From Thermosediminibacter litoriperuensis (GTDB taxonomy: Bacteria; Bacillota; Thermosediminibacteria; Thermosediminibacterales; Thermosediminibacteraceae), in the NCBI RefSeq assembly GCF_008124715.1, contig NZ_VNHO01000004.1, forward strand, positions 1 through 64,000: a stretch of 64,000 nt of DNA, read 5' to 3'. A program made the translations under genes and the position numbers. Below the pieces are notes generated by a model that searched no databases, was not told the DNA's origin, and saw only the letters and a program-made list of their open reading frames with translations. The stretch's first letter is position 1. Each line of letters begins with the position of its first letter. Shown here piece by piece: positions 1 through 64,000 of the stretch.

Positions 1-210
1 TGCTTGGAGCATGAGTAGCTTAATTAACACTACCGGGTCAATACTAGGTCTTCCTGTATTTTCGCTATATAGGTCTTTTACTTCATCATAAATGAAATTA
101 AAGTCGATGCTTTCTTCTACTGCCCTAAGGAGATGGTCTTGAGGTACTAAGCTATCGATGCTTACTAATTCTACCTGCTCTATTATTTCTCGATTTTTCT
201 TCGTTAACAT
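1..210 (-). mobile_element. IS1182-type transposase, N-terminal part (runs off the left edge)
   Basis: The first 70 codons of a minus-strand gene are present; the rest lies beyond base 1. The product begins MLTKKNREIIEQVELVSI and continues with LVPQDHLLR, IDFNFIYDEV and GRPSIDPVVLIKLLML. This is the hallmark start of IS1182/IS5-like DDE transposases (DUF772, InsH N-terminal domain), which precedes the catalytic core. No catalytic residue is inside the window, so whether the element is intact cannot be judged. The start codon is the ATG whose complement is at 208-210. The upstream AT-rich stretch 211-290 leads to a palindrome at 291-321 that may be the element's end. Confidence 0.8.
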
Positions 211-290
211 TTCATCGCCCCACAATATTTTTGTATCTTCTTTAATTTTACTAAAAAGCTGATGATTTTTGTACTAGCTTTTGCAAAAAA

Positions 291-321
291 AGACTGTCGA
301 CAGTTACTTTGTCGACAGTCT
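291..321. repeat. 12-bp perfect inverted repeat, possible IS end
   Basis: AGACTGTCGACA (291-302) and TGTCGACAGTCT (310-321) form a perfect 12-bp inverted repeat around a 7-base loop. It lies about 80 bases upstream of the transposase start and outside the uvrA gene, where the terminal region of the insertion sequence would be expected. Whether it is the terminal repeat itself or a sub-terminal hairpin cannot be decided without the other end of the element. Confidence 0.5.
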
Positions 322-322
322 G

Positions 323-352
323 AATCCCACTTGAAAAGTGGGATTTTTTTTA
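323..352 (+). terminator. Rho-independent terminator (plus direction)
   Basis: ATCCCACTT (324-332), loop GAA, AAGTGGGAT (336-344) followed by a run of eight T on the plus strand. It faces rightward, so it would stop transcription coming out of the insertion sequence side toward the 3' end of uvrA. It does not have a T-run for leftward uvrA transcripts. Confidence 0.6.
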
Positions 353-368
353 TTCATCAACATGAAGT

Positions 369-3224
369 TTAACCGGCCCATGAAACCTTTTTCATTTCGC
401 ACATCCCCAGGACCTTCTTGAGAAAATACCCTGTGTAAGACCTCTCGTTGGCCGCCACTTCTTCCGGGGTGCCCAGAGCGATAACCTCTCCTCCCCCGTC
501 TCCCCCTTCAGGCCCCAGGTCTATTATATAATCGGCCGTTTTGATTACATCCAGGTTGTGTTCTATAACTATGACCGTGCTGCCGCTTTCTACGAGTCTG
601 TGGAGCACATCCAGAAGTTTCTTGATATCCGCCGGATGGAGTCCCGTTGTAGGCTCGTCCAGAATGTACACCGTACCTCCGTTATTCTTCCTCGAAAGCT
701 CGGTAGCTAGCTTGACCCTCTGGGCTTCACCTCCCGACAGCGTCGTCGAGGACTGGCCCAGTTTGATGTACCCCAGCCCCACATCCCTCAAGGTCTCCAG
801 CTTGCGCTTGATTTTGGGGATGTTCTGGAAGAATTCCAGGGCTTCGTCCACCGTCATGTCCAGCACATCGGCTATGCTTTTCCCCTTATATTTCACTTCC
901 AGGGTTTCCCGGTTATAGCGCTTGCCCTTGCATACTTCGCAGGGCACGTAGACGTCGGCCAGGAAATGCATTTCTATCTTTATTATACCGTCGCCCTTGC
1001 ACGCTTCGCAGCGACCTCCTTTTACGTTGAAGCTGAACCTGCCGGGTTTATAGCCCCTCATCCTAGCCTCCGGGGTCAGTGAAAAAACCTCCCGGATATC
1101 GTTGAACACTCCGGTGTAGGTGGCCGGGTTGGACCTCGGGGTCCTGCCGATGGGCAACTGGTCTATATTTATCACTTTGTCCACATATTCGACGCCTTCA
1201 ATATCGTCAAAATCCCCGGGTCTGGTTTTTACCCTGTACAGCTTCTCCCTCAGAGCCTTGTAAAGGATTTCGTTCACGAGGGTACTTTTTCCTGAACCGG
1301 AAACCCCTGTGACACAGGTGAAAAGGCCCACGGGAAACTTTACGTCGATATTTTTCAGGTTGTGCTCCCGGCAGCCCTTAAGGACGATCCACCGGCCGTC
1401 GGGCTTCCTCCGCACAGGAGGCACCGGTATCCTCAACCTGCCGCTTAAATACTGTCCCGTAAGGGACTCTTCGCACTTTTCGATGACTTCAACCGGCCCT
1501 GCCGCAACGACCCTCCCGCCGTTTTCCCCGGCCCCCGGACCTATGTCGATAATGTAATCGGCGGCCCTCATGGTATCCTCATCGTGTTCGACCACCAGCA
1601 CCGTGTTTCCCAGGTCCCTGAGGTCTTTCAGAGTCTTGATCAGGCGCTCGTTGTCCCTCTGGTGGAGGCCTATGCTGGGTTCGTCCAGGATATAGAGAAC
1701 ACCCACCAGTCTGGAGCCTATCTGGGTAGCAAGCCTTATCCTCTGAGACTCGCCGCCGGACAAGGTCCCTGACGTCCTGTCCAGGGTAAGATAATCCAGA
1801 CCGACGTCGATCAAAAACTGTAACCTGCTCTTTATTTCCTTCAACACCTGGTGGGCGATTAGCTTCTCCTTTTCGGTCAGCTGCAGGCTGTTGAAAAAGT
1901 CCATGGCGTCTTTTATGGAAAAAGCCGTCACCTGGGCGATGGAAAGACCGCCTACCTTTACCGCCAGGCTTTCGGGCTTGAGCCTGGCCCCCTTGCACGC
2001 CGGACACGGCCTGGTGCTCATAAACTGCTCGATTTCTTCACGGGACCATTCGGAATCCGTCTCTTCGTAACGCCTCTTTAAATTGTTTATCACGCCCTCG
2101 AAATATCCCCTGAAGTGCCTCGTGCTGCCGTAACGGCTTTCGTAGTAAAAGTCTATGACCTCGTCGGACCCGTAAAGCAGCATCTCTATCATGCGCTCGT
2201 CCATTTTCTCCAGTGGAGTCTCCACGTCGTAGCCGTAATGTTCCAGCACCGCCTGCAGCATCTGGAAATAATAGCCGTCGGGGCTGCTGTTCCAGGGCAC
2301 TATGGCACCTTCGGCCACGGACTTGGACCTATCCGGTATGACCAGGTCCGGGTCGATCTCCATGTTCACCCCCAGGCCGCTGCAGGCCGGACAGGCGCCG
2401 TAGGGGCTGTTAAAGGAGAACATCCGCGGTGACAGTTCCTCAAGACTTATACCGCAGTCCGGGCAGGCAAAATTCTGGGAAAAAAGTATTTCCCTATCGC
2501 CGATAACATCTATGACCACCAACCCTCCCGCCCGGGCCAGGGCGGTTTCTATGGAATCGGCCAGCCTGGATTCCACTCCGGGTTTTACAATTATCCTGTC
2601 CACGATTATATCGATGTTGTGCTTTTTTTTCTTGTCCAGTTTGATTTCTTCTGCTGTTTCCCGGATTTCCCCGTCAACCCTTATGCGCACAAAACCGTCC
2701 TTCTTTATTTGCTCGATGAGCTTTTGGTATTCGCCCTTACGGCCTCTGACCACGGGCGCCAGCACCTGTATCCTGGCGCCTTCGGGCAATTCCATCACCA
2801 CGTCCACCATCTGGTCTACGGTCTGCTGCGATATCTCCCTGCCGCAACTGGGGCAGTGCGGTTTACCGATCCGGGCAAAAAGCAGCCTGAGGTAGTCGTA
2901 AATTTCAGTAACCGTTCCCACGGTGGAGCGCGGGTTCTTGCTCGTAGTCTTCTGGTCGATGGATATAGCCGGGGACAACCCTTCTATATAATCCACGTCG
3001 GGCTTATCCATCTGTCCCAGAAATTGCCTGGCATAGGCCGAAAGGGACTCCACGTACCGCCTCTGCCCTTCGGCGTAAATCGTATCGAAGGCAAGGGTGG
3101 ATTTGCCCGAACCCGAAATGCCTGTTATGACCACCAGCTTATCCCTGGGGATTTCCACGTCTATATTTTTTAAATTGTGCTGTCTTGCACCTTTAACGAT
3201 TATTTTATCCTTGGACATGAGCAT
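369..3224 (-). CDS. uvrA: Excinuclease ABC subunit A
   Basis: UvrA is the damage-recognising ATPase of nucleotide excision repair; it loads UvrB onto lesions. The protein shows the full family layout: Walker A GISGSGKS near residue 34, an insertion with CPSCG, a zinc module (CPDCG ... CPACSG) near 260-290, ABC signature [12 protein letters not shown], second Walker A GVSGSGKS near 640, second zinc module (CEACKGDG ... CEVCKG) near 740, and a second [12 protein letters not shown] signature. The open frame extends further upstream, but AAAGGG followed five bases later by ATG at 3224 (MLMSKDK) gives the better start; ATG at 3218 is an alternative. It lies 10 bases after the uvrB stop and is co-transcribed with it. 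Confidence 0.97.
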
Positions 3225-3234
3225 CACAACCCTT

Positions 3235-5253
3235 TTAGCTTTTTGAAACCGCCGTGCGGTTGTCCCTGACCACGCTGAAAGCCTGGGCATTGATCTCGAA
3301 GATTATGTCGCGAAGCTGGGCTGCCTTTTCAAACTCCAGGTTCCTGGCGGCCTGCTTCATTTCCTTTTCCAGCTTGTCAAGATAAGCTTTCAGTTCTTTC
3401 TTGCTCATCCTGGCCAGGTCCTTTTCCGGCAGGTAATCGGCCTTCTCTTCAGCAACTTTTGTAGCCTCGATCAATTCCCTGACTCCCTTTCTGACGGTCG
3501 TAGGCACTATGCCGTGCCTCCGGTTGTACTCCATCTGTATCATGCGGCGGCGGTTGGTCTCACTTATGGCCCTGGCCATTGAATCGGTTATTGTATCAGC
3601 GTACATTATCACTCTGCCTTCTGCATTGCGCGCCGCGCGCCCAATAGTCTGGATGAGCGAAGTCTCCGACCGCAAAAACCCTTCTTTATCGGCGTCGAGG
3701 ATGGCCACCAGCGAAACTTCAGGGAGATCAAGGCCCTCCCTGAGGAGATTGACGCCAACCAGGCAGTCAAATTTTCCAAGCCTCAGGTCGCGTAAAATCT
3801 GGAGCCTCTCCAGGGTGTTGATCTCCGAGTGCAGGTATTTCACCTTTATCCCGGATTCCCTCAGATAGTCGCACAGGTCTTCGGCCATCTTCTTCGTAAG
3901 GGTGGTGACCAGGACTCGCTGGTCTTTTTCGGCCCTTTTTCTTATCTCCCCGATGAGGTCGTCGATCTGCCCCTTCGTGGGCCTCACCTCCACCTCCGGG
4001 TCTACCAAACCCGTGGGTCTTATGATCTGTTCGACCACCTGGGAGCTCTTCTCCAGCTCATAGGGGCCGGGTGTTGCAGAGAGAAAGATAACCTGATTTA
4101 TCCTTTCCTCGAACTCCTCGAAGGTCAGGGGCCTGTTGTCGAAGGCCGAAGGCAGCCTGAACCCGTGTTCCACCAGTGCTTCCTTCCGGGACCTGTCTCC
4201 CGCCCACATGGCGCGGAGCTGGGGTATAGTCACGTGGGATTCATCTATTATTATGAGGTAATCCCTGGGGAAATAATCGAGAAGCGTAAAGGGAGGTTCG
4301 CCGGGTTTTCTCCCGGTAAGATGCCTGGAATAGTTTTCGATGCCCTTGCAGTAACCGGTCTCCCTGAGCATCTCTATGTCGAAATTGGTGCGCTGCTCGA
4401 GCCTGGCTGCTTCCAGCAGCTTCCCTTGAGCTCTCAATTCGGCCAGCCTTTCCTCCAATTCCTCCTTTATGGATTTGATAGCAGCTTCCAACTTGTCTCT
4501 CGGAGTGACGTAGTGGGAAGCCGGAAAAATCGAAACATGGGTCCTTTCTCCTATTACTTCGCCAGTGAGGGTGTCGATCTCGGTTATCCTTTCGATGACG
4601 TCGCCGAAAAATTCCACCCTTATGGCTCTTTCCGTGAAGGACGCCGGATAAATTTCAAGGATGTCCCCGTGCACCCGAAAGGTGTTCCGGCTGAATTCGA
4701 ACTCATTCCGGGTATACTGGATTTCCACCAATCTCCGGATGATCTCGTCCCTGTCTTTCTGCATACCGGGCCTCAGGGAAATCACCTGGTTCTCATAATC
4801 CACCGGGGAACCGAGGCTGTATATGCACGAGACACTGGCCACGATCACCACATCCCTGCGCTCGAACAATGCGGCTGTAGCCGAGTGGCGCAGCTTGTCT
4901 ATTTCGTCGTTTATAGAAGCGTCCTTTTCTATATAAGTATCGGTCTGGGGGATGTATGCCTCGGGCTGGTAATAGTCGTAGTAACTGACGAAATACTCGA
5001 CGGCATTGTTCGGGAAAAATTCCTTTAGCTCGCTGCAGAGCTGCCCGGCCAGGGTTTTGTTGTGAGCTATTACGAGAGTGGGCTTCTGCACCTTTTCTAT
5101 TAGGTTGGCTATTGTAAAGGTCTTACCTGTGCCGGTGGCCCCCAGCAGCGTCTGGAATTTGTACCCCTTCCTGATCCCTTCAGACAGCGCAGCAATGGCT
5201 TTGGGCTGGTCTCCCTTCGGAGTAAACTCCGAAACCACCCGAAACTCCCCCAT
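3235..5253 (-). CDS. uvrB: Excinuclease ABC subunit B
   Basis: UvrB is the helicase-like damage-verification subunit that recruits UvrC. Visible motifs are Walker A GATGTGKT near residue 40, the beta-hairpin region [13 protein letters not shown] near 95, DESH near 340, helicase motifs through QTIGRAARN, and a C-terminal UVR motif ([26 protein letters not shown] region, given here only by its position near 620-655). Length 672 is normal for the family. A GAAGAGGG ribosome site precedes the ATG. It is the first gene of a uvrB-uvrA operon, with a promoter and a LexA-like box upstream. Confidence 0.97.
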
Positions 5254-5286
5254 GCGATCACCCTCTTCATCAATTTTTCCCTTAAA

Positions 5287-5292
5287 ATTATA
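5287..5292 (-). promoter_or_regulatory. Probable -10 element of the uvrBA promoter
   Basis: On the minus strand TATAAT occurs at 5292-5287, about 34 bases upstream of the uvrB start. The -35 region (TTTCTT at the right spacing) is weak, so the promoter may depend on other contacts. The nearby LexA-like box lies upstream of it. Confidence 0.5.
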
Positions 5293-5323
5293 TCATAATT
5301 AATGGAGGGAAGAAAGCTAATCC

Positions 5324-5337
5324 CGAAACTATGTTTG
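5324..5337. promoter_or_regulatory. LexA (SOS) box candidate upstream of uvrB
   Basis: CGAAACTATGTTTG matches the Gram-positive LexA/DinR consensus CGAACRNRYGTTYG at all positions except the fifth and sixth. It sits about 32 bases upstream of the -10 of uvrBA. uvrBA is a classical SOS operon in Firmicutes, which supports the reading, but the two mismatches fall in one half-site. Confidence 0.45.
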
Positions 5338-5395
5338 GGAATTTTCATTCACATCAGGACCATCCAATCAATTACAGCTTTGCCGGTCACGCAAC

Positions 5396-5430
5396 ATGTA
5401 AAAACCGCGCCGTTGCCTGCGGCGCGGTTT
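5396..5430 (-). terminator. Terminator of the proline operon
   Basis: A GC-rich hairpin (AACCGCGCCG / CGGCGCGGTT with a short loop) with T-runs on both sides starts immediately after the TAA of the 35-residue transporter subunit. It can work in both directions and closes the long leftward prd transcript. Confidence 0.8.
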
Positions 5431-5538
5431 TTATTTCTGCTGGGCTCTGAACGCTAAATTTAGAAAGTAAGCGAGTCCTCCCCAGACCATACCCAGTATC
5501 AATACCATGGTGATGAGGCTGCCGACTTTTATTCCCAT
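5431..5538 (-). CDS. MetS-like small subunit of the NSS transporter (35 residues)
   Basis: A short gene encodes MGIKVGSLITMVLILGMVW followed by GGLAYFLNLAFRAQQK: one membrane helix with a WGG motif and a short basic tail. This is the pattern of the MetS family, tiny single-span proteins that partner bacterial NSS-family symporters (MetPS of Corynebacterium is the known case). The ATG lies six bases after the stop of the NSS gene and has an overlapping GAGGAGGGG ribosome site, so the two are translated together. The next element is the terminator. The family call rests on size, position and the TM/WGG pattern. Confidence 0.75.
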   Translation of the reverse strand: MGIKVGSLITMVLILGMVWGGLAYFLNLAFRAQQK

Positions 5539-5544
5539 AACCGC

Positions 5545-6999
5545 TCAATTCCCCTCCTCTTTTTCCGGAATTGCCCTGGCAAACCTTTTATTCAGAGCTA
5601 TAAGTACGACTATAATTATGGCCCACTGGGCAAACATGGTTGCAGGGCTGTAAACCTCAAAGGGGTTCCACCAGCTGTCAGGATACCATGTGAATTCCTG
5701 GTATACCCACCACCCGAAAATTATTGCGAAGAGCAGGGGAAAAATTCTTATGCAGTAATCCCACCAGACACCTATTTTTATATCGGAAACCGGGTTGATA
5801 TCTTCAATTCTCGCCTTTCTGAGGCCGTATTTGGTCAACGCAAAAGCTACCAAAAGGCCGCTTACGAGCAAGGCCACGCCCCAGACCTGGTCCTGGTTGT
5901 TCAGAAAATTGATGTTGACGGCCGAGGGGAGGCCTCCAAGAAAGCTAAGCACAACCACAATAGCAGCCGCCCTCTTCCGATCCCATCCCGCATCGATCAT
6001 GTTCCTTATGACGACTTCGTACATGGCGTAAAGGGACGTGAGAGCTGCAAAGGCCATGGCCAGGAAGAATACCGTCGCAATCCACCCACCTCCGGGTATC
6101 TGCGGGAAAAGCCTGGCGAGCCATATAAAGGTGAGCCCTGTATTACCGGAAGATATGATTTCGTCAACGCTGGCCGGAGCCAATGCAAAGACCGTCGGGA
6201 CAATCGTCATAGAGGCTATAAGGGCGGCAGAAGTGTCCGCCAGGCCTGTGATAAAGCTATTTACGGCCACATCTTCCTTTTCCCTGGTGTACACCGCATA
6301 AGTTATCATAAATCCCCAGCCGGCACCAGTGGACCAGGCCGCCTGGGTAAACGCCTCGAGCCATACCTTACCGCTGATCAATTTGCCGAAATCGGGGTTG
6401 AATAAATAGTTAAATCCCTCTACAGCGCCGGGTAGGGTCAGTGCCTTTCCCATTCCCAGGATAAGAAGCCCGAAAAGGCTCGGTATAAGTATCTTCGAGG
6501 CCTTTTCGATGCCGCCTTCAACGCCTCTGAATACCACAAAGGCTCCCAGAACCACCGAAATCAGGTGGAACAGGACCCCCTGCCATGGCGTTCCTATGAA
6601 ACCTTCCCATAGCGCCTGGGTATCGACTCCCGGCTTTAATACCCCCATAAGTCCGAAAACAAAATAACGCAGAGTCCAGCCCATGGTCACCGAGTAATAG
6701 GCTCCCAGAGCAAAGCATACGAAGGCTATCCAGGCACCCATCCACGTATAGCGCTCTCCTATAAAATCTCTAAAGGCTCCTACGGTGCCCTTCCTGGTTC
6801 TGCGGCCAATGACGACTTCGGCAATTAAAAGGGGAATGCACCAGACCAGCAGGGCTATCATGTAGGCTACTAAAAAAGGACCTCCGCCGTTGGCTGTAGC
6901 AACCCTCGGGAAGCGCCATACGTTGCCGGTGCCAACAGCCTGACCCATAGCCGCAGCTATAAACCCAAAACGTGTAGCAAACGACTCTTTTTTACTCAT
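5545..6999 (-). CDS. Sodium:neurotransmitter symporter (NSS/SNF) family amino-acid transporter
   Basis: A 484-residue, roughly 12-helix membrane protein of the LeuT-fold NSS family. The unwound substrate/sodium-binding part of TM1 is visible as GQAVGTGNVWRFP near residues 19-31, followed by NGGGPFLVAY. NSS proteins couple Na+ entry to uptake of amino acids or related compounds. Its place at the 3' end of the proline reductase/racemase operon, followed by a MetS-like subunit, suggests import of proline or another Stickland substrate; this assignment of substrate is inference. The ATG follows a GGAGGTAAG-type ribosome site. Confidence 0.9.
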   Translation of the reverse strand: MSKKESFATRFGFIAAAMGQAVGTGNVWRFPRVATANGGGPFLVAYMIALLVWCIPLLIAEVVIGRRTRKGTVGAFRDFIGERYTWMGAWIAFVCFALGAYYSVTMGWTLRYFVFGLMGVLKPGVDTQALWEGFIGTPWQGVLFHLISVVLGAFVVFRGVEGGIEKASKILIPSLFGLLILGMGKALTLPGAVEGFNYLFNPDFGKLISGKVWLEAFTQAAWSTGAGWGFMITYAVYTREKEDVAVNSFITGLADTSAALIASMTIVPTVFALAPASVDEIISSGNTGLTFIWLARLFPQIPGGGWIATVFFLAMAFAALTSLYAMYEVVIRNMIDAGWDRKRAAAIVVVLSFLGGLPSAVNINFLNNQDQVWGVALLVSGLLVAFALTKYGLRKARIEDINPVSDIKIGVWWDYCIRIFPLLFAIIFGWWVYQEFTWYPDSWWNPFEVYSPATMFAQWAIIIVVLIALNKRFARAIPEKEEGN

Positions 7000-7019
7000 C
7001 GACTTACCTCCATGAAAAT

Positions 7020-7055
7020 TTTCCAGGACCCCGAATCGCGCCAGGGTCCTGGAAA
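7020..7055 (-). promoter_or_regulatory. Intercistronic 12-bp hairpin between permease and symporter genes
   Basis: TTTCCAGGACCC (7020-7031) pairs with GGGTCCTGGAAA (7044-7055). On the leftward transcript it ends in AATTTTC rather than a strong T-run, so it looks like a processing or stabilising hairpin, or a weak attenuator, just before the NSS gene. Confidence 0.5.
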
Positions 7056-7063
7056 TAAAGTCT

Positions 7064-7930
7064 TTATTCGTTGCCCTGATTTTTGAAGGCCGATCTCAGC
7101 ATTGTTACGGCGGTGTATATTATTACGAATACCACGAGCCACTTCAGCATTGTTAGCGGCAGGGATTTTACGATATACGCCGCTACAAGAACACCCAATG
7201 ACCCGGCGATTGTGATCGCAACGGAGGCCTTCCTGTCATACGCACCTTCCTGCACGAATTTTATTGAAGCAGCGGGCATGAGGAAAGCACAGGAGCCCAT
7301 CATTATCGGGAAAGCCACCCTCGGGCTCATGCCCAGGGCGTAAACCAGGGCCATGCACGGTGCATATAGACCTATACCTATGGTCATCAGGGCCCCGAGG
7401 ATGAAGTTGCCGGCGACACCGATGATAAGTTTGGTTCCAGTAAGACCTATGGCCTCACCGCCGACGGGCATGAGGTTGAACATACCTGCCAGGAAAACCA
7501 TGGCCACCACGAGCAGGGCGATACCCATTCCGATCTGGATTTTTCTCTCAGGGAGTTTGGATACTATCCCGGCACCAACAACGGCGCCAAGAGTCGCAGA
7601 GGCGAGCATGGAGATGAGGGTGATAGGTTCTACTTTGATTACGGTTATGAAGATCAGTGCCTCAAGAACAACGGGTATTGTCATGCTCACGTTCAGCGTA
7701 CCGGGTATCAATTTATCGGGTACGAGCTTCATCAGCTTAAAAAATGCGGTGGTCGGAGCGAAACTGCCTATGCCCAGGGTATCGAAGAAGTTGACGATAA
7801 ACCCCACCACGGAAAGTTTTGCCCAGCTGGCGTCGGAAAACGTATGCTTATTTTTCACCGTGTCCTTGAAAAATACATAAGAGAATCCAAGAGTGAGCAG
7901 TCCGAGAACCGAAAGTACTGCCTGCGTCAT
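7064..7930 (-). CDS. TauE/SafE family membrane permease of the proline cluster
   Basis: A 288-residue, very hydrophobic protein with about eight predicted membrane helices. Its internal repeat structure (GFIVNFFDTLGIGSFAP in the first half, GVAGNFILGALMTIGIGLYAP in the second) is typical of TauE/SafE (DUF81) exporters or permeases. Members of this family move sulfite, sulfonates or organic anions, and the substrate cannot be read from sequence. It sits between prdF and the NSS symporter in the same transcript. Export of a fermentation product such as 5-aminovalerate, or uptake of a precursor, is possible but unproven. Confidence 0.8.
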   Translation of the reverse strand: MTQAVLSVLGLLTLGFSYVFFKDTVKNKHTFSDASWAKLSVVGFIVNFFDTLGIGSFAPTTAFFKLMKLVPDKLIPGTLNVSMTIPVVLEALIFITVIKVEPITLISMLASATLGAVVGAGIVSKLPERKIQIGMGIALLVVAMVFLAGMFNLMPVGGEAIGLTGTKLIIGVAGNFILGALMTIGIGLYAPCMALVYALGMSPRVAFPIMMGSCAFLMPAASIKFVQEGAYDRKASVAITIAGSLGVLVAAYIVKSLPLTMLKWLVVFVIIYTAVTMLRSAFKNQGNE

Positions 7931-7946
7931 ATTTTTTCCTCCTTAA

Positions 7947-8987
7947 CTAATTCATTTTGCAGCATTCACCCGTTCCGGGCTTTCCTAAAAGAAAACCGTA
8001 TTTCACGGGGTCTTCCGGGTCGATGACGAACTGGTTAAAACCTGTGATATAAGCGCTTCCGGTTATTTCGGGTATAACGGCTGTGTACGGTCCCACCCGG
8101 GTTTCGCCAACCAGCCTGCCTTTAAATACAGTGCCTATGATACTCTCGTAAAGGAACTCCTGGTTCAGAGACAGTTTCCCTTTGGCGTAAAGGGTTGCCA
8201 TTTTGGCACTGGTGCCGGTACCGCAGGGAGAGCGGTCTGCCTGTCCATCTCCAAATATGACAACATTTTTCAAATGAGCGTTCGTATTTTCTGTTTCATC
8301 GTAAATCTCCACGAGGTCGATGGTCCTTATATGCTCCTTTTCCGGGTGCCGAACCTTTATCTGCTCGTTCGCGGCTCTCTTTATTGCCATTCCGACTTTG
8401 ATTAAATCGTCGATATAGGAGGGGTCTATTTTTATTCCCAGCTGTTTGGCGTTGACTATTGCGAAAAAGCTGCCTCCGAAGGATATGTCTGCAGTAATTT
8501 CGCCGATTCCGGGTACATTGATCTTTACATCGGGTTCATATAGAAATGCCGGAACATTTGTTATAGTAACGGATTTTACCATGTTGTTCGATACCTCGGC
8601 CCGTGCTTCGATCAGACCTGCAGGAGTATCCAGCTTTACGTGGGTAACAGGCGATACGGGTTTTACCATCCCCGTTTCTACGGCAACGGTGACCGCACCT
8701 ATGGACCCGTGGCCGCACATGTTGAGATAACCGCCGCCGTCCATGAATATTATTCCGAAATCCGCCTCCTGGTTCACCGGGGCTGTGATTATTGAGCCGA
8801 ACATGTCCCTGTGGCCTCGGGGCTCATGCATCAAGGCGGTCCTGATGTGGTCCATGTTCTGCTCCAGATAAGCTTTTTTTTCGGCCATCGTATTTCCTGG
8901 AATGTGAGGAATACCTCCAACTACTACCCTCGTCGGTTCTCCCATGGTGTGGGAGTCCACTGCAATTATCATCCTGCTGAATTTCAT
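7947..8987 (-). CDS. prdF: Proline racemase
   Basis: This enzyme interconverts L- and D-proline without cofactor, supplying the D-isomer used by D-proline reductase. Both catalytic cysteines are visible: MCGHGSIGA with Cys91, and DRSPCGTGTSA near residue 256, the latter with the Cys (not Thr) that distinguishes racemases and epimerases from dehydratases. Related hydroxyproline epimerases share the fold, so proline specificity rests mainly on the operon. Length 346 is normal. It follows prdE by six bases. Confidence 0.93.
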   Translation of the reverse strand: MKFSRMIIAVDSHTMGEPTRVVVGGIPHIPGNTMAEKKAYLEQNMDHIRTALMHEPRGHRDMFGSIITAPVNQEADFGIIFMDGGGYLNMCGHGSIGAVTVAVETGMVKPVSPVTHVKLDTPAGLIEARAEVSNNMVKSVTITNVPAFLYEPDVKINVPGIGEITADISFGGSFFAIVNAKQLGIKIDPSYIDDLIKVGMAIKRAANEQIKVRHPEKEHIRTIDLVEIYDETENTNAHLKNVVIFGDGQADRSPCGTGTSAKMATLYAKGKLSLNQEFLYESIIGTVFKGRLVGETRVGPYTAVIPEITGSAYITGFNQFVIDPEDPVKYGFLLGKPGTGECCKMN

Positions 8988-8993
8988 TTTATA

Positions 8994-9458
8994 TCATCCC
9001 CTTTTCTTCTTTATCCTTTGCTTTAAAATCTTCATCGACTTTACCGCATCCGCTTTGATAACACAATTTTGCCCGACAACTTCCGTCTCCATGCCCTGGC
9101 CGGCTTTGTCCAGGTCAATGATATCCTCCATATACTCGTTTTCCACCACCAAGCCGTTACCCGCAAAGGTAAGACCTACGACAGGAATCCCCCTTTTACC
9201 CAATTCCTCTATATGGGCGGCAAAATCCACGTGCTGGTTTCCGAAACCCTCTGCGTAGATCAGTACGCCGTCGACTCCGAGGGCTTCGGCCAGCATGCCC
9301 AGCCTTTTTGCTACGTAGAACTTCTCCAGGTTATCCTGGGGGCTCCCGACAACGGCTATTCCTACCATGTCCACATCCCTGTCGTTTTGCACAATTTCTA
9401 CCAGGGGATCCCTCATGTGGTGCAGTGTGGTTTCTTTAGTCGAAGGGCCTACTCCCAT
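8994..9458 (-). CDS. prdE: PrdE, stand-alone homologue of the C-terminal chain of PrdA
   Basis: The 154-residue product starts MGVGPSTKETTLHHMRDPLV and aligns by eye with the PrdA segment that begins at its cleavage Cys (CIGPASKENTRHYFREPLV). Shared downstream motifs are VVGSPQ, EKFYV, RLG, EALGVDG, EGFGN, HIDFAAHIE and KRGIPVVG. The Cys itself is absent, replaced by the initiator Met-Gly. A GGAGGAG ribosome site overlaps the prdD stop, so translation is coupled. PrdD and PrdE are known companions of D-proline reductase with no firmly assigned function; no pyruvoyl group can form here. Confidence 0.88.
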   Translation of the reverse strand: MGVGPSTKETTLHHMRDPLVEIVQNDRDVDMVGIAVVGSPQDNLEKFYVAKRLGMLAEALGVDGVLIYAEGFGNQHVDFAAHIEELGKRGIPVVGLTFAGNGLVVENEYMEDIIDLDKAGQGMETEVVGQNCVIKADAVKSMKILKQRIKKKRG

Positions 9459-9469
9459 TTTTACTCCTC

Positions 9470-10348
9470 CTAAGTCATAGAATGTATGCCGCCATCCCTT
9501 ACCTCATTGGGAGAAAGAATTATGGGAACGTTGCCCAGGTCGATTATCGATTTTCCACCCCTAACTCCTCCGGGTTCCGACGGCATGATGATTTTTTCAT
9601 GCATGGCACCCTGACCGCCCAGTTCCTTCACGATCAGCACTTTAGGCCTACCCTTACGTCTGATATCCTTGAATTCCTGCGTAAAGACGGCTTCCTGCGG
9701 AGGTATTTTCTTCAGTTCCCACCTTACATGGTCCAGAATCCAATCGCAGACCTGATGCGCCGCCAAGGGGCCTCGCCTTTCCATTCCCGTGCCCTTTTCT
9801 ATGACCACATCAATCCTTATCACAATTTCATCGCTTCCCGGCGTCCCCGGCATGCCAAAAGCAACCTTGTCCTTAAAAATACCGTTGGATGAACCGAATT
9901 CGGCTATCTGCCTTCCGGCCTCGTCGATTCCTGTCAGGAAGACGACCACGCCCCGCAGGCAGTGAGTTACGCCCTCCCCTATTTTACCCTCGACCTTGGC
10001 GGCTATAGGCATTATATCCATTATGGTGTTTGTGAAAACATCCTGCGCACCGGGTCTTATCACATCTATAGTTACTTTTTTCACAAGTGGGTTAATATTA
10101 ATGGACTGCTGGGCTAAAGCCGCATCCAGATAGAGGGTGTTGTCCTTAATTTTGGTATTATTAGAAATTTGTACATTGTTTACTGAAAATTCGCGCCATA
10201 TCAAAGTGCGCAAAACCTTTTCCCTGGGCAGTGGGGTTACCTCTGCCGCTTTATTCCGCTGCGGCTTATCTTTCAGGGCTATTTTCGCGTACTTTTCCGG
10301 CATCTCCATCGTTATGCTTTTTGCCTGGTTTATCAATAATTTGAACAT
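9470..10348 (-). CDS. prdD: PrdD, stand-alone homologue of the N-terminal chain of PrdA
   Basis: A 292-residue protein that parallels PrdA residues of roughly 160-406: REF, NTIMDIMPIA, KVEGKIGEGVTHCLRGVVVFLTG, GTGMERRGPLAAHQVCD, RPKVLIVKE, GQGAMH, and the end VRDGGIHSMT. In PrdA the same sequence reads VRDGGIHALT and is followed by the pyruvoyl-forming Cys. Here a TAG stop replaces that Cys, and prdE begins 11 bases later. It lacks the Asp/Glu-rich N-terminal region of PrdA. Probably a structural or assembly partner of the reductase; function is inferred from context only. Confidence 0.87.
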   Translation of the reverse strand: MFKLLINQAKSITMEMPEKYAKIALKDKPQRNKAAEVTPLPREKVLRTLIWREFSVNNVQISNNTKIKDNTLYLDAALAQQSININPLVKKVTIDVIRPGAQDVFTNTIMDIMPIAAKVEGKIGEGVTHCLRGVVVFLTGIDEAGRQIAEFGSSNGIFKDKVAFGMPGTPGSDEIVIRIDVVIEKGTGMERRGPLAAHQVCDWILDHVRWELKKIPPQEAVFTQEFKDIRRKGRPKVLIVKELGGQGAMHEKIIMPSEPGGVRGGKSIIDLGNVPIILSPNEVRDGGIHSMT

Positions 10349-10433
10349 TCCCTTTTCACCCCCTCTTAATACAGTTTTGTATATATCCCCGCCGGCAGGC
10401 CGTTGACATGACCCACCGGCGGAAAAAAAGGTT

Positions 10434-11159
10434 TTATATCTTTGCCTTGTACTCGTAAGGCAGGTTTACTACTTTTCCGTAAGTGTCTATTGTAACCAGA
10501 GCGTTGAGGGCATCCTTCAGTATCGCGGTCTGCATCACCTTGTTGTTGGGTTCGCCCACGTTGGCACCCATGGGCACCATCGGAGCGACTATTCTCGGGG
10601 ACCCCTGCTGCTTCGCCACCGGCGGCAGCGCGGCAATCAGTACCGTGGGAATCCCGATGTTTTCGATTGCTCTCTGCACAATCACGGCAGAGCGGTGACA
10701 GGTCCCTCACCCGGCGGTCAGAACGACCGCATCAACTCCTTCCCTTTTCAGCACTTCGGCGATCTGGGGGCCGGTTTCTTCCTGGAATTTTTTAACATTC
10801 CCTCCACCGCCCATAAATCCAACATGGACGGGAGCCACTGCCTTTATAAAGCCTTCTTTTGCCAGTTCCCTCAGGCGGTCGATGGGGAACATGCAGTTGA
10901 TATCCTTGTTTACATCGGTGTTGTCGTACCCGCCGTGGGTTACCATCAGCTCGGAGGACGGCGTGTCTCCGGGTATTTCCCTGAAGGTGAAGTCCCCTGC
11001 CAGGTTAAACGGCTTTTGGGATTTCATATGAATACCCGCAGCGGACACCAGGGCTACGCTGCAGTCCTTGAGCTGCTTCGTGAACGGCGTATATACAGGG
11101 GGTGGGGTTATCGGAACGTAAATTTCCGATTGCAGCCCTTCCACAACCGTGAGTTTCAT
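10434..11159 (-). CDS. prdB: D-proline reductase selenoprotein subunit PrdB (in-frame UGA = Sec)
   Basis: PrdB carries the catalytic selenocysteine that attacks the C-N bond of D-proline bound to the pyruvoyl group of PrdA. The frame runs 150 codons to a TGA (complement at 10707-10709) and continues, in the same frame, for another 90 residues to a stop at 10434. Around the UGA the product reads VVLTAG-U-GTCHRSAVIV, the PrdB Sec motif with Cys three residues after Sec. A SECIS-like hairpin follows at once. Total length is 241 residues, matching known PrdB. Gene callers that treat UGA as stop would split it in two. The start is the ATG at 11159; the stop of the small gene upstream is at 11165. 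Confidence 0.95.
10672..10706 (-). promoter_or_regulatory. SECIS-like hairpin for Sec insertion in prdB
   Basis: Fourteen bases after the UGA, CTCTGC (10692-10687) and GCAGAG (10677-10672) can pair around a nine-base loop CGTGATTGT. Bacterial SECIS elements lie just downstream of the UGA within the coding sequence and have small apical loops, which this fits in place and size. Confidence 0.6.
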
Positions 11160-11164
11160 TTGCT

Positions 11165-11365
11165 CTACCTCCCATCACTTTTTAGTCTGACGTAGCTCAT
11201 CTCCAGTTCAACTTCGTCGCCGACCTGCGGACGCTTATCGCAGATCAGCATCCGCAGGGGAACTCTCAGCATCCCCATGCGGCCGTAAAATTCAATCTTA
11301 ACGTCGCGTTCGGTGAGCTCTATAATCCTTCCCTTTACGGGCCGGGTTTCGGGGTATATTTCCAT
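11165..11365 (-). CDS. Small CBO2463/CBO2479-like protein of proline reductase operons
   Basis: A 66-residue acidic/basic protein with a beta-rich pattern (GRIIELTERDVKIEFYGRMG, LRVPLRMLIC, VGDEVELEMSYVRL) resembling a small OB/SH3-like barrel. Short proteins of this kind (the CBO2463/CBO2479 domain) are known as companions of proline reductase genes in clostridia, and the location between prdA and prdB fits. No catalytic residues stand out and its role is unknown. It starts 34 bases after prdA and ends 5 bases before prdB, so it belongs to the same transcript. Confidence 0.72.
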   Translation of the reverse strand: MEIYPETRPVKGRIIELTERDVKIEFYGRMGMLRVPLRMLICDKRPQVGDEVELEMSYVRLKSDGR

Positions 11366-11398
11366 AATCCTTCTCCCTCATACCCTTTCGGCGAGCTT

Positions 11399-13144
11399 CT
11401 AAACGAGTTTCTGATTGTTCTCGATTACCGACGGATCCCATTTTTTCGGCGCGGGTTTGATTTCTACCCCGGCCATCTTAGCCTTGAGCATGGCCAGAGC
11501 CCTTACGGCGTCCTCTTTCGTCAAAGTATTGTCGCCCAGTATCTCGGACTCCATCCCGTTGGGGTCCTTGTTCAGCTCTATCATGGCGTCCATATACTTG
11601 TTGCCCACAATGAGCTGCCCCTGGTAAGCGGCATACGTCACGCCTACGACGGGGATACCTCTCTTGCCTATCTGCTCGATGTGGGATGCGAAATCAATGT
11701 GATTGTTTCCGAAACCTTCGGTGGTTACGATGGCGCCGTCGACGCCCAGCGCTTCCACCAGTGCTCCCAGGCGCTCCGATACGTAGAACTTTTCGTCATT
11801 TACCTGCGGGCTTCCAACAAAAACCACGCCCACCAGGTTAACCTCCTCGTCCTCGGCCACCAGGTTTACCAGCGGTTCCCTGAAATAGTGGCGCGTATTC
11901 TCCTTTGAGGCGGGGCCTATGCAGGTGAGGGCGTGAATTCCACCGTCCCTTACCTCGTTAGCGGAAAGCACTACCGGGATGTTGCCCAGGTCTACGTTGG
12001 GCCTTCCTCCCAGCACACCGGCCGGCTCCTTCGGCAGGATGACGTTGTCGTGCATGGCGCCCTGGCCCATGATCTCCTTCACTATTACTACTCTGGGCCT
12101 CCCGATCCTTTCCACGTCTTTGTATTCGATTTCCCTGGCGGCTTCGGCAGCAGGCCTCTTCTTGAGGGCGTCGCGGATTTCCTGGATTACAGCGTCGCAA
12201 ACCTTATGAGCGGCATAAGGCCCTTTTCTCTCCATACCCGTTCCGGCCTGAATTGTCACGTGGATACGGATCATAATATCGTTTTCATCGGGACAGCCGG
12301 GCCTGCCGTATCTCACCTTTTCGCCGATGATTCCCTCGCAGGAACCGAATTCGTGCACCTGTATACCGCTCTCATCCACACCGGTGAGTACCACAACAGC
12401 ACCGGACATGACATGGGTGATACCTTCGCCCAGAGAACCCTCGACTTTTGTAGCGATCGGTATGACGTCCATTATGGTGTTTGTGAATACATTCTTGTTG
12501 TCTGGCGTTATTATATCTATTTCCATCTTCTTGGCCAGAGGATCGGCCTTCAGCGCATCTTCGACCAGGCCCTTTCTGATCGTGAGAACTCCGTTTTCAA
12601 AGGAGGTCTCGTCTCCCAGTCTTACCTCTTTAACCTCAAATTCGCGCATCAGCAGGGTTCTCCTAACCCTGTCTTCCACCCTGGGTTTCGCAGCCACCTC
12701 CGCCCTCTCTTCCGGCTTCGCGGTAGGTTCGGCTGCTCCTGCTGCTGTCACAATGGCGGGAATTTCCAGGTTTATTCCCTTGCCCTCTTCAATATGGATT
12801 CTGATCACATTGCCGGCACCTGCTACGGGCTGCGCCGCTCCGGACTCCACCACCTCGGCTTCGCTCACCATCTCAGGTTTTTCCGTTTTTTCCAGCCCGC
12901 CCTCGATCATGTCGGGAGTAATGGGTGTCAGGGCGTCGATGGTTTTTGTCAATTTTTTACCAAGCACATCGCCGATGGTAAGAACGTTCTCCGGTATATT
13001 AAGCAGGCCCGAGTCCTCCAGATCCGGGAATATGGCAGGATCCTCCAGGTCTGCCGGGCTTATGATCGTACCTTCCTGGGTAAGGCAGCAAACAACTGCC
13101 GGATCATTTTTATGCTGATTGGCAGTTTCTGGAGTGATAGACAT
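11399..13144 (-). CDS. prdA: D-proline reductase proprotein PrdA
   Basis: PrdA is made as a proprotein and cuts itself between Thr and Cys, turning the Cys into the pyruvoyl group that binds D-proline. Here the cut site is GGIHALT-C-IGPASKE with the Cys at residue 408 (codon complement 11921-11923). It would give an N-terminal chain of 407 and a C-terminal chain of 174 residues. The N-terminal 160 residues are a variable acidic/Ala-rich region; conserved parts include NTIMDVIPIATKVEG, GTGMERKGPYAAHKVCD and IVKEIMGQGAMHDN. AAGGAGG precedes the ATG. It follows prdC by 19 bases. Confidence 0.95.
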   Translation of the reverse strand: MSITPETANQHKNDPAVVCCLTQEGTIISPADLEDPAIFPDLEDSGLLNIPENVLTIGDVLGKKLTKTIDALTPITPDMIEGGLEKTEKPEMVSEAEVVESGAAQPVAGAGNVIRIHIEEGKGINLEIPAIVTAAGAAEPTAKPEERAEVAAKPRVEDRVRRTLLMREFEVKEVRLGDETSFENGVLTIRKGLVEDALKADPLAKKMEIDIITPDNKNVFTNTIMDVIPIATKVEGSLGEGITHVMSGAVVVLTGVDESGIQVHEFGSCEGIIGEKVRYGRPGCPDENDIMIRIHVTIQAGTGMERKGPYAAHKVCDAVIQEIRDALKKRPAAEAAREIEYKDVERIGRPRVVIVKEIMGQGAMHDNVILPKEPAGVLGGRPNVDLGNIPVVLSANEVRDGGIHALTCIGPASKENTRHYFREPLVNLVAEDEEVNLVGVVFVGSPQVNDEKFYVSERLGALVEALGVDGAIVTTEGFGNNHIDFASHIEQIGKRGIPVVGVTYAAYQGQLIVGNKYMDAMIELNKDPNGMESEILGDNTLTKEDAVRALAMLKAKMAGVEIKPAPKKWDPSVIENNQKLV

Positions 13145-13163
13145 GAATCTCTACCTCCTTTTC

Positions 13164-14453
13164 TTATTTTTTCAGCCTGCGCACCAGAGGGTGGCCCACG
13201 GTGCGTAGCACGTGATCGGTATGATGGTAAACGGGCATTTTCAACTTCGGTGCAACACCCATTACAGTGTTGGTGCAATCACTGCAGGTCCCTACTATTA
13301 GTACGTCTGCCCCCATTTTCTTTAGCTTCAGGATTTTTTCGGCCTGTCCTGGGCAGTTTCCGGGATTCTCGCATTTAATTCCTCCCTTGACGTCAACCAC
13401 CTGCTTGCAGCGTTCGACCCCGGCGACGCAGGCCCCCATCTTTTCGGCCACTTCACGCAGCCTCGCTTCGTTGGCACCGCAGCCGCAGACGAGAAGGCCG
13501 GCCTTCCTGCCCTCCCGGGGCAGCGGGTCCGTGACTATTATTCCTCCCGTTGTTTTGGTGACAACGCAGTCCAGATCAACGGCCTTCCCCGTAAAGGGGC
13601 CTCCCATTATTATTTCCCCAATCTCTCCTTCAAAACCCCCGGCCCTCTCGATCAGCTCAGCCACAGGAGTTCCAATGGGCACGTCGAAGAATACATAGGC
13701 TCTACGCCCGCTCTTCAGCCGGCCGACTACTGTGACGTTTTTGGATATGACCGGCTTTCTCTTTTCCACTGCTTCGCAGATGCGGGAAAGGGTTTCAACG
13801 TTCGATATCACGGCTCTAGCCGCCGAAGGAAGCTGATCGGGCCTCAAAAGCTGCCCTAGAATTTCCCGGACCAGCGCCCTCTCTTCGCCCATTGGGTAAA
13901 GGTCGGGCATTTCCCTCACTTCTATCCTGGGATCGTCGATCGCCGATTTCATGGCTTCAACGGCTTTTTTGTTTTTTGCCTTTATGGCTATATAGGCCCG
14001 GGAGGCGTTGGTAGCTTTCATTGCATACTTAAGCCCTTTGTAGACCGTTTCCGGGTTATTTTCCATCTGCCGCACGTTATGATTGAGCAACGGCTCGCAT
14101 TCTATGCCGTTGGCAATTACAACACCGCCCTGTAAATCGACATCCATTTTGACGTGAGTGGGGAACCCCGCTCCGCCCATGCCCACTATGCCGGCTTCTT
14201 TTATAGCCTCAATAATACTTGAGGTTTCCTTTATGGGCACGTAATCCTCGGGCTGCTCTTTATCGGGCTCTATTTCTATATACTCACCGGTTACCGCCGT
14301 CACCACGCCGCTGACGCTGGCATGGATATTGGCCCCCAGCTTATCCGGAGCTGCAATGAGCTGGCCCTTCTTAACCCTTTCACCCGCACCGACAACGGGT
14401 GTGCAAGGCGCCCCTACATGTTGCTGCAGCGGTATCTTAAAGGTATGGTCCAT
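13164..14453 (-). CDS. prdC: PrdC, RnfC-like electron-transfer protein of D-proline reductase
   Basis: PrdC passes electrons from reduced carriers to the PrdAB reductase. It shows the RnfC/Nqo1-type core: an N-terminal HVGAPCTPVVGAGERVKKGQ segment, GIVGMGGAGFPTHVK near residue 85, a SLBB-like region near 270, and a cysteine-rich C-terminal part (LLVCGCGANE, GACVAGVERC, GIKCENPGNCPG, GTCSDCTNT). PrdC of Clostridioides difficile is reported as a selenoprotein; this one has no in-frame UGA, and Cys stands at all candidate sites. GGAGGTG seven bases before the ATG at 14453 (MDHTFKIP) sets the start; an in-frame TTG two codons upstream is disfavoured. First gene after a sigma-54 promoter. Confidence 0.92.
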   Translation of the reverse strand: MDHTFKIPLQQHVGAPCTPVVGAGERVKKGQLIAAPDKLGANIHASVSGVVTAVTGEYIEIEPDKEQPEDYVPIKETSSIIEAIKEAGIVGMGGAGFPTHVKMDVDLQGGVVIANGIECEPLLNHNVRQMENNPETVYKGLKYAMKATNASRAYIAIKAKNKKAVEAMKSAIDDPRIEVREMPDLYPMGEERALVREILGQLLRPDQLPSAARAVISNVETLSRICEAVEKRKPVISKNVTVVGRLKSGRRAYVFFDVPIGTPVAELIERAGGFEGEIGEIIMGGPFTGKAVDLDCVVTKTTGGIIVTDPLPREGRKAGLLVCGCGANEARLREVAEKMGACVAGVERCKQVVDVKGGIKCENPGNCPGQAEKILKLKKMGADVLIVGTCSDCTNTVMGVAPKLKMPVYHHTDHVLRTVGHPLVRRLKK

Positions 14454-14493
14454 GCGCAATCACCTCCTTTGTGATTTTCGTAACAATTTATAC

Positions 14494-14508
14494 GCAATTT
14501 CCGTGCCA
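14494..14508 (-). promoter_or_regulatory. Sigma-54 promoter of the prd operon
   Basis: On the minus strand TGGCAC-GGAAA-TTGC is an exact -24/-12 element (TGGCAC-N5-TTGC). Transcription would start near 14482, giving a leader of about 30 bases with the prdC ribosome site inside it. The sigma-54 activator gene prdR lies directly upstream. Confidence 0.92.
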
Positions 14509-14607
14509 TCACTCGCCATAATTCGACAAATGGCTTTCTAATGGGGTTTCATTAGTTAATATCGTCAATTAACAAGGCTATTATGCCTCAAGGAATTAAA
14601 TAAATAA

Positions 14608-14623
14608 TGTCAGTATACCGACA
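14608..14623. promoter_or_regulatory. Candidate PrdR upstream activating sequence
   Basis: TGTCAGTATACCGACA is a 16-bp palindrome with one mismatched pair, about 100 bases upstream of the -24 element, the usual distance for enhancer-binding-protein sites. The reverse complement begins TGTCGGTATACT; 11 of these 12 bases recur upstream of the prdR promoter at 16200-16211. Confidence 0.6.
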
Positions 14624-14676
14624 CTTTTTGACAAAAAGCGCGTAGAAACTATGTTAAACCTTTGTCATCCTTCATT

Positions 14677-14719
14677 AAAAAAATGTCCATCCTACCGACA
14701 CGCGTCAGTAGGTTGGACA
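14677..14719 (-). terminator. Terminator of prdR, overlapping its stop codon
   Basis: An arm starting TGTCCAACCTACTGAC (14719 downward) pairs with GTCGGTAGGATGGACA ending at 14684, a 16-bp stem with two mismatches and a four-base loop. Seven T follow on the leftward transcript. The stem begins inside the last codons of prdR. Its arms also carry TGTC...GAC half-sites like the proposed PrdR operator at 14608-14623. Confidence 0.8.
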
Positions 14720-16117
14720 GTCTATCTTGAGAGTTTGTATTTTGAAATAAAGGGTGCTGCGAGGAATTCCTAACATTTTGGCTGCTCTGGCTTTATTATT
14801 CCCTGCCATCCTTAAGGCGTATGTGATAGCCTGCTTCTCGGCCTCCGCCACTACCTGGTCCAATTTCTTGAATCCGGCTTTTTTATCATTTTCGGACGTG
14901 CTTTCAAAGTATTTTCTTATAGAATGGGGCAGGTGTTCAGCCAGAATCGAACCGTCTTCAGACAGTATGACCAGCCTTTCGACCACGTTTTTCAGCTCCC
15001 TGACGTTCCCCGGCCAGGGATAATTGAGCATCATTTCCATAGCAGCGGGTGCGATGCTGTCGATGACCTTTTTATTTTCCACCGAATTTTTTTTCAAATA
15101 GTAATCTATTAGTACGGGTATATCCTCCGGACGCTCCCTTAACGGTGGTATTTTCAGCGACACCACGTCGAGCCTGTAAAGGAGGTCCTCCCTGAATTTC
15201 CCCTCTTTTACCATTTCCGCCAGGTCCCTGTTTGTAGCGGCGATAATCCTAATATTTACCTTAACGGGTTTGACGCCACCGACCCGGTAAAATTCGCGGG
15301 TCTCCAGCACCCTGAGGAGCTTCGACTGCATTTCCAACGGCATCTCGCCTATCTCGTCGAGAAAGACCGTCCCGCCTTCGGCCAGTTCAAATTTCCCCGG
15401 CTTACCTTTTTTCTGAGCACCGGTAAAAGCTCCGGGTTCATAACCGAACAACTCGCTTTCCAGCAGGCTTTCCGGTATAGAACTGCAGTCAACCACTATG
15501 AAAGGCTTGTCCTTTCTGGGGCTGCCCTGGTGTATGGCGCGGGCAAACAGGTCCTTGCCGGTACCGCTTTCACCCTGAATCAGCACCGAAGCGTCGCTTT
15601 CAGCCACCTTCATCGCCAGCAGAATCAGATCGTACATGGTCTTGCTCTTATAAACGATGTTTTCAAAATTGAAATCTTGATGCAGTTTCTTTATCTCCTC
15701 TTCGATGTATTCCAGGTACTGAATCCTATTCCTCGCCCTCTGCAACTCGTAGTTGAGCTTCCTTATCTCGGTTATGTCCTGGTCTATGGATACCACACCC
15801 AGAACTTCACCGTCTTTTTTTATGGGTATTGAGCTGATGACGACCACGTTGCCTTCCCGCGGCCTGTGTTCGGCGTATTCTACTGGTCTTCCCGTTTTCA
15901 GTACCTCGAGCGCCAAAGCGTTTGGGAAAAATTGCTCTATATCCTTGCCCAGAATCTGTTCTTTTTTTATGCCGTAGAGCTTTTCGGACCGCCTGTTCCA
16001 GTATATAACCCGCCTCGAGCGGTCGATTACACAGATACCTTCGTTTATATGCTCCAGAATGCTTTGCAGCGGTATGTCAAAGGTAGCATGAACACTTCCA
16101 GCGTTAGCATCTATCAT
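14705..16117 (-). CDS. prdR: Sigma-54-dependent proline-responsive regulator PrdR
   Basis: An enhancer-binding activator of sigma-54 RNA polymerase. It has an N-terminal PAS domain (about residues 10-115; ILEHINEGICVIDRSRRVIYW), a short coiled linker, the AAA+ domain with Walker A GESGTGKD, the sigma-54 contact loop GAFTGA and FLDEIGEM, and a C-terminal Fis-type HTH (NKARAAKMLGIPRSTLY). In C. difficile PrdR activates the prd operon in response to proline; position next to prdC supports the same role. The open frame starts at 16153, but the sigma-54 promoter places transcription start near 16148. The ATG at 16117, behind GGAGG, is therefore chosen. Confidence 0.93.
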   Translation of the reverse strand: MIDANAGSVHATFDIPLQSILEHINEGICVIDRSRRVIYWNRRSEKLYGIKKEQILGKDIEQFFPNALALEVLKTGRPVEYAEHRPREGNVVVISSIPIKKDGEVLGVVSIDQDITEIRKLNYELQRARNRIQYLEYIEEEIKKLHQDFNFENIVYKSKTMYDLILLAMKVAESDASVLIQGESGTGKDLFARAIHQGSPRKDKPFIVVDCSSIPESLLESELFGYEPGAFTGAQKKGKPGKFELAEGGTVFLDEIGEMPLEMQSKLLRVLETREFYRVGGVKPVKVNIRIIAATNRDLAEMVKEGKFREDLLYRLDVVSLKIPPLRERPEDIPVLIDYYLKKNSVENKKVIDSIAPAAMEMMLNYPWPGNVRELKNVVERLVILSEDGSILAEHLPHSIRKYFESTSENDKKAGFKKLDQVVAEAEKQAITYALRMAGNNKARAAKMLGIPRSTLYFKIQTLKIDCPTY

Positions 16118-16159
16118 ATCTATGGTAACCTCCGAAAAAAACGTTCGCACCAAAATAGT

Positions 16160-16174
16160 GCAATTCGCGTGCCA
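16160..16174 (-). promoter_or_regulatory. Sigma-54 promoter of prdR
   Basis: TGGCAC-GCGAA-TTGC on the minus strand is a second exact -24/-12 element. The predicted leader to ATG 16117 is about 31 bases, nearly the same as for prdC. It implies that prdR itself is driven by sigma-54. Confidence 0.9.
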
Positions 16175-16199
16175 TAATTCGTCTAATATTGTTGTAAAA

Positions 16200-16215
16200 T
16201 GTCGATATACTCCGT
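16200..16215. promoter_or_regulatory. Second candidate PrdR binding site
   Basis: TGTCGATATACT at 16200-16211 on the plus strand differs at one base from TGTCGGTATACT in the site upstream of prdC. It lies only about 26 bases upstream of the -24 element of prdR, closer than a typical enhancer. The right half-site (TCCG) is degenerate. Confidence 0.45.
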
Positions 16216-16337
16216 TTTTATTATATTACCATAGAACAGAAATTCAATAAATGAATATTTTTTACCATTAAAAATAGGACCGGAGCTAACCGGAGCTATT
16301 TTCATTCCTGGGTTGATATTTCCCGGGTACATAAAAT

Positions 16338-16377
16338 AGGAGAGGATCAGTATTAAAACTTTCCTCTCCTTTTTTTC
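16338..16377 (+). terminator. Hairpin with T-run between prdR and the small gene
   Basis: AGGAGAGGA (16338-16346) and TCCTCTCCT (16362-16370) form a 9-bp stem followed by seven T on the plus strand. On the minus strand the stem is followed by ATTTTA, a weaker tail, so it could also end the leftward transcript of the 65-residue gene. The stretch 16216-16337 shows no gene. Confidence 0.55.
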
Positions 16378-16383
16378 GACATG

Positions 16384-16581
16384 TTAGTTCACGTAAATTA
16401 TCTTGTTCCGGCGGCGCGTAAAAAATCCGTTGGACCTCTGTCCGTAAGTATCCTTGTCATCGTGCATGGAGTCTATGTTCATTATTTTTAGCATAATCTC
16501 CCGCTTCTCTTCTTCAGAAGCGGTAAGGTAAGCCCTTAGGAGCATGTCTCTTTCCCGCTCTAAGTACTGCTGCCGCGTCAT
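16384..16581 (-). CDS. Uncharacterised 65-residue charged protein
   Basis: The product starts MTRQQYLERERDMLLRAYL and is mostly a charged helix over the first 40 residues (EEEKREIMLKIMNID), followed by a basic tail (TRRRNKIIYVN). No family is recognised and there is no membrane segment or cysteine pair. A GGAGGG ribosome site precedes the ATG, and a well-formed sigma-A promoter lies 90 bases upstream, so it is probably expressed on its own. Isolated between two terminator-like hairpins. Confidence 0.6.
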   Translation of the reverse strand: MTRQQYLERERDMLLRAYLTASEEEKREIMLKIMNIDSMHDDKDTYGQRSNGFFTRRRNKIIYVN

Positions 16582-16671
16582 TTTTTTCCCTCCTTGTGCG
16601 TTTTATATTAAATTATGAATTATGATTAGGATTTGTTTATTCTTATAGAGACTGTTATTTCTTTCACAAAT

Positions 16672-16700
16672 ATTATATCAGAGGTTAAAAAATTAATCAA
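16672..16700 (-). promoter_or_regulatory. Sigma-A promoter of the 65-residue gene
   Basis: TTGATT (16700-16695), a 17-base spacer and TATAAT (16677-16672) on the minus strand. The leader to the ATG is about 85 bases and AT-rich. The rest of 16701-16835 shows no gene or clear signal. Confidence 0.7.
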
Positions 16701-16835
16701 GTATGTAAGTTATAAATATCATATAATTTTCTAAATTTTTGTTCCTATCTCTTTAGGACCTTTGAACTACCTCCTCCTTTCATTAACTATTTTTCCTCAT
16801 CTTACCGAAGCTTATACATAATACAGGAAAAAACG

Positions 16836-16861
16836 AAAAAAAAAAAGGCTGCAAAGCAGCC
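16836..16861 (-). terminator. Terminator after the division gene cluster
   Basis: GGCTGC-TTT-GCAGCC followed by a run of about eleven T on the leftward transcript, 75 bases past the MinJ-like gene. It closes the ftsE-to-minJ transcript. Confidence 0.85.
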
Positions 16862-16935
16862 CCGCCATATGTCGTTATCGCGGTATAGTAATTATTAAAT
16901 GGAGTACAAGTTCTTAAACCCGGAATGTAAAAATC

Positions 16936-18180
16936 TTATCCTGTTCTTTTTCTAAAGAGCTTTCTCAATCTCTCCAGCATGCCCTTTTCTTCCATCACTA
17001 CAAAAGGAACATCCTGGCTTTTAGGAACGAGAAGCACCCCCAGGGTGCTCATTCCTTCGGGGTATGCACTCACCTCCAGGGTTTTAAAGCTGCCGTCGGT
17101 TTTGAGCACATCAACCCAAACGTAAGTTGGAAAAGCTGCCTTTATCTGCCTTATGTCCTCCACATCCTCAATCTGCCGCCCGTTTATTGAAAGGATTATA
17201 TCCCCGGGTTCTATTCCCATTTTTTCAGCCGGGGAACCCTTCACTACATCCAGGACCCTGATTCCTCTTGCGGAAGGAGCAAACAGCGGCTGTTTTTCCC
17301 TTTCGTTCTTCCTGCCCAAGATTATTAAAGCCTCATGAGCTGCGGGAGCGAATAGGGCAGCTACAAACTTGAAAGCGTGAATCCTGGAGGCCGTAATTGA
17401 CAGCAGTAGGAGGGTCACGCTGAAAAACAAAAGGTTCAAAGCCGACGCCCTGCTCCTGGCCCTGGGAGTCCTGGTAAGAGCTACGTCGCCGTACCCGAGT
17501 GCTGCTACCACCGGGATCATAAGGTAGACGGCGTCCTGCCTTCCAAGTATTCCTGGAGGAGGCTTAATTACCGGCCACCAGTCGGGCATGTTGATTATAT
17601 CCTGCGTGGGTGCCTGCCCCAGCACAACCGCCAGCAACATTATCGGAACCGGCCAGAATTCCTGGAGGGAAAATCCGCCCACTATGCCGTATCTCTTATC
17701 CTGTATGAAGACGGGGGCGGAATTCAGGTGGCCCGCCGTGTAAATGAGGAGGCTTTCCACCATATGGAGCACGGCTACCAGGGCCATCAGCCCGGCTACG
17801 TCTACCCTGGGATAGCCGAATATTAGGGAAAATAGAGAAACTATACCCCCTGCGTAAGAAAAACACATCAGATGCGGGTGTATCAGCATGAGCATAATCG
17901 CCAGAGGCCAGACATAAATCAGGCCGGCTTCAGTTATGCTGATGCCCAAAAAGACTATCACCAGGCTTCCGGCGATACCTCCTAATGTTCCAAATAATAC
18001 GGCGTAAAGCACTTTCTGCCCCGGGCTTATTTTTACAACTCCAAACATCCTCTCTTCCAGATCGGCGGCCTTCCTGTACTGGAGCCATATAATCAGAAGC
18101 ACCGTCCAGAAAAAAGGATTGGTCACCGAAAGGGGCAGACCTTTCAGGATAAAAACCAGTATGCGGAATAACGGAAACAT
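16936..18180 (-). CDS. MinJ/YvjD-like polytopic membrane protein with PDZ domain
   Basis: A 414-residue protein with about eight membrane helices in the first 290 residues and a C-terminal PDZ domain (about 300-385; GIRVLDVVKGSPAEKMGIEP, then GDIILSINGRQIEDVEDI). In Bacillus subtilis MinJ, which has this architecture and lies near ctpB and ftsEX, links DivIVA to MinCD in placing the division site. The same neighbours occur here (ctpB 12 bases upstream, envC, ftsX, ftsE). No protease residues are seen, so it is not an active PDZ protease. The minJ symbol is withheld because direct similarity is modest by eye. Confidence 0.75.
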   Translation of the reverse strand: MFPLFRILVFILKGLPLSVTNPFFWTVLLIIWLQYRKAADLEERMFGVVKISPGQKVLYAVLFGTLGGIAGSLVIVFLGISITEAGLIYVWPLAIMLMLIHPHLMCFSYAGGIVSLFSLIFGYPRVDVAGLMALVAVLHMVESLLIYTAGHLNSAPVFIQDKRYGIVGGFSLQEFWPVPIMLLAVVLGQAPTQDIINMPDWWPVIKPPPGILGRQDAVYLMIPVVAALGYGDVALTRTPRARSRASALNLLFFSVTLLLLSITASRIHAFKFVAALFAPAAHEALIILGRKNEREKQPLFAPSARGIRVLDVVKGSPAEKMGIEPGDIILSINGRQIEDVEDIRQIKAAFPTYVWVDVLKTDGSFKTLEVSAYPEGMSTLGVLLVPKSQDVPFVVMEEKGMLERLRKLFRKRTG

Positions 18181-18192
18181 GCGCTATTCTCC

Positions 18193-19431
18193 TCAATTAC
18201 CTGCTCTTAGGGATGTTTTTAATATGTCCATGGCTTTTTTCAGCTGTTCGTCTTTCTCCGGCGGCACATCGAATGGATTATCTGTTTTGCCCTGCGCCAC
18301 CTCGACGTTGGGTTCAACTCCTTTTCCGTCGATGCTCCTTCCGCTGGGTAAAAAATACCTGGCTATAGTTATTTTCAGCCCGGAACCGTTGCTCAGCGGT
18401 GTCAGTTCCTGGACGGTACCTTTCCCGAAGGTCTTTTTGCCCACCAGAACGCCCCTGCCGGTGTCCTGAAGGGCTCCTGCCACAATTTCCGCCGCACTGG
18501 CGCTGTTCTCGTTTACAAGCACCGCCAGCGGCATATTGAGGCTGGCCGTATCGGAGTAATATTCTTCTAACCGGTGACCGTACCTGTCTTCGGTGAACAC
18601 CACCAGCCCTTTCCCCATCAATGCGTCGGCAACCTCCACCGCCGCGTTGAGGGAACCACCGGGATTATTCCTGAGATCCAGCACCAGGGCTTTTACGCCC
18701 TTCTGTCGTAGGTACGACAGGGCATCCCTGAATTCCTCGGGCGTGTGAGTATCAAAAGACGTGATCTTTACGTAACCGATGTCATCTCCCAACACATCCC
18801 GTTTAACCGTCTTCAGCCTTATATCATCCCTTACGAGTTCGTATTTCAATAAATCCTTTACCCCCGGCCGCTCTATATAAACCGTGACCTTCGTGCCCTT
18901 CCTGCCGCGAAGGAGCTTTACGGCCTCATCCAGAGTCTTTCCTTTGAGTTCCACGTCATCTACCTTTACTATCCTGTCACGAGGGCGTATTCCGGCTCTC
19001 TGCGCCGGAGTGTCTTCAATCGGTGCTATCACTATTATTGAGCCGGTTTCTTCATCTATGTCGAGAGAAAGCCCTACTCCCTCAAAGCTGCCGTTTACGG
19101 AAATCATGAAATCCTGAAATTCCTCGGCATCCATGAACACGGAATACGGGTCTCCTAGAGCCTGAACCATTCCTTTGATGGCGCCCTGCACCAGCACGTT
19201 TACCGGAACATCCTTTATGTATCTCTCGCGGATGTAGTTCATCACGTCGATAGCCGGTTTGAGTTCCTGAAATTCGCTGCTTTCCCGGGAAAAAACCTCC
19301 GACGGTGGCTTTTCCCTTAAAGCAGAAAGGGGCTTTACACCAAGAGCAGCCCCTAAAAAGAATGCGACAGTAAAGACCAGCAAGTATGAAATAAGCGCCC
19401 TGATAAATTTTTTCCCTTTACCGGTCAGCAT
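18193..19431 (-). CDS. ctpB: Carboxyl-terminal processing protease (S41), CtpA/CtpB type
   Basis: A secreted, membrane-anchored serine protease. It has an N-terminal TM anchor (about residues 12-32), a PDZ domain (about 95-180; GVGLSLDIDEETGSI, AGIRPRDRIVKVDD), and the S41 core with LRNNPGG, the nucleophile in NENSASAAEIVAGAL and the general-base Lys in GKKTFGKGTVQ. In Bacilli CtpB cleaves SpoIVFA during sporulation; homologues beside ftsEX may process wall or division proteins. Length 412 is typical. Only a weak AAGGTGG ribosome site precedes the ATG. Confidence 0.9.
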   Translation of the reverse strand: MLTGKGKKFIRALISYLLVFTVAFFLGAALGVKPLSALREKPPSEVFSRESSEFQELKPAIDVMNYIRERYIKDVPVNVLVQGAIKGMVQALGDPYSVFMDAEEFQDFMISVNGSFEGVGLSLDIDEETGSIIVIAPIEDTPAQRAGIRPRDRIVKVDDVELKGKTLDEAVKLLRGRKGTKVTVYIERPGVKDLLKYELVRDDIRLKTVKRDVLGDDIGYVKITSFDTHTPEEFRDALSYLRQKGVKALVLDLRNNPGGSLNAAVEVADALMGKGLVVFTEDRYGHRLEEYYSDTASLNMPLAVLVNENSASAAEIVAGALQDTGRGVLVGKKTFGKGTVQELTPLSNGSGLKITIARYFLPSGRSIDGKGVEPNVEVAQGKTDNPFDVPPEKDEQLKKAMDILKTSLRAGN

Positions 19432-19499
19432 CTATTGACCCACCTTAACTTTGATTTTCATTTTATCTATATTTATTAAACTTTTTCCCATTATATCAC

Positions 19500-20648
19500 T
19501 TATTTTAACCAATTCCAAGGGTTAACATGCTGACCGTTCTTACGCACTTCGAAATGGAGGTGCGGCCCAGTGGAGTATCCGCTACTTCCGACAAGAGCCA
19601 CCCTTTCTCCGCGCTTAACCTTTTGACCCTCGCTTACGAGTATCTTTGAGAGATGCGCATACAGGGTGGATATGCCGCCGCCGTGGTCGACAATAACGGT
19701 ATAACCGTAACCGCCGTAATACCCGGCGTATATCACTACACCGTCATCGGCCGCCACAACGTTGGCCCCCATGGAAGCGCCGATGTCGACTCCCGTGTGG
19801 AACCGCTTGGTCTTGAATATGGGATGGGTGCGCCAGCCGTAGTTAGAAGTAACCCGCGTGGAACTGGGAGCAGGCCAGTGGAACTTACCGGTTCCCATAT
19901 ACCCCCGGTTGTTTTTAGCCTGAATTTGCTTGATCATTTCAGCTATTTTTCTGGATTCCGCCTCCAGTTGATCTTGCTGGCGCTCGTACTCCTTCCTTTG
20001 TTCCTCCAGGCTCGCCAGTAATTTCTGCCGGTCCTGCTGGCGGGAGGCTATCCTCGCCCTATGGGTGCTTATGATCTGGTGCTGCTGAGCGATAGCCCGC
20101 TTGTGTGCCTCCAGCTCCGCCTTCTTCTTCGCTATTAAGTCCTTTTTTGCCTTGAAGTCCGCCAGAAGGTTTTTGTCGTAATCCGCCACCCTCTTAACCA
20201 TATCCATCCTCGTGAGAAAATCGGAAAAACTGGTCGCCGCCAGCATTACTTCCAAGTAATCCACGGGGCCGGCTATGTACATCGCCTTCAGGCGTACCCG
20301 CAGGTTCTCCTTCTGGTTCTCGACCTCCTGTTCAGCCTTGTTGAGCTCCTGCTGGGTAACGGCAAGCTTTTGCTGAGTCTGCTTTAGATCGGCTTCGGTT
20401 ATCGCCAGCTTTTTCTGGGTTTCCTGCAGGTCCTTTTCTATTGCGTCAAGTTCCATTAATACATCTTTCCTTTGAGAATCCACTTTCCTCAAAGCGCTCT
20501 TTACCTCTTGTAACTTCTGCGATATTTTATTCTGTTGATTTTTCAGGTTCTGCAGGTCAATAGCTCCGGCTGGTGCTGCCGATGTTATAAAAAATGCGGC
20601 CAAAATCAACGCAAGAAGGCGCCTTGCTCCGTTTTTGAGTTTTTCCAA
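19500..20648 (-). CDS. EnvC-like murein hydrolase with LytM (M23) domain
   Basis: A signal peptide (about residues 1-29, ending SAAPAGA) is followed by a long coiled coil (about 32-240) rich in Q/K/E heptads and a C-terminal M23 peptidase domain. The zinc ligands are all present (FHTGVDIGAS, LYAHLS, GPHLHFEV), so unlike E. coli EnvC this one should be catalytically active on peptidoglycan cross-links. Being 21 bases downstream of ftsX, it is the likely wall-hydrolase partner controlled by FtsEX. The start is a TTG behind AAAGGAGG. Confidence 0.9.
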   Translation of the reverse strand: MEKLKNGARRLLALILAAFFITSAAPAGAIDLQNLKNQQNKISQKLQEVKSALRKVDSQRKDVLMELDAIEKDLQETQKKLAITEADLKQTQQKLAVTQQELNKAEQEVENQKENLRVRLKAMYIAGPVDYLEVMLAATSFSDFLTRMDMVKRVADYDKNLLADFKAKKDLIAKKKAELEAHKRAIAQQHQIISTHRARIASRQQDRQKLLASLEEQRKEYERQQDQLEAESRKIAEMIKQIQAKNNRGYMGTGKFHWPAPSSTRVTSNYGWRTHPIFKTKRFHTGVDIGASMGANVVAADDGVVIYAGYYGGYGYTVIVDHGGGISTLYAHLSKILVSEGQKVKRGERVALVGSSGYSTGPHLHFEVRKNGQHVNPWNWLK

Positions 20649-20669
20649 ACCTACACCTCCTTTCGATGT

Positions 20670-21542
20670 CTAAACCCTCAGGAAACGCTTGATTGAAAAT
20701 CCGCTGCCAAAGGCTCCCAGAAAGGTTCCCATAGCCAGTAACCCTAGACTGTAATCGTAAAATTCCTCTATCGGCAGCAGGGAAATCATCGGAATATTTA
20801 ATTTCACCGTATCATATAAATAATTGTAGCCGATAATAAGGAACGTCATAGCGATCAGCGAGCCGGCAAAACCCAAAAGCATTCCTTCTATGAGGAAAGG
20901 CCAGCGCACGAACCAGTCGGTGGCGCCGATGTACTTCATGATATTTATTTCCCTTCTCCGGGCGAAAACAGTAATCCTTATTGTATTCGATATAATAAAT
21001 ACAGAAATCACGGCGAATATCGCCATTATGGCCAGGCCCAGCAATCTCATCCAGTAGGTTATATTGAACAGCTTTTCCACAACGCCCTTGCCGTACTTCA
21101 CCTCCTCCACTCCGGCAATCCCCTGGATGCGGTAAGCAACATCAGCCACCTCCTGGGGACTTTCTACCTTTATGCGAAAGGAGTGAGGCAACGGGTTTTC
21201 TATGCCCTCCAGCAGCTCCTCACCCACCTGTTTCTTAAACTCCTCGAGAGCCTGTTCCTTTGAAATAAAGGTAACTTCTTTCACTCCGGTAATACTCTTT
21301 ATCTGATATTCGATTTGGTTGATCTCCAGCTGATTCACGGAATCCTTGAGGTAGGCGGTAATCTCCACCTGGGATTCCACGTCTTTTGCTACGTGGTCGA
21401 AGTTAATAGAAATCATCAGAAAAGAGCCGAATATTATCAGCGCCGACGCCACGGCCCCCACCGACGCCAGGCTCATCCAGCCGTTTCGAAGCAGGTTGGC
21501 AAAAGCTTCCTTGAAAAAGTAACGGATAGTCCTAAATTTCAC
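20670..21542 (-). CDS. ftsX: Cell division protein FtsX
   Basis: The transmembrane half of the FtsEX complex, which passes cytoplasmic ATPase cycles to wall hydrolases outside. Four membrane helices are visible: one near residue 20, then three in the C-terminal half (around 170, 225 and 265). A large extracellular loop lies between the first and second and includes the conserved FtsX region (VEITAYLKDS, PLPHSFRIKV). The frame is open further upstream, but GAGAGGGG sits nine bases before GTG at 21542 (VKFRTIRYF), which overlaps the ftsE stop by 11 bases; this start fits the family. Confidence 0.93.
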   Translation of the reverse strand: MKFRTIRYFFKEAFANLLRNGWMSLASVGAVASALIIFGSFLMISINFDHVAKDVESQVEITAYLKDSVNQLEINQIEYQIKSITGVKEVTFISKEQALEEFKKQVGEELLEGIENPLPHSFRIKVESPQEVADVAYRIQGIAGVEEVKYGKGVVEKLFNITYWMRLLGLAIMAIFAVISVFIISNTIRITVFARRREINIMKYIGATDWFVRWPFLIEGMLLGFAGSLIAMTFLIIGYNYLYDTVKLNIPMISLLPIEEFYDYSLGLLAMGTFLGAFGSGFSIKRFLRV

Positions 21543-22227
21543 AGCGGTAAACCCCTCTCTCTTCATCCCTGACGAGACGGCCGTTTTCCAACTGCAAAAC
21601 CCTTTTCCTCATGGTGTCTACCAGTTCTTTGGCATGGGTGGCTACGATTAAAGTGGTGCCCTTTTTATTTATTTCGTTCAACAATTTCATTATTTCCCAG
21701 GAAGTATCCGGGTCCAGGTTGCCGGTGGGTTCATCGGCTATGATTACATCCGGATTGTTGACCAGGGCCCTGGCGAGGGCCACTCTCTGCTGTTCTCCCC
21801 CCGACAGTTCGTGCGGCCTGGCGTTCAACTTGTGGGAGAGGCCTACCATTTCGATCACCCTGGGCACTCGCTTTTTTATATCCCTTGGCGATGCCTCAAC
21901 CACTTCCATTGCAAAGGCGACGTTTTCGTAAACGGTCTTTTGAGGCAGCAGCCTGAAGTCCTGAAATACGACCCCAAGCCTTCTCCTCAGATACGGCACC
22001 TCGTTGGGCCTTAAGCGGGTTATGTTCTTGCCGTTGAAGAAAATCTGTCCGCGGGTGGGCAGCTCCTCGCGAAAAAGAAGTTTAATAAATGTGGACTTAC
22101 CGGCGCCGGTAGGACCTACCAGAAAAACGAACTCGCCTTTTTCGATTTTGACGTTTATATCCTGAAGGGCAACGCAACCGCCCGGGTACACTTTGGAAAC
22201 CCCGACCATCTCGATCATATGTAGCAC
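21532..22227 (-). CDS. ftsE: Cell division ATP-binding protein FtsE
   Basis: The ATPase of FtsEX. It has Walker [10 protein letters not shown] near residue 39, signature [15 protein letters not shown], Walker [13 protein letters not shown] and the H-loop ATHAKEL. FtsE is distinguished from LolD-type ATPases by its pairing with ftsX, which it overlaps. Two starts are possible: GTG at 22227 behind GAGGTGA, or ATG at 22218 (MIEMVGVSK). First gene of the division operon; the 110 bases upstream hold no gene. Confidence 0.93.
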
Positions 22228-22327
22228 CTGAAATCACCTCTCATTAACTATTTTTTACTTCGACACAAATCCCAAAATTCCTTCCCTCCTAGGGCTCATA
22301 TTCTATGGTAATATATTCCCGTTAATT

Positions 22328-22352
22328 AAAAAAGCGGCTATTCGCCGCTTTT
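22328..22352 (-). terminator. Terminator of the riboflavin operon
   Basis: AAGCGGC-GAATA-GCCGCTT with six T on the leftward transcript, overlapping the last codons and stop of ribH. Confidence 0.85.
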
Positions 22353-22817
22353 GGGTAGTAATCTCTTAAGGTTAGCCATCTCTATGGCCGTCAGGGCAGC
22401 ATCCCATCCCTTATTCCCCGCTTTTGTGCCCGCTCTCTCAATCGCCTGCTCTATGGTATCGGTGGTCAGGACGCCGAAGATGGTGGGCACCCCTGTTTCG
22501 AAAGATACCAGGGCTATCCCTTTGGAGACTTCGGCCGCAACATAATCGAAATGAGGTGTTGCACCTCTTATGACGGCGCCCAGGCAGATTACCGCATCGA
22601 AGCGCTTACTCTCGGCCAGCATTTTTGCCGTCAGAGGTATCTCGAAGCTCCCCGGCACCCAGTAAATCTCGATGGCCTCATCGAAGGCACCGTGGCGCAC
22701 CAGGCAGTCGAGAGCCCCTTCCAGCAGTTTGCCGGTAATGAATTCGTTGAAGCGGCCGACGACGATGCCGAATCTCAGGTTTTCCGCTGTCAGTTTAGCC
22801 TGGAATATTTTTGGCAT
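22338..22817 (-). CDS. ribH: 6,7-dimethyl-8-ribityllumazine synthase
   Basis: Condenses the ribityl-diaminouracil with 3,4-dihydroxy-2-butanone 4-phosphate in the penultimate riboflavin step; forms large icosahedral or pentameric shells. Family motifs are GRFNEFIT near residue 20, WVPGSFEIP near 55, [14 protein letters not shown] near 83, and [24 protein letters not shown] (positions about 112-135). ATG at 22817 is eight bases from GGAGG; an in-frame TTG two codons upstream is less likely. Last gene of the rib operon. Confidence 0.95.
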
Positions 22818-22839
22818 TTTCAAATCCTCCTCCTATTCA

Positions 22840-24042
22840 CTATAGCCAGTGACCCAGTTTTTCTTTTTTAGTCTCCAGGTACCTGGCGTTGCTCTCGGTG
22901 GCCGGGATTTTTAGCGGCACTCGATCCACTATCTCAAGGCCGTAACCCGAAAGGCCCACCACTTTTTTGGGATTGTTGGTAAGAAGGCGAATCTTCTCAA
23001 CTCCAAGGTCCCTAAGTATCTGCGCACCTATGCCGTAATCGCGAAGGTCGGGAGGGAACCCCAGCTGCATGTTGGCCTCCACCGTGTCGAATCCCGCATC
23101 CTGCAATTCATATGCTCTGATTTTATTGGCAAGCCCAATACCCCTGCCTTCCTGGCGCATATAGAGTATCAGGCCCTTACCCTCCTCCTGGATCAACCTC
23201 ATAGCTGCCCTCAACTGCGGGCCGCAGTCACAGCGCCGGGAAGAAAAGACATCCCCGGTCAGGCATTCAGAGTGCACGCGCACCAGGGGTACATCGCCCT
23301 CCTTTATCTCCCCCTTCATAAGCACCAGGTGGGTCTCGGCAGTCAGGATGTCTTCATAGCATATTAGCTTAAAGTCGCCGTAATCGGTGGGCAACACCGT
23401 CCGGGCCACCTGTCGCACCAGCTTTTCTCTCGCCCTGCGGTACCTGATGAGGTCTTCTATCGTAATTATTTTCAACCCCTTTTCTTTCGCAAACCTCATA
23501 AGGTCGGGAAGCCTTGCCATGGTGCCGTCGTCCTTCATTATTTCACATATAACGCCAGCGGGATAAAGCCCGGCCAGCCGGGCAAGATCGACGGCCGCTT
23601 CGGTGTGTCCAGCCCTGCGCAGCACTCCGCCGTCCCTGGCTATCAGGGGGAATATATGGCCCGGCCGGCGCAGGTCCTGGGGTTTTGTGGACGGATCGAT
23701 CAACGCCTTTACCGTATCGGCCCTGTCGTAAGCCGATATACCCGTGGAATTTCCTGTGTAATCCACCGAAACCGTAAATGCGGTGCACATATTGTCGGTG
23801 TTGTTGCTCACCATCAGGGGCAGATCTAGTTCTTTTGCCCTTTTTTCCGTTATAGGGACGCATATCAAACCGCGGCCGTGAATCGCCATAAAGCTTATGG
23901 CTTCCGGCGTTACCTTTTCCGCAGCCATGACCAGGTCTCCTTCGTTTTCTCTGTCCTCGTCGTCGACGACGACTACCATCCTGCCCTGTTTAATGTCCTC
24001 AATTGCTTCCTCAACGGTATTAAATTCAAATTCTCGCGCCAT
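22840..24042 (-). CDS. ribBA: Bifunctional DHBP synthase / GTP cyclohydrolase II
   Basis: The N-terminal half (about 1-200) is RibB, which makes 3,4-dihydroxy-2-butanone 4-phosphate from ribulose 5-phosphate ([31 protein letters not shown]). The C-terminal half (about 205-400) is RibA, which opens GTP; its zinc Cys set is in [20 protein letters not shown], with RQEGRGIGL. Both halves have complete motifs. Sits between ribE and ribH in the standard Firmicute ribDEBAH order. Confidence 0.96.
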
Positions 24043-24083
24043 CGGTTTTCTCCTTCCTTTTCAGTCTAAAAGTCCGAGACCGG

Positions 24084-24731
24084 CTAAAAACCGTAAAACT
24101 TGAGCATTTCAGCGGTAAGGCCTTTCCCCGAACCGTTCTCCCGCAGGTTGAACAGGTACTCCCTTACGTACTTCCCTATAATATCGGCTTCGAGGTTTAC
24201 CGTATCTCCCGGCTTTTTATACTGGAGGGCCGTAGCCCTGAGGGTATGGGGTATAATTGAAATCGAAAATCCATGGATTCCCACCCCCTGGACGGTCAGG
24301 CTGATGCCGTCTACAGCTACGGAACCCTTAGGGACCACATATTTCATTAGCTCCGGCGACGCACCTATCTCGATCACTACCGCGTTTCCTTCCGGGTAGG
24401 ATTTCAGAATTTTCCCGACCCCGTCCACGTGGCCCAAAACCATGTGCCCACCGAAACGGCCTCCTGCTTTCAACGCCCTCTCGAGGTTTACGCGTTTGCC
24501 CGCCGAAAGTTCGCTCAAGGCTGTGCTTCTGAAGGTTTCCGGCATTATGTCGGCCACAAAGAAATCATTCCCGACTTCCCTGGCGGTCAGGCATACCCCG
24601 TTGACCGCAACACTGTCTCCGACCCGGATGTCTTCCAGCACTTTTTTACACGATACGGTGATCATGGCTCCCGAAGAAGACCCGACCAGCTTAGCAACAA
24701 CTCCTACCTCTTCGATTATCCCGGTAAACAT
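24084..24731 (-). CDS. ribE: Riboflavin synthase, alpha chain
   Basis: Dismutates two lumazine molecules into riboflavin. Two lumazine-binding repeats are visible: [10 protein letters not shown] ... [11 protein letters not shown] ... MPET in the first, and GHVDGVG ... [11 protein letters not shown] ... IPHTL in the second. Length 215 is standard. Its ATG lies within the end of ribD (16-base overlap), showing translational coupling. Confidence 0.95.
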
Positions 24732-25837
24732 GAGTCTTCCTCCCTTTCCAGGTCCGGATAGACTTCCAGCAGCAGATCGCCGCCTATCGCCTCGGCCGAA
24801 TGAAATTTAAACCGGGGGGCCTGGCTGAGCCGGCCGATATAAAGTTTGCTGACAGAATCGATCCCCTCCCCGCCTATTACTACAGGAGCCACGAAGACCA
24901 GTAGCTTATCCACCAGATTCTTTTTTATTAGAGAAGCGGTAAGGGTTGCCCCTCCTTCGACCAGTACACTGGTTATCCCCATGCCGCCCAGGATCCCCAT
25001 CAGCCGGGACAGGTCCACCCTGCCTTCGGCTGCGGGGACTTTTATCACTTCCACACCCCTCTCCATCAGAGCGCTCACCCTTTCGCTGTCGGCCCTTTCC
25101 GTGGTGGCGAGTATTACCCGCCCGCCCTCGCATTTCAGCATCCGCGCGTCAGGGGGCATCCGGGCCCCGGAATCCACAACTATTCTGACCGGACTTTTCC
25201 TTTTACCCGGCAGCCGGCAGGTGAGAAGGGGATCATCAGCCAGCACCGTGCCAACACCCGCCATTACTGCGTCATACCAGCTCCTGAACTCGTGAGCTTT
25301 TACCCTGGCGGGTTCCCCGGTAATCCACCTGGATTCGCCCGAGGCCAGGGCAATCTTACCGTCAAGGGACTGGGCTATTTTTGCCGCAACGAAGGGTCTG
25401 CCGGTGATGATGTATTTTATGAACACCTCGTTCAATTTCCTGGCCTCTTCTTCGAGCACCCCGACTACCACCTCGACACCGGCTTCTTTCAAGCGCTTTA
25501 TGCCCTTACCGGCAACCAAAGGGTTAGGATCGGCCATAGCCGCCACAACCCTTTTTACACCGGCCCTTATTATCGCCTCAGCACAGGGAGGTGTTCTGCC
25601 GTAATGACAGCAGGGCTCAAGGTTTACGTAGAGCTCCGCCCCCCTCGCCCTTTCGCCCGCCTGGGCTAAAGCCTCTACCTCGGCATGGGGCTCTCCGGCT
25701 TTTCTGTGGTAGCCTTCGCCGACTATCTCGCCGTCCCTTACCAGTACGGCACCCACCATGGGGTTTGGACTGGTAGTGCCCCTGCCCTTCTTCGCCAGAT
25801 CCAGCGCCCGCCTCATGAAGAAAACGTCCCTTTCCAT
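24716..25837 (-). CDS. ribD: Bifunctional riboflavin deaminase/reductase
   Basis: The N-terminal domain (about 1-145) is the zinc deaminase (HAEVEAL, and the pair in NLEPCCHYGRTPPCAEAI). The C-terminal domain (about 150-365) is the NADPH-dependent reductase (KIAQSLDGKIA; VLVEGGATL). Together they carry out the second and third steps of riboflavin synthesis. ATG at 25837 is five bases after GGAGG; an in-frame GTG lies two codons upstream inside that ribosome site. First gene after the FMN riboswitch. Confidence 0.95.
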   Translation of the reverse strand: MERDVFFMRRALDLAKKGRGTTSPNPMVGAVLVRDGEIVGEGYHRKAGEPHAEVEALAQAGERARGAELYVNLEPCCHYGRTPPCAEAIIRAGVKRVVAAMADPNPLVAGKGIKRLKEAGVEVVVGVLEEEARKLNEVFIKYIITGRPFVAAKIAQSLDGKIALASGESRWITGEPARVKAHEFRSWYDAVMAGVGTVLADDPLLTCRLPGKRKSPVRIVVDSGARMPPDARMLKCEGGRVILATTERADSERVSALMERGVEVIKVPAAEGRVDLSRLMGILGGMGITSVLVEGGATLTASLIKKNLVDKLLVFVAPVVIGGEGIDSVSKLYIGRLSQAPRFKFHSAEAIGGDLLLEVYPDLEREEDSCLPG

Positions 25838-25877
25838 AAACACCTCCGCAATTTTATTCAGCAGTATTATTTTTTAC

Positions 25878-25907
25878 AAAAAAAATACCCTGATGTCCTC
25901 AGGGTAT
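25878..25907 (-). terminator. Riboswitch-controlled terminator ahead of ribD
   Basis: ATACCCTGA-GGACA-TCAGGGTAT followed by eight T on the leftward transcript, between the FMN aptamer and ribD. It is the expression platform: FMN binding should favour this hairpin and stop transcription. Confidence 0.9.
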
Positions 25908-25924
25908 TCTGCTAAAATAATTAA

Positions 25925-26068
25925 ACAGTCTTCTCCCATCCAGACTTTACTGTCGGCTCCGGAATTTCACCGGATCTGCCTTGCGGCTCGCGGGCTTAAG
26001 GCCTTTCGCCTATCACCGCCGGTCAGGAATTGAAGGCCGAACGCCTTCTCACCTTGCCCCGAAGACTT
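25925..26068 (-). ncRNA. FMN riboswitch (RFN element)
   Basis: The leftward RNA contains the conserved RFN blocks CTTCGGGGCAAGGTGA, ACCGGCGGTGAT, AGCCCGCGAGCCG and ATCCGGTGAAATTCCGG. The closing helix P1 forms between AGTCTTC at the start and GAAGACT at the end. It senses FMN and controls ribDEBAH. Confidence 0.96.
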
Positions 26069-26097
26069 CGGAATAAATTCCATATTTAATTAACTTA

Positions 26098-26126
26098 ATG
26101 ATAACATATATATAGGGGGATTGCAA
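26098..26126 (-). promoter_or_regulatory. Sigma-A promoter of the rib operon
   Basis: TTGCAA (26126-26121), a 17-base spacer and TATCAT (26103-26098) on the minus strand, ending about 30 bases before the FMN aptamer. Confidence 0.65.
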
Positions 26127-26198
26127 TACTTTGAAAAGTTAATAACGACAACCGAAAAAATAAAGACTAAAATTAAAAGTCAAAAGAGGTGTGTTGCC

Positions 26199-27092
26199 GT
26201 GGGTTATCGCGACCTTTCTCCTGAAGAATTATCCCGCCGGGTGGAAAAAGCTCTTGAACTTTTATCAGACTGCGTGGTCTGCGCTCAGGAATGCCACGTA
26301 AACCGCCTGAAGGGCGAAAGAGGTTTTTGCCGCACCGGCAGGTATGCAGTTATAAGCAGCTGGGGACCACATTTCGGCGAGGAGGAGGTGCTGGTGGGTA
26401 GTCACGGCTCGGGCACCATATTTTTCGCATACTGCAATATGGCCTGCCGGTTCTGCCAGAACTGCGAGATAAGCCATTACGGCGAAGGCAGAGAAATGAC
26501 GGCCCGGGAGCTAGCCGGTGTGATGCTGGAACTGCAGCAAATCGGGTGCCATAACGTAAACCTGGTCTCCCCCTGCCACTGCGTGCCTCAGATCCTGGAA
26601 GCCCTGCAGCTTGCCGTGAAGAACGGCCTTAATATACCCCTCGTCTACAACACGGGCGGTTACGATGCGATTCCAACTCTGAAACTGCTCGACGGAATAG
26701 TCGATATATACATGCCCGACATAAAGTTCGGTGACGACGAGACCGGAAGACATTACGCCAGTGCTCCCGGCTATTTCACGGTGGCGAAGCGAGCGGTAAA
26801 AGAAATGCACAGGCAGGTGGGAGACCTGATCATCGATGATCGGGGAATAGCGGTGAAAGGCCTGATGGTCAGGCACCTGGTGCTGCCCAATGACCTTGCC
26901 CGGACGGAAGAAATTATGAAATTTCTGGCCGAAGAAATTTCTCTTAATACTTTTGTGAATATCATGGACCAGTATTACCCGGCCCATCAAGCCCGACAGT
27001 ACCCGGTGCTTTCCCGGCGCATTACATCCCAGGAGTACAGGCGGGCCCTGGAAATCGCCAGGACCTTCGGGTTAAAGCACATCTATACTTAA
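26199..27092 (+). CDS. Radical SAM protein, pyruvate formate-lyase activating enzyme-like
   Basis: The iron-sulfur cluster motif CNMACRFCQNCEISH (Cys-x3-Cys-x2-Cys) lies near residue 82. Before it comes a Cys-containing N-terminal part (CVVCAQECHVNRLKGERGFC) typical of the PflA-like family also found in some AmmeMemoRadiSam proteins. Later motifs NLVSPCHC, YNTGGYD, YMPDIKF and RHLVLP match uncharacterised PflX/YgcF-type enzymes. The frame opens at TTG 26121, but AGAGGTG before GTG 26199 (VGYRDLSPEEL) gives the likely start. It stands alone on the plus strand; no target enzyme is beside it, so its substrate is unknown. Confidence 0.85.
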   Translation: MGYRDLSPEELSRRVEKALELLSDCVVCAQECHVNRLKGERGFCRTGRYAVISSWGPHFGEEEVLVGSHGSGTIFFAYCNMACRFCQNCEISHYGEGREMTARELAGVMLELQQIGCHNVNLVSPCHCVPQILEALQLAVKNGLNIPLVYNTGGYDAIPTLKLLDGIVDIYMPDIKFGDDETGRHYASAPGYFTVAKRAVKEMHRQVGDLIIDDRGIAVKGLMVRHLVLPNDLARTEEIMKFLAEEISLNTFVNIMDQYYPAHQARQYPVLSRRITSQEYRRALEIARTFGLKHIYT

Positions 27093-27163
27093 TCTGCCCT
27101 TTTTATTGCTTGAAATGAAAATATCGCCAACCGGCCGGAGGCGACAGCTCACGACTTATTACA

Positions 27164-30100
27164 TTACATCCTGACATCGGATCTTTTTTTGAGCCGGCGC
27201 CTTACCTCTTCCGGTATCAGATCGCCTACTTTACCGGTAGCAACGCAAATGTTTGTATCCGCCGCACCGTAATACACCAGGATCTCGTCGTTCTCATCCA
27301 GAATCTCCTTATCTTCTGCGGGTACCGCCCCGCATGTAAACACCACGTTGGGCACCCAGCATTCCCCCTCCCTGCCTAGCTCGCACTCGGTCTCCGGAGA
27401 AAGAATCGGGTTGGGGGAACGGTAAAGCACGCGCCCCGGGTCATTTAGATCGGCCAGGATTACTCCCAGCCTGTATACCATCTGATAGTCGACCCCATGG
27501 TAAATCAGGAGCCAGCCGTACCTGGTCTTTATGGGCTGGGCTCCAGCTCCTATTTTTAGGGAATCCCACATCATCCCGGAACGGGGCCCGATTATTATCT
27601 TATGGCCTTCATGCGGCCACGGGAAAACCAGCTTATCGGAATAGGCGACCCATATACTGGGTTCGATCCGGTGGTATATGACGTAATTGCCCTCTATCTT
27701 TTCCGGGAACAAAATAGCGTCCTTATCCCAGAGCCCGGGAAAAGCGAGCCCCCTCCGCTTCCACCGGTCAAAGTTGCGGTTGAGAAAATCCTCCACGGAA
27801 ATTGACGCGGCGGCTATCTGAGCCACAACGCCATCGTAAGCGGTGTAAAGCATTATAATCTCGTCGTCTATGATCACCACTCTGGGGTCCTCACAGCCCT
27901 TTATTTCTTCGTTGGTTCCGGGGACAAATATGGGCCGGTTGAGCCTTTCTATGACGTTGTAGCCGTCGGTAACGGCAAGACCTATCCTGGAGACCTCATC
28001 CTGCCCGAAAGCTCTGTATAGCAGATAGACCTTGCCCTTTATCCTGAGGGCGGCGGCGTTGAGCACGTACCTGCTCTCCCACCAGTGTTCCTTGATGGGA
28101 TTCAAAATCGGGTTTTTTTCGTACCGTTTCAGTATCCCGGCAGGCGGCCAGTCCTCCAGATCCTGGATCACCACTTCTTCCTTGGGAGGCTTTATGCCGA
28201 GAAGCACGTTTCTCAGGTCCTGGCTTTCCCTTCCGAGGCTGATGAGCTGAAAGACCTGTTCCATTATTTCCCAGGGGTCGTATCCCATTTCTCTATAAAT
28301 TTCTTCCAGAAGGTCGTGGTTGAACCAGTCCCTTTCAACGTGCAGCGAGAGAGGGGTGGGCACTCCTTCGCCGCCCTTGAAGCTGAAACTGGCCCAGGTC
28401 CATGCAGAACACGGTAGAAAAGTCCCGTCGCGCAGAGTAAGGCTGAGTCCGTAACCCTCAGTCATAGCCATGATCTTTTGCGCTTCTTCCTGCCTTCCCT
28501 CTTCGGCGATATTTTTTGCAAACTTCCTGAGCCTTGTCACGAATTCCCGCTGATGCCAGTTTTCGAATATCCGGTGGGCTGAAAACACTTCCTTGCCGTA
28601 ATGCCGGGTTATGGAGTTCACGAATTTTCGCCCGACTTCTTTTCGCTCTCGGGCATAAGTTTCCCAGATGCGGGAGAAATGCTCGGCTTCGATTATGCTC
28701 TTGGCTATCCTGGTAAAATAGCGCAGCTTCGGGTATTTACCCCCTATCCCCTTTCCCAGGTTGACCACCGCTATTCGCGCGGTCAGGCGGTTGTATTTGG
28801 AAATATCCCCTACTTTGTTTAAGGTGGGGAACCTTTTCCTGCTTAAAATCAGTGGTAGGAGCTCCACCTCTTCAAAACTGTCGGGACGCAGGTTATCTTG
28901 CAGCCATTCATAAAGGCGGTCGAAATACTCCGCGCTCTCGGTAAACTGGGCGAGGGTCAGGATATCCCTGACATCTATGTTGTCCAGGAGTTCCCGCATG
29001 TTACGGAAGTTCATCTTGACCAGTAAATTTCTAGGAGGAAACTCGTAGAGCAGCTTTCGCAGGATCTCCCATTTCACGCAAAGTACTTTCCTGTGAGGAA
29101 ATATCCTGAAAAGTTTTTCGCACATTTCAAGAGTGCCTTCTTCGGTGGTGAGGTCCCCCGGGAAAAGGCTGTCGATGATTTTTTCGAGCTCAGCCATGAA
29201 ATTTTCAAAGCCGCTGACGATCTTACTCGGGTCCTCTTCTTTTATATTTAGGACATTCGTAACGTAATTTTCAAATGCCGCGCCGTATTTCCTTTGAAGC
29301 CTTTTAAAAATCTCGCTGGGGTGAACTTCCCTGCCCCGGTAGCCTCTCAGTTTTTTCGGGAGGACGATGGGAACCCCGGGAATGAACTCCAGATAGTCCA
29401 GCGGGGTTATCAGCGGCCTTGTCTCATCGGCCCGGTTTTTCCACCTGGCCCTGAAGCTGCTGCCGTTTTGTATAAAGGCCTGTTCCTGATCTTCGTAAAG
29501 ACTTTTGGCTTTAGAATAAACAACATCCTTCTCATCAATTCCCGTCTTCTTTAAGGCCGATTCCAGGGCATGTATCTCCCTGACGTATCCGGCAACCCTG
29601 CCGTCGTATACACCAGCCAGCGCATCCAGGATATCCTCCCGGGATACGTTGTCCCGGAAGAAATATGCCAGCAGGAACTCGTAGATAACTTTAGCCCATA
29701 GCTCGGACGGGAACTCAAAAACGTCTTTTTCGCTGGAGGCGAGTTTCTCCAGGGCCTCGCACAATTCACCGGCCAGTATTCTTCTGAAGAGGCTTTCATA
29801 GCGTTCGTAGCTCTCCTTGAAGGATGCGGCATAACTTTCAAAATTGCAGGACACCGGAAGGGGAACTTCCTTTTTTTCCAGTCCAAGCATCTCGAGCTTT
29901 TTTACTAGATCCCGGTCTTTTAACCAGAGATCTTCATCTCGCTTTATGCACTCGAAAAGGGCTCTACACACCGCCTTAAAAACCACGTTCCTCTTGTCGA
30001 AAAAAGACGGCGGCGACAGCTTCGCACCCAAATTTACCTCGCATATTCTTTTTCCCCAGCGAAGAGCCGTTGTGACGAGCCAGGGGTTTATGCCGTAACC

Positions 30101-30715
30101 TCCAATGTGTTCCTGACACTGGTCGAACTCCGAGCAGTAATCCTCCACGAGGTCGTGGGATATGGCAAAGATACCGCTCAGGGGGTCGGATATACGAACA
30201 CCGTACAAAGCTGTGAGGAGGGGCGATACCAGCAGGCCGCCGGTGGTATTTTCAAAGGGGTGACGCCTGAAGTTTGCAATAACCATGTCGTAATCTTCCA
30301 TCACGGGTTTGTACAGCCTGTCTATAGAGGCTGGTTTAAGCCCCCGATCCTCCTCTTTCTTCAAATCAGCCTCCAGGAGGACAACATCCGATTCCAAAAA
30401 ACGGGCCACTTCGAAAATGGCCCTTATGCTGAATCCCCTGCCGTTGACCCCCTCGGGCATCAAAAAGACGATGAGATCGTCTTCCTCAAAACGCCCTATA
30501 AACTCCAGAGTTTCTTTGCCCGCAGGGTCTCCGGCACACACAATCAGTTTGGAAACCCCGTCAGAATTTAAACTTTCTCTCGCCGTCTGAACCACTTCTT
30601 TCAGGGTTTCCTTTTCGTTACAAAACGGGATACCTATTACGACATCTACCTCGTTTTTATCTTCGATAAGTCTTTTTATGTTTTCCAGGGTATCGTAGAA
30701 AAGTTTTGATTCCAC
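27164..30715 (-). CDS. Large fusion: GT-A glycosyltransferase-like domain plus GH130 phosphorylase domain
   Basis: A 1183-residue protein with three parts. Residues about 20-270 look like a GT-A nucleotide-sugar transferase related to mannosylglycerate/glucosylglycerate synthases (VVIGIPFCNEKETL, VLLEADLK, DPLSGIFAISHDL). Residues about 280-850 are mainly helical and unrecognised. Residues about 860-1170 are a GH130 five-bladed propeller (YEKNPILNP, LLYRAF, catalytic Asp in GCEDPRV, WDKDAILFPE, YHGVD). GH130 enzymes are mannoside phosphorylases; 1,2-beta-mannan phosphorylases are known from Thermoanaerobacter. GTG start behind GGAGG. Third gene of a glycan operon with two enzymes upstream. 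The combined role (making and trimming a beta-mannoside) is inference. Confidence 0.82.
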   Translation of the reverse strand: MESKLFYDTLENIKRLIEDKNEVDVVIGIPFCNEKETLKEVVQTARESLNSDGVSKLIVCAGDPAGKETLEFIGRFEEDDLIVFLMPEGVNGRGFSIRAIFEVARFLESDVVLLEADLKKEEDRGLKPASIDRLYKPVMEDYDMVIANFRRHPFENTTGGLLVSPLLTALYGVRISDPLSGIFAISHDLVEDYCSEFDQCQEHIGGYGINPWLVTTALRWGKRICEVNLGAKLSPPSFFDKRNVVFKAVCRALFECIKRDEDLWLKDRDLVKKLEMLGLEKKEVPLPVSCNFESYAASFKESYERYESLFRRILAGELCEALEKLASSEKDVFEFPSELWAKVIYEFLLAYFFRDNVSREDILDALAGVYDGRVAGYVREIHALESALKKTGIDEKDVVYSKAKSLYEDQEQAFIQNGSSFRARWKNRADETRPLITPLDYLEFIPGVPIVLPKKLRGYRGREVHPSEIFKRLQRKYGAAFENYVTNVLNIKEEDPSKIVSGFENFMAELEKIIDSLFPGDLTTEEGTLEMCEKLFRIFPHRKVLCVKWEILRKLLYEFPPRNLLVKMNFRNMRELLDNIDVRDILTLAQFTESAEYFDRLYEWLQDNLRPDSFEEVELLPLILSRKRFPTLNKVGDISKYNRLTARIAVVNLGKGIGGKYPKLRYFTRIAKSIIEAEHFSRIWETYARERKEVGRKFVNSITRHYGKEVFSAHRIFENWHQREFVTRLRKFAKNIAEEGRQEEAQKIMAMTEGYGLSLTLRDGTFLPCSAWTWASFSFKGGEGVPTPLSLHVERDWFNHDLLEEIYREMGYDPWEIMEQVFQLISLGRESQDLRNVLLGIKPPKEEVVIQDLEDWPPAGILKRYEKNPILNPIKEHWWESRYVLNAAALRIKGKVYLLYRAFGQDEVSRIGLAVTDGYNVIERLNRPIFVPGTNEEIKGCEDPRVVIIDDEIIMLYTAYDGVVAQIAAASISVEDFLNRNFDRWKRRGLAFPGLWDKDAILFPEKIEGNYVIYHRIEPSIWVAYSDKLVFPWPHEGHKIIIGPRSGMMWDSLKIGAGAQPIKTRYGWLLIYHGVDYQMVYRLGVILADLNDPGRVLYRSPNPILSPETECELGREGECWVPNVVFTCGAVPAEDKEILDENDEILVYYGAADTNICVATGKVGDLIPEEVRRRLKKRSDVRM

Positions 30716-30726
30716 GCTTTTTCCTC

Positions 30727-31752
30727 CTAAACCGCCGGAATAGACACCATCTCTTTTCTGCCCTCTATTTCTTTAAGAATCTGATGGGCCAGCAAAAAGG
30801 AAACGAGCGCTTCGGCTCCCTGGTTCTGATTAACGCCATCGGGAGTTAAAGCATCGTGACAGCCCTGAGTCTCCCGGTTGATGAGTGGTATTTCGTTTAT
30901 ATTTTTGCCCCAGTACCAATCGTAGGCAACCTTCGCCTTGAGGGCGTATTCTCTTTCTCCCGTCGACAGGAAGGCCTGCAGGCAGGCCAGTATTATGGAA
31001 GCCGCGTCCACCGGCTGCTGGTCGTATAACGGCATCTCGCTCTCCTTCTGCCACCATCCCCTGTTGCCCACTATGTTGAGATAACCCTTTTTGAAAAGGG
31101 AATCGGTCAGAAATCTCAGGGTATTTCTGGCTACTTCGAGCACTTTCCTGTCGCCGCTGATAGCATAAAAGGCAAAAAGGGAATGGGGAAGGAGGGCATT
31201 GCAGTACGTCAGCTTTTCTTCGAACCACCGCCAGGTACTCGTATGGCATTCATCGTATGATTTCACAAGCCTGTAAGCCAGCTTTTTCGCCGCCGGATAC
31301 AGTCTCGAGTAAATCTTTAAGTTGTTTATAAGGCTAACCAGCCCCAGCAGCACGTATGCTACGGCCCTGGGAGATTGAACGTTCAGTGCCTTTCCCAAAC
31401 TCTTTCGCAGCATCCTTTGACTTGCCTGCTTTATATCCTCCAAGTCGCTGCCTGCAGCGAAGCTTGCCGCCATAAAGGCGCGGCCAATGCAATCCTCCGA
31501 ATTAAGTACAGGTAAGAACCGGTCTTCCAGCTTCAGGTTGTTCCATATGCCGCTGTCTTCCTGAGCTTCTTCAAGGAAACCGGCGTATATCCGGGATAAT
31601 CTTTCCCTTTCCTTTTCTTCCATGTTTATGGCTACTAATAGAGCCCTGGCATTGTCGTCGACGGTATATCCGCTGCTTTTCAGAGGCCGTGATTTATCCG
31701 AAAACTGGATTATGCCCGTGGAGTCGGTCATTCTCAGCAAGTGCCTATACAT
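30727..31752 (-). CDS. Helical-barrel glycosidase-like protein of the glycan module
   Basis: A 341-residue protein with the rhythm of an (alpha/alpha)6 barrel (TVDDNARALLVAINMEE near residue 31, TYCNALLPHSLFAFYAI near 190, DQQPVDAASIILACLQAF near 240, QGCHDALTPDGVNQNQGAEA near 300). Similar proteins are usually found next to, or fused with, GT4 transferases and GH130 enzymes. Asp/Glu-rich loops could form a glycoside-binding cleft, but catalysis is not established. It overlaps the upstream GT4 gene by 8 bases and is 11 bases from the GH130 fusion gene. Confidence 0.72.
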   Translation of the reverse strand: MYRHLLRMTDSTGIIQFSDKSRPLKSSGYTVDDNARALLVAINMEEKERERLSRIYAGFLEEAQEDSGIWNNLKLEDRFLPVLNSEDCIGRAFMAASFAAGSDLEDIKQASQRMLRKSLGKALNVQSPRAVAYVLLGLVSLINNLKIYSRLYPAAKKLAYRLVKSYDECHTSTWRWFEEKLTYCNALLPHSLFAFYAISGDRKVLEVARNTLRFLTDSLFKKGYLNIVGNRGWWQKESEMPLYDQQPVDAASIILACLQAFLSTGEREYALKAKVAYDWYWGKNINEIPLINRETQGCHDALTPDGVNQNQGAEALVSFLLAHQILKEIEGRKEMVSIPAV

Positions 31753-32905
31753 CTTTCACCGCCCTCCTCTTGTAATTGGGCCGCAGGATTTCCTCGATGA
31801 TTTCCACGTAGCTTTTGGCAACCAGAGGCCACGTCATGGTCTTCCCCAGTTTTGCAGCCTTTTTCTCCAGCTGGCTCTTGAGAAGAGGGTCGTTCAGCAC
31901 CATTTCTATCAGCCGGGCCAGTTCAGCGGAATCAGCACCGGACGCCACCAGTCCCCTGCCGTTGGCCAGCATTTCCAGCGAGTATTCGTAAGGTGTCGAA
32001 ACTATGGCTCTGCCGCATCCTATGGCATACGAAAGTGTACCGCTTACTGCCTGGTGCCTGCCGGGGTAAGGCGTCAGGTAAACGTCGGTCATGTAGAGAA
32101 AGTCTCCTAGTTCTTCAAGGCTTAAATATTTGTTTGCGAAGCGCACATTTTCATGCAGTTTGAGCGAATCCACCAGTTTTTCCAGTGACTCCCGGTAGAC
32201 TTCTCCTTCCCGCCTTTTAAGTTTGGGATGGGTCTCGCCCACTACCCAGTAAACTATATTCGGGTACTTTTCCTTCAAATTTGCAACGGCCCTTATGCCC
32301 AGTTCTATACCTTTACCCGGCCCTATAAACCCGAAGGTCGTAACCACAGGACGACCGGCTACTCCGTAGGCCTCCTTCAGCTTCTCCCGGGGCTTTTCAG
32401 GGAATATGGGAACGCCATGGGGTACTACGTATATTTTGTTCAGCGGGATCCTGTAAACTTCGTGCAGGAGTTCGGCTGACCGCCTCGTCATGCATATTAC
32501 GGCTGCGGCCTTGCGTCCCAATTTCATCAATATGCTCTTCTGGCCAATCGTGGGCTGAGAAAGCACGGTATGGGTGTTGAGTATAAACGGCTTTTTCAGA
32601 CGTGCCACGAAGTCGAGGACATAGCTGCCGTCACAGCCGCCAAATATTCCGTATTCGTGCTCCAGAATCACTACATCTGTGAAAGTGGCGTTGACATATT
32701 CTGCTGACGCTATAAAATCGTCCTTTTTCTCCTCTTGGAGTTCGAAGGCGACTTCCTGTGGATATGAATACGACGCTTCATTGTCGGTAATGGCCAGGAT
32801 TTTTACGTTTTGTCCCCACAGGGTAAGATTGTCCCTGAGGTCCTTTGCAAATGATGCTATACCGCATTCCCGAGGCGGATAAGTGGATAATATAGCTAAA
32901 TTCAT
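31745..32905 (-). CDS. Glycosyltransferase family 4
   Basis: A cytoplasmic GT-B retaining transferase. The N-terminal Rossmann half starts MNLAILSTYPPRECGIASFA, a variant of the GT4 glycine-rich loop; the C-terminal half shows GPGKGIELGIRAVANLKEKYP, YLSLEELGDFLYMTDVYLTPY and the donor-site E-containing region near GTLSYAIGCGRAIVSTPYEYS. ATG at 32905 is chosen because GGGGG lies six to seven bases upstream; an in-frame ATG two codons earlier overlaps it. First gene of a three-gene operon with the helical protein and the GH130 fusion. Confidence 0.88.
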   Translation of the reverse strand: MNLAILSTYPPRECGIASFAKDLRDNLTLWGQNVKILAITDNEASYSYPQEVAFELQEEKKDDFIASAEYVNATFTDVVILEHEYGIFGGCDGSYVLDFVARLKKPFILNTHTVLSQPTIGQKSILMKLGRKAAAVICMTRRSAELLHEVYRIPLNKIYVVPHGVPIFPEKPREKLKEAYGVAGRPVVTTFGFIGPGKGIELGIRAVANLKEKYPNIVYWVVGETHPKLKRREGEVYRESLEKLVDSLKLHENVRFANKYLSLEELGDFLYMTDVYLTPYPGRHQAVSGTLSYAIGCGRAIVSTPYEYSLEMLANGRGLVASGADSAELARLIEMVLNDPLLKSQLEKKAAKLGKTMTWPLVAKSYVEIIEEILRPNYKRRAVKDV

Positions 32906-33126
32906 AAACATCCCCCGCTTTTTTTATTTGTATAATGAGAGAATAATTTTCACAGGTATATGCTGCGAATTCCAGAAAAATCAGGATCATTCTTATTATA
33001 CATTCAAACAGACTATATTATCCAACTTAAGGCGTTATAGCATCAATTGCCAAAAATTTTTAATTGGAGTTCATTAAATTCCTACTTTTTCTAAAACGTT
33101 GACACGTGAGAAGACCCTTTTGAAAA

Positions 33127-33157
33127 TTAAAACTCTGACGGTAAATCAGAGTTTTAA
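33127..33157. terminator. Bidirectional terminator-like hairpin
   Basis: TTAAAACTCTGA and TCAGAGTTTTAA form a perfect 12-bp stem around a seven-base loop, symmetrical for both strands. It would end the leftward transcript of the TipA-type regulator. The surrounding 32906-33239 has no recognisable gene and is distinctly AT-rich. Confidence 0.6.
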
Positions 33158-33239
33158 TTCGGCAGTATGTATTTCCAATATTAAAAATATACATTTTTTA
33201 TATTTTGTCAAGGGCTTTGGGCAGAGGTCCACAGTACTA

Positions 33240-33985
33240 TTATTTTTTGTTTTTATCCGCAAAGACTGCCATGGCATCGCGCATAAATTTCGCTAACCCT
33301 TCACCAAATTGTTCGATGTTTTTGGTGAAGCGTTCATCTTCTACGTACATTTGCCCTAATCCTTTGAATGCTTCAAGTGAGTAACAACCAAAGTTGTTGT
33401 TCAAAAAGTCATACCATTCTTTAATTGCTGCTTGCGCTTCTTCTGATTCAGGTGAGCCATGGCGAAGGGCTGCGAGTTTTTTATAGATCGAATTCATCGC
33501 TTTAGCCACAGCTTCTTGTTCTTTAGATATGCTCCCGATTTTAGCGTTTGCTTTGTCGACAGCTTCATCTCCCCAAAGTTCACGGGCTTCTTGCTCGTAT
33601 GGATTACGACTGAAATCAAAACCTTCAAATTTCTCTTTGTTTGTCATTTGAATTTCTCCTTTCATATGCTTAATCGTTTTGTCAATAGTAGCAAGCATTT
33701 TATCCAGCCGCCTGCGTTTCTCAAGCAACATTTTTCTTTGTAGCACCAACGCCCTATATCGATCAAATGAAGGACTATTGATAATTTCTTTGATTTTCTT
33801 TAAAGGGAAGCCAAGTTCTTTGAAAAATAGATCTGTTGTAATTTCTCAAGGTCATCATCGGTGTAAAGGCGATAACCGGATTCACATGTTTTTTCTGGAG
33901 TCAATAACCCGATTTCATCATAATAATGCAATGTGCGCACACTAATGCCAACTAAATCTGCAACTTCTTTCACTCTCATCGCCAT
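33240..33985 (-). pseudogene. TipA-type MerR regulator, disrupted by a frameshift
   Basis: Two adjacent frames are the halves of one TipAL/Mta-like regulator. The first (from ATG 33985, MAMRVKEVADLVGISVRTLH) is the MerR HTH; it goes out of frame at QQIYFSKN. The second (33749 leftward) holds the coiled coil and the TipAS drug-binding domain ([26 protein letters not shown]). Restoring one T in the T5 run near 33827 gives [20 protein letters not shown], the expected family sequence, with no internal stop. Intact relatives bind thiopeptide or other multidrug ligands. A sequencing or assembly error in the homopolymer would give the same picture. Confidence 0.82.
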
Positions 33986-34009
33986 CGTTTCGGCCTCCCT
34001 ACCATGCTC

Positions 34010-34040
34010 ATTATAAAACATCACGTAACGTGAGAGTCAA
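34010..34040 (-). promoter_or_regulatory. MerR-type promoter/operator with 19-bp spacer
   Basis: TTGACT (34040-34035), a 19-base spacer and TATAAT (34015-34010). The spacer contains the dyad CTCACGTTACGTGA. Overlong spacers with a central dyad are the signature of promoters twisted into activity by MerR-family activators, which fits autoregulation of the TipA-type gene just downstream. Confidence 0.82.
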
Positions 34041-34055
34041 CATAAGTTTTGAAAA

Positions 34056-34367
34056 TTATTCCGTTTCTTCCTTTAAGCGCACTTCATTTTTTATCAATTC
34101 ATTAATCATCTTGTGTAATGGTTCAAAAATTCCATTTTCAGCAATAGTCTTACGTGATTCAAATAATTCCTTATCGTATCTGGTTGCGAGAGAACACTCT
34201 ACACACAGGCAGAGCCTTTGAACGTATTCAATTATCCGTTCAAAGTTTGGGATCGAAGTCCCAGAAATGCCACAATGAAAATTTTTTTTAGAACATAAAA
34301 TGGCCGCTTTTATTACAGCCAAAATTAAAGGAAATAAAAGCGGCCAAAGGTGGGTTTTTCCGACCAA
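34056..34367 (-). other. Unidentified ORF fragment (103 residues), probably decayed
   Basis: The C-terminal 70 residues look protein-like (GTSIPNFERIIEYVQ, SLATRYDKELFESRK, IAENGIFEPLHKMINELI), but the N-terminal part crosses a strong inverted repeat (34301-34346) and there is no ribosome site. The likely reading is a remnant whose 5' end was lost. No family is recognised with confidence. The stretch 34368-34537 has no gene; on the plus strand 34370-34476 encodes a short protein-like run ending AGPKHEQTKIKTTARFVKEL, also without a start. Confidence 0.35.
34301..34346 (-). terminator. 14-bp inverted repeat, possible terminator
   Basis: TGGCCGCTTTTATT (34301-34314) and AATAAAAGCGGCCA (34333-34346) are perfect inverted copies. 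On the leftward strand the second arm is followed by TTTTATG, so it may terminate transcription of the madLM operon that reads toward it. Confidence 0.5.
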
Positions 34368-34537
34368 TGTCCGAGTCTACGCTTACGATATTTCCGCCGG
34401 GCCCAAGCACGAGCAAACGAAGATTAAAACCACGGCCAGGTTTGTGAAGGAATTAAAATTTTACATCCATTTTTAATCTCAATTTCTAAAGAATAAAGTT
34501 TTATTTTTTACGGCTTCTATGCCAAGATCGTTCAAAT

Positions 34538-35302
34538 TTAACTAAAAATAGCTCTTACAAGTAAGAATCCCAAAGATGGAATAATAAGCGTTCCGAGGCC
34601 TGTATAAAAAGTGGCAGTCATTGCGCCATAGGGTACAAGTTTTGGATCAGTGGCAGCAAGCCCACCGGCAACTCCACTGGTTGTGCCAAGAAGACCTCCG
34701 TAAACCATAGCTGCTGTAGGATTGTTTAAACCTATTATCGGAGCAATTAGGGGCGTAATTATCATCGTAAGTACCGACTTAACCACTCCAGCCGCTATTG
34801 AGAGGGCAATCACTTCTGAACTTGCTCCAAGAGCGCTCCCTGTTACTGGCCCTACTATGAAAGTCACTGCACCGGCACCAATTGTAGTTATATCAACCGG
34901 GTTTTGAAAACCTAATATTGCTGCGATTATTGCACCTACTATGAAGGAGAAAAAGACTCCCACGATCAATGATATAACGCCCACCAGACCCGCTTTCTTT
35001 AGGTTCTCAAATTTTACTCCATAAGCCGTAGAAATTATAGCGTAGTCCCTCAACATACCGCCTCCCAAGAGGCTTAAACCAGCAAAAAGTTCTATATCGG
35101 CAAGGCCTTTTTCCCCTCCGGTATATTTTCCTGCTATATAGGCCAAAATGAGACCAATTATTATAGCAAATGCAGAACCCATCCTTTTCTGACCTATTGC
35201 ATTTGCAATGTAATATGCCACATGCATTATAAGAGCAACAATACCAAAAGCCCCCACGAGACCGTATGATGTGAACAGTTTTTTTATTATGCTTACTACC
35301 AT
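34538..35302 (-). CDS. madM: Malonate:sodium symporter, MadM-type subunit
   Basis: A 254-residue membrane protein with about eight helices and Gly/Ala-rich repeats (GLSLLGGGMLRDYAII, GAGAVTFIVGPVTGSALGASS, YGGLLGTTSGVAGGLAATDPKLV) matching MadM, the large subunit of the MadLM malonate carrier. The 124-residue MadL subunit is encoded 22 bases upstream. A related dicarboxylate as substrate is possible. AT-rich codon use differs from the flanking core genes. Confidence 0.85.
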   Translation of the reverse strand: MVVSIIKKLFTSYGLVGAFGIVALIMHVAYYIANAIGQKRMGSAFAIIIGLILAYIAGKYTGGEKGLADIELFAGLSLLGGGMLRDYAIISTAYGVKFENLKKAGLVGVISLIVGVFFSFIVGAIIAAILGFQNPVDITTIGAGAVTFIVGPVTGSALGASSEVIALSIAAGVVKSVLTMIITPLIAPIIGLNNPTAAMVYGGLLGTTSGVAGGLAATDPKLVPYGAMTATFYTGLGTLIIPSLGFLLVRAIFS

Positions 35303-35324
35303 ATCGTTTCAGCTCCCTTTTTTA

Positions 35325-35699
35325 TTATTTTGCTACTTTTTTGAGATGCACCGATCTTGAAATAAGAGGTATTAAAAGCATAGAGCCTATCGTCGCAAGG
35401 CCTCCTGCAAGAAATGCTACAGCACCACCTTTAAAAGCCGCTAAAACATTTTGGATGGAAGCCATAGCCACAACTATGGGGATATATAGACAACTTACAA
35501 ACTCTATACCTTTAGCGATCCTTTCCGGGAAAGGTTTTCCTTTGGATTCCATATAATTGCTGATCAATACCAGCAATAGCATTGCCATTCCTACTCCGCC
35601 TACATCTCCACTAACACCTAACAATTCTCCCAGCAAGTTTCCTAAGAAAGTTCCGATGAACATACACAGTGAGATTATTCCCATACCATAAATTTCCAT
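35325..35699 (-). CDS. madL: Malonate transporter, MadL-type subunit
   Basis: A 124-residue, four-helix membrane protein (MEIYGMGIISLCMFIGTFLG; LLGVSGDVGGVGMAMLLLV; KGGAVAFLAGGLATIGSML) of the MadL family, which works with MadM as a sodium-coupled malonate importer. AAAGGAGAG precedes its ATG. It lies 16 bases downstream of the CoA-transferase gene, so import and activation are encoded in one transcript. Confidence 0.86.
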   Translation of the reverse strand: MEIYGMGIISLCMFIGTFLGNLLGELLGVSGDVGGVGMAMLLLVLISNYMESKGKPFPERIAKGIEFVSCLYIPIVVAMASIQNVLAAFKGGAVAFLAGGLATIGSMLLIPLISRSVHLKKVAK

Positions 35700-35715
35700 A
35701 CTACTTTCTCTCCTT

Positions 35716-36900
35716 TTAAATTACTTTATTTACTCTTAAATCTTCTATTTTTTGTTCGGAAAAACCGAGCATATCCTTTAAAATTTCTTCTGTATGCTGC
35801 CCTAGAAGTGGCGCGGGTCTTTCAATCTGCCCCGGTGTTTCGGAAAATTTAATAGGTATCCCTGGAACTTTTATTTTTCCTGCCACAGGGTGTTCAAGTT
35901 CTACAAGCATCTCCCTAGCTTTTACTTGCGGGTCATTTACCACCCGTTCGATGTTGTTTATTGGGCCACACGGTATGCCAGCTTTTTCTAATATTTCAAG
36001 CCACTCATCTGTATTTTTTTCGCTTAAGATCTCATTTAAGATTGGTTCAAGCTCATTCCAATTCTTTGTCCTGTCAGGGTTTGTTCTAAATCTTGTATCG
36101 TCTATTAACTCTGGCCTTCCCACTACGTTACAGAATTTGGCCCATAAGCTGTCATTGCCTATTGCTATAATTACAAAGCCATCTTTAGTTTTAAATGAGG
36201 AAAAGGGGGTAATAGAAGGATGTCTGTTTCCAATGGGTTCCGGGGACTTACCGGTAACAAAATATCTAGCAATCGCATTTTCGAGTATTGCCACCTGGCA
36301 ATCCAACATGGCTACATCTACCTTTTGGCCCTTTCCCGTTTTCTCGCGAACATTAAGTGCTGCCAGAATACCTATGGTTGTAAACAATGCTGCGGTAATG
36401 TCGCCAATAGATGCGCCCACTCTGGTAGGAGGGCCACCCGGCTGACCAGTAATACTCATAATACCGCCCATTCCCTGCACTATCACATCATAAGCCGGTC
36501 TCAGGCTGTATGGACCTGTATGACCAAACCCGGAACAAGCAGCGTAAATGATTCTCGGGTTGATCTCCTTTAATACAACATAACCTATTCCTAATTTTTC
36601 CATGGTGCCGGGCCTAAAATTTTCAACAATAACATCTGCTTTTTCAACCATTTTTTTCAATATATTTACGCCTTCCTGTTTCTTAAGGTTTAATGTCATG
36701 CTCTTTTTATTTCTGTTAATGCTCATAAAATAAGCGCTTTCATTTTTTATAAAAGGACCAAAACTTCTTGAATCATCGCCAACACCCGGAATTTCAATTT
36801 TTATAATCTCAGCACCCAGATCTCCTAAAATCATTGTGGCAAAAGGACCTGCTAATACCCTGGATAAATCGAGTACCTTAATTCCTTCTAATGGTCTCAA
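35716..36900 (-). CDS. Class III (CaiB/BaiF) acyl-CoA transferase
   Basis: A 394-residue family III CoA-transferase. It begins MRPLEGIKVLDLSRVLAGP and has the nucleotide-facing loop FATMILGDLGAEIIKIE, ENFRPGTMEKLG and the catalytic Asp in KVDVAMLDCQVA near residue 167. Such enzymes move CoA between carboxylates without ATP. In an operon with MadLM the natural guess is succinyl- or acetyl-CoA:malonate CoA-transferase, which would give malonyl-CoA; relatives act on oxalate/formate, carnitine and others. TTG start behind GGAGG. Codon use is AT-rich compared with transketolase next door, suggesting transfer. Confidence 0.85.
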   Translation of the reverse strand: MRPLEGIKVLDLSRVLAGPFATMILGDLGAEIIKIEIPGVGDDSRSFGPFIKNESAYFMSINRNKKSMTLNLKKQEGVNILKKMVEKADVIVENFRPGTMEKLGIGYVVLKEINPRIIYAACSGFGHTGPYSLRPAYDVIVQGMGGIMSITGQPGGPPTRVGASIGDITAALFTTIGILAALNVREKTGKGQKVDVAMLDCQVAILENAIARYFVTGKSPEPIGNRHPSITPFSSFKTKDGFVIIAIGNDSLWAKFCNVVGRPELIDDTRFRTNPDRTKNWNELEPILNEILSEKNTDEWLEILEKAGIPCGPINNIERVVNDPQVKAREMLVELEHPVAGKIKVPGIPIKFSETPGQIERPAPLLGQHTEEILKDMLGFSEQKIEDLRVNKVI

Positions 36901-37313
36901 ATCTGAATTCCTCCTTTACAAAATTATCTAGCTGTCATAAAATTTTTATGCTGCCTATGATAACATTTATGACCATCCAATCCACTTAGGAATAAAGCTG
37001 ATAACCGCGAAAATTTTATCGTTGCCCTCCCGTATAGGCTGATAGTGATAAAAAAAAGTAACATTGAAAATCGGGATATTTAATTTCAGGCTATGGTTGG
37101 AAATTTCCATTTCCTTTTCCTTTATCCCAATTAGCTATGTTTTAACTTACACATCAATTACTAAAAATAAACAAAACTGGGGAAGTTATCCATTTTTTTC
37201 ATACGGACAACTTCCCCAGTCTCAAAAAGGAAACAAGGACGCGAATGGCCTCTATTCCATGCCTATAGTTTAATTGAATTTTCCAATCCCCGGAGGACCA
37301 AGTAATACCGCAG
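36901..37313. other. AT-rich intergenic stretch with one inverted repeat
   Basis: No gene with a start and ribosome site is seen on either strand. The upstream region of the CoA-transferase (36901-36960) holds its GGAGG site and AT-rich sequence without a clear promoter. A 12-bp inverted repeat lies at 37176-37220. This stretch marks the right edge of the AT-rich island; GC content rises at once in the transketolase genes. Confidence 0.6.
37176..37220. repeat. 12-bp inverted repeat with 21-base loop
   Basis: ACTGGGGAAGTT (37176-37187) and AACTTCCCCAGT (37209-37220) are perfect inverted copies. There is no adjoining T-run of terminator type; the T7 run is inside the loop. It could be a protein-binding dyad or a miniature remnant at the island edge. 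Confidence 0.5.
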
Positions 37314-38240
37314 CTACCGCCGCAAGGATCTTGCCGCTTCCGCAATATCCTCCGCCGTCAGGCCGTAGGCTTTCAGGAGTTCTTCGGGTTTGCCCGACTG
37401 TCCGAACACGTCGCGGATGCCTATCCTCTTCATGGGCACCGGCTTTTCTTCCACCAGCACCTCGGCCACGGCGCTACCCAGACCGCCGATTATGGAATGC
37501 TCTTCGGCGGTGACTATGGCTCCGCATTCGGCTGCCTGCAGAATTATTTCTTTGTCTATTGGCTTTATCGTGTGGATGTTGATGACCATGGCGTTTATAC
37601 CGCCTTTTGCTAGTATCTCGGCTGCCTTCAGTGCTTCCGCCACCATTATGCCCGTTGCGATCAGGGCTACGTCTTTACCGTCTCTAAGGATGACGCCTTT
37701 GCCCGGCTCAAATTTGTAATGCTCGTCGAAGATGGTTTCTACGGGGTGGCGGCCCAGCCTCAGGTATACGGGTCCCTTGTGCAGGGCAGCCGCCCTTACA
37801 GCCTGTTTTGCCTCAACGGCGTCGGCCGGGTTGATGATCGTCATGTTGGGCAAAGACCTCATAATGGCTATGTCTTCGATGGATTGGTGGGTGGCTCCGT
37901 CTTCGCCGACGGTAATACCGGCATGGGACGCTGCGATCTTTACGTTGAGGTTGGGGTAGCATATGGAGTTTCTTATCTGTTCGAAGGCTCTGCCGGTGGC
38001 AAATACGGCAAAGGTGCTGGCAAAGGGAATCTTGCCGCAGGTGGCCAATCCCGCCGCCGTGCCCATGAGGTTTTGTTCGGCTATCCCCATGTTAAAGAAG
38101 CGTTCGGGGAATTTCTTCGCAAATACGCTGGTCTTGGTGGATTTTGAAAGGTCCGCATCCAGAACCACTATGTCTTTTATTTCTTCGCCAAGTTCGGCGA
38201 GGGCTTCACCGTAAGCTTCACGCGTGGCTATTTTGGGCAT
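37314..38240 (-). CDS. Transketolase, C-terminal subunit
   Basis: The 308-residue half carries the pyrimidine-binding and C-terminal domains of a split transketolase: VVLDADLSKSTKTS, the Glu-containing RFFNMGIAEQNLMGTAAG region, FATGRAFEQIRNS, SHAGITVGEDGATHQ and a C-terminal transferase fold. It acts with the N-terminal subunit encoded 52 bases upstream to move two-carbon units in the pentose phosphate pathway. Split transketolases are normal in clostridia and archaea. Confidence 0.93.
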   Translation of the reverse strand: MPKIATREAYGEALAELGEEIKDIVVLDADLSKSTKTSVFAKKFPERFFNMGIAEQNLMGTAAGLATCGKIPFASTFAVFATGRAFEQIRNSICYPNLNVKIAASHAGITVGEDGATHQSIEDIAIMRSLPNMTIINPADAVEAKQAVRAAALHKGPVYLRLGRHPVETIFDEHYKFEPGKGVILRDGKDVALIATGIMVAEALKAAEILAKGGINAMVINIHTIKPIDKEIILQAAECGAIVTAEEHSIIGGLGSAVAEVLVEEKPVPMKRIGIRDVFGQSGKPEELLKAYGLTAEDIAEAARSLRR

Positions 38241-38292
38241 TTTTAAACCTCCATTCCTTTAAATATGGTGACGTTTATGGTACGGGCTTTTG

Positions 38293-39120
38293 TTACTCTC
38301 CGAGAGCTTTCAGCGCTTCTTCCGCCTGCTGGCGGGACGGAGCTTTCCCGTGCCAGTCGACCTGGTTTTCCATAAACGGCACTCCCTTACCCTTTACTGT
38401 CTTTGCGACTATCACCGTGGGCCTGCCTTTTGTGTTCACGGCTTCTTCGATACCCCGGATTATGTCTTCGAAATCGTGGCCGTCCACGTCGATTACATTC
38501 CAGCCGAAGGCTCGGAACTTATCCTGGATTATTTCCGGCGACATTACTTCCGCTATGGGGCCGTCTATCTGCAAACCGTTGTGGTCGACGAAAGCCGTGA
38601 GGTTGTCCAATTTGTAATGGGATGCAGCCATAGCCGCCTCCCATACCTGGCCCTCTTGGAGCTCCCCGTCTCCGAGGACGGCGTACACCCTGTAGTCCTT
38701 TCCGTCAAGTTTTGCTGCGATGGCCATTCCGTTGGCTGCGGAAAGCCCCTGTCCCAGGGAACCGGTGGTCATGTCTACACCCGGCGTCTTTTTCATGTCA
38801 GGATGTCCCTGCAACCTGGAATCGATTTTCCTTAAGGTAAGCAGTTCTTCTACCGGGAAATAGCCTTTTTCAGCCAGGACCGCGTAAAGCGCGGGGGCCG
38901 CGTGGCCTTTTGAGAGCACGAGCCTGTCTCTTTCGGGCCAATCGGGATCTTTGGGGTCTACTTTCATCACGTGGAAATATAGGGCTACCAGGATGTCGGT
39001 GCAGGATAGTGACCCGCCGGGATGGCCCGAACCGGCTTCTGCGGTCATGTCTATAATGTGCCGCCTCACCTTGCGTGCTACCGCTGTTAGTTCTTCTACT
39101 TTTTCTCGGGTTATTGCCAT
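38293..39120 (-). CDS. Transketolase, N-terminal subunit
   Basis: The 275-residue half binds thiamine diphosphate: AGSGHPGGSLSCTDILVALY near residue 30, LSKGHAAPALYA, GSLGQGLSAANGMA, GDGELQEGQVWEA (the TPP motif GDG...) and DHNGLQIDG. With the downstream gene it forms one functional transketolase. AGAGGTG precedes the ATG. Confidence 0.94.
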   Translation of the reverse strand: MAITREKVEELTAVARKVRRHIIDMTAEAGSGHPGGSLSCTDILVALYFHVMKVDPKDPDWPERDRLVLSKGHAAPALYAVLAEKGYFPVEELLTLRKIDSRLQGHPDMKKTPGVDMTTGSLGQGLSAANGMAIAAKLDGKDYRVYAVLGDGELQEGQVWEAAMAASHYKLDNLTAFVDHNGLQIDGPIAEVMSPEIIQDKFRAFGWNVIDVDGHDFEDIIRGIEEAVNTKGRPTVIVAKTVKGKGVPFMENQVDWHGKAPSRQQAEEALKALGE

Positions 39121-39150
39121 TTTATCATCACCTCTTATAATTCTTTAACT

Positions 39151-40002
39151 TTATTTATTATTATCCATAAGCGTAAATCCTTCCCCCAGCACTTCGTGCA
39201 CGTCGTGGACTATTATAAACGCCCTGGGGTCGATATCCCAGATTATCTTTTTCAGTTTTGGAAGCTCTAGACGGGTTACGGCGCACATCACTACATTTCT
39301 GTTTTCTCCAGTGTAACCGCCCTTTGCTTCAAAAAGGGTGATGCCCCTGCCCAGGTCTTCCAGTATCCTCTTTTGGATCTCGTCATTCCTGTCGGATATT
39401 ATGTATACAGCTTTTGCGTAATTTATGCCTTCCTGAACGATGTCTATGACTTTGCTGCTTACGTAAAGGGCTATCCAGGAGTACATCGCCAGTTCCCAGT
39501 TGAAGGAGATCCCGTTCAGGGCGATGACAAAAAAGTCTATAAACAGTATGCCCTGACCTATGCTGACCGTTGGCAGAAAATGGTGAATCAGCATAGCGGC
39601 CACATCGGAACCGCCGGTGGAAGCCCTGGTCCTGAACACGAGTCCGAGTCCCAGACCCAGGACTATTCCGCCGTAGACGCTGGAAAGCAATAGGTCCCGG
39701 GTGAGTACCGGGAAATTCTTCGTTACTTCCGTGAAAACCGAAAGCAGCACGGTGCCCAGTACAGTCTTTGCGCCAAAACCGGAGCCCAGAAAAACTACTC
39801 CGGCTATGAAAAGGGGTATGTTGAAGGCGAGCATCGTCCAGCCCACCGGCAGGCCGAAAAGATAATGAAGCACCGTTGCAAGGCCGCTGACGCCTCCGGC
39901 AGCTACCTTATTCGGTATTAAGAACATGGTAAGGCCAAGAGAAGCGATGAAACAGCCTACGAATATTTGCATGTAGTCCAGTATATTTGATTTAACCTTC
40001 AA
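39151..40002 (-). CDS. YitT family membrane protein (DUF161 + DUF2179)
   Basis: About five to six membrane helices in the first 200 residues (IFVGCFIASLGLTMFLIPNK, GGVSGLATVLHYLFGLPVG, TGGSDVAAMLIHHF) are followed by a cytoplasmic DUF2179 domain (about 205-283; TLFEAKGGYTGENRNVVMCAV). The family is widespread in Firmicutes and its function is not established. TTG start after GAGAAGGTG. It ends near, and may share a transcript with, the tagA-csaB genes, since its start is one base from the tagA stop. Confidence 0.9.
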   Translation of the reverse strand: MKVKSNILDYMQIFVGCFIASLGLTMFLIPNKVAAGGVSGLATVLHYLFGLPVGWTMLAFNIPLFIAGVVFLGSGFGAKTVLGTVLLSVFTEVTKNFPVLTRDLLLSSVYGGIVLGLGLGLVFRTRASTGGSDVAAMLIHHFLPTVSIGQGILFIDFFVIALNGISFNWELAMYSWIALYVSSKVIDIVQEGINYAKAVYIISDRNDEIQKRILEDLGRGITLFEAKGGYTGENRNVVMCAVTRLELPKLKKIIWDIDPRAFIIVHDVHEVLGEGFTLMDNNK

Positions 40003-40003
40003 G

Positions 40004-40744
40004 TCACCTTCTCCCCCTTACCCCGAGTACTTTTAATAAAAACAGAGGAAGTGCAACCATCCTCTTAATCCTGGAAGGTTCCTGCACCAGCCTGTAGAAC
40101 CATTCAAAACCCAGCCGCTGCATCCACTGCGGGGCTCTGCTGACCCTGCCTGCAAGCACGTCCAGGCTGCCGCCCACACCCATCATTATACCGCCCCGGA
40201 TTTTGTCTTTGTTATTTACCATAAAAACCTCCTGACGGGGAGCACCCATACCGACGAAGATGAAATGGGGCTTTAGCCCGTTGATTTCGTCCACCACCTT
40301 ATCCTGCTGGGACAGATCAAAGTAGCCGTGATGGGTGCCGGCTATCCTGACCCCCGGAAACTTCGCTTTTATACCGGCTGCCGATTCTTCGGCAACACCG
40401 GGCTTTCCTCCCAGAAGGTATACCGAAAGTTGACGCCGGTCGGCTATCTTGAGCATTTCCATCATCAGGTCGAATCCCGCAACCCTCTCAGGCAGCGGCT
40501 CTTCCAGAATCCGGGAAGCTATCACCACGCCTATGCCGTCGGGAAGGCTGAGGTCAGCAAGCATTATCGCCCGCCTGAGCCTTATATCCTTCTGGGCTGC
40601 CATGATGATCTCCGCGTTAGGTGTTACAATTACTTTGGTACCCCCAGATTCCAGCATCTCTTCGACCTTTGACGCTGCCTGCTTTAATGTTACCCTGTCC
40701 AGGGGCACTCCGAGTATTTCAATCCTACCTGCTGCCTGCCTCAT
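40004..40744 (-). CDS. tagA: WecG/TagA/CpsF glycosyltransferase
   Basis: A GT26 enzyme adding N-acetylmannosamine (or a related sugar) to undecaprenyl-PP-GlcNAc, the linkage-unit step of teichoic acids and secondary wall polymers. Motifs are ILGVPLDRVTL, VTPNAEIIMAA, LSLPDGIGVV, YLLGGKPGVAE, HHGYFDLS and FVGMGAPRQE. ATG at 40744, six bases after GGAGG, is preferred over the frame's first codon two codons upstream. It overlaps the end of csaB by 20 bases. Confidence 0.92.
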   Translation of the reverse strand: MRQAAGRIEILGVPLDRVTLKQAASKVEEMLESGGTKVIVTPNAEIIMAAQKDIRLRRAIMLADLSLPDGIGVVIASRILEEPLPERVAGFDLMMEMLKIADRRQLSVYLLGGKPGVAEESAAGIKAKFPGVRIAGTHHGYFDLSQQDKVVDEINGLKPHFIFVGMGAPRQEVFMVNNKDKIRGGIMMGVGGSLDVLAGRVSRAPQWMQRLGFEWFYRLVQEPSRIKRMVALPLFLLKVLGVRGRR

Positions 40745-41840
40745 AACCACCCTCCAGTAGTTTCAGGGCCAGCCTTGCGTTTTCGTAAGCCAGACCCTCC
40801 AGCTCATCCTTTTTGGCCAGAAGTTTGCTGCGGCTCTCGGTCCTCCGTCCTATGGCCTCTTCGAAAAGGTGGCACAGGTCCACCACGTTTAAATCCAGGG
40901 GCGAACCCGCGGAAGGCTGTTCGACGCGTTTTAAGAAGTTTTCAACCTTCGGGTCGTAGGCCAATCCAAGAAGCGGTACGCCCATTATGGCGCCGAAGAT
41001 AAGGGCGTGAAGCCTCATTCCGCAGAGAAGATCCATCTGTCCGCTGATCCAGAGCAGCTCCCTTGGTCCCAGCGGTTCGTCGATCACCCGAGCTTTTCCC
41101 TTCATGAGCCCCATAATTTCGAGGGATTCGGAGTAATCCTGCGGAAATTGCATTGGAAGAAAAACAATCGTTGCGTCATGGTTTTTTATTAAATAATCGC
41201 AGGTCTCGGCTATGACCTGCCTGTTCTTACCCAAATTCCAGGGCCTGACGGATACGCCTATTTTGAGACTGCCTTCATCAAAATTTATACCCTTCCACCT
41301 GAGTATTCCAAAGCCGGTTTCGTCGTCCACGGGCTTTAAGGCGAAAGCGGGGTCAGCCGTGACGTAAATCGGGGGATTTTTCACGCCAAGGCTCATTAAC
41401 TGGTCCCGCGAGTTATCATCCCTTACCGTAATCAGGTCCACCGTATTGCCTACCGCCGCTATGAGTCGCTTGTTGAGTTTCCGGTTGACCGGACCGACTC
41501 CGTTGGCGTAAAACATGACCCTCTTCCCCATCTTCTTTGCCAGGTAGACGATAAGGAGATAATAGGGGATGGACCTGCTGCTGGTTACATCTTGGAGCAA
41601 GCCCCCTCCTCCGCTCAAAACCAGGTCGGCCTCGGCAATGGCTTTTATGACGAGAAAAGGATTGGTACGGTGCACGGCGTCTATACCGTGCATTCGCTTG
41701 GTTTCCTTGGGATTGGCCGAAAGTGCCTTTATGGATATATTATTATCCAATTTTTTGAGGGATTCCACGATCGCCATCAAAATGGCTTCATCTCCGGCAT
41801 TTCCGAACCCGTAGTACCCCGAGACCAGTATCTTATTCAT
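40725..41840 (-). CDS. csaB: Polysaccharide pyruvyl transferase CsaB
   Basis: CsaB adds a pyruvate ketal to secondary cell-wall polysaccharide; the ketal is what SLH domains of S-layer proteins grip. The product starts MNKILVSGYYGFGNAGDEAI, with LVLSGGGGLLQDVTSS, MFYANGVGPVN and GMRLHALIFGAI, all typical of the family. Length 371 is standard. Together with tagA it points to a pyruvylated ManNAc-containing wall polymer and an SLH-anchored S-layer. Confidence 0.93.
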   Translation of the reverse strand: MNKILVSGYYGFGNAGDEAILMAIVESLKKLDNNISIKALSANPKETKRMHGIDAVHRTNPFLVIKAIAEADLVLSGGGGLLQDVTSSRSIPYYLLIVYLAKKMGKRVMFYANGVGPVNRKLNKRLIAAVGNTVDLITVRDDNSRDQLMSLGVKNPPIYVTADPAFALKPVDDETGFGILRWKGINFDEGSLKIGVSVRPWNLGKNRQVIAETCDYLIKNHDATIVFLPMQFPQDYSESLEIMGLMKGKARVIDEPLGPRELLWISGQMDLLCGMRLHALIFGAIMGVPLLGLAYDPKVENFLKRVEQPSAGSPLDLNVVDLCHLFEEAIGRRTESRSKLLAKKDELEGLAYENARLALKLLEGGYEAGSR

Positions 41841-43767
41841 TCGCTTTCATTCCCTTTCCAGCACATATATAATATCCCCCTAAGGCTAAAGCTCCGATAA
41901 AACCGCCCAGTATTAGCCCCTCGACGGAACGTATGATCGATATCAGAGCATTAACGTGATAATGACTGAACGTGTTTACCATAGATACCTCGCCCAGAAG
42001 CCCTGTGACCATCAACAACCGGGACCATAAGGGTCTTTCCGTATTTTTGAGGCCTCCTGCCAGCACCAGGGCGGGAAAGCCTATCAAAAATTCTTTTGTC
42101 CGGGGCCTCACGGGGAGTACTTCTTCCAGCCATATTCGGAAATAAAGTTCCCACTTAGGTATGGGTATAACGGAAAAATTACCCGTCCTGTTTATAAGGA
42201 TGTAAAGGATTCCGCCAGCCAGAGCAACGGCTATGAGATTTCCGATGGAGAGCACAGGCTTACGAAGCGGGATGCTCCCGTGCTGTAATTTTATATAGAG
42301 CAGGGCGATGATGATAAAGGAAGAAATATACATTGCCTTGATACCGCGAAATTTCTCGATGCCGAGTATGAAATCCACGTCACCACTGATTCCAGTTATC
42401 AGCAGGGCTCCGGTGGCGGCAATCCCTGTGGCTCTTAGAAGGGTGAAAATCCCCTCTTTCAGAGCTTGCCGGTAATTCGAGGGGTGTTTCCTTTTTATTG
42501 TCATCTCCCGGTATATCCCCAGGCACGGGTAGAGTACGGATGCCAGGAGACTGGCTCCGCTCCTGAAAGTGGAAAAATCAAGAGCAGCAAAAAGGCCCAT
42601 CGCCAGTATAAGCGCGTATGATACTGCTAAAGCCGTCTTTTCCAGAACTCCGCTCAACTTAAGCAGGTGGTAAACCCCCAAGCCCAACCCCATAGAAGCC
42701 ATTATTGGAAGCAACGACGTCGCAACGGTTGAGGTTGGAGTTTTTGAAAACACCGAAGCTTTTTGGGGATAAACGCCCGCGATAAAATCCCTTGATATTA
42801 CGTCATTATAAATCTCTTTTATGTGCATTTTATTGTAAGAAACCAGATCCTCATCGCCCGACATGAAAAGGTGCAGGTAAAGCAGCCTGTCGTTTCTATC
42901 CCTCACGGCGAGCAGGTATTCTTCCATCCACCTATGGGGCGGCCGGTTGTACACCCTCACGGCATTATAGCCGTTTTGCTGCAAAAATTTTTTCAAATTC
43001 CCCGCTTCCTTAAACTCATCCAATCCCAGGCGGATGCTTTTCCCCTTTACAGCCTTCAAAAGTAGTTCCGCTGCTTCGACCTTGCGCGGCATTTCGTTAT
43101 TTTGCAGTACCAAAACGGACATTTCTCTATCGAAAAGCTCGTCCAGTAGCTTTATCTCTTCCGCGGTCTTTTCTTTTACCCCTTTGAGCATAACCACGAT
43201 GTTAAGCCCAAGAGACCGGGCGTTTTCAAGCGAATCCAGGTCGATACCAAGGCCGATTTCGGTGAAACCGCCTGCTCCCTTTACTTCCTGGATTACGTAA
43301 ATACCCCCGCCCTCTGCAGCATTTATGTCATACCCCCTGGAAGCCATGGCGGTTTTTAATTTCCGGTAGATCTCCCTGTCCTTCGTGAATATATAATAGC
43401 TCCGGGGGTTGAAATCTTTTTGGGAGAGAATATCCCTGACAAGATTATTCGCTACTCCGAAAAAACTGTCATAGTCCAAGAGCTGCCAGCCGTTCAGTAC
43501 CAGAATCTTTCCCCTGTTCATCATGTCCTTTACCGTCGTTTCTTCCACCGCTAGGGAAGTAAGCCCGGCCGACCTGAACTCCTCCAGTATTTCAACGGGC
43601 CGGCGTCCGGTAATCCTGGACAGCGCTTCAACCTCGTGCATGGGGACGGAAATCTCTACTACCCTGTTTTTTTGTTCAATCGATATTTTGCCTACAACGC
43701 TGTAGAGCGAAACCACCAGGGCAAGTATAAAAAGCGCTATTAGACCTTTAGCAGCCCATTTCACCAT
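41833..43767 (-). CDS. DUF5693 family membrane protein
   Basis: A 644-residue protein with an N-terminal membrane anchor (about 8-28), an extracellular domain of about 330 residues (SVPMHEVEALSRITGRRPVE; LGLDEFKEAGNLKKFLQQNG; VRVYNRPPHRWMEEYL) and about eight helices in the C-terminal 280 residues. DUF5693 proteins regularly lie beside csaB in Clostridia and are of unknown function. The extracellular part has the strand-helix alternation of a barrel. It overlaps csaB by 8 bases and the GT4 upstream by one. Confidence 0.85.
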   Translation of the reverse strand: MVKWAAKGLIALFILALVVSLYSVVGKISIEQKNRVVEISVPMHEVEALSRITGRRPVEILEEFRSAGLTSLAVEETTVKDMMNRGKILVLNGWQLLDYDSFFGVANNLVRDILSQKDFNPRSYYIFTKDREIYRKLKTAMASRGYDINAAEGGGIYVIQEVKGAGGFTEIGLGIDLDSLENARSLGLNIVVMLKGVKEKTAEEIKLLDELFDREMSVLVLQNNEMPRKVEAAELLLKAVKGKSIRLGLDEFKEAGNLKKFLQQNGYNAVRVYNRPPHRWMEEYLLAVRDRNDRLLYLHLFMSGDEDLVSYNKMHIKEIYNDVISRDFIAGVYPQKASVFSKTPTSTVATSLLPIMASMGLGLGVYHLLKLSGVLEKTALAVSYALILAMGLFAALDFSTFRSGASLLASVLYPCLGIYREMTIKRKHPSNYRQALKEGIFTLLRATGIAATGALLITGISGDVDFILGIEKFRGIKAMYISSFIIIALLYIKLQHGSIPLRKPVLSIGNLIAVALAGGILYILINRTGNFSVIPIPKWELYFRIWLEEVLPVRPRTKEFLIGFPALVLAGGLKNTERPLWSRLLMVTGLLGEVSMVNTFSHYHVNALISIIRSVEGLILGGFIGALALGGYYICAGKGMKANE

Positions 43768-44873
43768 TACCGCCCCTTACTCCCTATTATCTCGTCGTAG
43801 ACCTCCATGGTCTTTTCTGCCATTATCCGGGCTGTGAACTTCCTGTATATGGTGTCTTTAGCTTCCCGCCCCAGGGATCGCCTCAGTTCTTCCCAACAGA
43901 GGAGTTCTATGACCTTTTCGGTAAGAACTTCTACATTGCCGGGCGGCACCAGAATGCCGTTATACCCGTTTTTAATCACTTCAGGGATCCCCCCGACTTC
44001 AGAGGCTATAACTGGCTTGCCCAGAGCCATGGTTTCCAGAAGGGCCAGGCCAAGTGCCTCGTTAACGGATGGCATAAGGACCACGTCAAAGGCCCCGGCA
44101 ACATTTTCGACATCCTTCCTGAACCCCAGGAAAATCACCTTATCCTTAACCTGAAGCTTTTCACACAGGTCTTCGAGATAACCTTTGTGGGGACCGTCAC
44201 CCACCAGAATCAGGCGGGCACCGGGAAATCTTTCGAGGATACCCGGCATGGCTCTTATGGCGAATTCATGGCCCTTTTCCGGCACGAGGCGAGCCACGAT
44301 GCCTATAAGCGGGGTGTTTTCTGGGATACCGAGCTCCTGTCTGATCGTCGACTCTAACTCCCCGGAATAAGCAGGAAGCTGTATGCCGTTGTACACGGTC
44401 TTTATAATCCCCGCAGGCGCACCTATATCTATAAGGCTGACTTTTACAGCTCTTGACACCGCAATCACTCGGTCAGTGAGGAGCCTGTAAACTATCCGGT
44501 TTATCAACCGCCGAACAAACCCCATTTCGTTCTTTTGCCCCATCCAGTGGCGCGTCAAAATCACCCTGCAGCCCGAAAGCCTTCCGGCGATTCTGCCGGA
44601 AAGACTGGCATGGGTATGGACTAAATCTATCTTTTCCCGGGCAATAATTCTTAGCAGTTCTCGAACGTGGGATATTCTGAAGGATTTTTCCCCACCGTCA
44701 AGGGGAAAGACCCTTACCCCCAGGCTCTTTAAACGCTTTTCCAGTTCCCCACCCGCAGGACAGGCGACCGCTATGTCGTACCTGTCTATATCCCACGCCG
44801 AAAGGAGGTTCAGCAGATACCTGCCGGCACCTCCGATGTTGGTGTCGGTTATAACGTGCAGCACTCTTCTCAT
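43767..44873 (-). CDS. Glycosyltransferase family 4 (wall polysaccharide cluster)
   Basis: GT-B retaining transferase of 368 residues. N-terminal glycine loop in VLHVITDTNIGGAGRYLLN, acceptor-side HTHASLSGRIA, donor-side GIVARLVPEKGHEFAIRA, LVGDGPHKGYLEDL, and the conserved Glu in MPSVNEALGLALLETMALGKP. It overlaps its neighbours on both sides by one to four bases, a tight operon. Most likely builds the repeating unit of the secondary wall polymer. Confidence 0.92.
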   Translation of the reverse strand: MRRVLHVITDTNIGGAGRYLLNLLSAWDIDRYDIAVACPAGGELEKRLKSLGVRVFPLDGGEKSFRISHVRELLRIIAREKIDLVHTHASLSGRIAGRLSGCRVILTRHWMGQKNEMGFVRRLINRIVYRLLTDRVIAVSRAVKVSLIDIGAPAGIIKTVYNGIQLPAYSGELESTIRQELGIPENTPLIGIVARLVPEKGHEFAIRAMPGILERFPGARLILVGDGPHKGYLEDLCEKLQVKDKVIFLGFRKDVENVAGAFDVVLMPSVNEALGLALLETMALGKPVIASEVGGIPEVIKNGYNGILVPPGNVEVLTEKVIELLCWEELRRSLGREAKDTIYRKFTARIMAEKTMEVYDEIIGSKGR

Positions 44874-46765
44874 GACCCACCGCCTTCAAAGGGGGCTTTT
44901 TCAGTTCCGGCTGTTGCGATTAAGGCCGACAGAATCCCCGTCATTTCCCAGAAGGCCAGGCCTATCCTGGGACTGAACCAGACGTGGTCGAACAATCCGT
45001 GAAACAGGTGACCGGAAACCGCACCTGCGATCCCCGCCGCAAGCAGGGCAGCCCATGCTTTTCGGTGTCCCCTAAAAACCCTGCCGGCGCCATTAAGCAC
45101 CGTTGCGGTAAACCAGAGAAAGGATACGAGCCCCAGCACACCCATTTCAATGCCCAGTTGCAGGTAAAAATTGTGGGAATGAAGGGCTGGAGTCCCCGCT
45201 ATCATGTAATCCCTGTAAACTCTCGAAAAGGCCTGGAGGCCCAGTCCTAATCCTGTCAGCCAGTAATCCCGCAGCATACGTAAACTTGCCACCCATATGG
45301 TCACCCGGTAAGCGTTGGAACTGTCCTCTAGACTGCCGATACTTGCCACGCGGTTTATAATAACCTGGGGCAGGAACAGGGGCGATACCAGAGCCAGAAC
45401 CAGCAGTACTATGAACAGCCGCCGGTCGGCAACCGCTGCAAAAATCACCACTGCTAGGGCCAGGCCCAGCCAGCCGCCCCTCGAAAGGGTCAGTATCAGG
45501 CACAGGACGATGACGCCGAGCAGTCCTCCAAAAACTGCTTTTCGGATCGTTCTGGCCTCGGCCCACATAAATGCCATGACCACGGGAATGACGAAAACCA
45601 GGTATTCCGCCAGCACGTTGGGGTTTTCCAGCGTCGCATAAACCCGCGTGGAGACCTCCGGAAACAGCCTGAAATCCAACCAGGCTATCGAAGTAGGCTT
45701 TTTCACAAAGTAATACTGGTATATCCCGTAAAGGGATATTCCCACCGTAGAAGCTATCTGAAAAAGCAGAGCGGTCTTTAAGACTCTACGGTCCCTGCAA
45801 AAATAAGAGAAAACCAGGAATGCCATAAAATACGCTACGTAAATAGGCAGTATCTTCAGGCTCTCGCCCCTGGTGACCGAAAATACCGCCGCCATGGCAG
45901 CCGAAGCAAGAAAAAGCGCAGCCGGCACCGCTCCGGTGGGGATGCCGAACCCGCCTTTGTCGATTCGAAGCAGCATTGCCGCAAATGTAAGCCCTATCAG
46001 CGCTATGCTGTAAAGGGTAGGCACCAGGGGTAGTATGAATGCAACGATATAGACGCCGAGGGAGGGCTTCATGTATATTAGAAGTCCTAGCCCGATGAGC
46101 CCGGTAAGTTTTACGAAAGTTATGTTCGGCAGTGCAAAATAAAGTGCTCCCAGCACGGCGCCCAAGACCGCGTATAAGGTGCCGGGTTGTCTTTTATCTA
46201 CTTCAGGCACATCGATGTCAGCGTTCCATGCAACCCATCTGGCTGTCCTAATAAACCCGCTCCCGGAGACCACCGCGGAAAGCGGCAAATTTATAAAATA
46301 CCCCGGAACGAGGACAGCCATGATCGATAAACTTATCATCAGATCTTCACTGGATAAACCGGAAAAGAGGACTTTCAGCGCGGTATACGTCAGAATTGCC
46401 GGGGTGAAAACCAGGGAAGAGGTCCTGAAGGGCTGCCCTACAAAATCTATCACGGCGCTTCCGGCGAACCTGTAGCAAAAGCTGTTTTCGATGGCGCTGT
46501 TCAATATATCCCTGAGGCCGGTACATAAAATTACCGGCCGTAAAAGCATCTTGAAAAACCGGCTGCGAGCCACGGCCTCTTTCTCCCACGGCTCTGAGCG
46601 GAAGAGATTCGCAAAAAAACACCCCTTATAAGCGCCCGCAACAAAACCTGATATTTTCTTAAACACCCGGTAAAGCAGGCTACTCTCACAAAACTCCAGA
46701 GAAAAAAGACAATATATTATTTTTACAACTACACTTCCCGCTATCCAGCGATTTACGGCTTCCAT
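44870..46765 (-). CDS. O-antigen ligase / polymerase family membrane protein
   Basis: A 631-residue protein with around 12 membrane helices. It has the WzyC/WaaL region (TLENPNVLAEYLVFVIPVV near 400; LILTLSRGGWLGLALAVV; ALHSHNFYLQLGIEMGVLG with the conserved His near 555). The N-terminal 150 residues are an extra, partly amphipathic stretch. These enzymes polymerise or ligate lipid-linked glycans on the outer face of the membrane; here the substrate would be the wall polymer made by the surrounding GT genes. Confidence 0.88.
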   Translation of the reverse strand: MEAVNRWIAGSVVVKIIYCLFSLEFCESSLLYRVFKKISGFVAGAYKGCFFANLFRSEPWEKEAVARSRFFKMLLRPVILCTGLRDILNSAIENSFCYRFAGSAVIDFVGQPFRTSSLVFTPAILTYTALKVLFSGLSSEDLMISLSIMAVLVPGYFINLPLSAVVSGSGFIRTARWVAWNADIDVPEVDKRQPGTLYAVLGAVLGALYFALPNITFVKLTGLIGLGLLIYMKPSLGVYIVAFILPLVPTLYSIALIGLTFAAMLLRIDKGGFGIPTGAVPAALFLASAAMAAVFSVTRGESLKILPIYVAYFMAFLVFSYFCRDRRVLKTALLFQIASTVGISLYGIYQYYFVKKPTSIAWLDFRLFPEVSTRVYATLENPNVLAEYLVFVIPVVMAFMWAEARTIRKAVFGGLLGVIVLCLILTLSRGGWLGLALAVVIFAAVADRRLFIVLLVLALVSPLFLPQVIINRVASIGSLEDSSNAYRVTIWVASLRMLRDYWLTGLGLGLQAFSRVYRDYMIAGTPALHSHNFYLQLGIEMGVLGLVSFLWFTATVLNGAGRVFRGHRKAWAALLAAGIAGAVSGHLFHGLFDHVWFSPRIGLAFWEMTGILSALIATAGTEKAPFEGGGS

Positions 46766-46778
46766 AAGCCCGTCTCCT

Positions 46779-47264
46779 TTAATCCAACACTTTAATTCCC
46801 ATCACCGTAGCCACTACCGAATATATATTGGTCTTTATCTGGAGCACGGTACCTATGCGTATTTCGGTGCCGCCTATTACAATGGCGTTTTCACCTGCCG
46901 TGCCGGAACCCTCCAGCGTAACATAAACGTCTTTCAAGACCGGATTCGGCACACTTACTACCCTGCCGTCGGCAGTATTCACAAGAGTTTCGGCAGGTCT
47001 TACCTCTACTTTTGTGATCTTCCCGAGCAGGTTGTTGGTCTTGGTCTCCCGAACGATATCCCCCTCTTTTATGACGCTGGCGGTGGCGTCCCTGACGTCC
47101 TTAACCAATAGCACCACCTCGATCTTCTTTTCGGCGCTACCCACGGGCCTCTGCTGAGCCTTCAGGGCGAACCTGCCCGCAACGGCCACTATCAGGAGTA
47201 TCACCATCAGGTCTATTATATTTATGAGACCGAATAACCTGCCTTTTTTGTCTATTAAGCTCAT
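46779..47264 (-). CDS. DUF4330 domain protein
   Basis: A 161-residue protein with a single N-terminal membrane helix (NIIDLMVILLIVAVAGRFAL) and an extracellular beta-rich domain (EVVLLVKDVRDATASVIKEG; VYVTLEGSGTAGENAIVIGG). DUF4330 proteins are common next to glycan genes in Clostridia, with no known activity. It is one base from the GT4 gene upstream and belongs to this operon. Confidence 0.85.
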   Translation of the reverse strand: MSLIDKKGRLFGLINIIDLMVILLIVAVAGRFALKAQQRPVGSAEKKIEVVLLVKDVRDATASVIKEGDIVRETKTNNLLGKITKVEVRPAETLVNTADGRVVSVPNPVLKDVYVTLEGSGTAGENAIVIGGTEIRIGTVLQIKTNIYSVVATVMGIKVLD

Positions 47265-48394
47265 TATTTAACCTCCTCCAAGACCTTTCTGTAAACGTCC
47301 ATTACTCTTCTCGTCATGGATTTGATTGAAAAGTATTCTTCCACAGCCCTGCGGCCGAATTCGCCTAATTCCCTTCTCCAGTCCGGCGAAGCAAGAAGCC
47401 GCTTTATGGAAGCGGCCAGATTCACCGAACCGGTCTTCTCCGCAGATCCCCTGCCGCTAAAGTTATGCTTCATACCGGAGTTAAAGTTTTCCGGCGTTAG
47501 AACACCCATAAAGCCTGCTTCTCCAGCTATTATCACCGGCTTTTTCAACGCCATGGCCTCCAGGGCCACCCGGCCTACTCCCACCGCCACATCGGCCAGT
47601 CCCATTAGAGTATGGGTGTCCAGCCTGGCTCCGGTGACGATAACCCTCCTGCCATTCAATGCTCTGTTGCACCCTTCGGCCTGCTCTTTTATGGCTTCCA
47701 GCTTGTCGCCCTCCCCCACCACCAGGAGTTTCACCCCCTGATAAGATGAGGCTATCTCGGGCATGGCCTCAATGAGCCTAAGCGCAATCTCACCCCGGGC
47801 ACCCATGAGCCTGCTGACGTATACTATCTTCAGGTCTTGGGGTTCCAGCCCGAGCTCTTTTTGGATTTCCGAGGTATCCACTCCGGGATCGAATTTATCC
47901 AGGTCAATACCGTTCGGAATTACGTATATCCTTTCAGGCTTTACTTTGAAGTTTTTTATAAGGTGTTCCTTGACATCCTCGCTGACGGCTATTATTTTAC
48001 TGCCCCACGCCGTTAAAAATCCCATACCCCAGCTGGTGGAGTAAATGCCGTGGGACGTGGTTATGTACGGACATCCGGTGAAATAGGAAACCCATTGGGA
48101 AACCCATGCGGGTATGCGAGCATGGGCGTGGATCAGGTCTACGCCGTACTCTCTCACCAGTTTCGTCAGTCCTCTTACGGAAACGAGCAGGCTTCGCGGC
48201 GTCTTGCTGTCAAGGGGGAAGGTGAAATGTTCGATACCGCTGGCGGTAAGCTCCTTCGTCAATTTGCCCCCCCGGGAGGCCACAAGGACCCTGACGCCTT
48301 CTTTTTTCAATTGTCTTGCTAGAGACACCACATGGGTTTCGGCTCCACCGGTGTCTAGAGCCATGAGGACCAGCAATACCGTTAGTTGCTCCAT
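47264..48394 (-). CDS. Glycosyltransferase family 4, first gene of the wall polysaccharide operon
   Basis: Starts MEQLTVLLVLMALDTGGAET (glycine loop), with IHAHARIPAWVSQWVSYF, IVYVSRLMGARGEIALRLIE, LLVVGEGDKLEAIKEQA and GLADVAVGVGRVALEAMALKK. GT-B retaining sugar transferase. The frame is open 16 codons further upstream, but GAGAGG eight bases before ATG 48394 marks the start. The 74 bases between this and the next gene hold no clear terminator. Confidence 0.9.
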   Translation of the reverse strand: MEQLTVLLVLMALDTGGAETHVVSLARQLKKEGVRVLVASRGGKLTKELTASGIEHFTFPLDSKTPRSLLVSVRGLTKLVREYGVDLIHAHARIPAWVSQWVSYFTGCPYITTSHGIYSTSWGMGFLTAWGSKIIAVSEDVKEHLIKNFKVKPERIYVIPNGIDLDKFDPGVDTSEIQKELGLEPQDLKIVYVSRLMGARGEIALRLIEAMPEIASSYQGVKLLVVGEGDKLEAIKEQAEGCNRALNGRRVIVTGARLDTHTLMGLADVAVGVGRVALEAMALKKPVIIAGEAGFMGVLTPENFNSGMKHNFSGRGSAEKTGSVNLAASIKRLLASPDWRRELGEFGRRAVEEYFSIKSMTRRVMDVYRKVLEEVK

Positions 48395-48468
48395 CAAAAA
48401 GGCCTCTCTCTCAAAGGAAATTAACCAAAAAAAGTATATCATTACGAAGAAACATAGTAAAGGGAAGG

Positions 48469-48930
48469 TTATTTGGTAACCTCAAAGCTTCCTCTAACGA
48501 GGAGCACGAGGCTGGTCTGAGCGACAACTCCCCTGCCGTCTTCTCTCGGTACGATGAGCAGGTGATTTTGGGGCACCTTTTCGCCCTTTCTCAGGTCCTT
48601 ACCGCCGGTCACGTCAGCGATACCCCCGTTTTCACTGTCTACAATAAGAGCCGTACCGCTTCTTAAAATTATTTCCGTCCCCTTCCCCGCTATCAGGCGA
48701 TCTCCCTTTTCGAGGTAAACCACCTCGAGATCCTGTGCCGGCCCGGTAACCGGAACTCCTTTATCAAAATACCCTTTTAATTCGGACACAACCCTGTCCA
48801 CGTAGCTTTTCGTCACCAGAGGATCGTCTTCGGAACCCGGTTCGCCGATGTCGGCCCTTACCATGAGGCCGAATCCGGAAAAAACTACTAGAGCCAGTAA
48901 AATCAATAAAATTTTCCCAGTTTTGTTCAA
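48469..48930 (-). CDS. Secreted protein of unknown function
   Basis: A signal peptide (MNKTGKILLILLALVVFSGF) is followed by an exported domain of about 125 residues: a helix (LVTKSYVDRVVSELKGYFDKG) and a beta-rich domain (VVYLEKGDRLIAGKGTEIIL; GTALIVDSENGGIADVTGG). A TTG at 48930, eight bases after GGAGG, is the best start. No family with known function is recognised. It follows prfB closely (about 20 bases) and may be co-transcribed with it. Confidence 0.65.
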   Translation of the reverse strand: MNKTGKILLILLALVVFSGFGLMVRADIGEPGSEDDPLVTKSYVDRVVSELKGYFDKGVPVTGPAQDLEVVYLEKGDRLIAGKGTEIILRSGTALIVDSENGGIADVTGGKDLRKGEKVPQNHLLIVPREDGRGVVAQTSLVLLVRGSFEVTK

Positions 48931-48949
48931 GCATTTCGCCTCCAATGCT

Positions 48950-50066
48950 TTAATCTCCCGATTTCATTTTTAAATAGGCGTTTATGAACGCATCTATCTC
49001 CCCGTCCATTACGGCCTGGACGTTGCCGACTTCCACATTGGTCCTGTGGTCTTTCACCAGGCTGTAGGGGTGAAAGACATAAGACCTGATCTGGCTGCCC
49101 CAGGCAATCTCTTTCTGCTCCCCGCGCAGTTCGTTTATCTTCTTCTGCTGTTCTTCCAGGTACAGATTAAAGAGTTTCGCCCTCAAGAGCTTCATAGCCG
49201 TATTCCTGTTGCTCTGTTGTGAGCGTTCGTTCTGGCAAGTAACCACGATACCCGTGGGTATATGAGTAATCCGCACCGCCGACTCGGTCTTGTTGACGTA
49301 CTGGCCGCCCGCCCCTCCGGATCTGAAGGTTTCTATCTTCAAGTCCTCGGGTTTTATTTCTACTTCTATATCGTCGTCGATCTCGGGGACGACGTCGACG
49401 GAGGCAAAAGAGGTGTGCCGCCTCCCGGCTGCATCAAAGGGGGATATTCTAACCAGCCGGTGAACGCCCTGCTCCGACTTGAGATAGCCGTAGGCGTAGG
49501 GGCCTTCTACCAGTATCGTAGCGCTCTTTATGCCGGCTTCTTCGCCCGGCAGCATATCCAGGATCTTGAGCTTGTATCCCTTGTCTTCAGCCCAGCGGGT
49601 GTACATGCGAAGCAGCATCTGCACCCAGTCCTGGGCCTCGGTTCCCCCGGCCCCGGCGTGGAGCGAAAGTATGGCGTTATTTTTATCATACCTGCCCCTC
49701 AGCAGGGTCTGAAGCCTCATCTCCTCGAATTCCTTTTTGAATTTCTCGGCTTCATCGGATATTTCACCGTAAAGTTCCTCGTCATGGGCCTCAATACCCA
49801 GCTCTATCAGCGCCATGAGGTCTTCCCATTTTTTCCTTATGGCCTCGTATTTCTCCACGGTTTCTTTAAGCTGATTCAAATTCTGAAGGATTTTCTGTGC
49901 TGCCTGAGGGTCGTCCCAGAAATTCGGGGTCAGGGTCTTTTCTTCCAGCTGAGCTATTTCGCTTTCGAGCCTGTCTATTTCAAAGAGCATCCCTCATCTC
50001 TTGGATGTGGGGTTCAAAGGCCTCAATCTCACTCCTTATCTCTTCCAGCACCTTTATCGCCTCCAT
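48950..50066 (-). CDS. prfB: Peptide chain release factor 2 with programmed +1 frameshift
   Basis: RF2 ends translation at UGA and UAA. The gene starts at ATG 50066 (MEAIKVLEEIRSEIEAFEPH) and meets an in-frame TGA after 28 codons; the rest is in the +1 frame. The joined product is 371 residues, with the anticodon-like RISPFDA and the catalytic GGQ in GGAGGQYVNKTESAVR. The internal UGA in a CTT-TGA context is the classical autoregulatory frameshift site. Confidence 0.96.
49980..49985 (-). promoter_or_regulatory. RF2 autoregulatory +1 frameshift site
   Basis: CTT TGA on the minus strand, with purine-rich AGAGATGAGGGATG just upstream as the internal Shine-Dalgarno-like stimulator. When RF2 is scarce the ribosome slips to TTT and reads GAA next, giving full-length RF2. 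Confidence 0.93.
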
Positions 50067-50118
50067 TTCTTATTTCAAACTATGTTTGCTTCAGATTTAA
50101 GTCAATCACCGTATTTTA

Positions 50119-52629
50119 TTACACAGCCGACCTTCCGCAGCACTTCTTGTACTTCTTTCCGCTGCCGCAGGGGCACGGGTCGTTCCTGCCTATTTTTTCG
50201 CCCTTTTTCACGGGCTGGGGCTTTTCACCATCCCCGTGGGAGTATGAAAGATTGCGGGCCATTTCCCGCCTCTGGGGTGCTGTTTTCAGCTGCACCCTGA
50301 ACAGGTACCTCAGCGTATCCTCCTGGATGTTCTTAATCATCTCCTGGAACATCTCGTAGCCTTCGATCTTGTATTCCACCAGCGGATCCCGCTGCCCGTA
50401 AGCCCTTAGGCCGATTCCCTCGCGGAGCTGGTCCATGGCGTCGATGTGGTCCATCCATTTCTGGTCCACAACCTTGAGCATTATCACTTTTTCCAGTTCC
50501 CGCATGGTTTCCTCGCCGATTTCAGCCTCTTTCCGGTCGTAAGCTTCCAGTGCCCGGTCCACCAGCAGGCGCCTGATTTTTTCCCTGGTCACCTCTTCGG
50601 GATTGATCGCGTCAAGGACGCCCTTTATGGTAAATATATCCGCATAGTATTCGGCCAGGCCCTTCAGATCCCACTCTTCCGGGTGGATTTCCCTGCCGGC
50701 GTATATGTCCAGCAGCCCATTCACTACATCTTCTATCATCTGCTTTATGCTGTCCTTCAGGTTTTCCTGTTCCAGGACCTTGCGGCGCTGGGAATATATT
50801 ACTTCCCGCTGGGTATTCATGACATCGTCGAATTCGAGCACGTGCTTTCTTATATCGAAGTTCCTTGCTTCCACCTTCTTCTGGGCATTTTCTATAGCCT
50901 TCGTTATGAGAGAATGTTCTATAGGCTGGTCATCCTCCAGGCCCAGACGGTCCATCAACCCCCTGATGCTGTCGGAGCCGAAAAGCCTCATGAGGTCATC
51001 TTCCAAGGAAACGTAGAACCTGGAAGAACCGGGATCGCCCTGGCGGCCCGAACGGCCCCTGAGCTGGTTGTCGATACGCCGCGCCTCGTGCCTCTCGGTG
51101 CCGATTACGTGCAGCCCTCCCAGTTCCGCCACGCCTTCGCCCAGCACGATGTCGGTACCGCGCCCGGCCATGTTGGTGGCGATTGTTACCGCTCCCCGCT
51201 GGCCCGCCTTTGCGATTATCTCGGCCTCTTTCTCGTGGTACTTGGCGTTCAGCACCTGGTGCGGAATCCCTTTTTTCTTCAGCATCTCGCTCAACATCTC
51301 GGATTTTTCTATCGATACTGTACCTACCAGCACCGGCTGGCCTCTCCGGTAACACTCTTCGATTTCGCGGACCACCGCCTGGAATTTGGCCTTTTCGGTT
51401 TTGTATATTACGTCCGGATAATCCACCCTGATCATCGGTTTATTGGTGGGTATCACCACCACGTCCATGCCGTAGATCTTCCTGAACTCCTCCTCCTCGG
51501 TGGCGGCGGTACCCGTCATGCCGGAAAGTTTCCTGTACATTCGGAAGTAATTCTGGAAGGTTATGGTGGCAAGAGTCTTGCTCTCGCGTTCCACCTTTAC
51601 TCCTTCCTTGGCCTCGATAGCCTGATGCAGGCCTTCGCTGTACCTGCGGCCGTACATGAGCCTTCCGGTGAATTCGTCGACTATTATAACCTGACCATCT
51701 TTTACCACGTAGTCCCTGTCCCTTTTCATGAGGGCGTGGGCTTTCAGGGCCTGGTGGAAATGATGCAGGAGCTCCATATTTTCTTCGTCGTAAAGGTTGC
51801 TGACCCCCAGGAATTCCTCGGCCTTTTTTATCCCCTTTTCGGTGGGTATCACGCTGTGGGCCTTTTCGTCAACGATATAGTCCTCACCCGGTTTTAACCT
51901 GGGTACAAAACGGGCAAACTTATAGTAGATGTCCGTGGATTCCTCGGCCTGACCTGAAATTATTAGAGGGGTACGGGCTTCGTCTATGAGTATGCTGTCG
52001 ACTTCATCGATGATGGCGTAGTTCAACTCCCTCTGGACCATATGTTCCTTATAAATCACCATGTTATCCCTGAGATAGTCGAACCCGAACTCGTTATTTG
52101 TACCGTAAGTTATATCCGCGTTGTACGCCCTCTTTCTCTCCTCGTAATCAAGCCCGTGGACTATCAAGCCCACTTCCAGCCCGAGGAATTTGTAAATCGC
52201 CCCCATCCACTCGCTGTCGCGCCGGGCCAGGTAGTCGTTTACAGTAACCACGTGCACCCCCCGCCCGGTCAGGGCGTTCAGGTAGGCCGGCATTGTAGCC
52301 ACGAGGGTTTTCCCCTCACCGGTTTTCATTTCAGCTATTCGTCCCTGGTGCAGCACAATGCCCCCCATCACCTGGACGTCAAAGGGCCTCATGCCCAGGG
52401 TCCTCTTTGCCGCCTCCCTGACAACAGCGAAAGCCTCGGGCAAAAGGTCATCCAGGGTCTCGCCGGCGGCCAGCCTGTTTTTAAACTCGTTGGTCTTTTC
52501 TCGAAGCTGGCTGTCAGAAAGCACCTTAATTTTGGATTCCCAATCGTTCACCTTTTCCACTATGGGGGTTAACTTTTTTATCTCTCTATCGTTGGAATCG
52601 CCGAATATCTTTTTCAAGACCCCTAACAT
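50119..52629 (-). CDS. secA: Protein translocase ATPase SecA
   Basis: The motor that pushes preproteins through SecYEG. Visible are Walker A in [11 protein letters not shown] near residue 102, the NBD1 motif [19 protein letters not shown], the preprotein-binding domain, NBD2 with [15 protein letters not shown] and [15 protein letters not shown], and the C-terminal zinc finger [14 protein letters not shown]. Length 836 is typical of Firmicutes. TTGAGGTGA precedes the ATG. Followed by prfB, a common Firmicute order. Confidence 0.97.
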
Positions 52630-52663
52630 ATTATCACCTCAAGAAATTTCCGAAAAAATTTAT

Positions 52664-52688
52664 AAGGAACCTTTATCACAGGTTCCTT
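52664..52688. terminator. Hairpin between the HD-GYP cassette and secA
   Basis: AAGGAACC and GGTTCCTT pair around a nine-base loop. The plus strand has TTTTTA after it, the minus strand ATAAATTTTTT, so it probably ends the leftward cassette transcript before secA, though not strongly. Confidence 0.5.
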
Positions 52689-52693
52689 TTTAT

Positions 52694-53272
52694 TCATCTT
52701 CCTATTATTTTACCACTTGACGGCTTCTTTTTCAACATAGCATCCTGAACCAAAAAGAATATTCCCGCCGCCATCAACAGGTCGCCAATACTGAACACCC
52801 GGGGTCTCGGATACGGCCGGGGCAGAGGGATGATATCCCCGAGAAGCGCCAACCGGGTTGAGGAAGTCAGGGCGGTATGGTACAGGTAATCGGGATTGAA
52901 TAAGTCGGACTTGAACTCCTGAAGGCCTGCCGCATCGACAGCCCAGAGGGATACCGGCATTTTGCCGCCGTTGGCAACTATGACCAAAAAGTTCATCAAT
53001 ACTCCGATGGCAGCCGCCCTCAGCGGCTTTATATGCCAGTTTGAAAATAGGCCGGATAACAGCAGCGTATAGGAAATTATTGAAATTGCCATTATGTAAT
53101 TTGAAGCGAATTCTTTAAAGGGACCTTTTAAAAACAGCGGCGCGTACCGGATAATGAACGAGAGAAATATGAGCTCCAGCCTTCTCATGGGAATTTCGGT
53201 CAGGCCCTTTAAATTTCCCCTTCTTAAAAAACCTATTATAAATGAAATCACCATGAAATCAATTAACAGCAT
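52694..53272 (-). CDS. DUF5317 family membrane protein
   Basis: A 192-residue protein with about five membrane helices (LIDFMVISFIIGFLRRGNLKG; LELIFLSFIIRYAPLFL; IMAISIISYTLLLSGLF; AAAIGVLMNFLVIVANGGKMP). DUF5317 has no known function. Its start overlaps the end of the HD-GYP gene by 14 bases, so the two are translationally coupled, and it ends the four-gene cassette. Confidence 0.82.
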   Translation of the reverse strand: MLLIDFMVISFIIGFLRRGNLKGLTEIPMRRLELIFLSFIIRYAPLFLKGPFKEFASNYIMAISIISYTLLLSGLFSNWHIKPLRAAAIGVLMNFLVIVANGGKMPVSLWAVDAAGLQEFKSDLFNPDYLYHTALTSSTRLALLGDIIPLPRPYPRPRVFSIGDLLMAAGIFFLVQDAMLKKKPSSGKIIGR

Positions 53273-54518
53273 CTTTCCAGATTTTCTCCCTTTCCAAGAC
53301 TTTTTTTAACGCTTTAATTACAGCAGGTCGAAACTGCACTCCGGAACTTCTTTCCAGTTCATCCAGAGCATCTTCTAATCTCCACGCTTTCCGGTACGGC
53401 CTGTCCGTCGTCAGGGCGTCGAACACATCAGCTACGGCTATTATCTCTGCCCCCAGCGGAATTTCCTCACCCTTCAACCCCACCGGATAACCGCTTCCAT
53501 CCATCCTCTCATGATGGTACATAATAAAAGAAGAAGCTTGAGCCAAAAAGTCCACGTTTTTCACGATACTAGCCCCCAATGCGGGATGGGTTTTTATTTT
53601 GGAGAACTCATCTTCAGAGAGTTTACACGGTTTATTCAAGATTTCCTCTGGAATCCCTATTTTGCCGATGTCATGGAGTAATGCCGCATACTGTAAATTG
53701 CTGATAAAATCGCTATCCATTTTGAGTTCTTCCGCTATAGCTACTGCCAACCTGGCGACCCTCTCGGAATGCCCTCTTGTATAAGGGTCTTTAGCTTCTA
53801 TAGCTGTGGCTAATGCCTGAATTGTTTCCAAATATACTTTTTTCATTTCCATATAGAGTTTGAAAGAGTGGCGGGCAACTAGGAGGGGGATAAGAAATAA
53901 AAGTAAGCCTAAAGCCCCAATGTTAATGTATATAATGGCTAATAAAATACCTAAAGGGGCAAGGGCTATGTAATTGGGTAGAGCCCATTTGAAAGTAGTT
54001 GAAAAAATATATTTGATCGATTTCTTGTATAGTATAGACAATCCTATTGTCAATAAACCAACATTAATTAAGAAGTATGTTAAAATCAAAGCCAAGAATC
54101 CAAACAAATTTTGTTGAAGGTTTATATATCCAGGAACCCCTCCTAATCTTTCATAAATTAAACCAGAGCCACCCACCATGACTATATATAATCCAATATT
54201 TGTAATCTTCTTGAAAAAAGTATGATAAGGTATTCTATGTCTTATCTCACATAACAGTTCCGACATAAAAGCGACCCAAATACTCACTTCATACCCTAAA
54301 ACAAGTATGGATCCGATAAATACCGCGAAACCTACAGTCACTTCAGCATCATTTACTAATCTTACAGACAATGTCTCCGCTAAAAGAGCAAGAATAGTGA
54401 ATATAATAAAAGTCTTAATGTCTGCCGCTAATAAAGATTTATAAGAATATATCAAAAATAACGTGGCAATTAATAGTATTATTAAAAAATATAAATTTTG
54501 TTTGTTAAGCTTTATCAT
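53259..54518 (-). CDS. Membrane HD-GYP cyclic-di-GMP phosphodiesterase
   Basis: The first 225 residues form about seven to eight membrane helices, a probable sensor of the MASE type (VRLVNDAEVTVGFAVFIGS). The rest is a complete HD-GYP domain: HSERVARLA, the metal pair in LLHDIGKIGIP, HHERMDGSGYP (the GYP motif) and DVFDALTTDRPYRKAW. Such proteins hydrolyse c-di-GMP, or in some cases cGAMP. What the membrane part senses is unknown; the 28-residue hydrophobic peptide encoded 73 bases upstream is a tempting candidate ligand. Confidence 0.92.
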   Translation of the reverse strand: MIKLNKQNLYFLIILLIATLFLIYSYKSLLAADIKTFIIFTILALLAETLSVRLVNDAEVTVGFAVFIGSILVLGYEVSIWVAFMSELLCEIRHRIPYHTFFKKITNIGLYIVMVGGSGLIYERLGGVPGYINLQQNLFGFLALILTYFLINVGLLTIGLSILYKKSIKYIFSTTFKWALPNYIALAPLGILLAIIYINIGALGLLLFLIPLLVARHSFKLYMEMKKVYLETIQALATAIEAKDPYTRGHSERVARLAVAIAEELKMDSDFISNLQYAALLHDIGKIGIPEEILNKPCKLSEDEFSKIKTHPALGASIVKNVDFLAQASSFIMYHHERMDGSGYPVGLKGEEIPLGAEIIAVADVFDALTTDRPYRKAWRLEDALDELERSSGVQFRPAVIKALKKVLEREKIWKDAVN

Positions 54519-54591
54519 TTTATGTCACCCATAAATTGTTTAAAATATATTGAAAAAAATTAAATAAAAGGGCCGACTGAAATCAATAGTA

Positions 54592-54678
54592 TTAACCAAA
54601 CTTAAAATTAGCACCGCCGGCAAGGACAAGAGCCATCAATGCCAGCAATATCTTAACCAGAGCAGCATTGAGTTTCAT
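54592..54678 (-). CDS. 28-residue hydrophobic peptide upstream of the HD-GYP gene
   Basis: Behind a strong GGGAGGAGG site, ten bases from the ATG, lies a short gene. The product starts MKLNAALVKILLALMALVL and ends AGGANFKFG: a short basic start, one hydrophobic helix and a small polar tail after Gly-Gly. This shape fits a secreted or membrane peptide, or a pheromone precursor. A longer in-frame version (from 54783) has no ribosome site and an unlikely basic/Cys-rich start. Flanked by the 220-residue protein and the HD-GYP gene on the same strand. The function is unknown. Confidence 0.55.
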   Translation of the reverse strand: MKLNAALVKILLALMALVLAGGANFKFG

Positions 54679-54775
54679 TGGTCTACAGCCTCCTCCCTGT
54701 CTACGGTGCTCTGCTCCGCCGCTATTAGAGCAGGCCATAAAAACCGCTTCGCTTCTGTCGGCCCTTTTAATCATT

Positions 54776-55438
54776 TTAATCATTTTTTTCTTTTACTAGA
54801 AAACTTATCCGGCGGTTGACAGCGTTTAGCACCGCCAGAACGACACTCTCTGCTTTATCCTGCCGGAAAAGAGCTGTTCCCAGAAAGGACTCCTCACTCC
54901 CGTCCATCAGTATGGATATAAGTACGGCGATAGCCTCCTTATCGCCAATTCTAAAGATATTAATATCCTCCAGGGAGATTATAAAATTCTTGCTCAAATA
55001 CTGCTGAATGGCATCGATGGCGGCGAGAGCGACAAGCCTTAAAAAATATTTATAAGATCCGGCACCTGAGGCTCTGCCTTCGTATACCTTGCCATCGGTG
55101 CATTTCAAGGTTACCGTAATCTCATAGCTGTAATTGGTTTTTTTCACATCTATGCTATCTATCTTCAAACGGGATTCCGCTACATAAAGCTCCTCTTTGT
55201 TAAGCTGAGCCACACTTATTTTCTTGTGATCTATTTCTGAACCGAAAGTCGCAACCAGTGCTGACTCGATATCCCTTACTATTTGTTTGGGATTCCTGTT
55301 GGAATTGGCCAGAACGTGGATCTCGGAAATCTTTCCATCGGGATTGGTTATAATCTTTGCGGAGACGATATCTTTAATCTTTTTTATAACTTCCTCATAG
55401 TGCTTGATGATCTCGTCTCTGTTCAGGTTTTCCGACAT
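54776..55438 (-). CDS. Uncharacterised 220-residue protein, first gene of the HD-GYP cassette
   Basis: A soluble, mixed alpha/beta protein. The N-terminal half (KIITNPDGKISEIHVLANSN, RDIESALVATFGSEIDHKKI) has the strand-helix order of a small ferredoxin-like or KH-like domain; the C-terminal half (VTLKCTDGKVYEGRASGAGS, LVALAAIDAIQQYL, KEAIAVLISIL) looks like a dsRBD/LeuA-dimer-type fold. No catalytic motif is recognised and I do not know the family. GGAGGGATG-type ribosome site. It starts the operon leading to the peptide, HD-GYP and DUF5317 genes. Confidence 0.75.
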   Translation of the reverse strand: MSENLNRDEIIKHYEEVIKKIKDIVSAKIITNPDGKISEIHVLANSNRNPKQIVRDIESALVATFGSEIDHKKISVAQLNKEELYVAESRLKIDSIDVKKTNYSYEITVTLKCTDGKVYEGRASGAGSYKYFLRLVALAAIDAIQQYLSKNFIISLEDINIFRIGDKEAIAVLISILMDGSEESFLGTALFRQDKAESVVLAVLNAVNRRISFLVKEKND

Positions 55439-55512
55439 ACCATCCCTCCGTCACATCCCATATATACAATTCGACCATAATTTCCTAATTCCTTCTAGAA
55501 AAGAAAAATTTT

Positions 55513-55540
55513 ATTAAAAAAATAGCCCTTAACGGGCTTG
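55513..55540 (-). terminator. Terminator of the liv operon
   Basis: AGCCCGTTAAGGGCT hairpin followed by ATTTTTTT on the leftward transcript, directly after the livF stop. Confidence 0.85.
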
Positions 55541-55541
55541 T

Positions 55542-56246
55542 TTACATTCCCATATATGCTTTCTTAACAAGATCACTTTCCAGCAGTTCCTTTCCCGTAC
55601 CCTCGGCCACAATCCTGCCGGTCTGAAGGACGTATCCCCTGTCCGCCATCTCCAGCGCTTCCTGCACTTTCTGTTCCACCAGCAGTATCGTCATGCCCCT
55701 CCGGCTTATTTCTTTAAGAATATCCAGTACCTTATCGACCAGGATAGGCATAAGCCCCAGGGACATTTCGTCCACCAGGAGCAGTTTGGGCCTTGACATC
55801 AAGCCCCTGGCGATGGCCAGCATCTGCTGTTCTCCGCCGGACAAAGTCTCCGCTTTTTGGTTCTCTCTTTCTTTAAGGCGCGGAAAGATTTCATACACTT
55901 CCTCCAGGACCTTTTTAATATCTGTATCACTTTCCAGGGTATAGGCCCCGAGGAGAAGGTTATCCCGGACTGTCATCTTGCCGAAAACGTGCCTGCCTTC
56001 CGGCACATGGGCAATGCCGAGTTTTACTATCTCGTGAGCGGGCATCCTGTCTATCCTCTTGTCTAAAAATTCAATTTCACCGGAAAATGGCTTTAAAAGT
56101 CCCGAGATCGTCTTCAATATGGTGGTTTTACCGGCCCCGTTGGAGCCCACAATGGAGACCATTTCCCCTTCCCGGACTTCAAAGGATACGTCAAATATGA
56201 CAGGTACGCCGTCATACCCCGTGCTCAGATTTCTTACTTTTAGCAT
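55542..56246 (-). CDS. livF: Branched-chain amino acid-type ABC transporter ATPase LivF
   Basis: One of two ATPases of a HAAT-family importer. Walker A GSNGAGKTT near 35, signature LSGGEQQMLAIARGLM, Walker B LLLVDEMSLGL and the H-loop VEQKVQEAL. Length 234 is standard. Its ATG overlaps the end of livG by 35 bases. Confidence 0.93.
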   Translation of the reverse strand: MLKVRNLSTGYDGVPVIFDVSFEVREGEMVSIVGSNGAGKTTILKTISGLLKPFSGEIEFLDKRIDRMPAHEIVKLGIAHVPEGRHVFGKMTVRDNLLLGAYTLESDTDIKKVLEEVYEIFPRLKERENQKAETLSGGEQQMLAIARGLMSRPKLLLVDEMSLGLMPILVDKVLDILKEISRRGMTILLVEQKVQEALEMADRGYVLQTGRIVAEGTGKELLESDLVKKAYMGM

Positions 56247-56967
56247 GATATCTTTCCCCCAGATAAGCTTTAATTACCTCTTCATTACTGGTAACTTCCT
56301 CAGGAGAGGCGTCGGCAATCTTTTTGCCGGCGTTTAATACCACGACCCTATCAGAAATTGGCATAATGGCTTCCATTATATGTTCCACAATTAAAAGGGT
56401 AATTCCCCTGTTTTTCAGATTCAGACAGAGTTCCATGGCTTCCTTTATTTCAGTCTGGTTAAGCCCTGCCATCGCCTCGTCCAGCATGACCATTTTTGGT
56501 CCTGTAGCAAGGGCCCTCGCTATCTCCAGCCTTTTCTTATCCGCTATCGTAAGGCTTCCGGCCGGCATATCCTTTTTACCGGAAAGACTGGTCATCTCCA
56601 GGACTTCCTCTGCGATTTTCTCCGCTTCCTTCCTGCTGCTCGCCCGCAGAAAAGCGCCGGTAAGGACGTTCTCCTTCACCGTCATTTCCTTTAAGGGCTT
56701 TACTATCTGAAACGTCCTGGTAAGCCCCATAGCCGTAATTTCATGGGGAGGTCGCCCGGTTATATCCCTGCCCTGAAAATATATCCTGCCCGCATAAGGT
56801 CTATAGAACCCTGTTATGCAGTTAAAAAGTGTGGTTTTCCCGGCACCGTTGGGCCCTATTAGACTAACTATTTCACCCTTGTGTACGGAAAAACTGACAT
56901 CCTCGTTGGCGATCAGGCTGCCGAACTTCATGGTTACATTTTGAACTTCAAGCATCGGCTCTTGCAT
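56212..56967 (-). CDS. livG: Branched-chain amino acid-type ABC transporter ATPase LivG
   Basis: Second ATPase of the importer: Walker A GPNGAGKTTLFNCITGF, signature region AGSLTIADKKRLEIARAL (the LivG-type variant of LSGGQ), Walker B VMLDEAMAGL, H-loop VEHIMEAI. The frame is open upstream into livM, but GAGGTG six bases before ATG 56967 (MQEPMLEV) sets the start; ATG 56973 is an alternative. Overlaps livM by 20 bases. Confidence 0.93.
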   Translation of the reverse strand: MQEPMLEVQNVTMKFGSLIANEDVSFSVHKGEIVSLIGPNGAGKTTLFNCITGFYRPYAGRIYFQGRDITGRPPHEITAMGLTRTFQIVKPLKEMTVKENVLTGAFLRASSRKEAEKIAEEVLEMTSLSGKKDMPAGSLTIADKKRLEIARALATGPKMVMLDEAMAGLNQTEIKEAMELCLNLKNRGITLLIVEHIMEAIMPISDRVVVLNAGKKIADASPEEVTSNEEVIKAYLGERYHAKSKKSEHGV

Positions 56968-57946
56968 AAACATCACCTCTCCTGCGGGATCTCTTTTTCT
57001 TAAGAAGGCCGAGGATCCCGTTTGGTTCAAAACACGCCACAAAAATTATAAGCGCACCGAATATCATGAGGTCTATACCCTTGCCGGTACCTCCGAGGTA
57101 TACCCGGGTGTACTCCGACAGGGGTATCAGTATGGCAGCCCCTATGATCGGACCGTATATATTCCCCAGACCGCCGAGCACCGAAAGAAGCACGATTTTC
57201 ATGGATACTTCCAGGGTAAATACCATAAAGGGGTCGATGTAAAGAATATACTGAGCGTAAAGGGTCCCGAAAGTGGCTGTTAAAGCTGCACTCACCATCA
57301 TGGCGTACAGCTTGTACCGCGTGGTATCTATCCCCAGAGCTTCTGCAGCTTCGTGGCTTTCCCGGATAGCCTTCAGGTAAAATCCCATCTTGTTGTTCTC
57401 TATGTATCTGGCCGTCATGGTGGTGATCAAAAAAAGCACGTAGGCGATAAGGAAATATGGTATCTTGGACGAATGAAACTGCATTGAGGTAACGCTTTCC
57501 TCAACTATCGGTATCGAAATCCCCGTCGCCCCTTCGACGTAATCCCAGCTTATAAAGAGCTGCTTTATGATCTCTGCCACAGCCAGCGTGGCAATCGCAA
57601 AGTAATGGCCTTTGAGTCTGAAGCATGGATAGCTCACTATCACCGATATGACCGTCGCCAGTACGGCCCCTGCCAGCATTCCGATCCACGGAGAAATACC
57701 GAATTTGTAGAATAAAATCGTTGAAGTATAGGCACCTATGCCAAAAAAGGCTGCATGTCCGAAAGAGGTCTGGCCTGCAAAGCCGGTTATTATATTCCAG
57801 GCCTCTCCGAGCCCGGCGAAAATCAGGAAAATAACCATCACATGCCGGAAATTTATGTTTGAATTCATAAAGGGGAGCAGCAGTATAACTATAAGAATCC
57901 CGTAGAGGGTGTCAATTCTAAAATTCTTCACATTCACACCAATCAC
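56948..57946 (-). CDS. livM: Branched-chain amino acid-type ABC transporter permease LivM
   Basis: A 332-residue permease with eight to nine membrane helices. Family motifs are GLGEAWNIITGFAGQTSFGHAAFFGIGAY near residue 42, IREsHEAAEALGIDT near 190 (coupling loop EAAxxxG) and LGGLGNIYGPIIGAAIL near 255. It pairs with LivH to form the channel. Starts one base after the livH stop. Confidence 0.93.
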   Translation of the reverse strand: MIGVNVKNFRIDTLYGILIVILLLPFMNSNINFRHVMVIFLIFAGLGEAWNIITGFAGQTSFGHAAFFGIGAYTSTILFYKFGISPWIGMLAGAVLATVISVIVSYPCFRLKGHYFAIATLAVAEIIKQLFISWDYVEGATGISIPIVEESVTSMQFHSSKIPYFLIAYVLFLITTMTARYIENNKMGFYLKAIRESHEAAEALGIDTTRYKLYAMMVSAALTATFGTLYAQYILYIDPFMVFTLEVSMKIVLLSVLGGLGNIYGPIIGAAILIPLSEYTRVYLGGTGKGIDLMIFGALIIFVACFEPNGILGLLKKKRSRRRGDVYARADA

Positions 57947-57947
57947 C

Positions 57948-58808
57948 TCACCATCCGAAAAGGCCTTTCGGCCTGAACTGCAGCACCAGCAGGTATATCA
58001 AAAATACTATAGCGTATTTGAACTGGGTGCCTAGGAAAAACCCTCCTAGAGCTTCAGAAAGCCCAATCAATACCCCGCCGTAAAGGGCGCCGGCTATATT
58101 GCCGAACCCACCCAGGGCTACGATAACAAAGGCAAGGAGGCTGTAGAGGGCCCCAGATTCGGGATAAATCGGAAAAAAGGTGGCCAGCAGAGCCCCAGCT
58201 ACTCCGACGCACGCTCCCGATATTCCGAAGGTAACGGCATAAATCTTTTCCGTATTTATACCCATGAGTTTTGCTGTGTCCCTGCTCTGAGCCGCAGCCT
58301 GAATTGCCCTTCCGGTTTTGGTGTTCTTGATAAACCAAACGACCAAGAAGGTCATCATTATGCTTCCCAGAGCTGCTACCAGTTGGGGTATACCGATAAT
58401 AACGCTGCCCATCTCCAGCTTTTTATCGGTCACCAGCGAGGTGGTTATAAACCGATAGTTGGGAGTCCACAGGTACTGGGCGAAATTTCTTATAAAAAGG
58501 CTCAATCCGAAAGTCGCAAGAAGAGCCGTGAGCCCGGGCGCATTTATAACCCGCTTTATAATCAATTTGTAAGTCAGAAAGCTCAATACGAAAGTGACGA
58601 GGGCTGCAATTGGCAGTGATGCGAGAGGATCCAGCCTCAAAAGGGTGTAAAGCCAGAAAACAGTGTACATGGATACCATCAGGAAATCTCCGTGGGCGAA
58701 ATTTATGATATCCATGACACCCCATATCAGCGTCAAGCCCACAGCAACGAGAGAATAAACAAAGCCCACAAGAATTCCGCTCAAAATTATCTGCAACAGC
58801 ATATCCAT
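57948..58808 (-). CDS. livH: Branched-chain amino acid-type ABC transporter permease LivH
   Basis: A 286-residue permease with about eight helices: GLTLIWGVMDIINFAHGDFLMV near residue 25, AAAQSRDTAKLMGINT near 173 (coupling loop) and ALGGFGNIAGALYGGVLIG near 225. Separated from livK by a terminator-like hairpin at 58828-58862. Confidence 0.93.
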   Translation of the reverse strand: MDMLLQIILSGILVGFVYSLVAVGLTLIWGVMDIINFAHGDFLMVSMYTVFWLYTLLRLDPLASLPIAALVTFVLSFLTYKLIIKRVINAPGLTALLATFGLSLFIRNFAQYLWTPNYRFITTSLVTDKKLEMGSVIIGIPQLVAALGSIMMTFLVVWFIKNTKTGRAIQAAAQSRDTAKLMGINTEKIYAVTFGISGACVGVAGALLATFFPIYPESGALYSLLAFVIVALGGFGNIAGALYGGVLIGLSEALGGFFLGTQFKYAIVFLIYLLVLQFRPKGLFGW

Positions 58809-58827
58809 CCCCCTTCCTGCGGCAAAT

Positions 58828-58862
58828 TTTAAAAAAAGGGGCCAAAACGCCCCTTTTTTTAA
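58828..58862 (-). terminator. Intercistronic terminator/attenuator after livK
   Basis: GGGGC-GTTTT-GGCCCC with A-runs before and seven T after on the leftward transcript, in the 57-base gap between livK and livH. It likely lets the binding protein be made in excess over the membrane parts. Confidence 0.8.
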
Positions 58863-58865
58863 CTG

Positions 58866-60152
58866 CTACCTCTTATCCCAGGCCGGAAAAGCAGGTATGG
58901 GCTCTTTGGTCTGGCTAGTTTCAGGCCAAACAGCCTCGTATACGCCATTCTGAATCTGGGTCATAACCGACGCGGAGTAGACGTTCTGCCCATCTTCTCC
59001 GAACTTGATCTTGCCCGATACGAAGTAGGGTGCTGCGAATTCATGGTTTTTGAGCACTTCCAGTACCTTTGCCGGATCGGTGGAACCCGCCCTGTTTATG
59101 GCTTCGGCTATCACCATGGCTGAAGCAAAGTCTTCCAGGGTCGGACCGTCAATGTCAACTCCGGCCTTTGCCTTGTATATCTCATTTATCTTTGCGAGCA
59201 CAGGCATTTTTTCAAAAAGCGCGGATGTGGTTGCATTCGGACCCGCAAAATAGTCGGCGTCTTTTCCTAGATTTTTCACAAACTGGGGATCTTGGTACCC
59301 TCCGCAGTACGACAACACCACTTTGGGTACCACGTTCATCTCCTTGTATTTCTTTACAAACATGGTCATGTCTCCGATGTATGAAGCGTGGAATATAGCG
59401 TCGGGTGCCGCCGCCTTAATTTTCTGCACCTCGGTATCCACATTGGACACATTGGCAGGATATTTTACATCAGCCACCAGCTCGAAACCGTCTGCTTTAT
59501 AGTTCTGTATTTCTTTTTCCACCATTTGGAAGGCATGGACGCCGTATTCGTTGTCGATATAAACCACAGCTATCTTACGAATTCCCGCGTTGTATTTTTC
59601 ATTCAAGTATTTCAAATAATCGAAGAATAACTTTGTCTCCATGCCATCATGTGGGGCTATCCTCGTAAACCATTTAAGGCCCCTTTCAGTAAGAGCCGCC
59701 GAACTGGACGAACCCGCCACAAAAGGTATACCAAACCTTTCGGCGACCTGGCTGGCCGGTTTGGTAGCGGAGCTATGATAGCATCCTATTAAAGCTGCAA
59801 CCTTTTCATTCTGTATAAGCCTTTCGGCTTCCGATTTGGCAACTTCCGGGTTCGCCTGGTGGTCTGCAAAGATAAACTCCACCTTTGCTCCCTTCAGGTT
59901 GGGCAGACCCGCTGTCTTCGCCAGCTCCAGGTCTATTTCGGGGTGTTCCCCGTTTATTAATTCCTGGGCAGTCTCAATAGCATACTTGAGCTTAACACCA
60001 GTAGCCGAAGCAGGACCGGTGAGAGGAAGTATGGCTCCGATTTTGATTACCCCATCGGTCTTATCCGGCTGACTCTGGTTTTGTCCGCACCCAGAAAGCG
60101 CTGTGGTTAGGACTAAAACAAGCACAAGTAAAACCGGGCCTATTTTCCTCAT
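58866..60152 (-). CDS. livK: ABC transporter substrate-binding lipoprotein, LivK/HAAT type
   Basis: A lipoprotein signal (lipobox ALSGC, Cys22) precedes a type I periplasmic-binding fold: KIGAILPLTGPASATGVKLK, VAALIGCYHSSATKPASQVAE, VYIDNEYGVHAFQMVEKEI, APDAIFHASYIGDM. Members bind leucine/isoleucine/valine, but also urea, amides, aromatic compounds and short-chain acids, so the ligand is open. First gene of a complete livKHMGF operon, in keeping with an amino-acid-fermenting organism. Confidence 0.92.
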   Translation of the reverse strand: MRKIGPVLLVLVLVLTTALSGCGQNQSQPDKTDGVIKIGAILPLTGPASATGVKLKYAIETAQELINGEHPEIDLELAKTAGLPNLKGAKVEFIFADHQANPEVAKSEAERLIQNEKVAALIGCYHSSATKPASQVAERFGIPFVAGSSSSAALTERGLKWFTRIAPHDGMETKLFFDYLKYLNEKYNAGIRKIAVVYIDNEYGVHAFQMVEKEIQNYKADGFELVADVKYPANVSNVDTEVQKIKAAAPDAIFHASYIGDMTMFVKKYKEMNVVPKVVLSYCGGYQDPQFVKNLGKDADYFAGPNATTSALFEKMPVLAKINEIYKAKAGVDIDGPTLEDFASAMVIAEAINRAGSTDPAKVLEVLKNHEFAAPYFVSGKIKFGEDGQNVYSASVMTQIQNGVYEAVWPETSQTKEPIPAFPAWDKR

Positions 60153-60368
60153 TTTGATCCCCCTTTTTTATGAAAAATGGTTTTTATTTTTATTAATTTT
60201 TATATTATAGTATATTAATTCTATAATCTTTTTTAAATACCTTCCATTTATTATAAAAAGGTTCACTTTTTGTATAATTCTTTTATTGGAACCGGTGGCG
60301 GGTATTAATCATATTCTATTAATTAAGAATACCCCGCTCTGTGCAAAAGATAACAAAGGGGGCTTGGG
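60153..60368. other. Divergent regulatory region between livK and feoA
   Basis: A 216-base AT-rich stretch with no gene. It must contain promoters for both the leftward liv and the rightward feo operon; several TATAAT-like strings occur (for example around 60205-60222), too many to choose one. A partial dyad GTATT...AATAC lies at about 60302-60333 ahead of feoA and might be an iron-regulator site, but it is not a convincing Fur or DtxR box. Confidence 0.4.
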
Positions 60369-60608
60369 ATGGAGAAACATGTCATCACCCTGGATAGACT
60401 ACCCATCGGCAAAACGGGCAGGGTGGCGGCGATCCTCCACAAGGGGCTTAGCCGCCGTAGGTTTCTGGACCTGGGATTCGTCCCTGGAACGCTCATCACA
60501 ACTTATTTCACCAGCTTCACCGGCGATCCGACAGCTTACCGGATCCGGGGTACAACCATTGCTCTGCGAAAAGAAGACTCTTCCAAAATATTGGTAATTA
60601 CCGAATGA
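60369..60608 (+). CDS. feoA: Ferrous iron transport protein FeoA
   Basis: A 79-residue SH3-like protein (LDRLPIGKTGRVAAILHKGL, RRRFLDLGFVPGTLI, RGTTIALRKED) that supports the FeoB transporter. The family's Leu-Gly-Phe/Met-x-Pro-Gly motif is present. AAAGGGGGC-type ribosome site before the ATG. Its TGA overlaps the ATG of the next gene by four bases. Confidence 0.93.
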   Translation: MEKHVITLDRLPIGKTGRVAAILHKGLSRRRFLDLGFVPGTLITTYFTSFTGDPTAYRIRGTTIALRKEDSSKILVITE

Positions 60609-61402
60609 AGTTTTATAAGGTGAGAGATATGGATTTTTTGATGGATGATAATTTCCCCAGACCTCTTGTGGCTCTTGCCGGAAACCCCAATACCGGCAAA
60701 AGCACGATTTTCAACGCCCTGACCGGGCTGAAGCAGCATACCGGTAACTGGCCGGGAAAAACCGTGAGCCTCGCCCGGGGAACTTTTTACCACAGAAACG
60801 TGAAGTTTTGCGTCGTTGATTTGCCGGGTACTTATTCTCTTCTCGCCAATTCGCTTGAAGAACAGGTAGCCCGCAATTTTATTCTGTTCAACAGGCCCGA
60901 CGTAATGCTGGTGATAACCGACGCCACTTGCCTCGAGAGAAACCTGAACCTGGCACTGCAGATAATGGAAATTACCGACAGGATTATAGTCTGCGTGAAT
61001 TTGATAGATGAAGCCGCTAAGAAAGGGATATATGTGGATGGCGACGTCCTCTCGAAGGAATTGGGAGTCCCCGTGGTAGCCACCGCTGCGCGCAGGGGTA
61101 TAGGGCTATTTGAGCTAAAAGAAATGATATTTAAGGTGTATTCCGGAAAAGTCAAGCCGTCGCCGCGAAAAGTGAACTACGGCGAAGAACTGGAAAAAGC
61201 CATAGGAGAACTAGTACCCCGCCTGGAAAATACCTTTTCGGGCAGAATCAATCCCCGATGGGCAGCTTTGAGTATAATATCGGGCGATTATTCAATTGAA
61301 GACCTCGAAGAACTCGTTAAGATCAGAGATGAAAGCCGGGAGGAAAGCGCATATGGATATTCATTTTTTTCACAGCTCCCGGGAAACCGGGGACTCAAAT
61401 GA
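60605..61402 (+). CDS. feoB: FeoB G-protein domain encoded as a separate gene
   Basis: The cytosolic half of FeoB only, 265 residues. GTPase motifs are complete: G1 GNPNTGKST near residue 27, G2 region NWPGKTVSLARG, G3 DLPGTYSL, G4 NLID and G5-like TAARRG, followed by the helical GDI-like part to about 250. It ends with AYGYSFFSQLPGNRGLK and a TGA, before any membrane helix. The remaining membrane part is the next gene in another frame. Start by ATGA overlap with feoA; a downstream ATG (MDFLMDD) is possible. Confidence 0.88.
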   Translation: MKFYKVRDMDFLMDDNFPRPLVALAGNPNTGKSTIFNALTGLKQHTGNWPGKTVSLARGTFYHRNVKFCVVDLPGTYSLLANSLEEQVARNFILFNRPDVMLVITDATCLERNLNLALQIMEITDRIIVCVNLIDEAAKKGIYVDGDVLSKELGVPVVATAARRGIGLFELKEMIFKVYSGKVKPSPRKVNYGEELEKAIGELVPRLENTFSGRINPRWAALSIISGDYSIEDLEELVKIRDESREESAYGYSFFSQLPGNRGLK

Positions 61403-62747
61403 TATTTCGCATGAATCGACAGACGTAAAAGACCTAATTGTGGAGAAAATATACGAGAAGGCCGAAAGCATAACCCGGAAGGCTGTAAGATACGACAGGT
61501 TCAGGGAAGACCTGGACAAAAAGATAGACTTGTTGCTGACTTCCAGAGTTACAGGTATTCTTTTCATGCTCCTACTTTTGGGCGTTATATTCTGGCTGAC
61601 CCTCATTGGAGCCAATTACCCTTCCCAGCTTCTGGCGAAAGTTCTTTTTGGAATCCAGGGTTTTCTTGAAAGCTTCCTGATGTCGATTGGAGCCCCCGAG
61701 TGGGTCAACGGTTTTTTAGTCACCGGAATGTACAGGACCCTGGCGTGGGTGGTATCGGTTATGCTGCCTCCCATGGCGATATTCTTTCCCCTATTCACCT
61801 TTCTGGAAGACTTGGGTTACCTGCCTCGGGTAGCCTTCAACCTGGACTATTTTTTTAAAAGAGCGGGCGCCCATGGAAAACAGGCCCTCACCATGAGCAT
61901 GGGCTTCGGTTGTAATGCCGCCGGCGTCGTATCCTGCCGGATAATAAACTCACCGCGGGAACGCATGATAGCCATTCTCACCAACAACTTCGTACCCTGT
62001 AACGGCCGCTTTCCGACGCTGATCCTGCTCGCGTCCCTTTTTATAGGAGGGCTGGCACCTAATCTGGGGTGGCTGCTGGCTTCCCTTACCGTATCCGGCT
62101 TAGTCGTTTTCGGAATATTAATAACGCTCCTGGTATCGAAACTGCTTTCCTCCACCCTGCTTAAGGGGCTGCCTTCATCCTTTATCCTGGAACTTCCACC
62201 ATACCGCCCTCCCCATATCGGCAGTATAATAATCCGCTCCATATACGAGCGCACTCTTTTCGTCCTTGGGCGGGCTGTGGCCGTGGCGGCTCCCGCCGGG
62301 GGCATCATATGGCTTCTTGCCCACATAAAATTCGAAAACCAGAGCCTGCTGGCCCAGGCTGCGGCCTTTTTAGACCCGCTCGGCCGGCTGATGGGCCTGG
62401 ACGGATATATTCTCATGGCTTTTATCGCAGGACTGCCCGCCAACGAAATAGTGCTACCCATACTGCTCATGGGGTATCTAGCCCAGGGGACCATGATTTC
62501 TCCCGACGATTTCACAAGCCTCAAGGAGCTGCTGGTGAACCACGGCTGGACCACCCTTACCGCCATCAACACCATGCTGTTTTCCCTGCTCCACTTTCCC
62601 TGCGCCACCACGCTGTGGACCATAAGAAGCGAAACCGGAGGGGCCAGGTGGGCGGTTTGCGCAGCGGCGCTCACGACCGCCGTTGCACTGCTGGTGTGTT
62701 TTATAACTGCGTCCCTTTACAGGCTGGTAATGTGGGTTATTTTTTGA
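61353..62747 (+). CDS. feoB: FeoB membrane domain encoded as a separate gene
   Basis: The permease half of FeoB, 464 residues with about eight helices. Gate regions are intact: MGFGCNAAGVVSCRIINSPRE near 200, NNFVPCNGRFPTLILLASLF, and LPANEIVLPILLMGY near 355. The first 60 residues are soluble (KDLIVEKIYEKAESI), as in the linker of normal FeoB. It has its own GGGAGGAA site seven to eight bases before ATG 61353 and overlaps the G-domain gene by 50 bases in a different frame. Either a true two-gene FeoB or an old frameshift. Confidence 0.88.
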   Translation: MDIHFFHSSRETGDSNDISHESTDVKDLIVEKIYEKAESITRKAVRYDRFREDLDKKIDLLLTSRVTGILFMLLLLGVIFWLTLIGANYPSQLLAKVLFGIQGFLESFLMSIGAPEWVNGFLVTGMYRTLAWVVSVMLPPMAIFFPLFTFLEDLGYLPRVAFNLDYFFKRAGAHGKQALTMSMGFGCNAAGVVSCRIINSPRERMIAILTNNFVPCNGRFPTLILLASLFIGGLAPNLGWLLASLTVSGLVVFGILITLLVSKLLSSTLLKGLPSSFILELPPYRPPHIGSIIIRSIYERTLFVLGRAVAVAAPAGGIIWLLAHIKFENQSLLAQAAAFLDPLGRLMGLDGYILMAFIAGLPANEIVLPILLMGYLAQGTMISPDDFTSLKELLVNHGWTTLTAINTMLFSLLHFPCATTLWTIRSETGGARWAVCAAALTTAVALLVCFITASLYRLVMWVIF

Positions 62748-62756
62748 AATCATCAC

Positions 62757-62793
62757 GAAAAAGCGGTTCCCTTTTACGGAAACCGCTTTTTTC
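62757..62793 (+). terminator. Terminator of the feo operon
   Basis: AAAAGCGGTTCC and GGAAACCGCTTTT form a near-perfect stem with a run of T on the plus strand, ten bases after the feoB membrane-part stop. Confidence 0.85.
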
Positions 62794-62807
62794 AGTGTCT
62801 TTGTTTT

Positions 62808-62960
62808 TCAGCCCAGCATTTCAAGAAAAGCCTGGACCCGGGTCTTTATCTGCTCCGAATCATTTTCGCTGTAATCAGTTTCAATGAGAAGAAGGGGTAC
62901 CCCTTCCCTCTGCATGGGCCGGGAAAACGCCTTCTCCCGGCGGATACTGCAAACCTTCAT
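62808..62960 (-). pseudogene. 3' remnant of a 2-hydroxyacyl-CoA dehydratase subunit gene
   Basis: Fifty codons in one frame end with a stop at 62808. The sequence REGVPLLLIETDYSENDSEQ followed by IKTRVQAFLEML is the usual C-terminus of HgdB/BcrC-type subunits of 2-hydroxyacyl-CoA dehydratases (IE-x-DYS ... Q-x-RTR-x-EAF-x-EM). The upstream 350 residues are missing: the frame leads straight into the thiT terminator and thiT. An independent small gene is unlikely because there is no ribosome site before the ATG at 62958-62960. Confidence 0.65.
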
Positions 62961-62987
62961 GATGGGGACAATTCCCTAAAAATACCT

Positions 62988-63033
62988 AAAAAAATTCCCT
63001 CCCCGGAAGTGATCCCACCTCCGGAGAGGGAGT
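62988..63033 (-). terminator. Terminator after thiT
   Basis: TCCCTCTCCGG pairs with CCGGGGAGGGA around a loop of about 14 bases, followed by ATTTTTTT on the leftward transcript, just past the thiT stop. Confidence 0.85.
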
Positions 63034-63045
63034 TCTAAAATGGTT

Positions 63046-63573
63046 TTAACCGGAATCGCCGCTGCCTTCATTCTTACGAATAAAGCGGTAAAGCACAAAT
63101 CTTACCGCAAGAAGACTTATCACCAGCTCGGGCAATAGGTAACTGCCGTTGTAAATCGCCGAGTAGACGAGGGCATTCATACCCTCGGGAGCGTAGGAGG
63201 CAAAGAAGATTACACCTGAAAGAAGGTGCGAAAGGAACCGCCCCAAAATACCCGCGGGTATGCCGAGATAAATCCTGCCTCCGAACAACCCTGCGAGACC
63301 CAGCAGTCCGAATGCGAGCGGGTAGTCTAAAATTACCTGTGCCGGGTGAACGATGTAGGGTTCTATCACTAGCTGCAGAAGACCGTATACCGTCCCTGCC
63401 AGAACCCCTTTGGCAGCTCCATGCCGTACCGAGTAGAGGATGATGGGCACCATGCTACCCAGGGTAACGGAGCCGCCGTAGGGGGCCTGAAAGACCTTGA
63501 TGAAACTCAGTATAGTGGCAATCCCAATCATCAGTGCCCCTTCGATAAATGCAGATAGATTCTGTCTTCTCAT
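63046..63573 (-). CDS. thiT: Energy-coupling factor thiamine transporter S component
   Basis: ThiT is the thiamine-binding membrane subunit of an ECF importer; it needs the shared EcfAA'T module encoded elsewhere. The 175-residue, six-helix protein shows the thiamine site residues in ALVYSAIYNGSYLLPE and PAQVILDYPLAFGLLGLAG, and GGSVTLGSMVPIIL near residue 33. ATG 63573 with GGAGGG six bases upstream is chosen over the in-frame ATG at 63579, which overlaps that site. It is controlled by the TPP riboswitch just upstream. Confidence 0.93.
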   Translation of the reverse strand: MRRQNLSAFIEGALMIGIATILSFIKVFQAPYGGSVTLGSMVPIILYSVRHGAAKGVLAGTVYGLLQLVIEPYIVHPAQVILDYPLAFGLLGLAGLFGGRIYLGIPAGILGRFLSHLLSGVIFFASYAPEGMNALVYSAIYNGSYLLPELVISLLAVRFVLYRFIRKNEGSGDSG

Positions 63574-63597
63574 GGTCATCCCTCCGCCTTTTTAATA

Positions 63598-63628
63598 TAA
63601 AAATAAAAGCCCACCCGTATAGGTGGGC
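63598..63628 (-). terminator. Riboswitch-controlled terminator ahead of thiT
   Basis: GCCCACC-TATAC-GGGTGGGC followed by TTTTATTTTT on the leftward transcript, between the TPP aptamer and thiT. It is the expected off-switch when thiamine diphosphate is bound. Confidence 0.85.
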
Positions 63629-63645
63629 AAGTAAATCGGCGCGAT

Positions 63646-63741
63646 TCACGTGCTTCCCTACGCGGGCATTACCCCGTTCAGGTTCTGGGGTCGAAGCCCT
63701 ACCATCGGGCTTCCTCTCAGCCGGAGCTCCCCCAGCACGTT
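63646..63741 (-). ncRNA. TPP riboswitch (THI element)
   Basis: The leftward RNA contains CTGAGAGG, GACCCCAGAACCTGA and GGGTAATGCCCGCGTAGGGA, with closing arms ACGTGCT and AGCACGT. These are the conserved sensor blocks of the TPP aptamer. AT-rich DNA with several TATAAT strings at about 63750-63772 is the likely promoter. Confidence 0.96.
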
Positions 63742-63839
63742 CAACAACTATTTTATTATATTATACTATATTATACATACACGAAAAAACCATTTATTCC
63801 AATTTATTATACATCTATAGAAGATTATTGCCAATACCC

Positions 63840-64000
63840 TCACGTCCTATCCCGCATCAGCTTAACAAACCGGACTATGATTGTAGGGAAAGCAATAACC
63901 AGCCCCGGCAAAGAAACCCGGATGCTGGCAGGAGAAGATTTCTTCAGGCTGAAAACCTTGAAGTAAAAATTGAGCGCACCGGTGCGGGAACGTCGTTAAG
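63840..64000 (-). CDS. 3' end of an unidentified gene (runs off the right edge)
   Basis: A minus-strand frame is open from the window edge to a TGA at 63840. Its last residues read SIRVSLPGLVIAFPTIIVRF followed by VKLMRDRT: one hydrophobic helix then a basic tail, as at the end of a membrane protein. With only about 53 codons and a second frame open over much of the same stretch, the call is tentative. Confidence 0.35.

Follow-up and report, generated by a model that had tools for sequence, protein, structure and literature searches.

Among the pheromone systems of Gram-positive bacteria, the enterococcal sex pheromones are peptides cut from signal peptides. Short peptides are also encoded within structured RNAs or act as leader-peptide attenuators, as in RNAIII/delta-haemolysin, TnaC and SecM, the last of which acts for SecA. 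ECF S components are membrane proteins that bind small ligands from the outside, usually vitamins and similar small molecules, and we know of no described ligand for the sensor domain MASE9. Our literature search found no mention of MASE9 together with HD-GYP, or of DUF5317. In a review of c-di-GMP inputs, the word "peptide" occurs once in the main text (PMC8846402). Thermotoga maritima, whose peptide signalling is cited in PMC6022435, offers a parallel as a thermophile with a peptide signal, which in the case described here is putative; its genome and just one other among the 14 controls contain DUF5317 and MASE9.

Like the enterococcal and other Gram-positive pheromones, the cassette described here has a small gene whose product combines a hydrophobic leader with a short and more variable C-terminus, next to a candidate receptor gene, and the leader and tail parts likewise track different partners. 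It differs in that the candidate receptor is a MASE9-HD-GYP protein rather than a histidine kinase or an RRNPP protein; moreover, its peptide, a candidate pheromone on the strength of genomic covariation, lacks a lipobox Cys and has a dedicated enclosing RNA. As in RNAIII/delta-haemolysin, TnaC and SecM, the peptide ORF lies inside a folded RNA with paired ends, but this RNA has no Rfam match, is tied to one operon and encodes a peptide that covaries with a candidate receptor. The enzyme has the same domains and catalytic motifs as MASE9 and HD-GYP sensor phosphodiesterases, whereas many other sampled MASE9 proteins have longer frames with no peptide profile match beside them. A second MASE9 domain of the source genome lies in a 629-aa frame (G000 contig C31:10765-11295), with no peptide profile match nearby.

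The window, i.e. the whole stretch of 64,000 nucleotides that was analysed, lies on contig C4 of the 2.34 Mb genome of Thermosediminibacter litoriperuensis. Homologous contigs were found in Fervidicola, Thermovorax and other Thermosediminibacterales-type bacteria, and the nearest sampled relative genome consists of one contig of 2,280,035 bases. All cassette features are on the minus strand. The first gene (54776-55438) encodes a LeuA_dimer-like soluble protein of 220 aa and is followed by a structured RNA leader core AGCGAAGCGG (54676-54753) and by the gene of the 28-aa peptide MKLNAALVKILLALMALVLAGGANFKFG (54592-54678), which has a hydrophobic leader, the motif LVLAGGA and the tail NFKFG. 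A MASE9-type membrane sensor joined to an HD-GYP phosphodiesterase (53259-54518, 419 aa) and a DUF5317 membrane protein (52694-53272, 192 aa) complete the cassette. A terminator-like hairpin of nine pairs (52664-52688) lies 3' of DUF5317 and before secA (50119-52629, Pfam SecA_DEAD), the conserved downstream neighbour; secA is probably a unit separate from the cassette in the window. The initial annotation had described four same-strand genes ending in a hairpin, a 14-base overlap of the HD-GYP and DUF5317 genes and a strong ribosome site before the tiny gene; all of these are present, the overlap at 53259-53272 and the ribosome site as the SD sequence GGAGGAGG preceding the peptide ORF. Its soluble protein "of unknown family" is soluble but does match a family, Pfam LeuA_dimer, and it had missed this match, the RNA element and the conserved secA neighbour. 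Directly upstream of the LeuA_dimer-like gene are branched-chain amino-acid ABC transporter-like genes (55542-58808), an arrangement also seen at L026 and L028; a short terminator-like hairpin (55524-55538) separates one of these, the ABC gene at 55542-56246, from the cassette.

The peptides of this family have 24-36 residues, with a [K/R]-rich start, a hydrophobic stretch, LVLAGGA and x-[FY]-[RK]-W. The class A consensus is M-x-K-x-x-K-x-L-x-A-L-x-x-L-V-L-A-G-G-A-x-[FY]-[RK]-W plus 0-4 further residues, and the distance from the GGA motif to the stop varies from 4 to 8 residues. The window peptide matches the profile with an E value of 3.9e-10. Across 93 pairs, pN/pS was 0.27 (pS 0.50, pN 0.14), indicating purifying selection, and since synonymous change exceeds replacement change the frame is a real gene. 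For a survey of its neighbourhood, 129 DUF5317 loci were gathered, a few of which duplicate one another; an HD domain protein was present at 117 of them and the same membrane domain at 112. A set of 110 loci with a membrane-type HD-GYP on the same strand was then defined, three known duplicates having been removed. At 107 of these an SD-preceded peptide ORF of 24-36 residues was found in the expected gap beside the HD-GYP gene, and two of the three peptide-less loci (L047 and L061) are truncated contigs starting inside that gene.

Within the order, 14 of 22 sampled genomes have DUF5317, and in all 14 the LeuA-like gene, peptide, HD-GYP, DUF5317 and secA occur at one locus. Among these 14, G001 and G006 have a split secA frame. 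A second DUF5317, in the gene order DUF5317, peptide, HD-GYP (class B), occurs in two genomes. The cassette also occurs in Atribacteria and Aerophobetes.

The peptide profile was run on the same 398 genomes as DUF5317 (E<=1e-4, with matches inside long frames removed). DUF5317 is present in 113 of these sampled genomes of the phylum, about a quarter, and 88 of the 91 peptide-bearing genomes have it (Fisher p 7e-63); in the other three the peptide lies at or near a contig end. Conversely, 285 of the 307 genomes without a peptide match also lack DUF5317, and several of the 22 DUF5317-only genomes have divergent peptides missed by the class A profile, e.g. MKKFEGIKYSRIVINAIIVASVVVALTSGYKLGG. In four genomes (G152, G226, G310 and G047) DUF5317 is on a separate contig while the peptide stays with the LeuA-like and HD-GYP genes, so the tightest pair is that of the peptide and MASE9-HD-GYP. 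The module is real and widespread, and its peptides form a new family; that both the peptide and the RNA belong to the module is well supported. The initial annotation had set conservation of the short frame, and co-occurrence of the genes as a rule, as tests of its proposal; the 107 of 110 loci bear out the former, and the neighbourhood survey together with the genome counts the latter.

The HD-GYP domain of the window protein scores 150.9 bits against HD_5 and contains the motifs HDIGK and HHERMDGSGYP. Its catalytic key residues are invariant across 26 homologues and its fold matches the solved enzymes 4mcw and 9rbz; the cassette enzyme is predicted to destroy c-di-GMP or a related cyclic dinucleotide such as cGAMP. 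By family the membrane domain is probably MASE9 (PF20972), which was detected in 21 of the 26 homologues at E<=0.01 (best 5.8e-13), the window protein's own score being 14.1 bits, below the Pfam cut-off of 24.3. In its predicted structure (pLDDT 88.6) this domain has the fold of an ECF S component. Foldseek gave TmRibU with probability 1.00, a TM score by target of 0.68 and a weak E of 0.015, and FolT with probability 0.98, a TM score by target of 0.75 and a weak E of 1.8; the similarity is one of fold only. Since the usual ligands of S components are vitamins and comparable small molecules, the peptide tail need not be the MASE9 ligand.

The assignment of DUF5317 (PF17248) is clear, with 162 bits against a cut-off of 25 over positions 2-151 of the 151-position profile. 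Nothing in the PDB matched the fold of its AlphaFold model (pLDDT 94.3) at E<1. The idea of an LspA-like aspartyl protease had come from a pair of conserved GD sites with a spacing of 18 residues and from the lipobox-like peptide motif LVLAGG. This was rejected: no Pfam LspA (PF01252) match was found at E<=10, the hhalign probability was 1.5%, and LspA was absent from the PDB fold list. The LeuA_dimer (PF08502) match of the 220-aa protein is marginal, at 26.3 vs 24.9 bits, and was obtained for 6 of 25 homologues; the gene is present at 78 of 129 DUF5317 loci, and its product could be a sensor of a branched-chain amino acid. SecA is encoded at 59 of the 129 loci within the stretch fetched, with none found within the flank fetched at Aerophobetes and class B loci. 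At L022:8241-10752, in a one-contig genome, and at L031:5624-8134 secA is split over two frames, through either a sequencing error or a real frameshift.

The relation of the peptide to its partners was analysed by partial Mantel tests on distances at 66 loci, the test of tail against MASE9 holding the HD, LeuA-like and DUF5317 distances fixed. For the four residues after AGGA the association is with MASE9 (r 0.225, p 0.001) and not with DUF5317 (p 0.92); for the eleven hydrophobic-part residues preceding AGGA it is with DUF5317 (r 0.20, p 0.001) and not with MASE9 (p 0.82). Both associations persist when similar loci are removed (n = 52, 46 and 36; p 0.001-0.03), and a sliding window located the switch of partner at LVLAGGA. 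The effects are modest (r ~0.2), such tests can be inflated by shared ancestry and can be anti-conservative, and they were devised with the data and the peptide family already in view; the covariation is good but not decisive evidence. It suggests that the tail is what the sensor of the enzyme reads. The earlier idea of a peptide signal thus gains indirect support from this covariation, from the S-component ligand-binding fold and from tandem peptide genes in some lineages. As to DUF5317, the proposed roles of exporter or co-sensor are conjectural. A part in peptide handling has indirect support, as DUF5317 diverges in step with the hydrophobic leader and the peptides of one family of genomes lacking it have no hydrophobic stretch.

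That family, f22, comprises five genomes in which no DUF5317 match was found anywhere, while the LeuA-like gene, RNA, peptide and HD-GYP are kept; secA follows the cassette at three of the five loci. The Trp-ending tails of its peptides (GGNYKW, GGSNYIW, GVWKW) resemble those of class A, but their best 15-residue hydropathy is 0.55-1.57 vs at least 1.97 in class A. In Aerophobetes the long-range RNA arms are absent, and several members have two or three tandem peptide genes. Such tandem genes were found at L045:24-370, with three identical 27-residue copies, and at L043, L049, L063 and L068. The peptide frame is broken beside an orphan class B copy of DUF5317 with no adjacent HD-GYP (L060/L115), and in one natural variant (L159) HD-GYP and DUF5317 are fused into one protein of 600 residues.

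The peptide ORF of the window lies inside a long-range inverted repeat, in which the 5' arm TAAAAGGGCCGAC (54757-54769) is the perfect complement of the 3' arm GTCGGCCCTTTTA (54565-54577); the latter begins 14 nt past the stop and is terminator-like in the window. The arm sequences vary by lineage (GGGCCGAC, AAAGGACCGACAA, TTAGGTCGGTG, GGGGCGTAGATCA, TGAAGCCGGCAGT, ACCCAAACC, GGGGGGGC). Among 39 leaders less than 80% alike, each upstream arm paired with its own downstream arm far better than with those of other loci (z = 18.6, 0/2000 permutations as good), and the same pairing was recovered when 14 close relatives were folded to a consensus. A scan of ~0.8 Mb on both strands found no other arm-enclosed, SD-preceded hydrophobic ORF except the antisense of one element, so the enclosed peptide ORF is far beyond chance. 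A T-run follows 44 of 69 long arms, several GC-rich members having none; termination is thus not a universal role of the stem, and the idea that it is a terminator everywhere was dropped. From the peptide stop to the 3' arm the median distance is 12 nt, with a range from 0 to >20 nt.

The leader itself carries an AGCGRAGCGG motif and a hairpin with the loop TAGCGG. In the window this hairpin is formed by CTGCTC/GAGCAG and is followed by the SD-containing segment and the start codon. Its six pairs are 92.9% paired across 31 sequences, with 45 double-sided changes vs 13.7 in shuffles and a covariation of 0.732 vs 0.264 shuffled (0/500; no slid version >0.21). The 5' part of the leader pairs with the SD/start region above expectation (z = 6.4, 0/2000), so ribosome access may be controlled. 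The covariance model R1 of the leader matches the window, itself a model member, with an E of 7e-9 and gave 48 matches below E 1e-5 in the 398 genomes; all of those with an adjacent peptide match or an inspected locus are at this cassette, on which ground a mobile or repeated RNA was rejected. Three weaker matches that were examined (L215-L217) proved to be unrelated loci. For the window leader Rfam 15 returned only chance matches up to E 10. On leaders from five further loci it gave none, but did pick up real c-di-GMP-I riboswitches at other places in these loci; a known riboswitch, including those for c-di-GMP, was therefore discarded. The element, which encloses the peptide gene, is absent from Rfam. 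At L118, L123, L129, L155 and L160 the region upstream of the peptide contains two to four copies of an AGCGGA-type motif, possibly a protein-binding repeat.

We propose that the cassette is a peptide-controlled phosphodiesterase module for c-di-GMP or a related cyclic dinucleotide, a reading to which we give an about even chance of being correct. The small gene would encode a pre-peptide whose leader, positive and hydrophobic, ends in LVLAGGA and precedes a tail of 4-8 residues built around x-[F/Y]-[R/K]-W. This leader would carry the tail across the membrane, and DUF5317 would handle the leader by processing (possibly cleaving), inserting or releasing it. Once exposed, the tail, whether still tethered or free, would be the putative ligand of MASE9, and its binding would alter HD-GYP activity, in one direction or the other, and hence the cyclic-dinucleotide level. 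The dedicated structured RNA would control the peptide gene in response to some trigger: its AGCGRAGCGG/TAGCGG-loop leader partly pairs with the ribosome-site region, and the long-range stem closes around the gene and could act as a terminator in AT-rich members. Such control would uncouple peptide output from enzyme output. In favour of this module we count the 107 of 110 loci, the co-occurrence, pN/pS, the Mantel tests, the S-component fold, f22, the tandem copies, the L159 fusion and L060/L115; against it stand the window MASE9 score below the Pfam cut-off, the modest Mantel effects and the f22 peptides, which have no hydrophobic stretch to carry them to the outside.

The main rivals are a membrane subunit and leader-peptide attenuation. 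Small regulators such as MgrB or CydX offer a comparison for a peptide that serves as a one-pass membrane subunit, regulating or stabilising a complex of MASE9-HD-GYP and DUF5317 with no released signal. The hydrophobic stretch has a suitable size, the N-terminus is positive, the helix part covaries with DUF5317, and DUF5317 is fused to HD-GYP in L159; however, f22 keeps the tail while losing the hydrophobic stretch, and tandem identical copies are commoner among ligands and signals than among subunits, so we consider this rather unlikely. Attenuation, in which translation or stalling near the peptide end would decide stem formation and hence the expression of HD-GYP and DUF5317, leaves the peptide without a later role. 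It fits the position of the 3' arm, typically within reach of a terminating ribosome, the T-runs, the strongly conserved pairing and the conserved peptide C-terminus. A single stall site, on the other hand, agrees poorly with the variable distances from GGA to stop and from stop to arm, and the armless Aerophobetes with their two or three identical peptide genes, the GC-rich members without a T-run and the covariation of the tail with MASE9 speak against it; we regard attenuation as the whole explanation as distinctly improbable, while its RNA part may be compatible with the peptide-controlled module. Very improbable, in our judgement, is that MASE9 senses a small molecule while the peptide serves as a reporter of secretion or of the state of the membrane via its secA neighbour, as SecM does for SecA. 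The Sec-type leader-like peptide and the position of secA directly downstream in many loci agree with it, but secA is missing from the fetched flanks of Aerophobetes and class B loci, a hairpin separates it in the window, and the peptide stays with HD-GYP, not secA.

If the peptide-controlled module is real, peptide signalling would be linked directly to cyclic-dinucleotide breakdown, the orphan sensor domain MASE9 would have a candidate ligand and DUF5317 a role, and structured RNAs would gain a class that harbours a peptide gene, with a reach given by the quarter of sampled genomes with DUF5317 and by the finds in Atribacteria and Aerophobetes. More tentatively, at somewhat below even, we suggest a widespread undescribed class of peptide signalling, in which [FY][RK]W-type tails would be ligands of S-component-like MASE9 sensors controlling HD-GYP hydrolysis, DUF5317 would be a dedicated maturation factor, and the new RNA class would enclose the signal gene and control its output. 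Tails of 4-8 residues are cheap to synthesise, so the main claim is testable at once.

Beside one class B cassette, a c-di-GMP-I-GGC riboswitch (L021:6113-6197, E 5.5e-15) was found upstream of another HD-domain gene.
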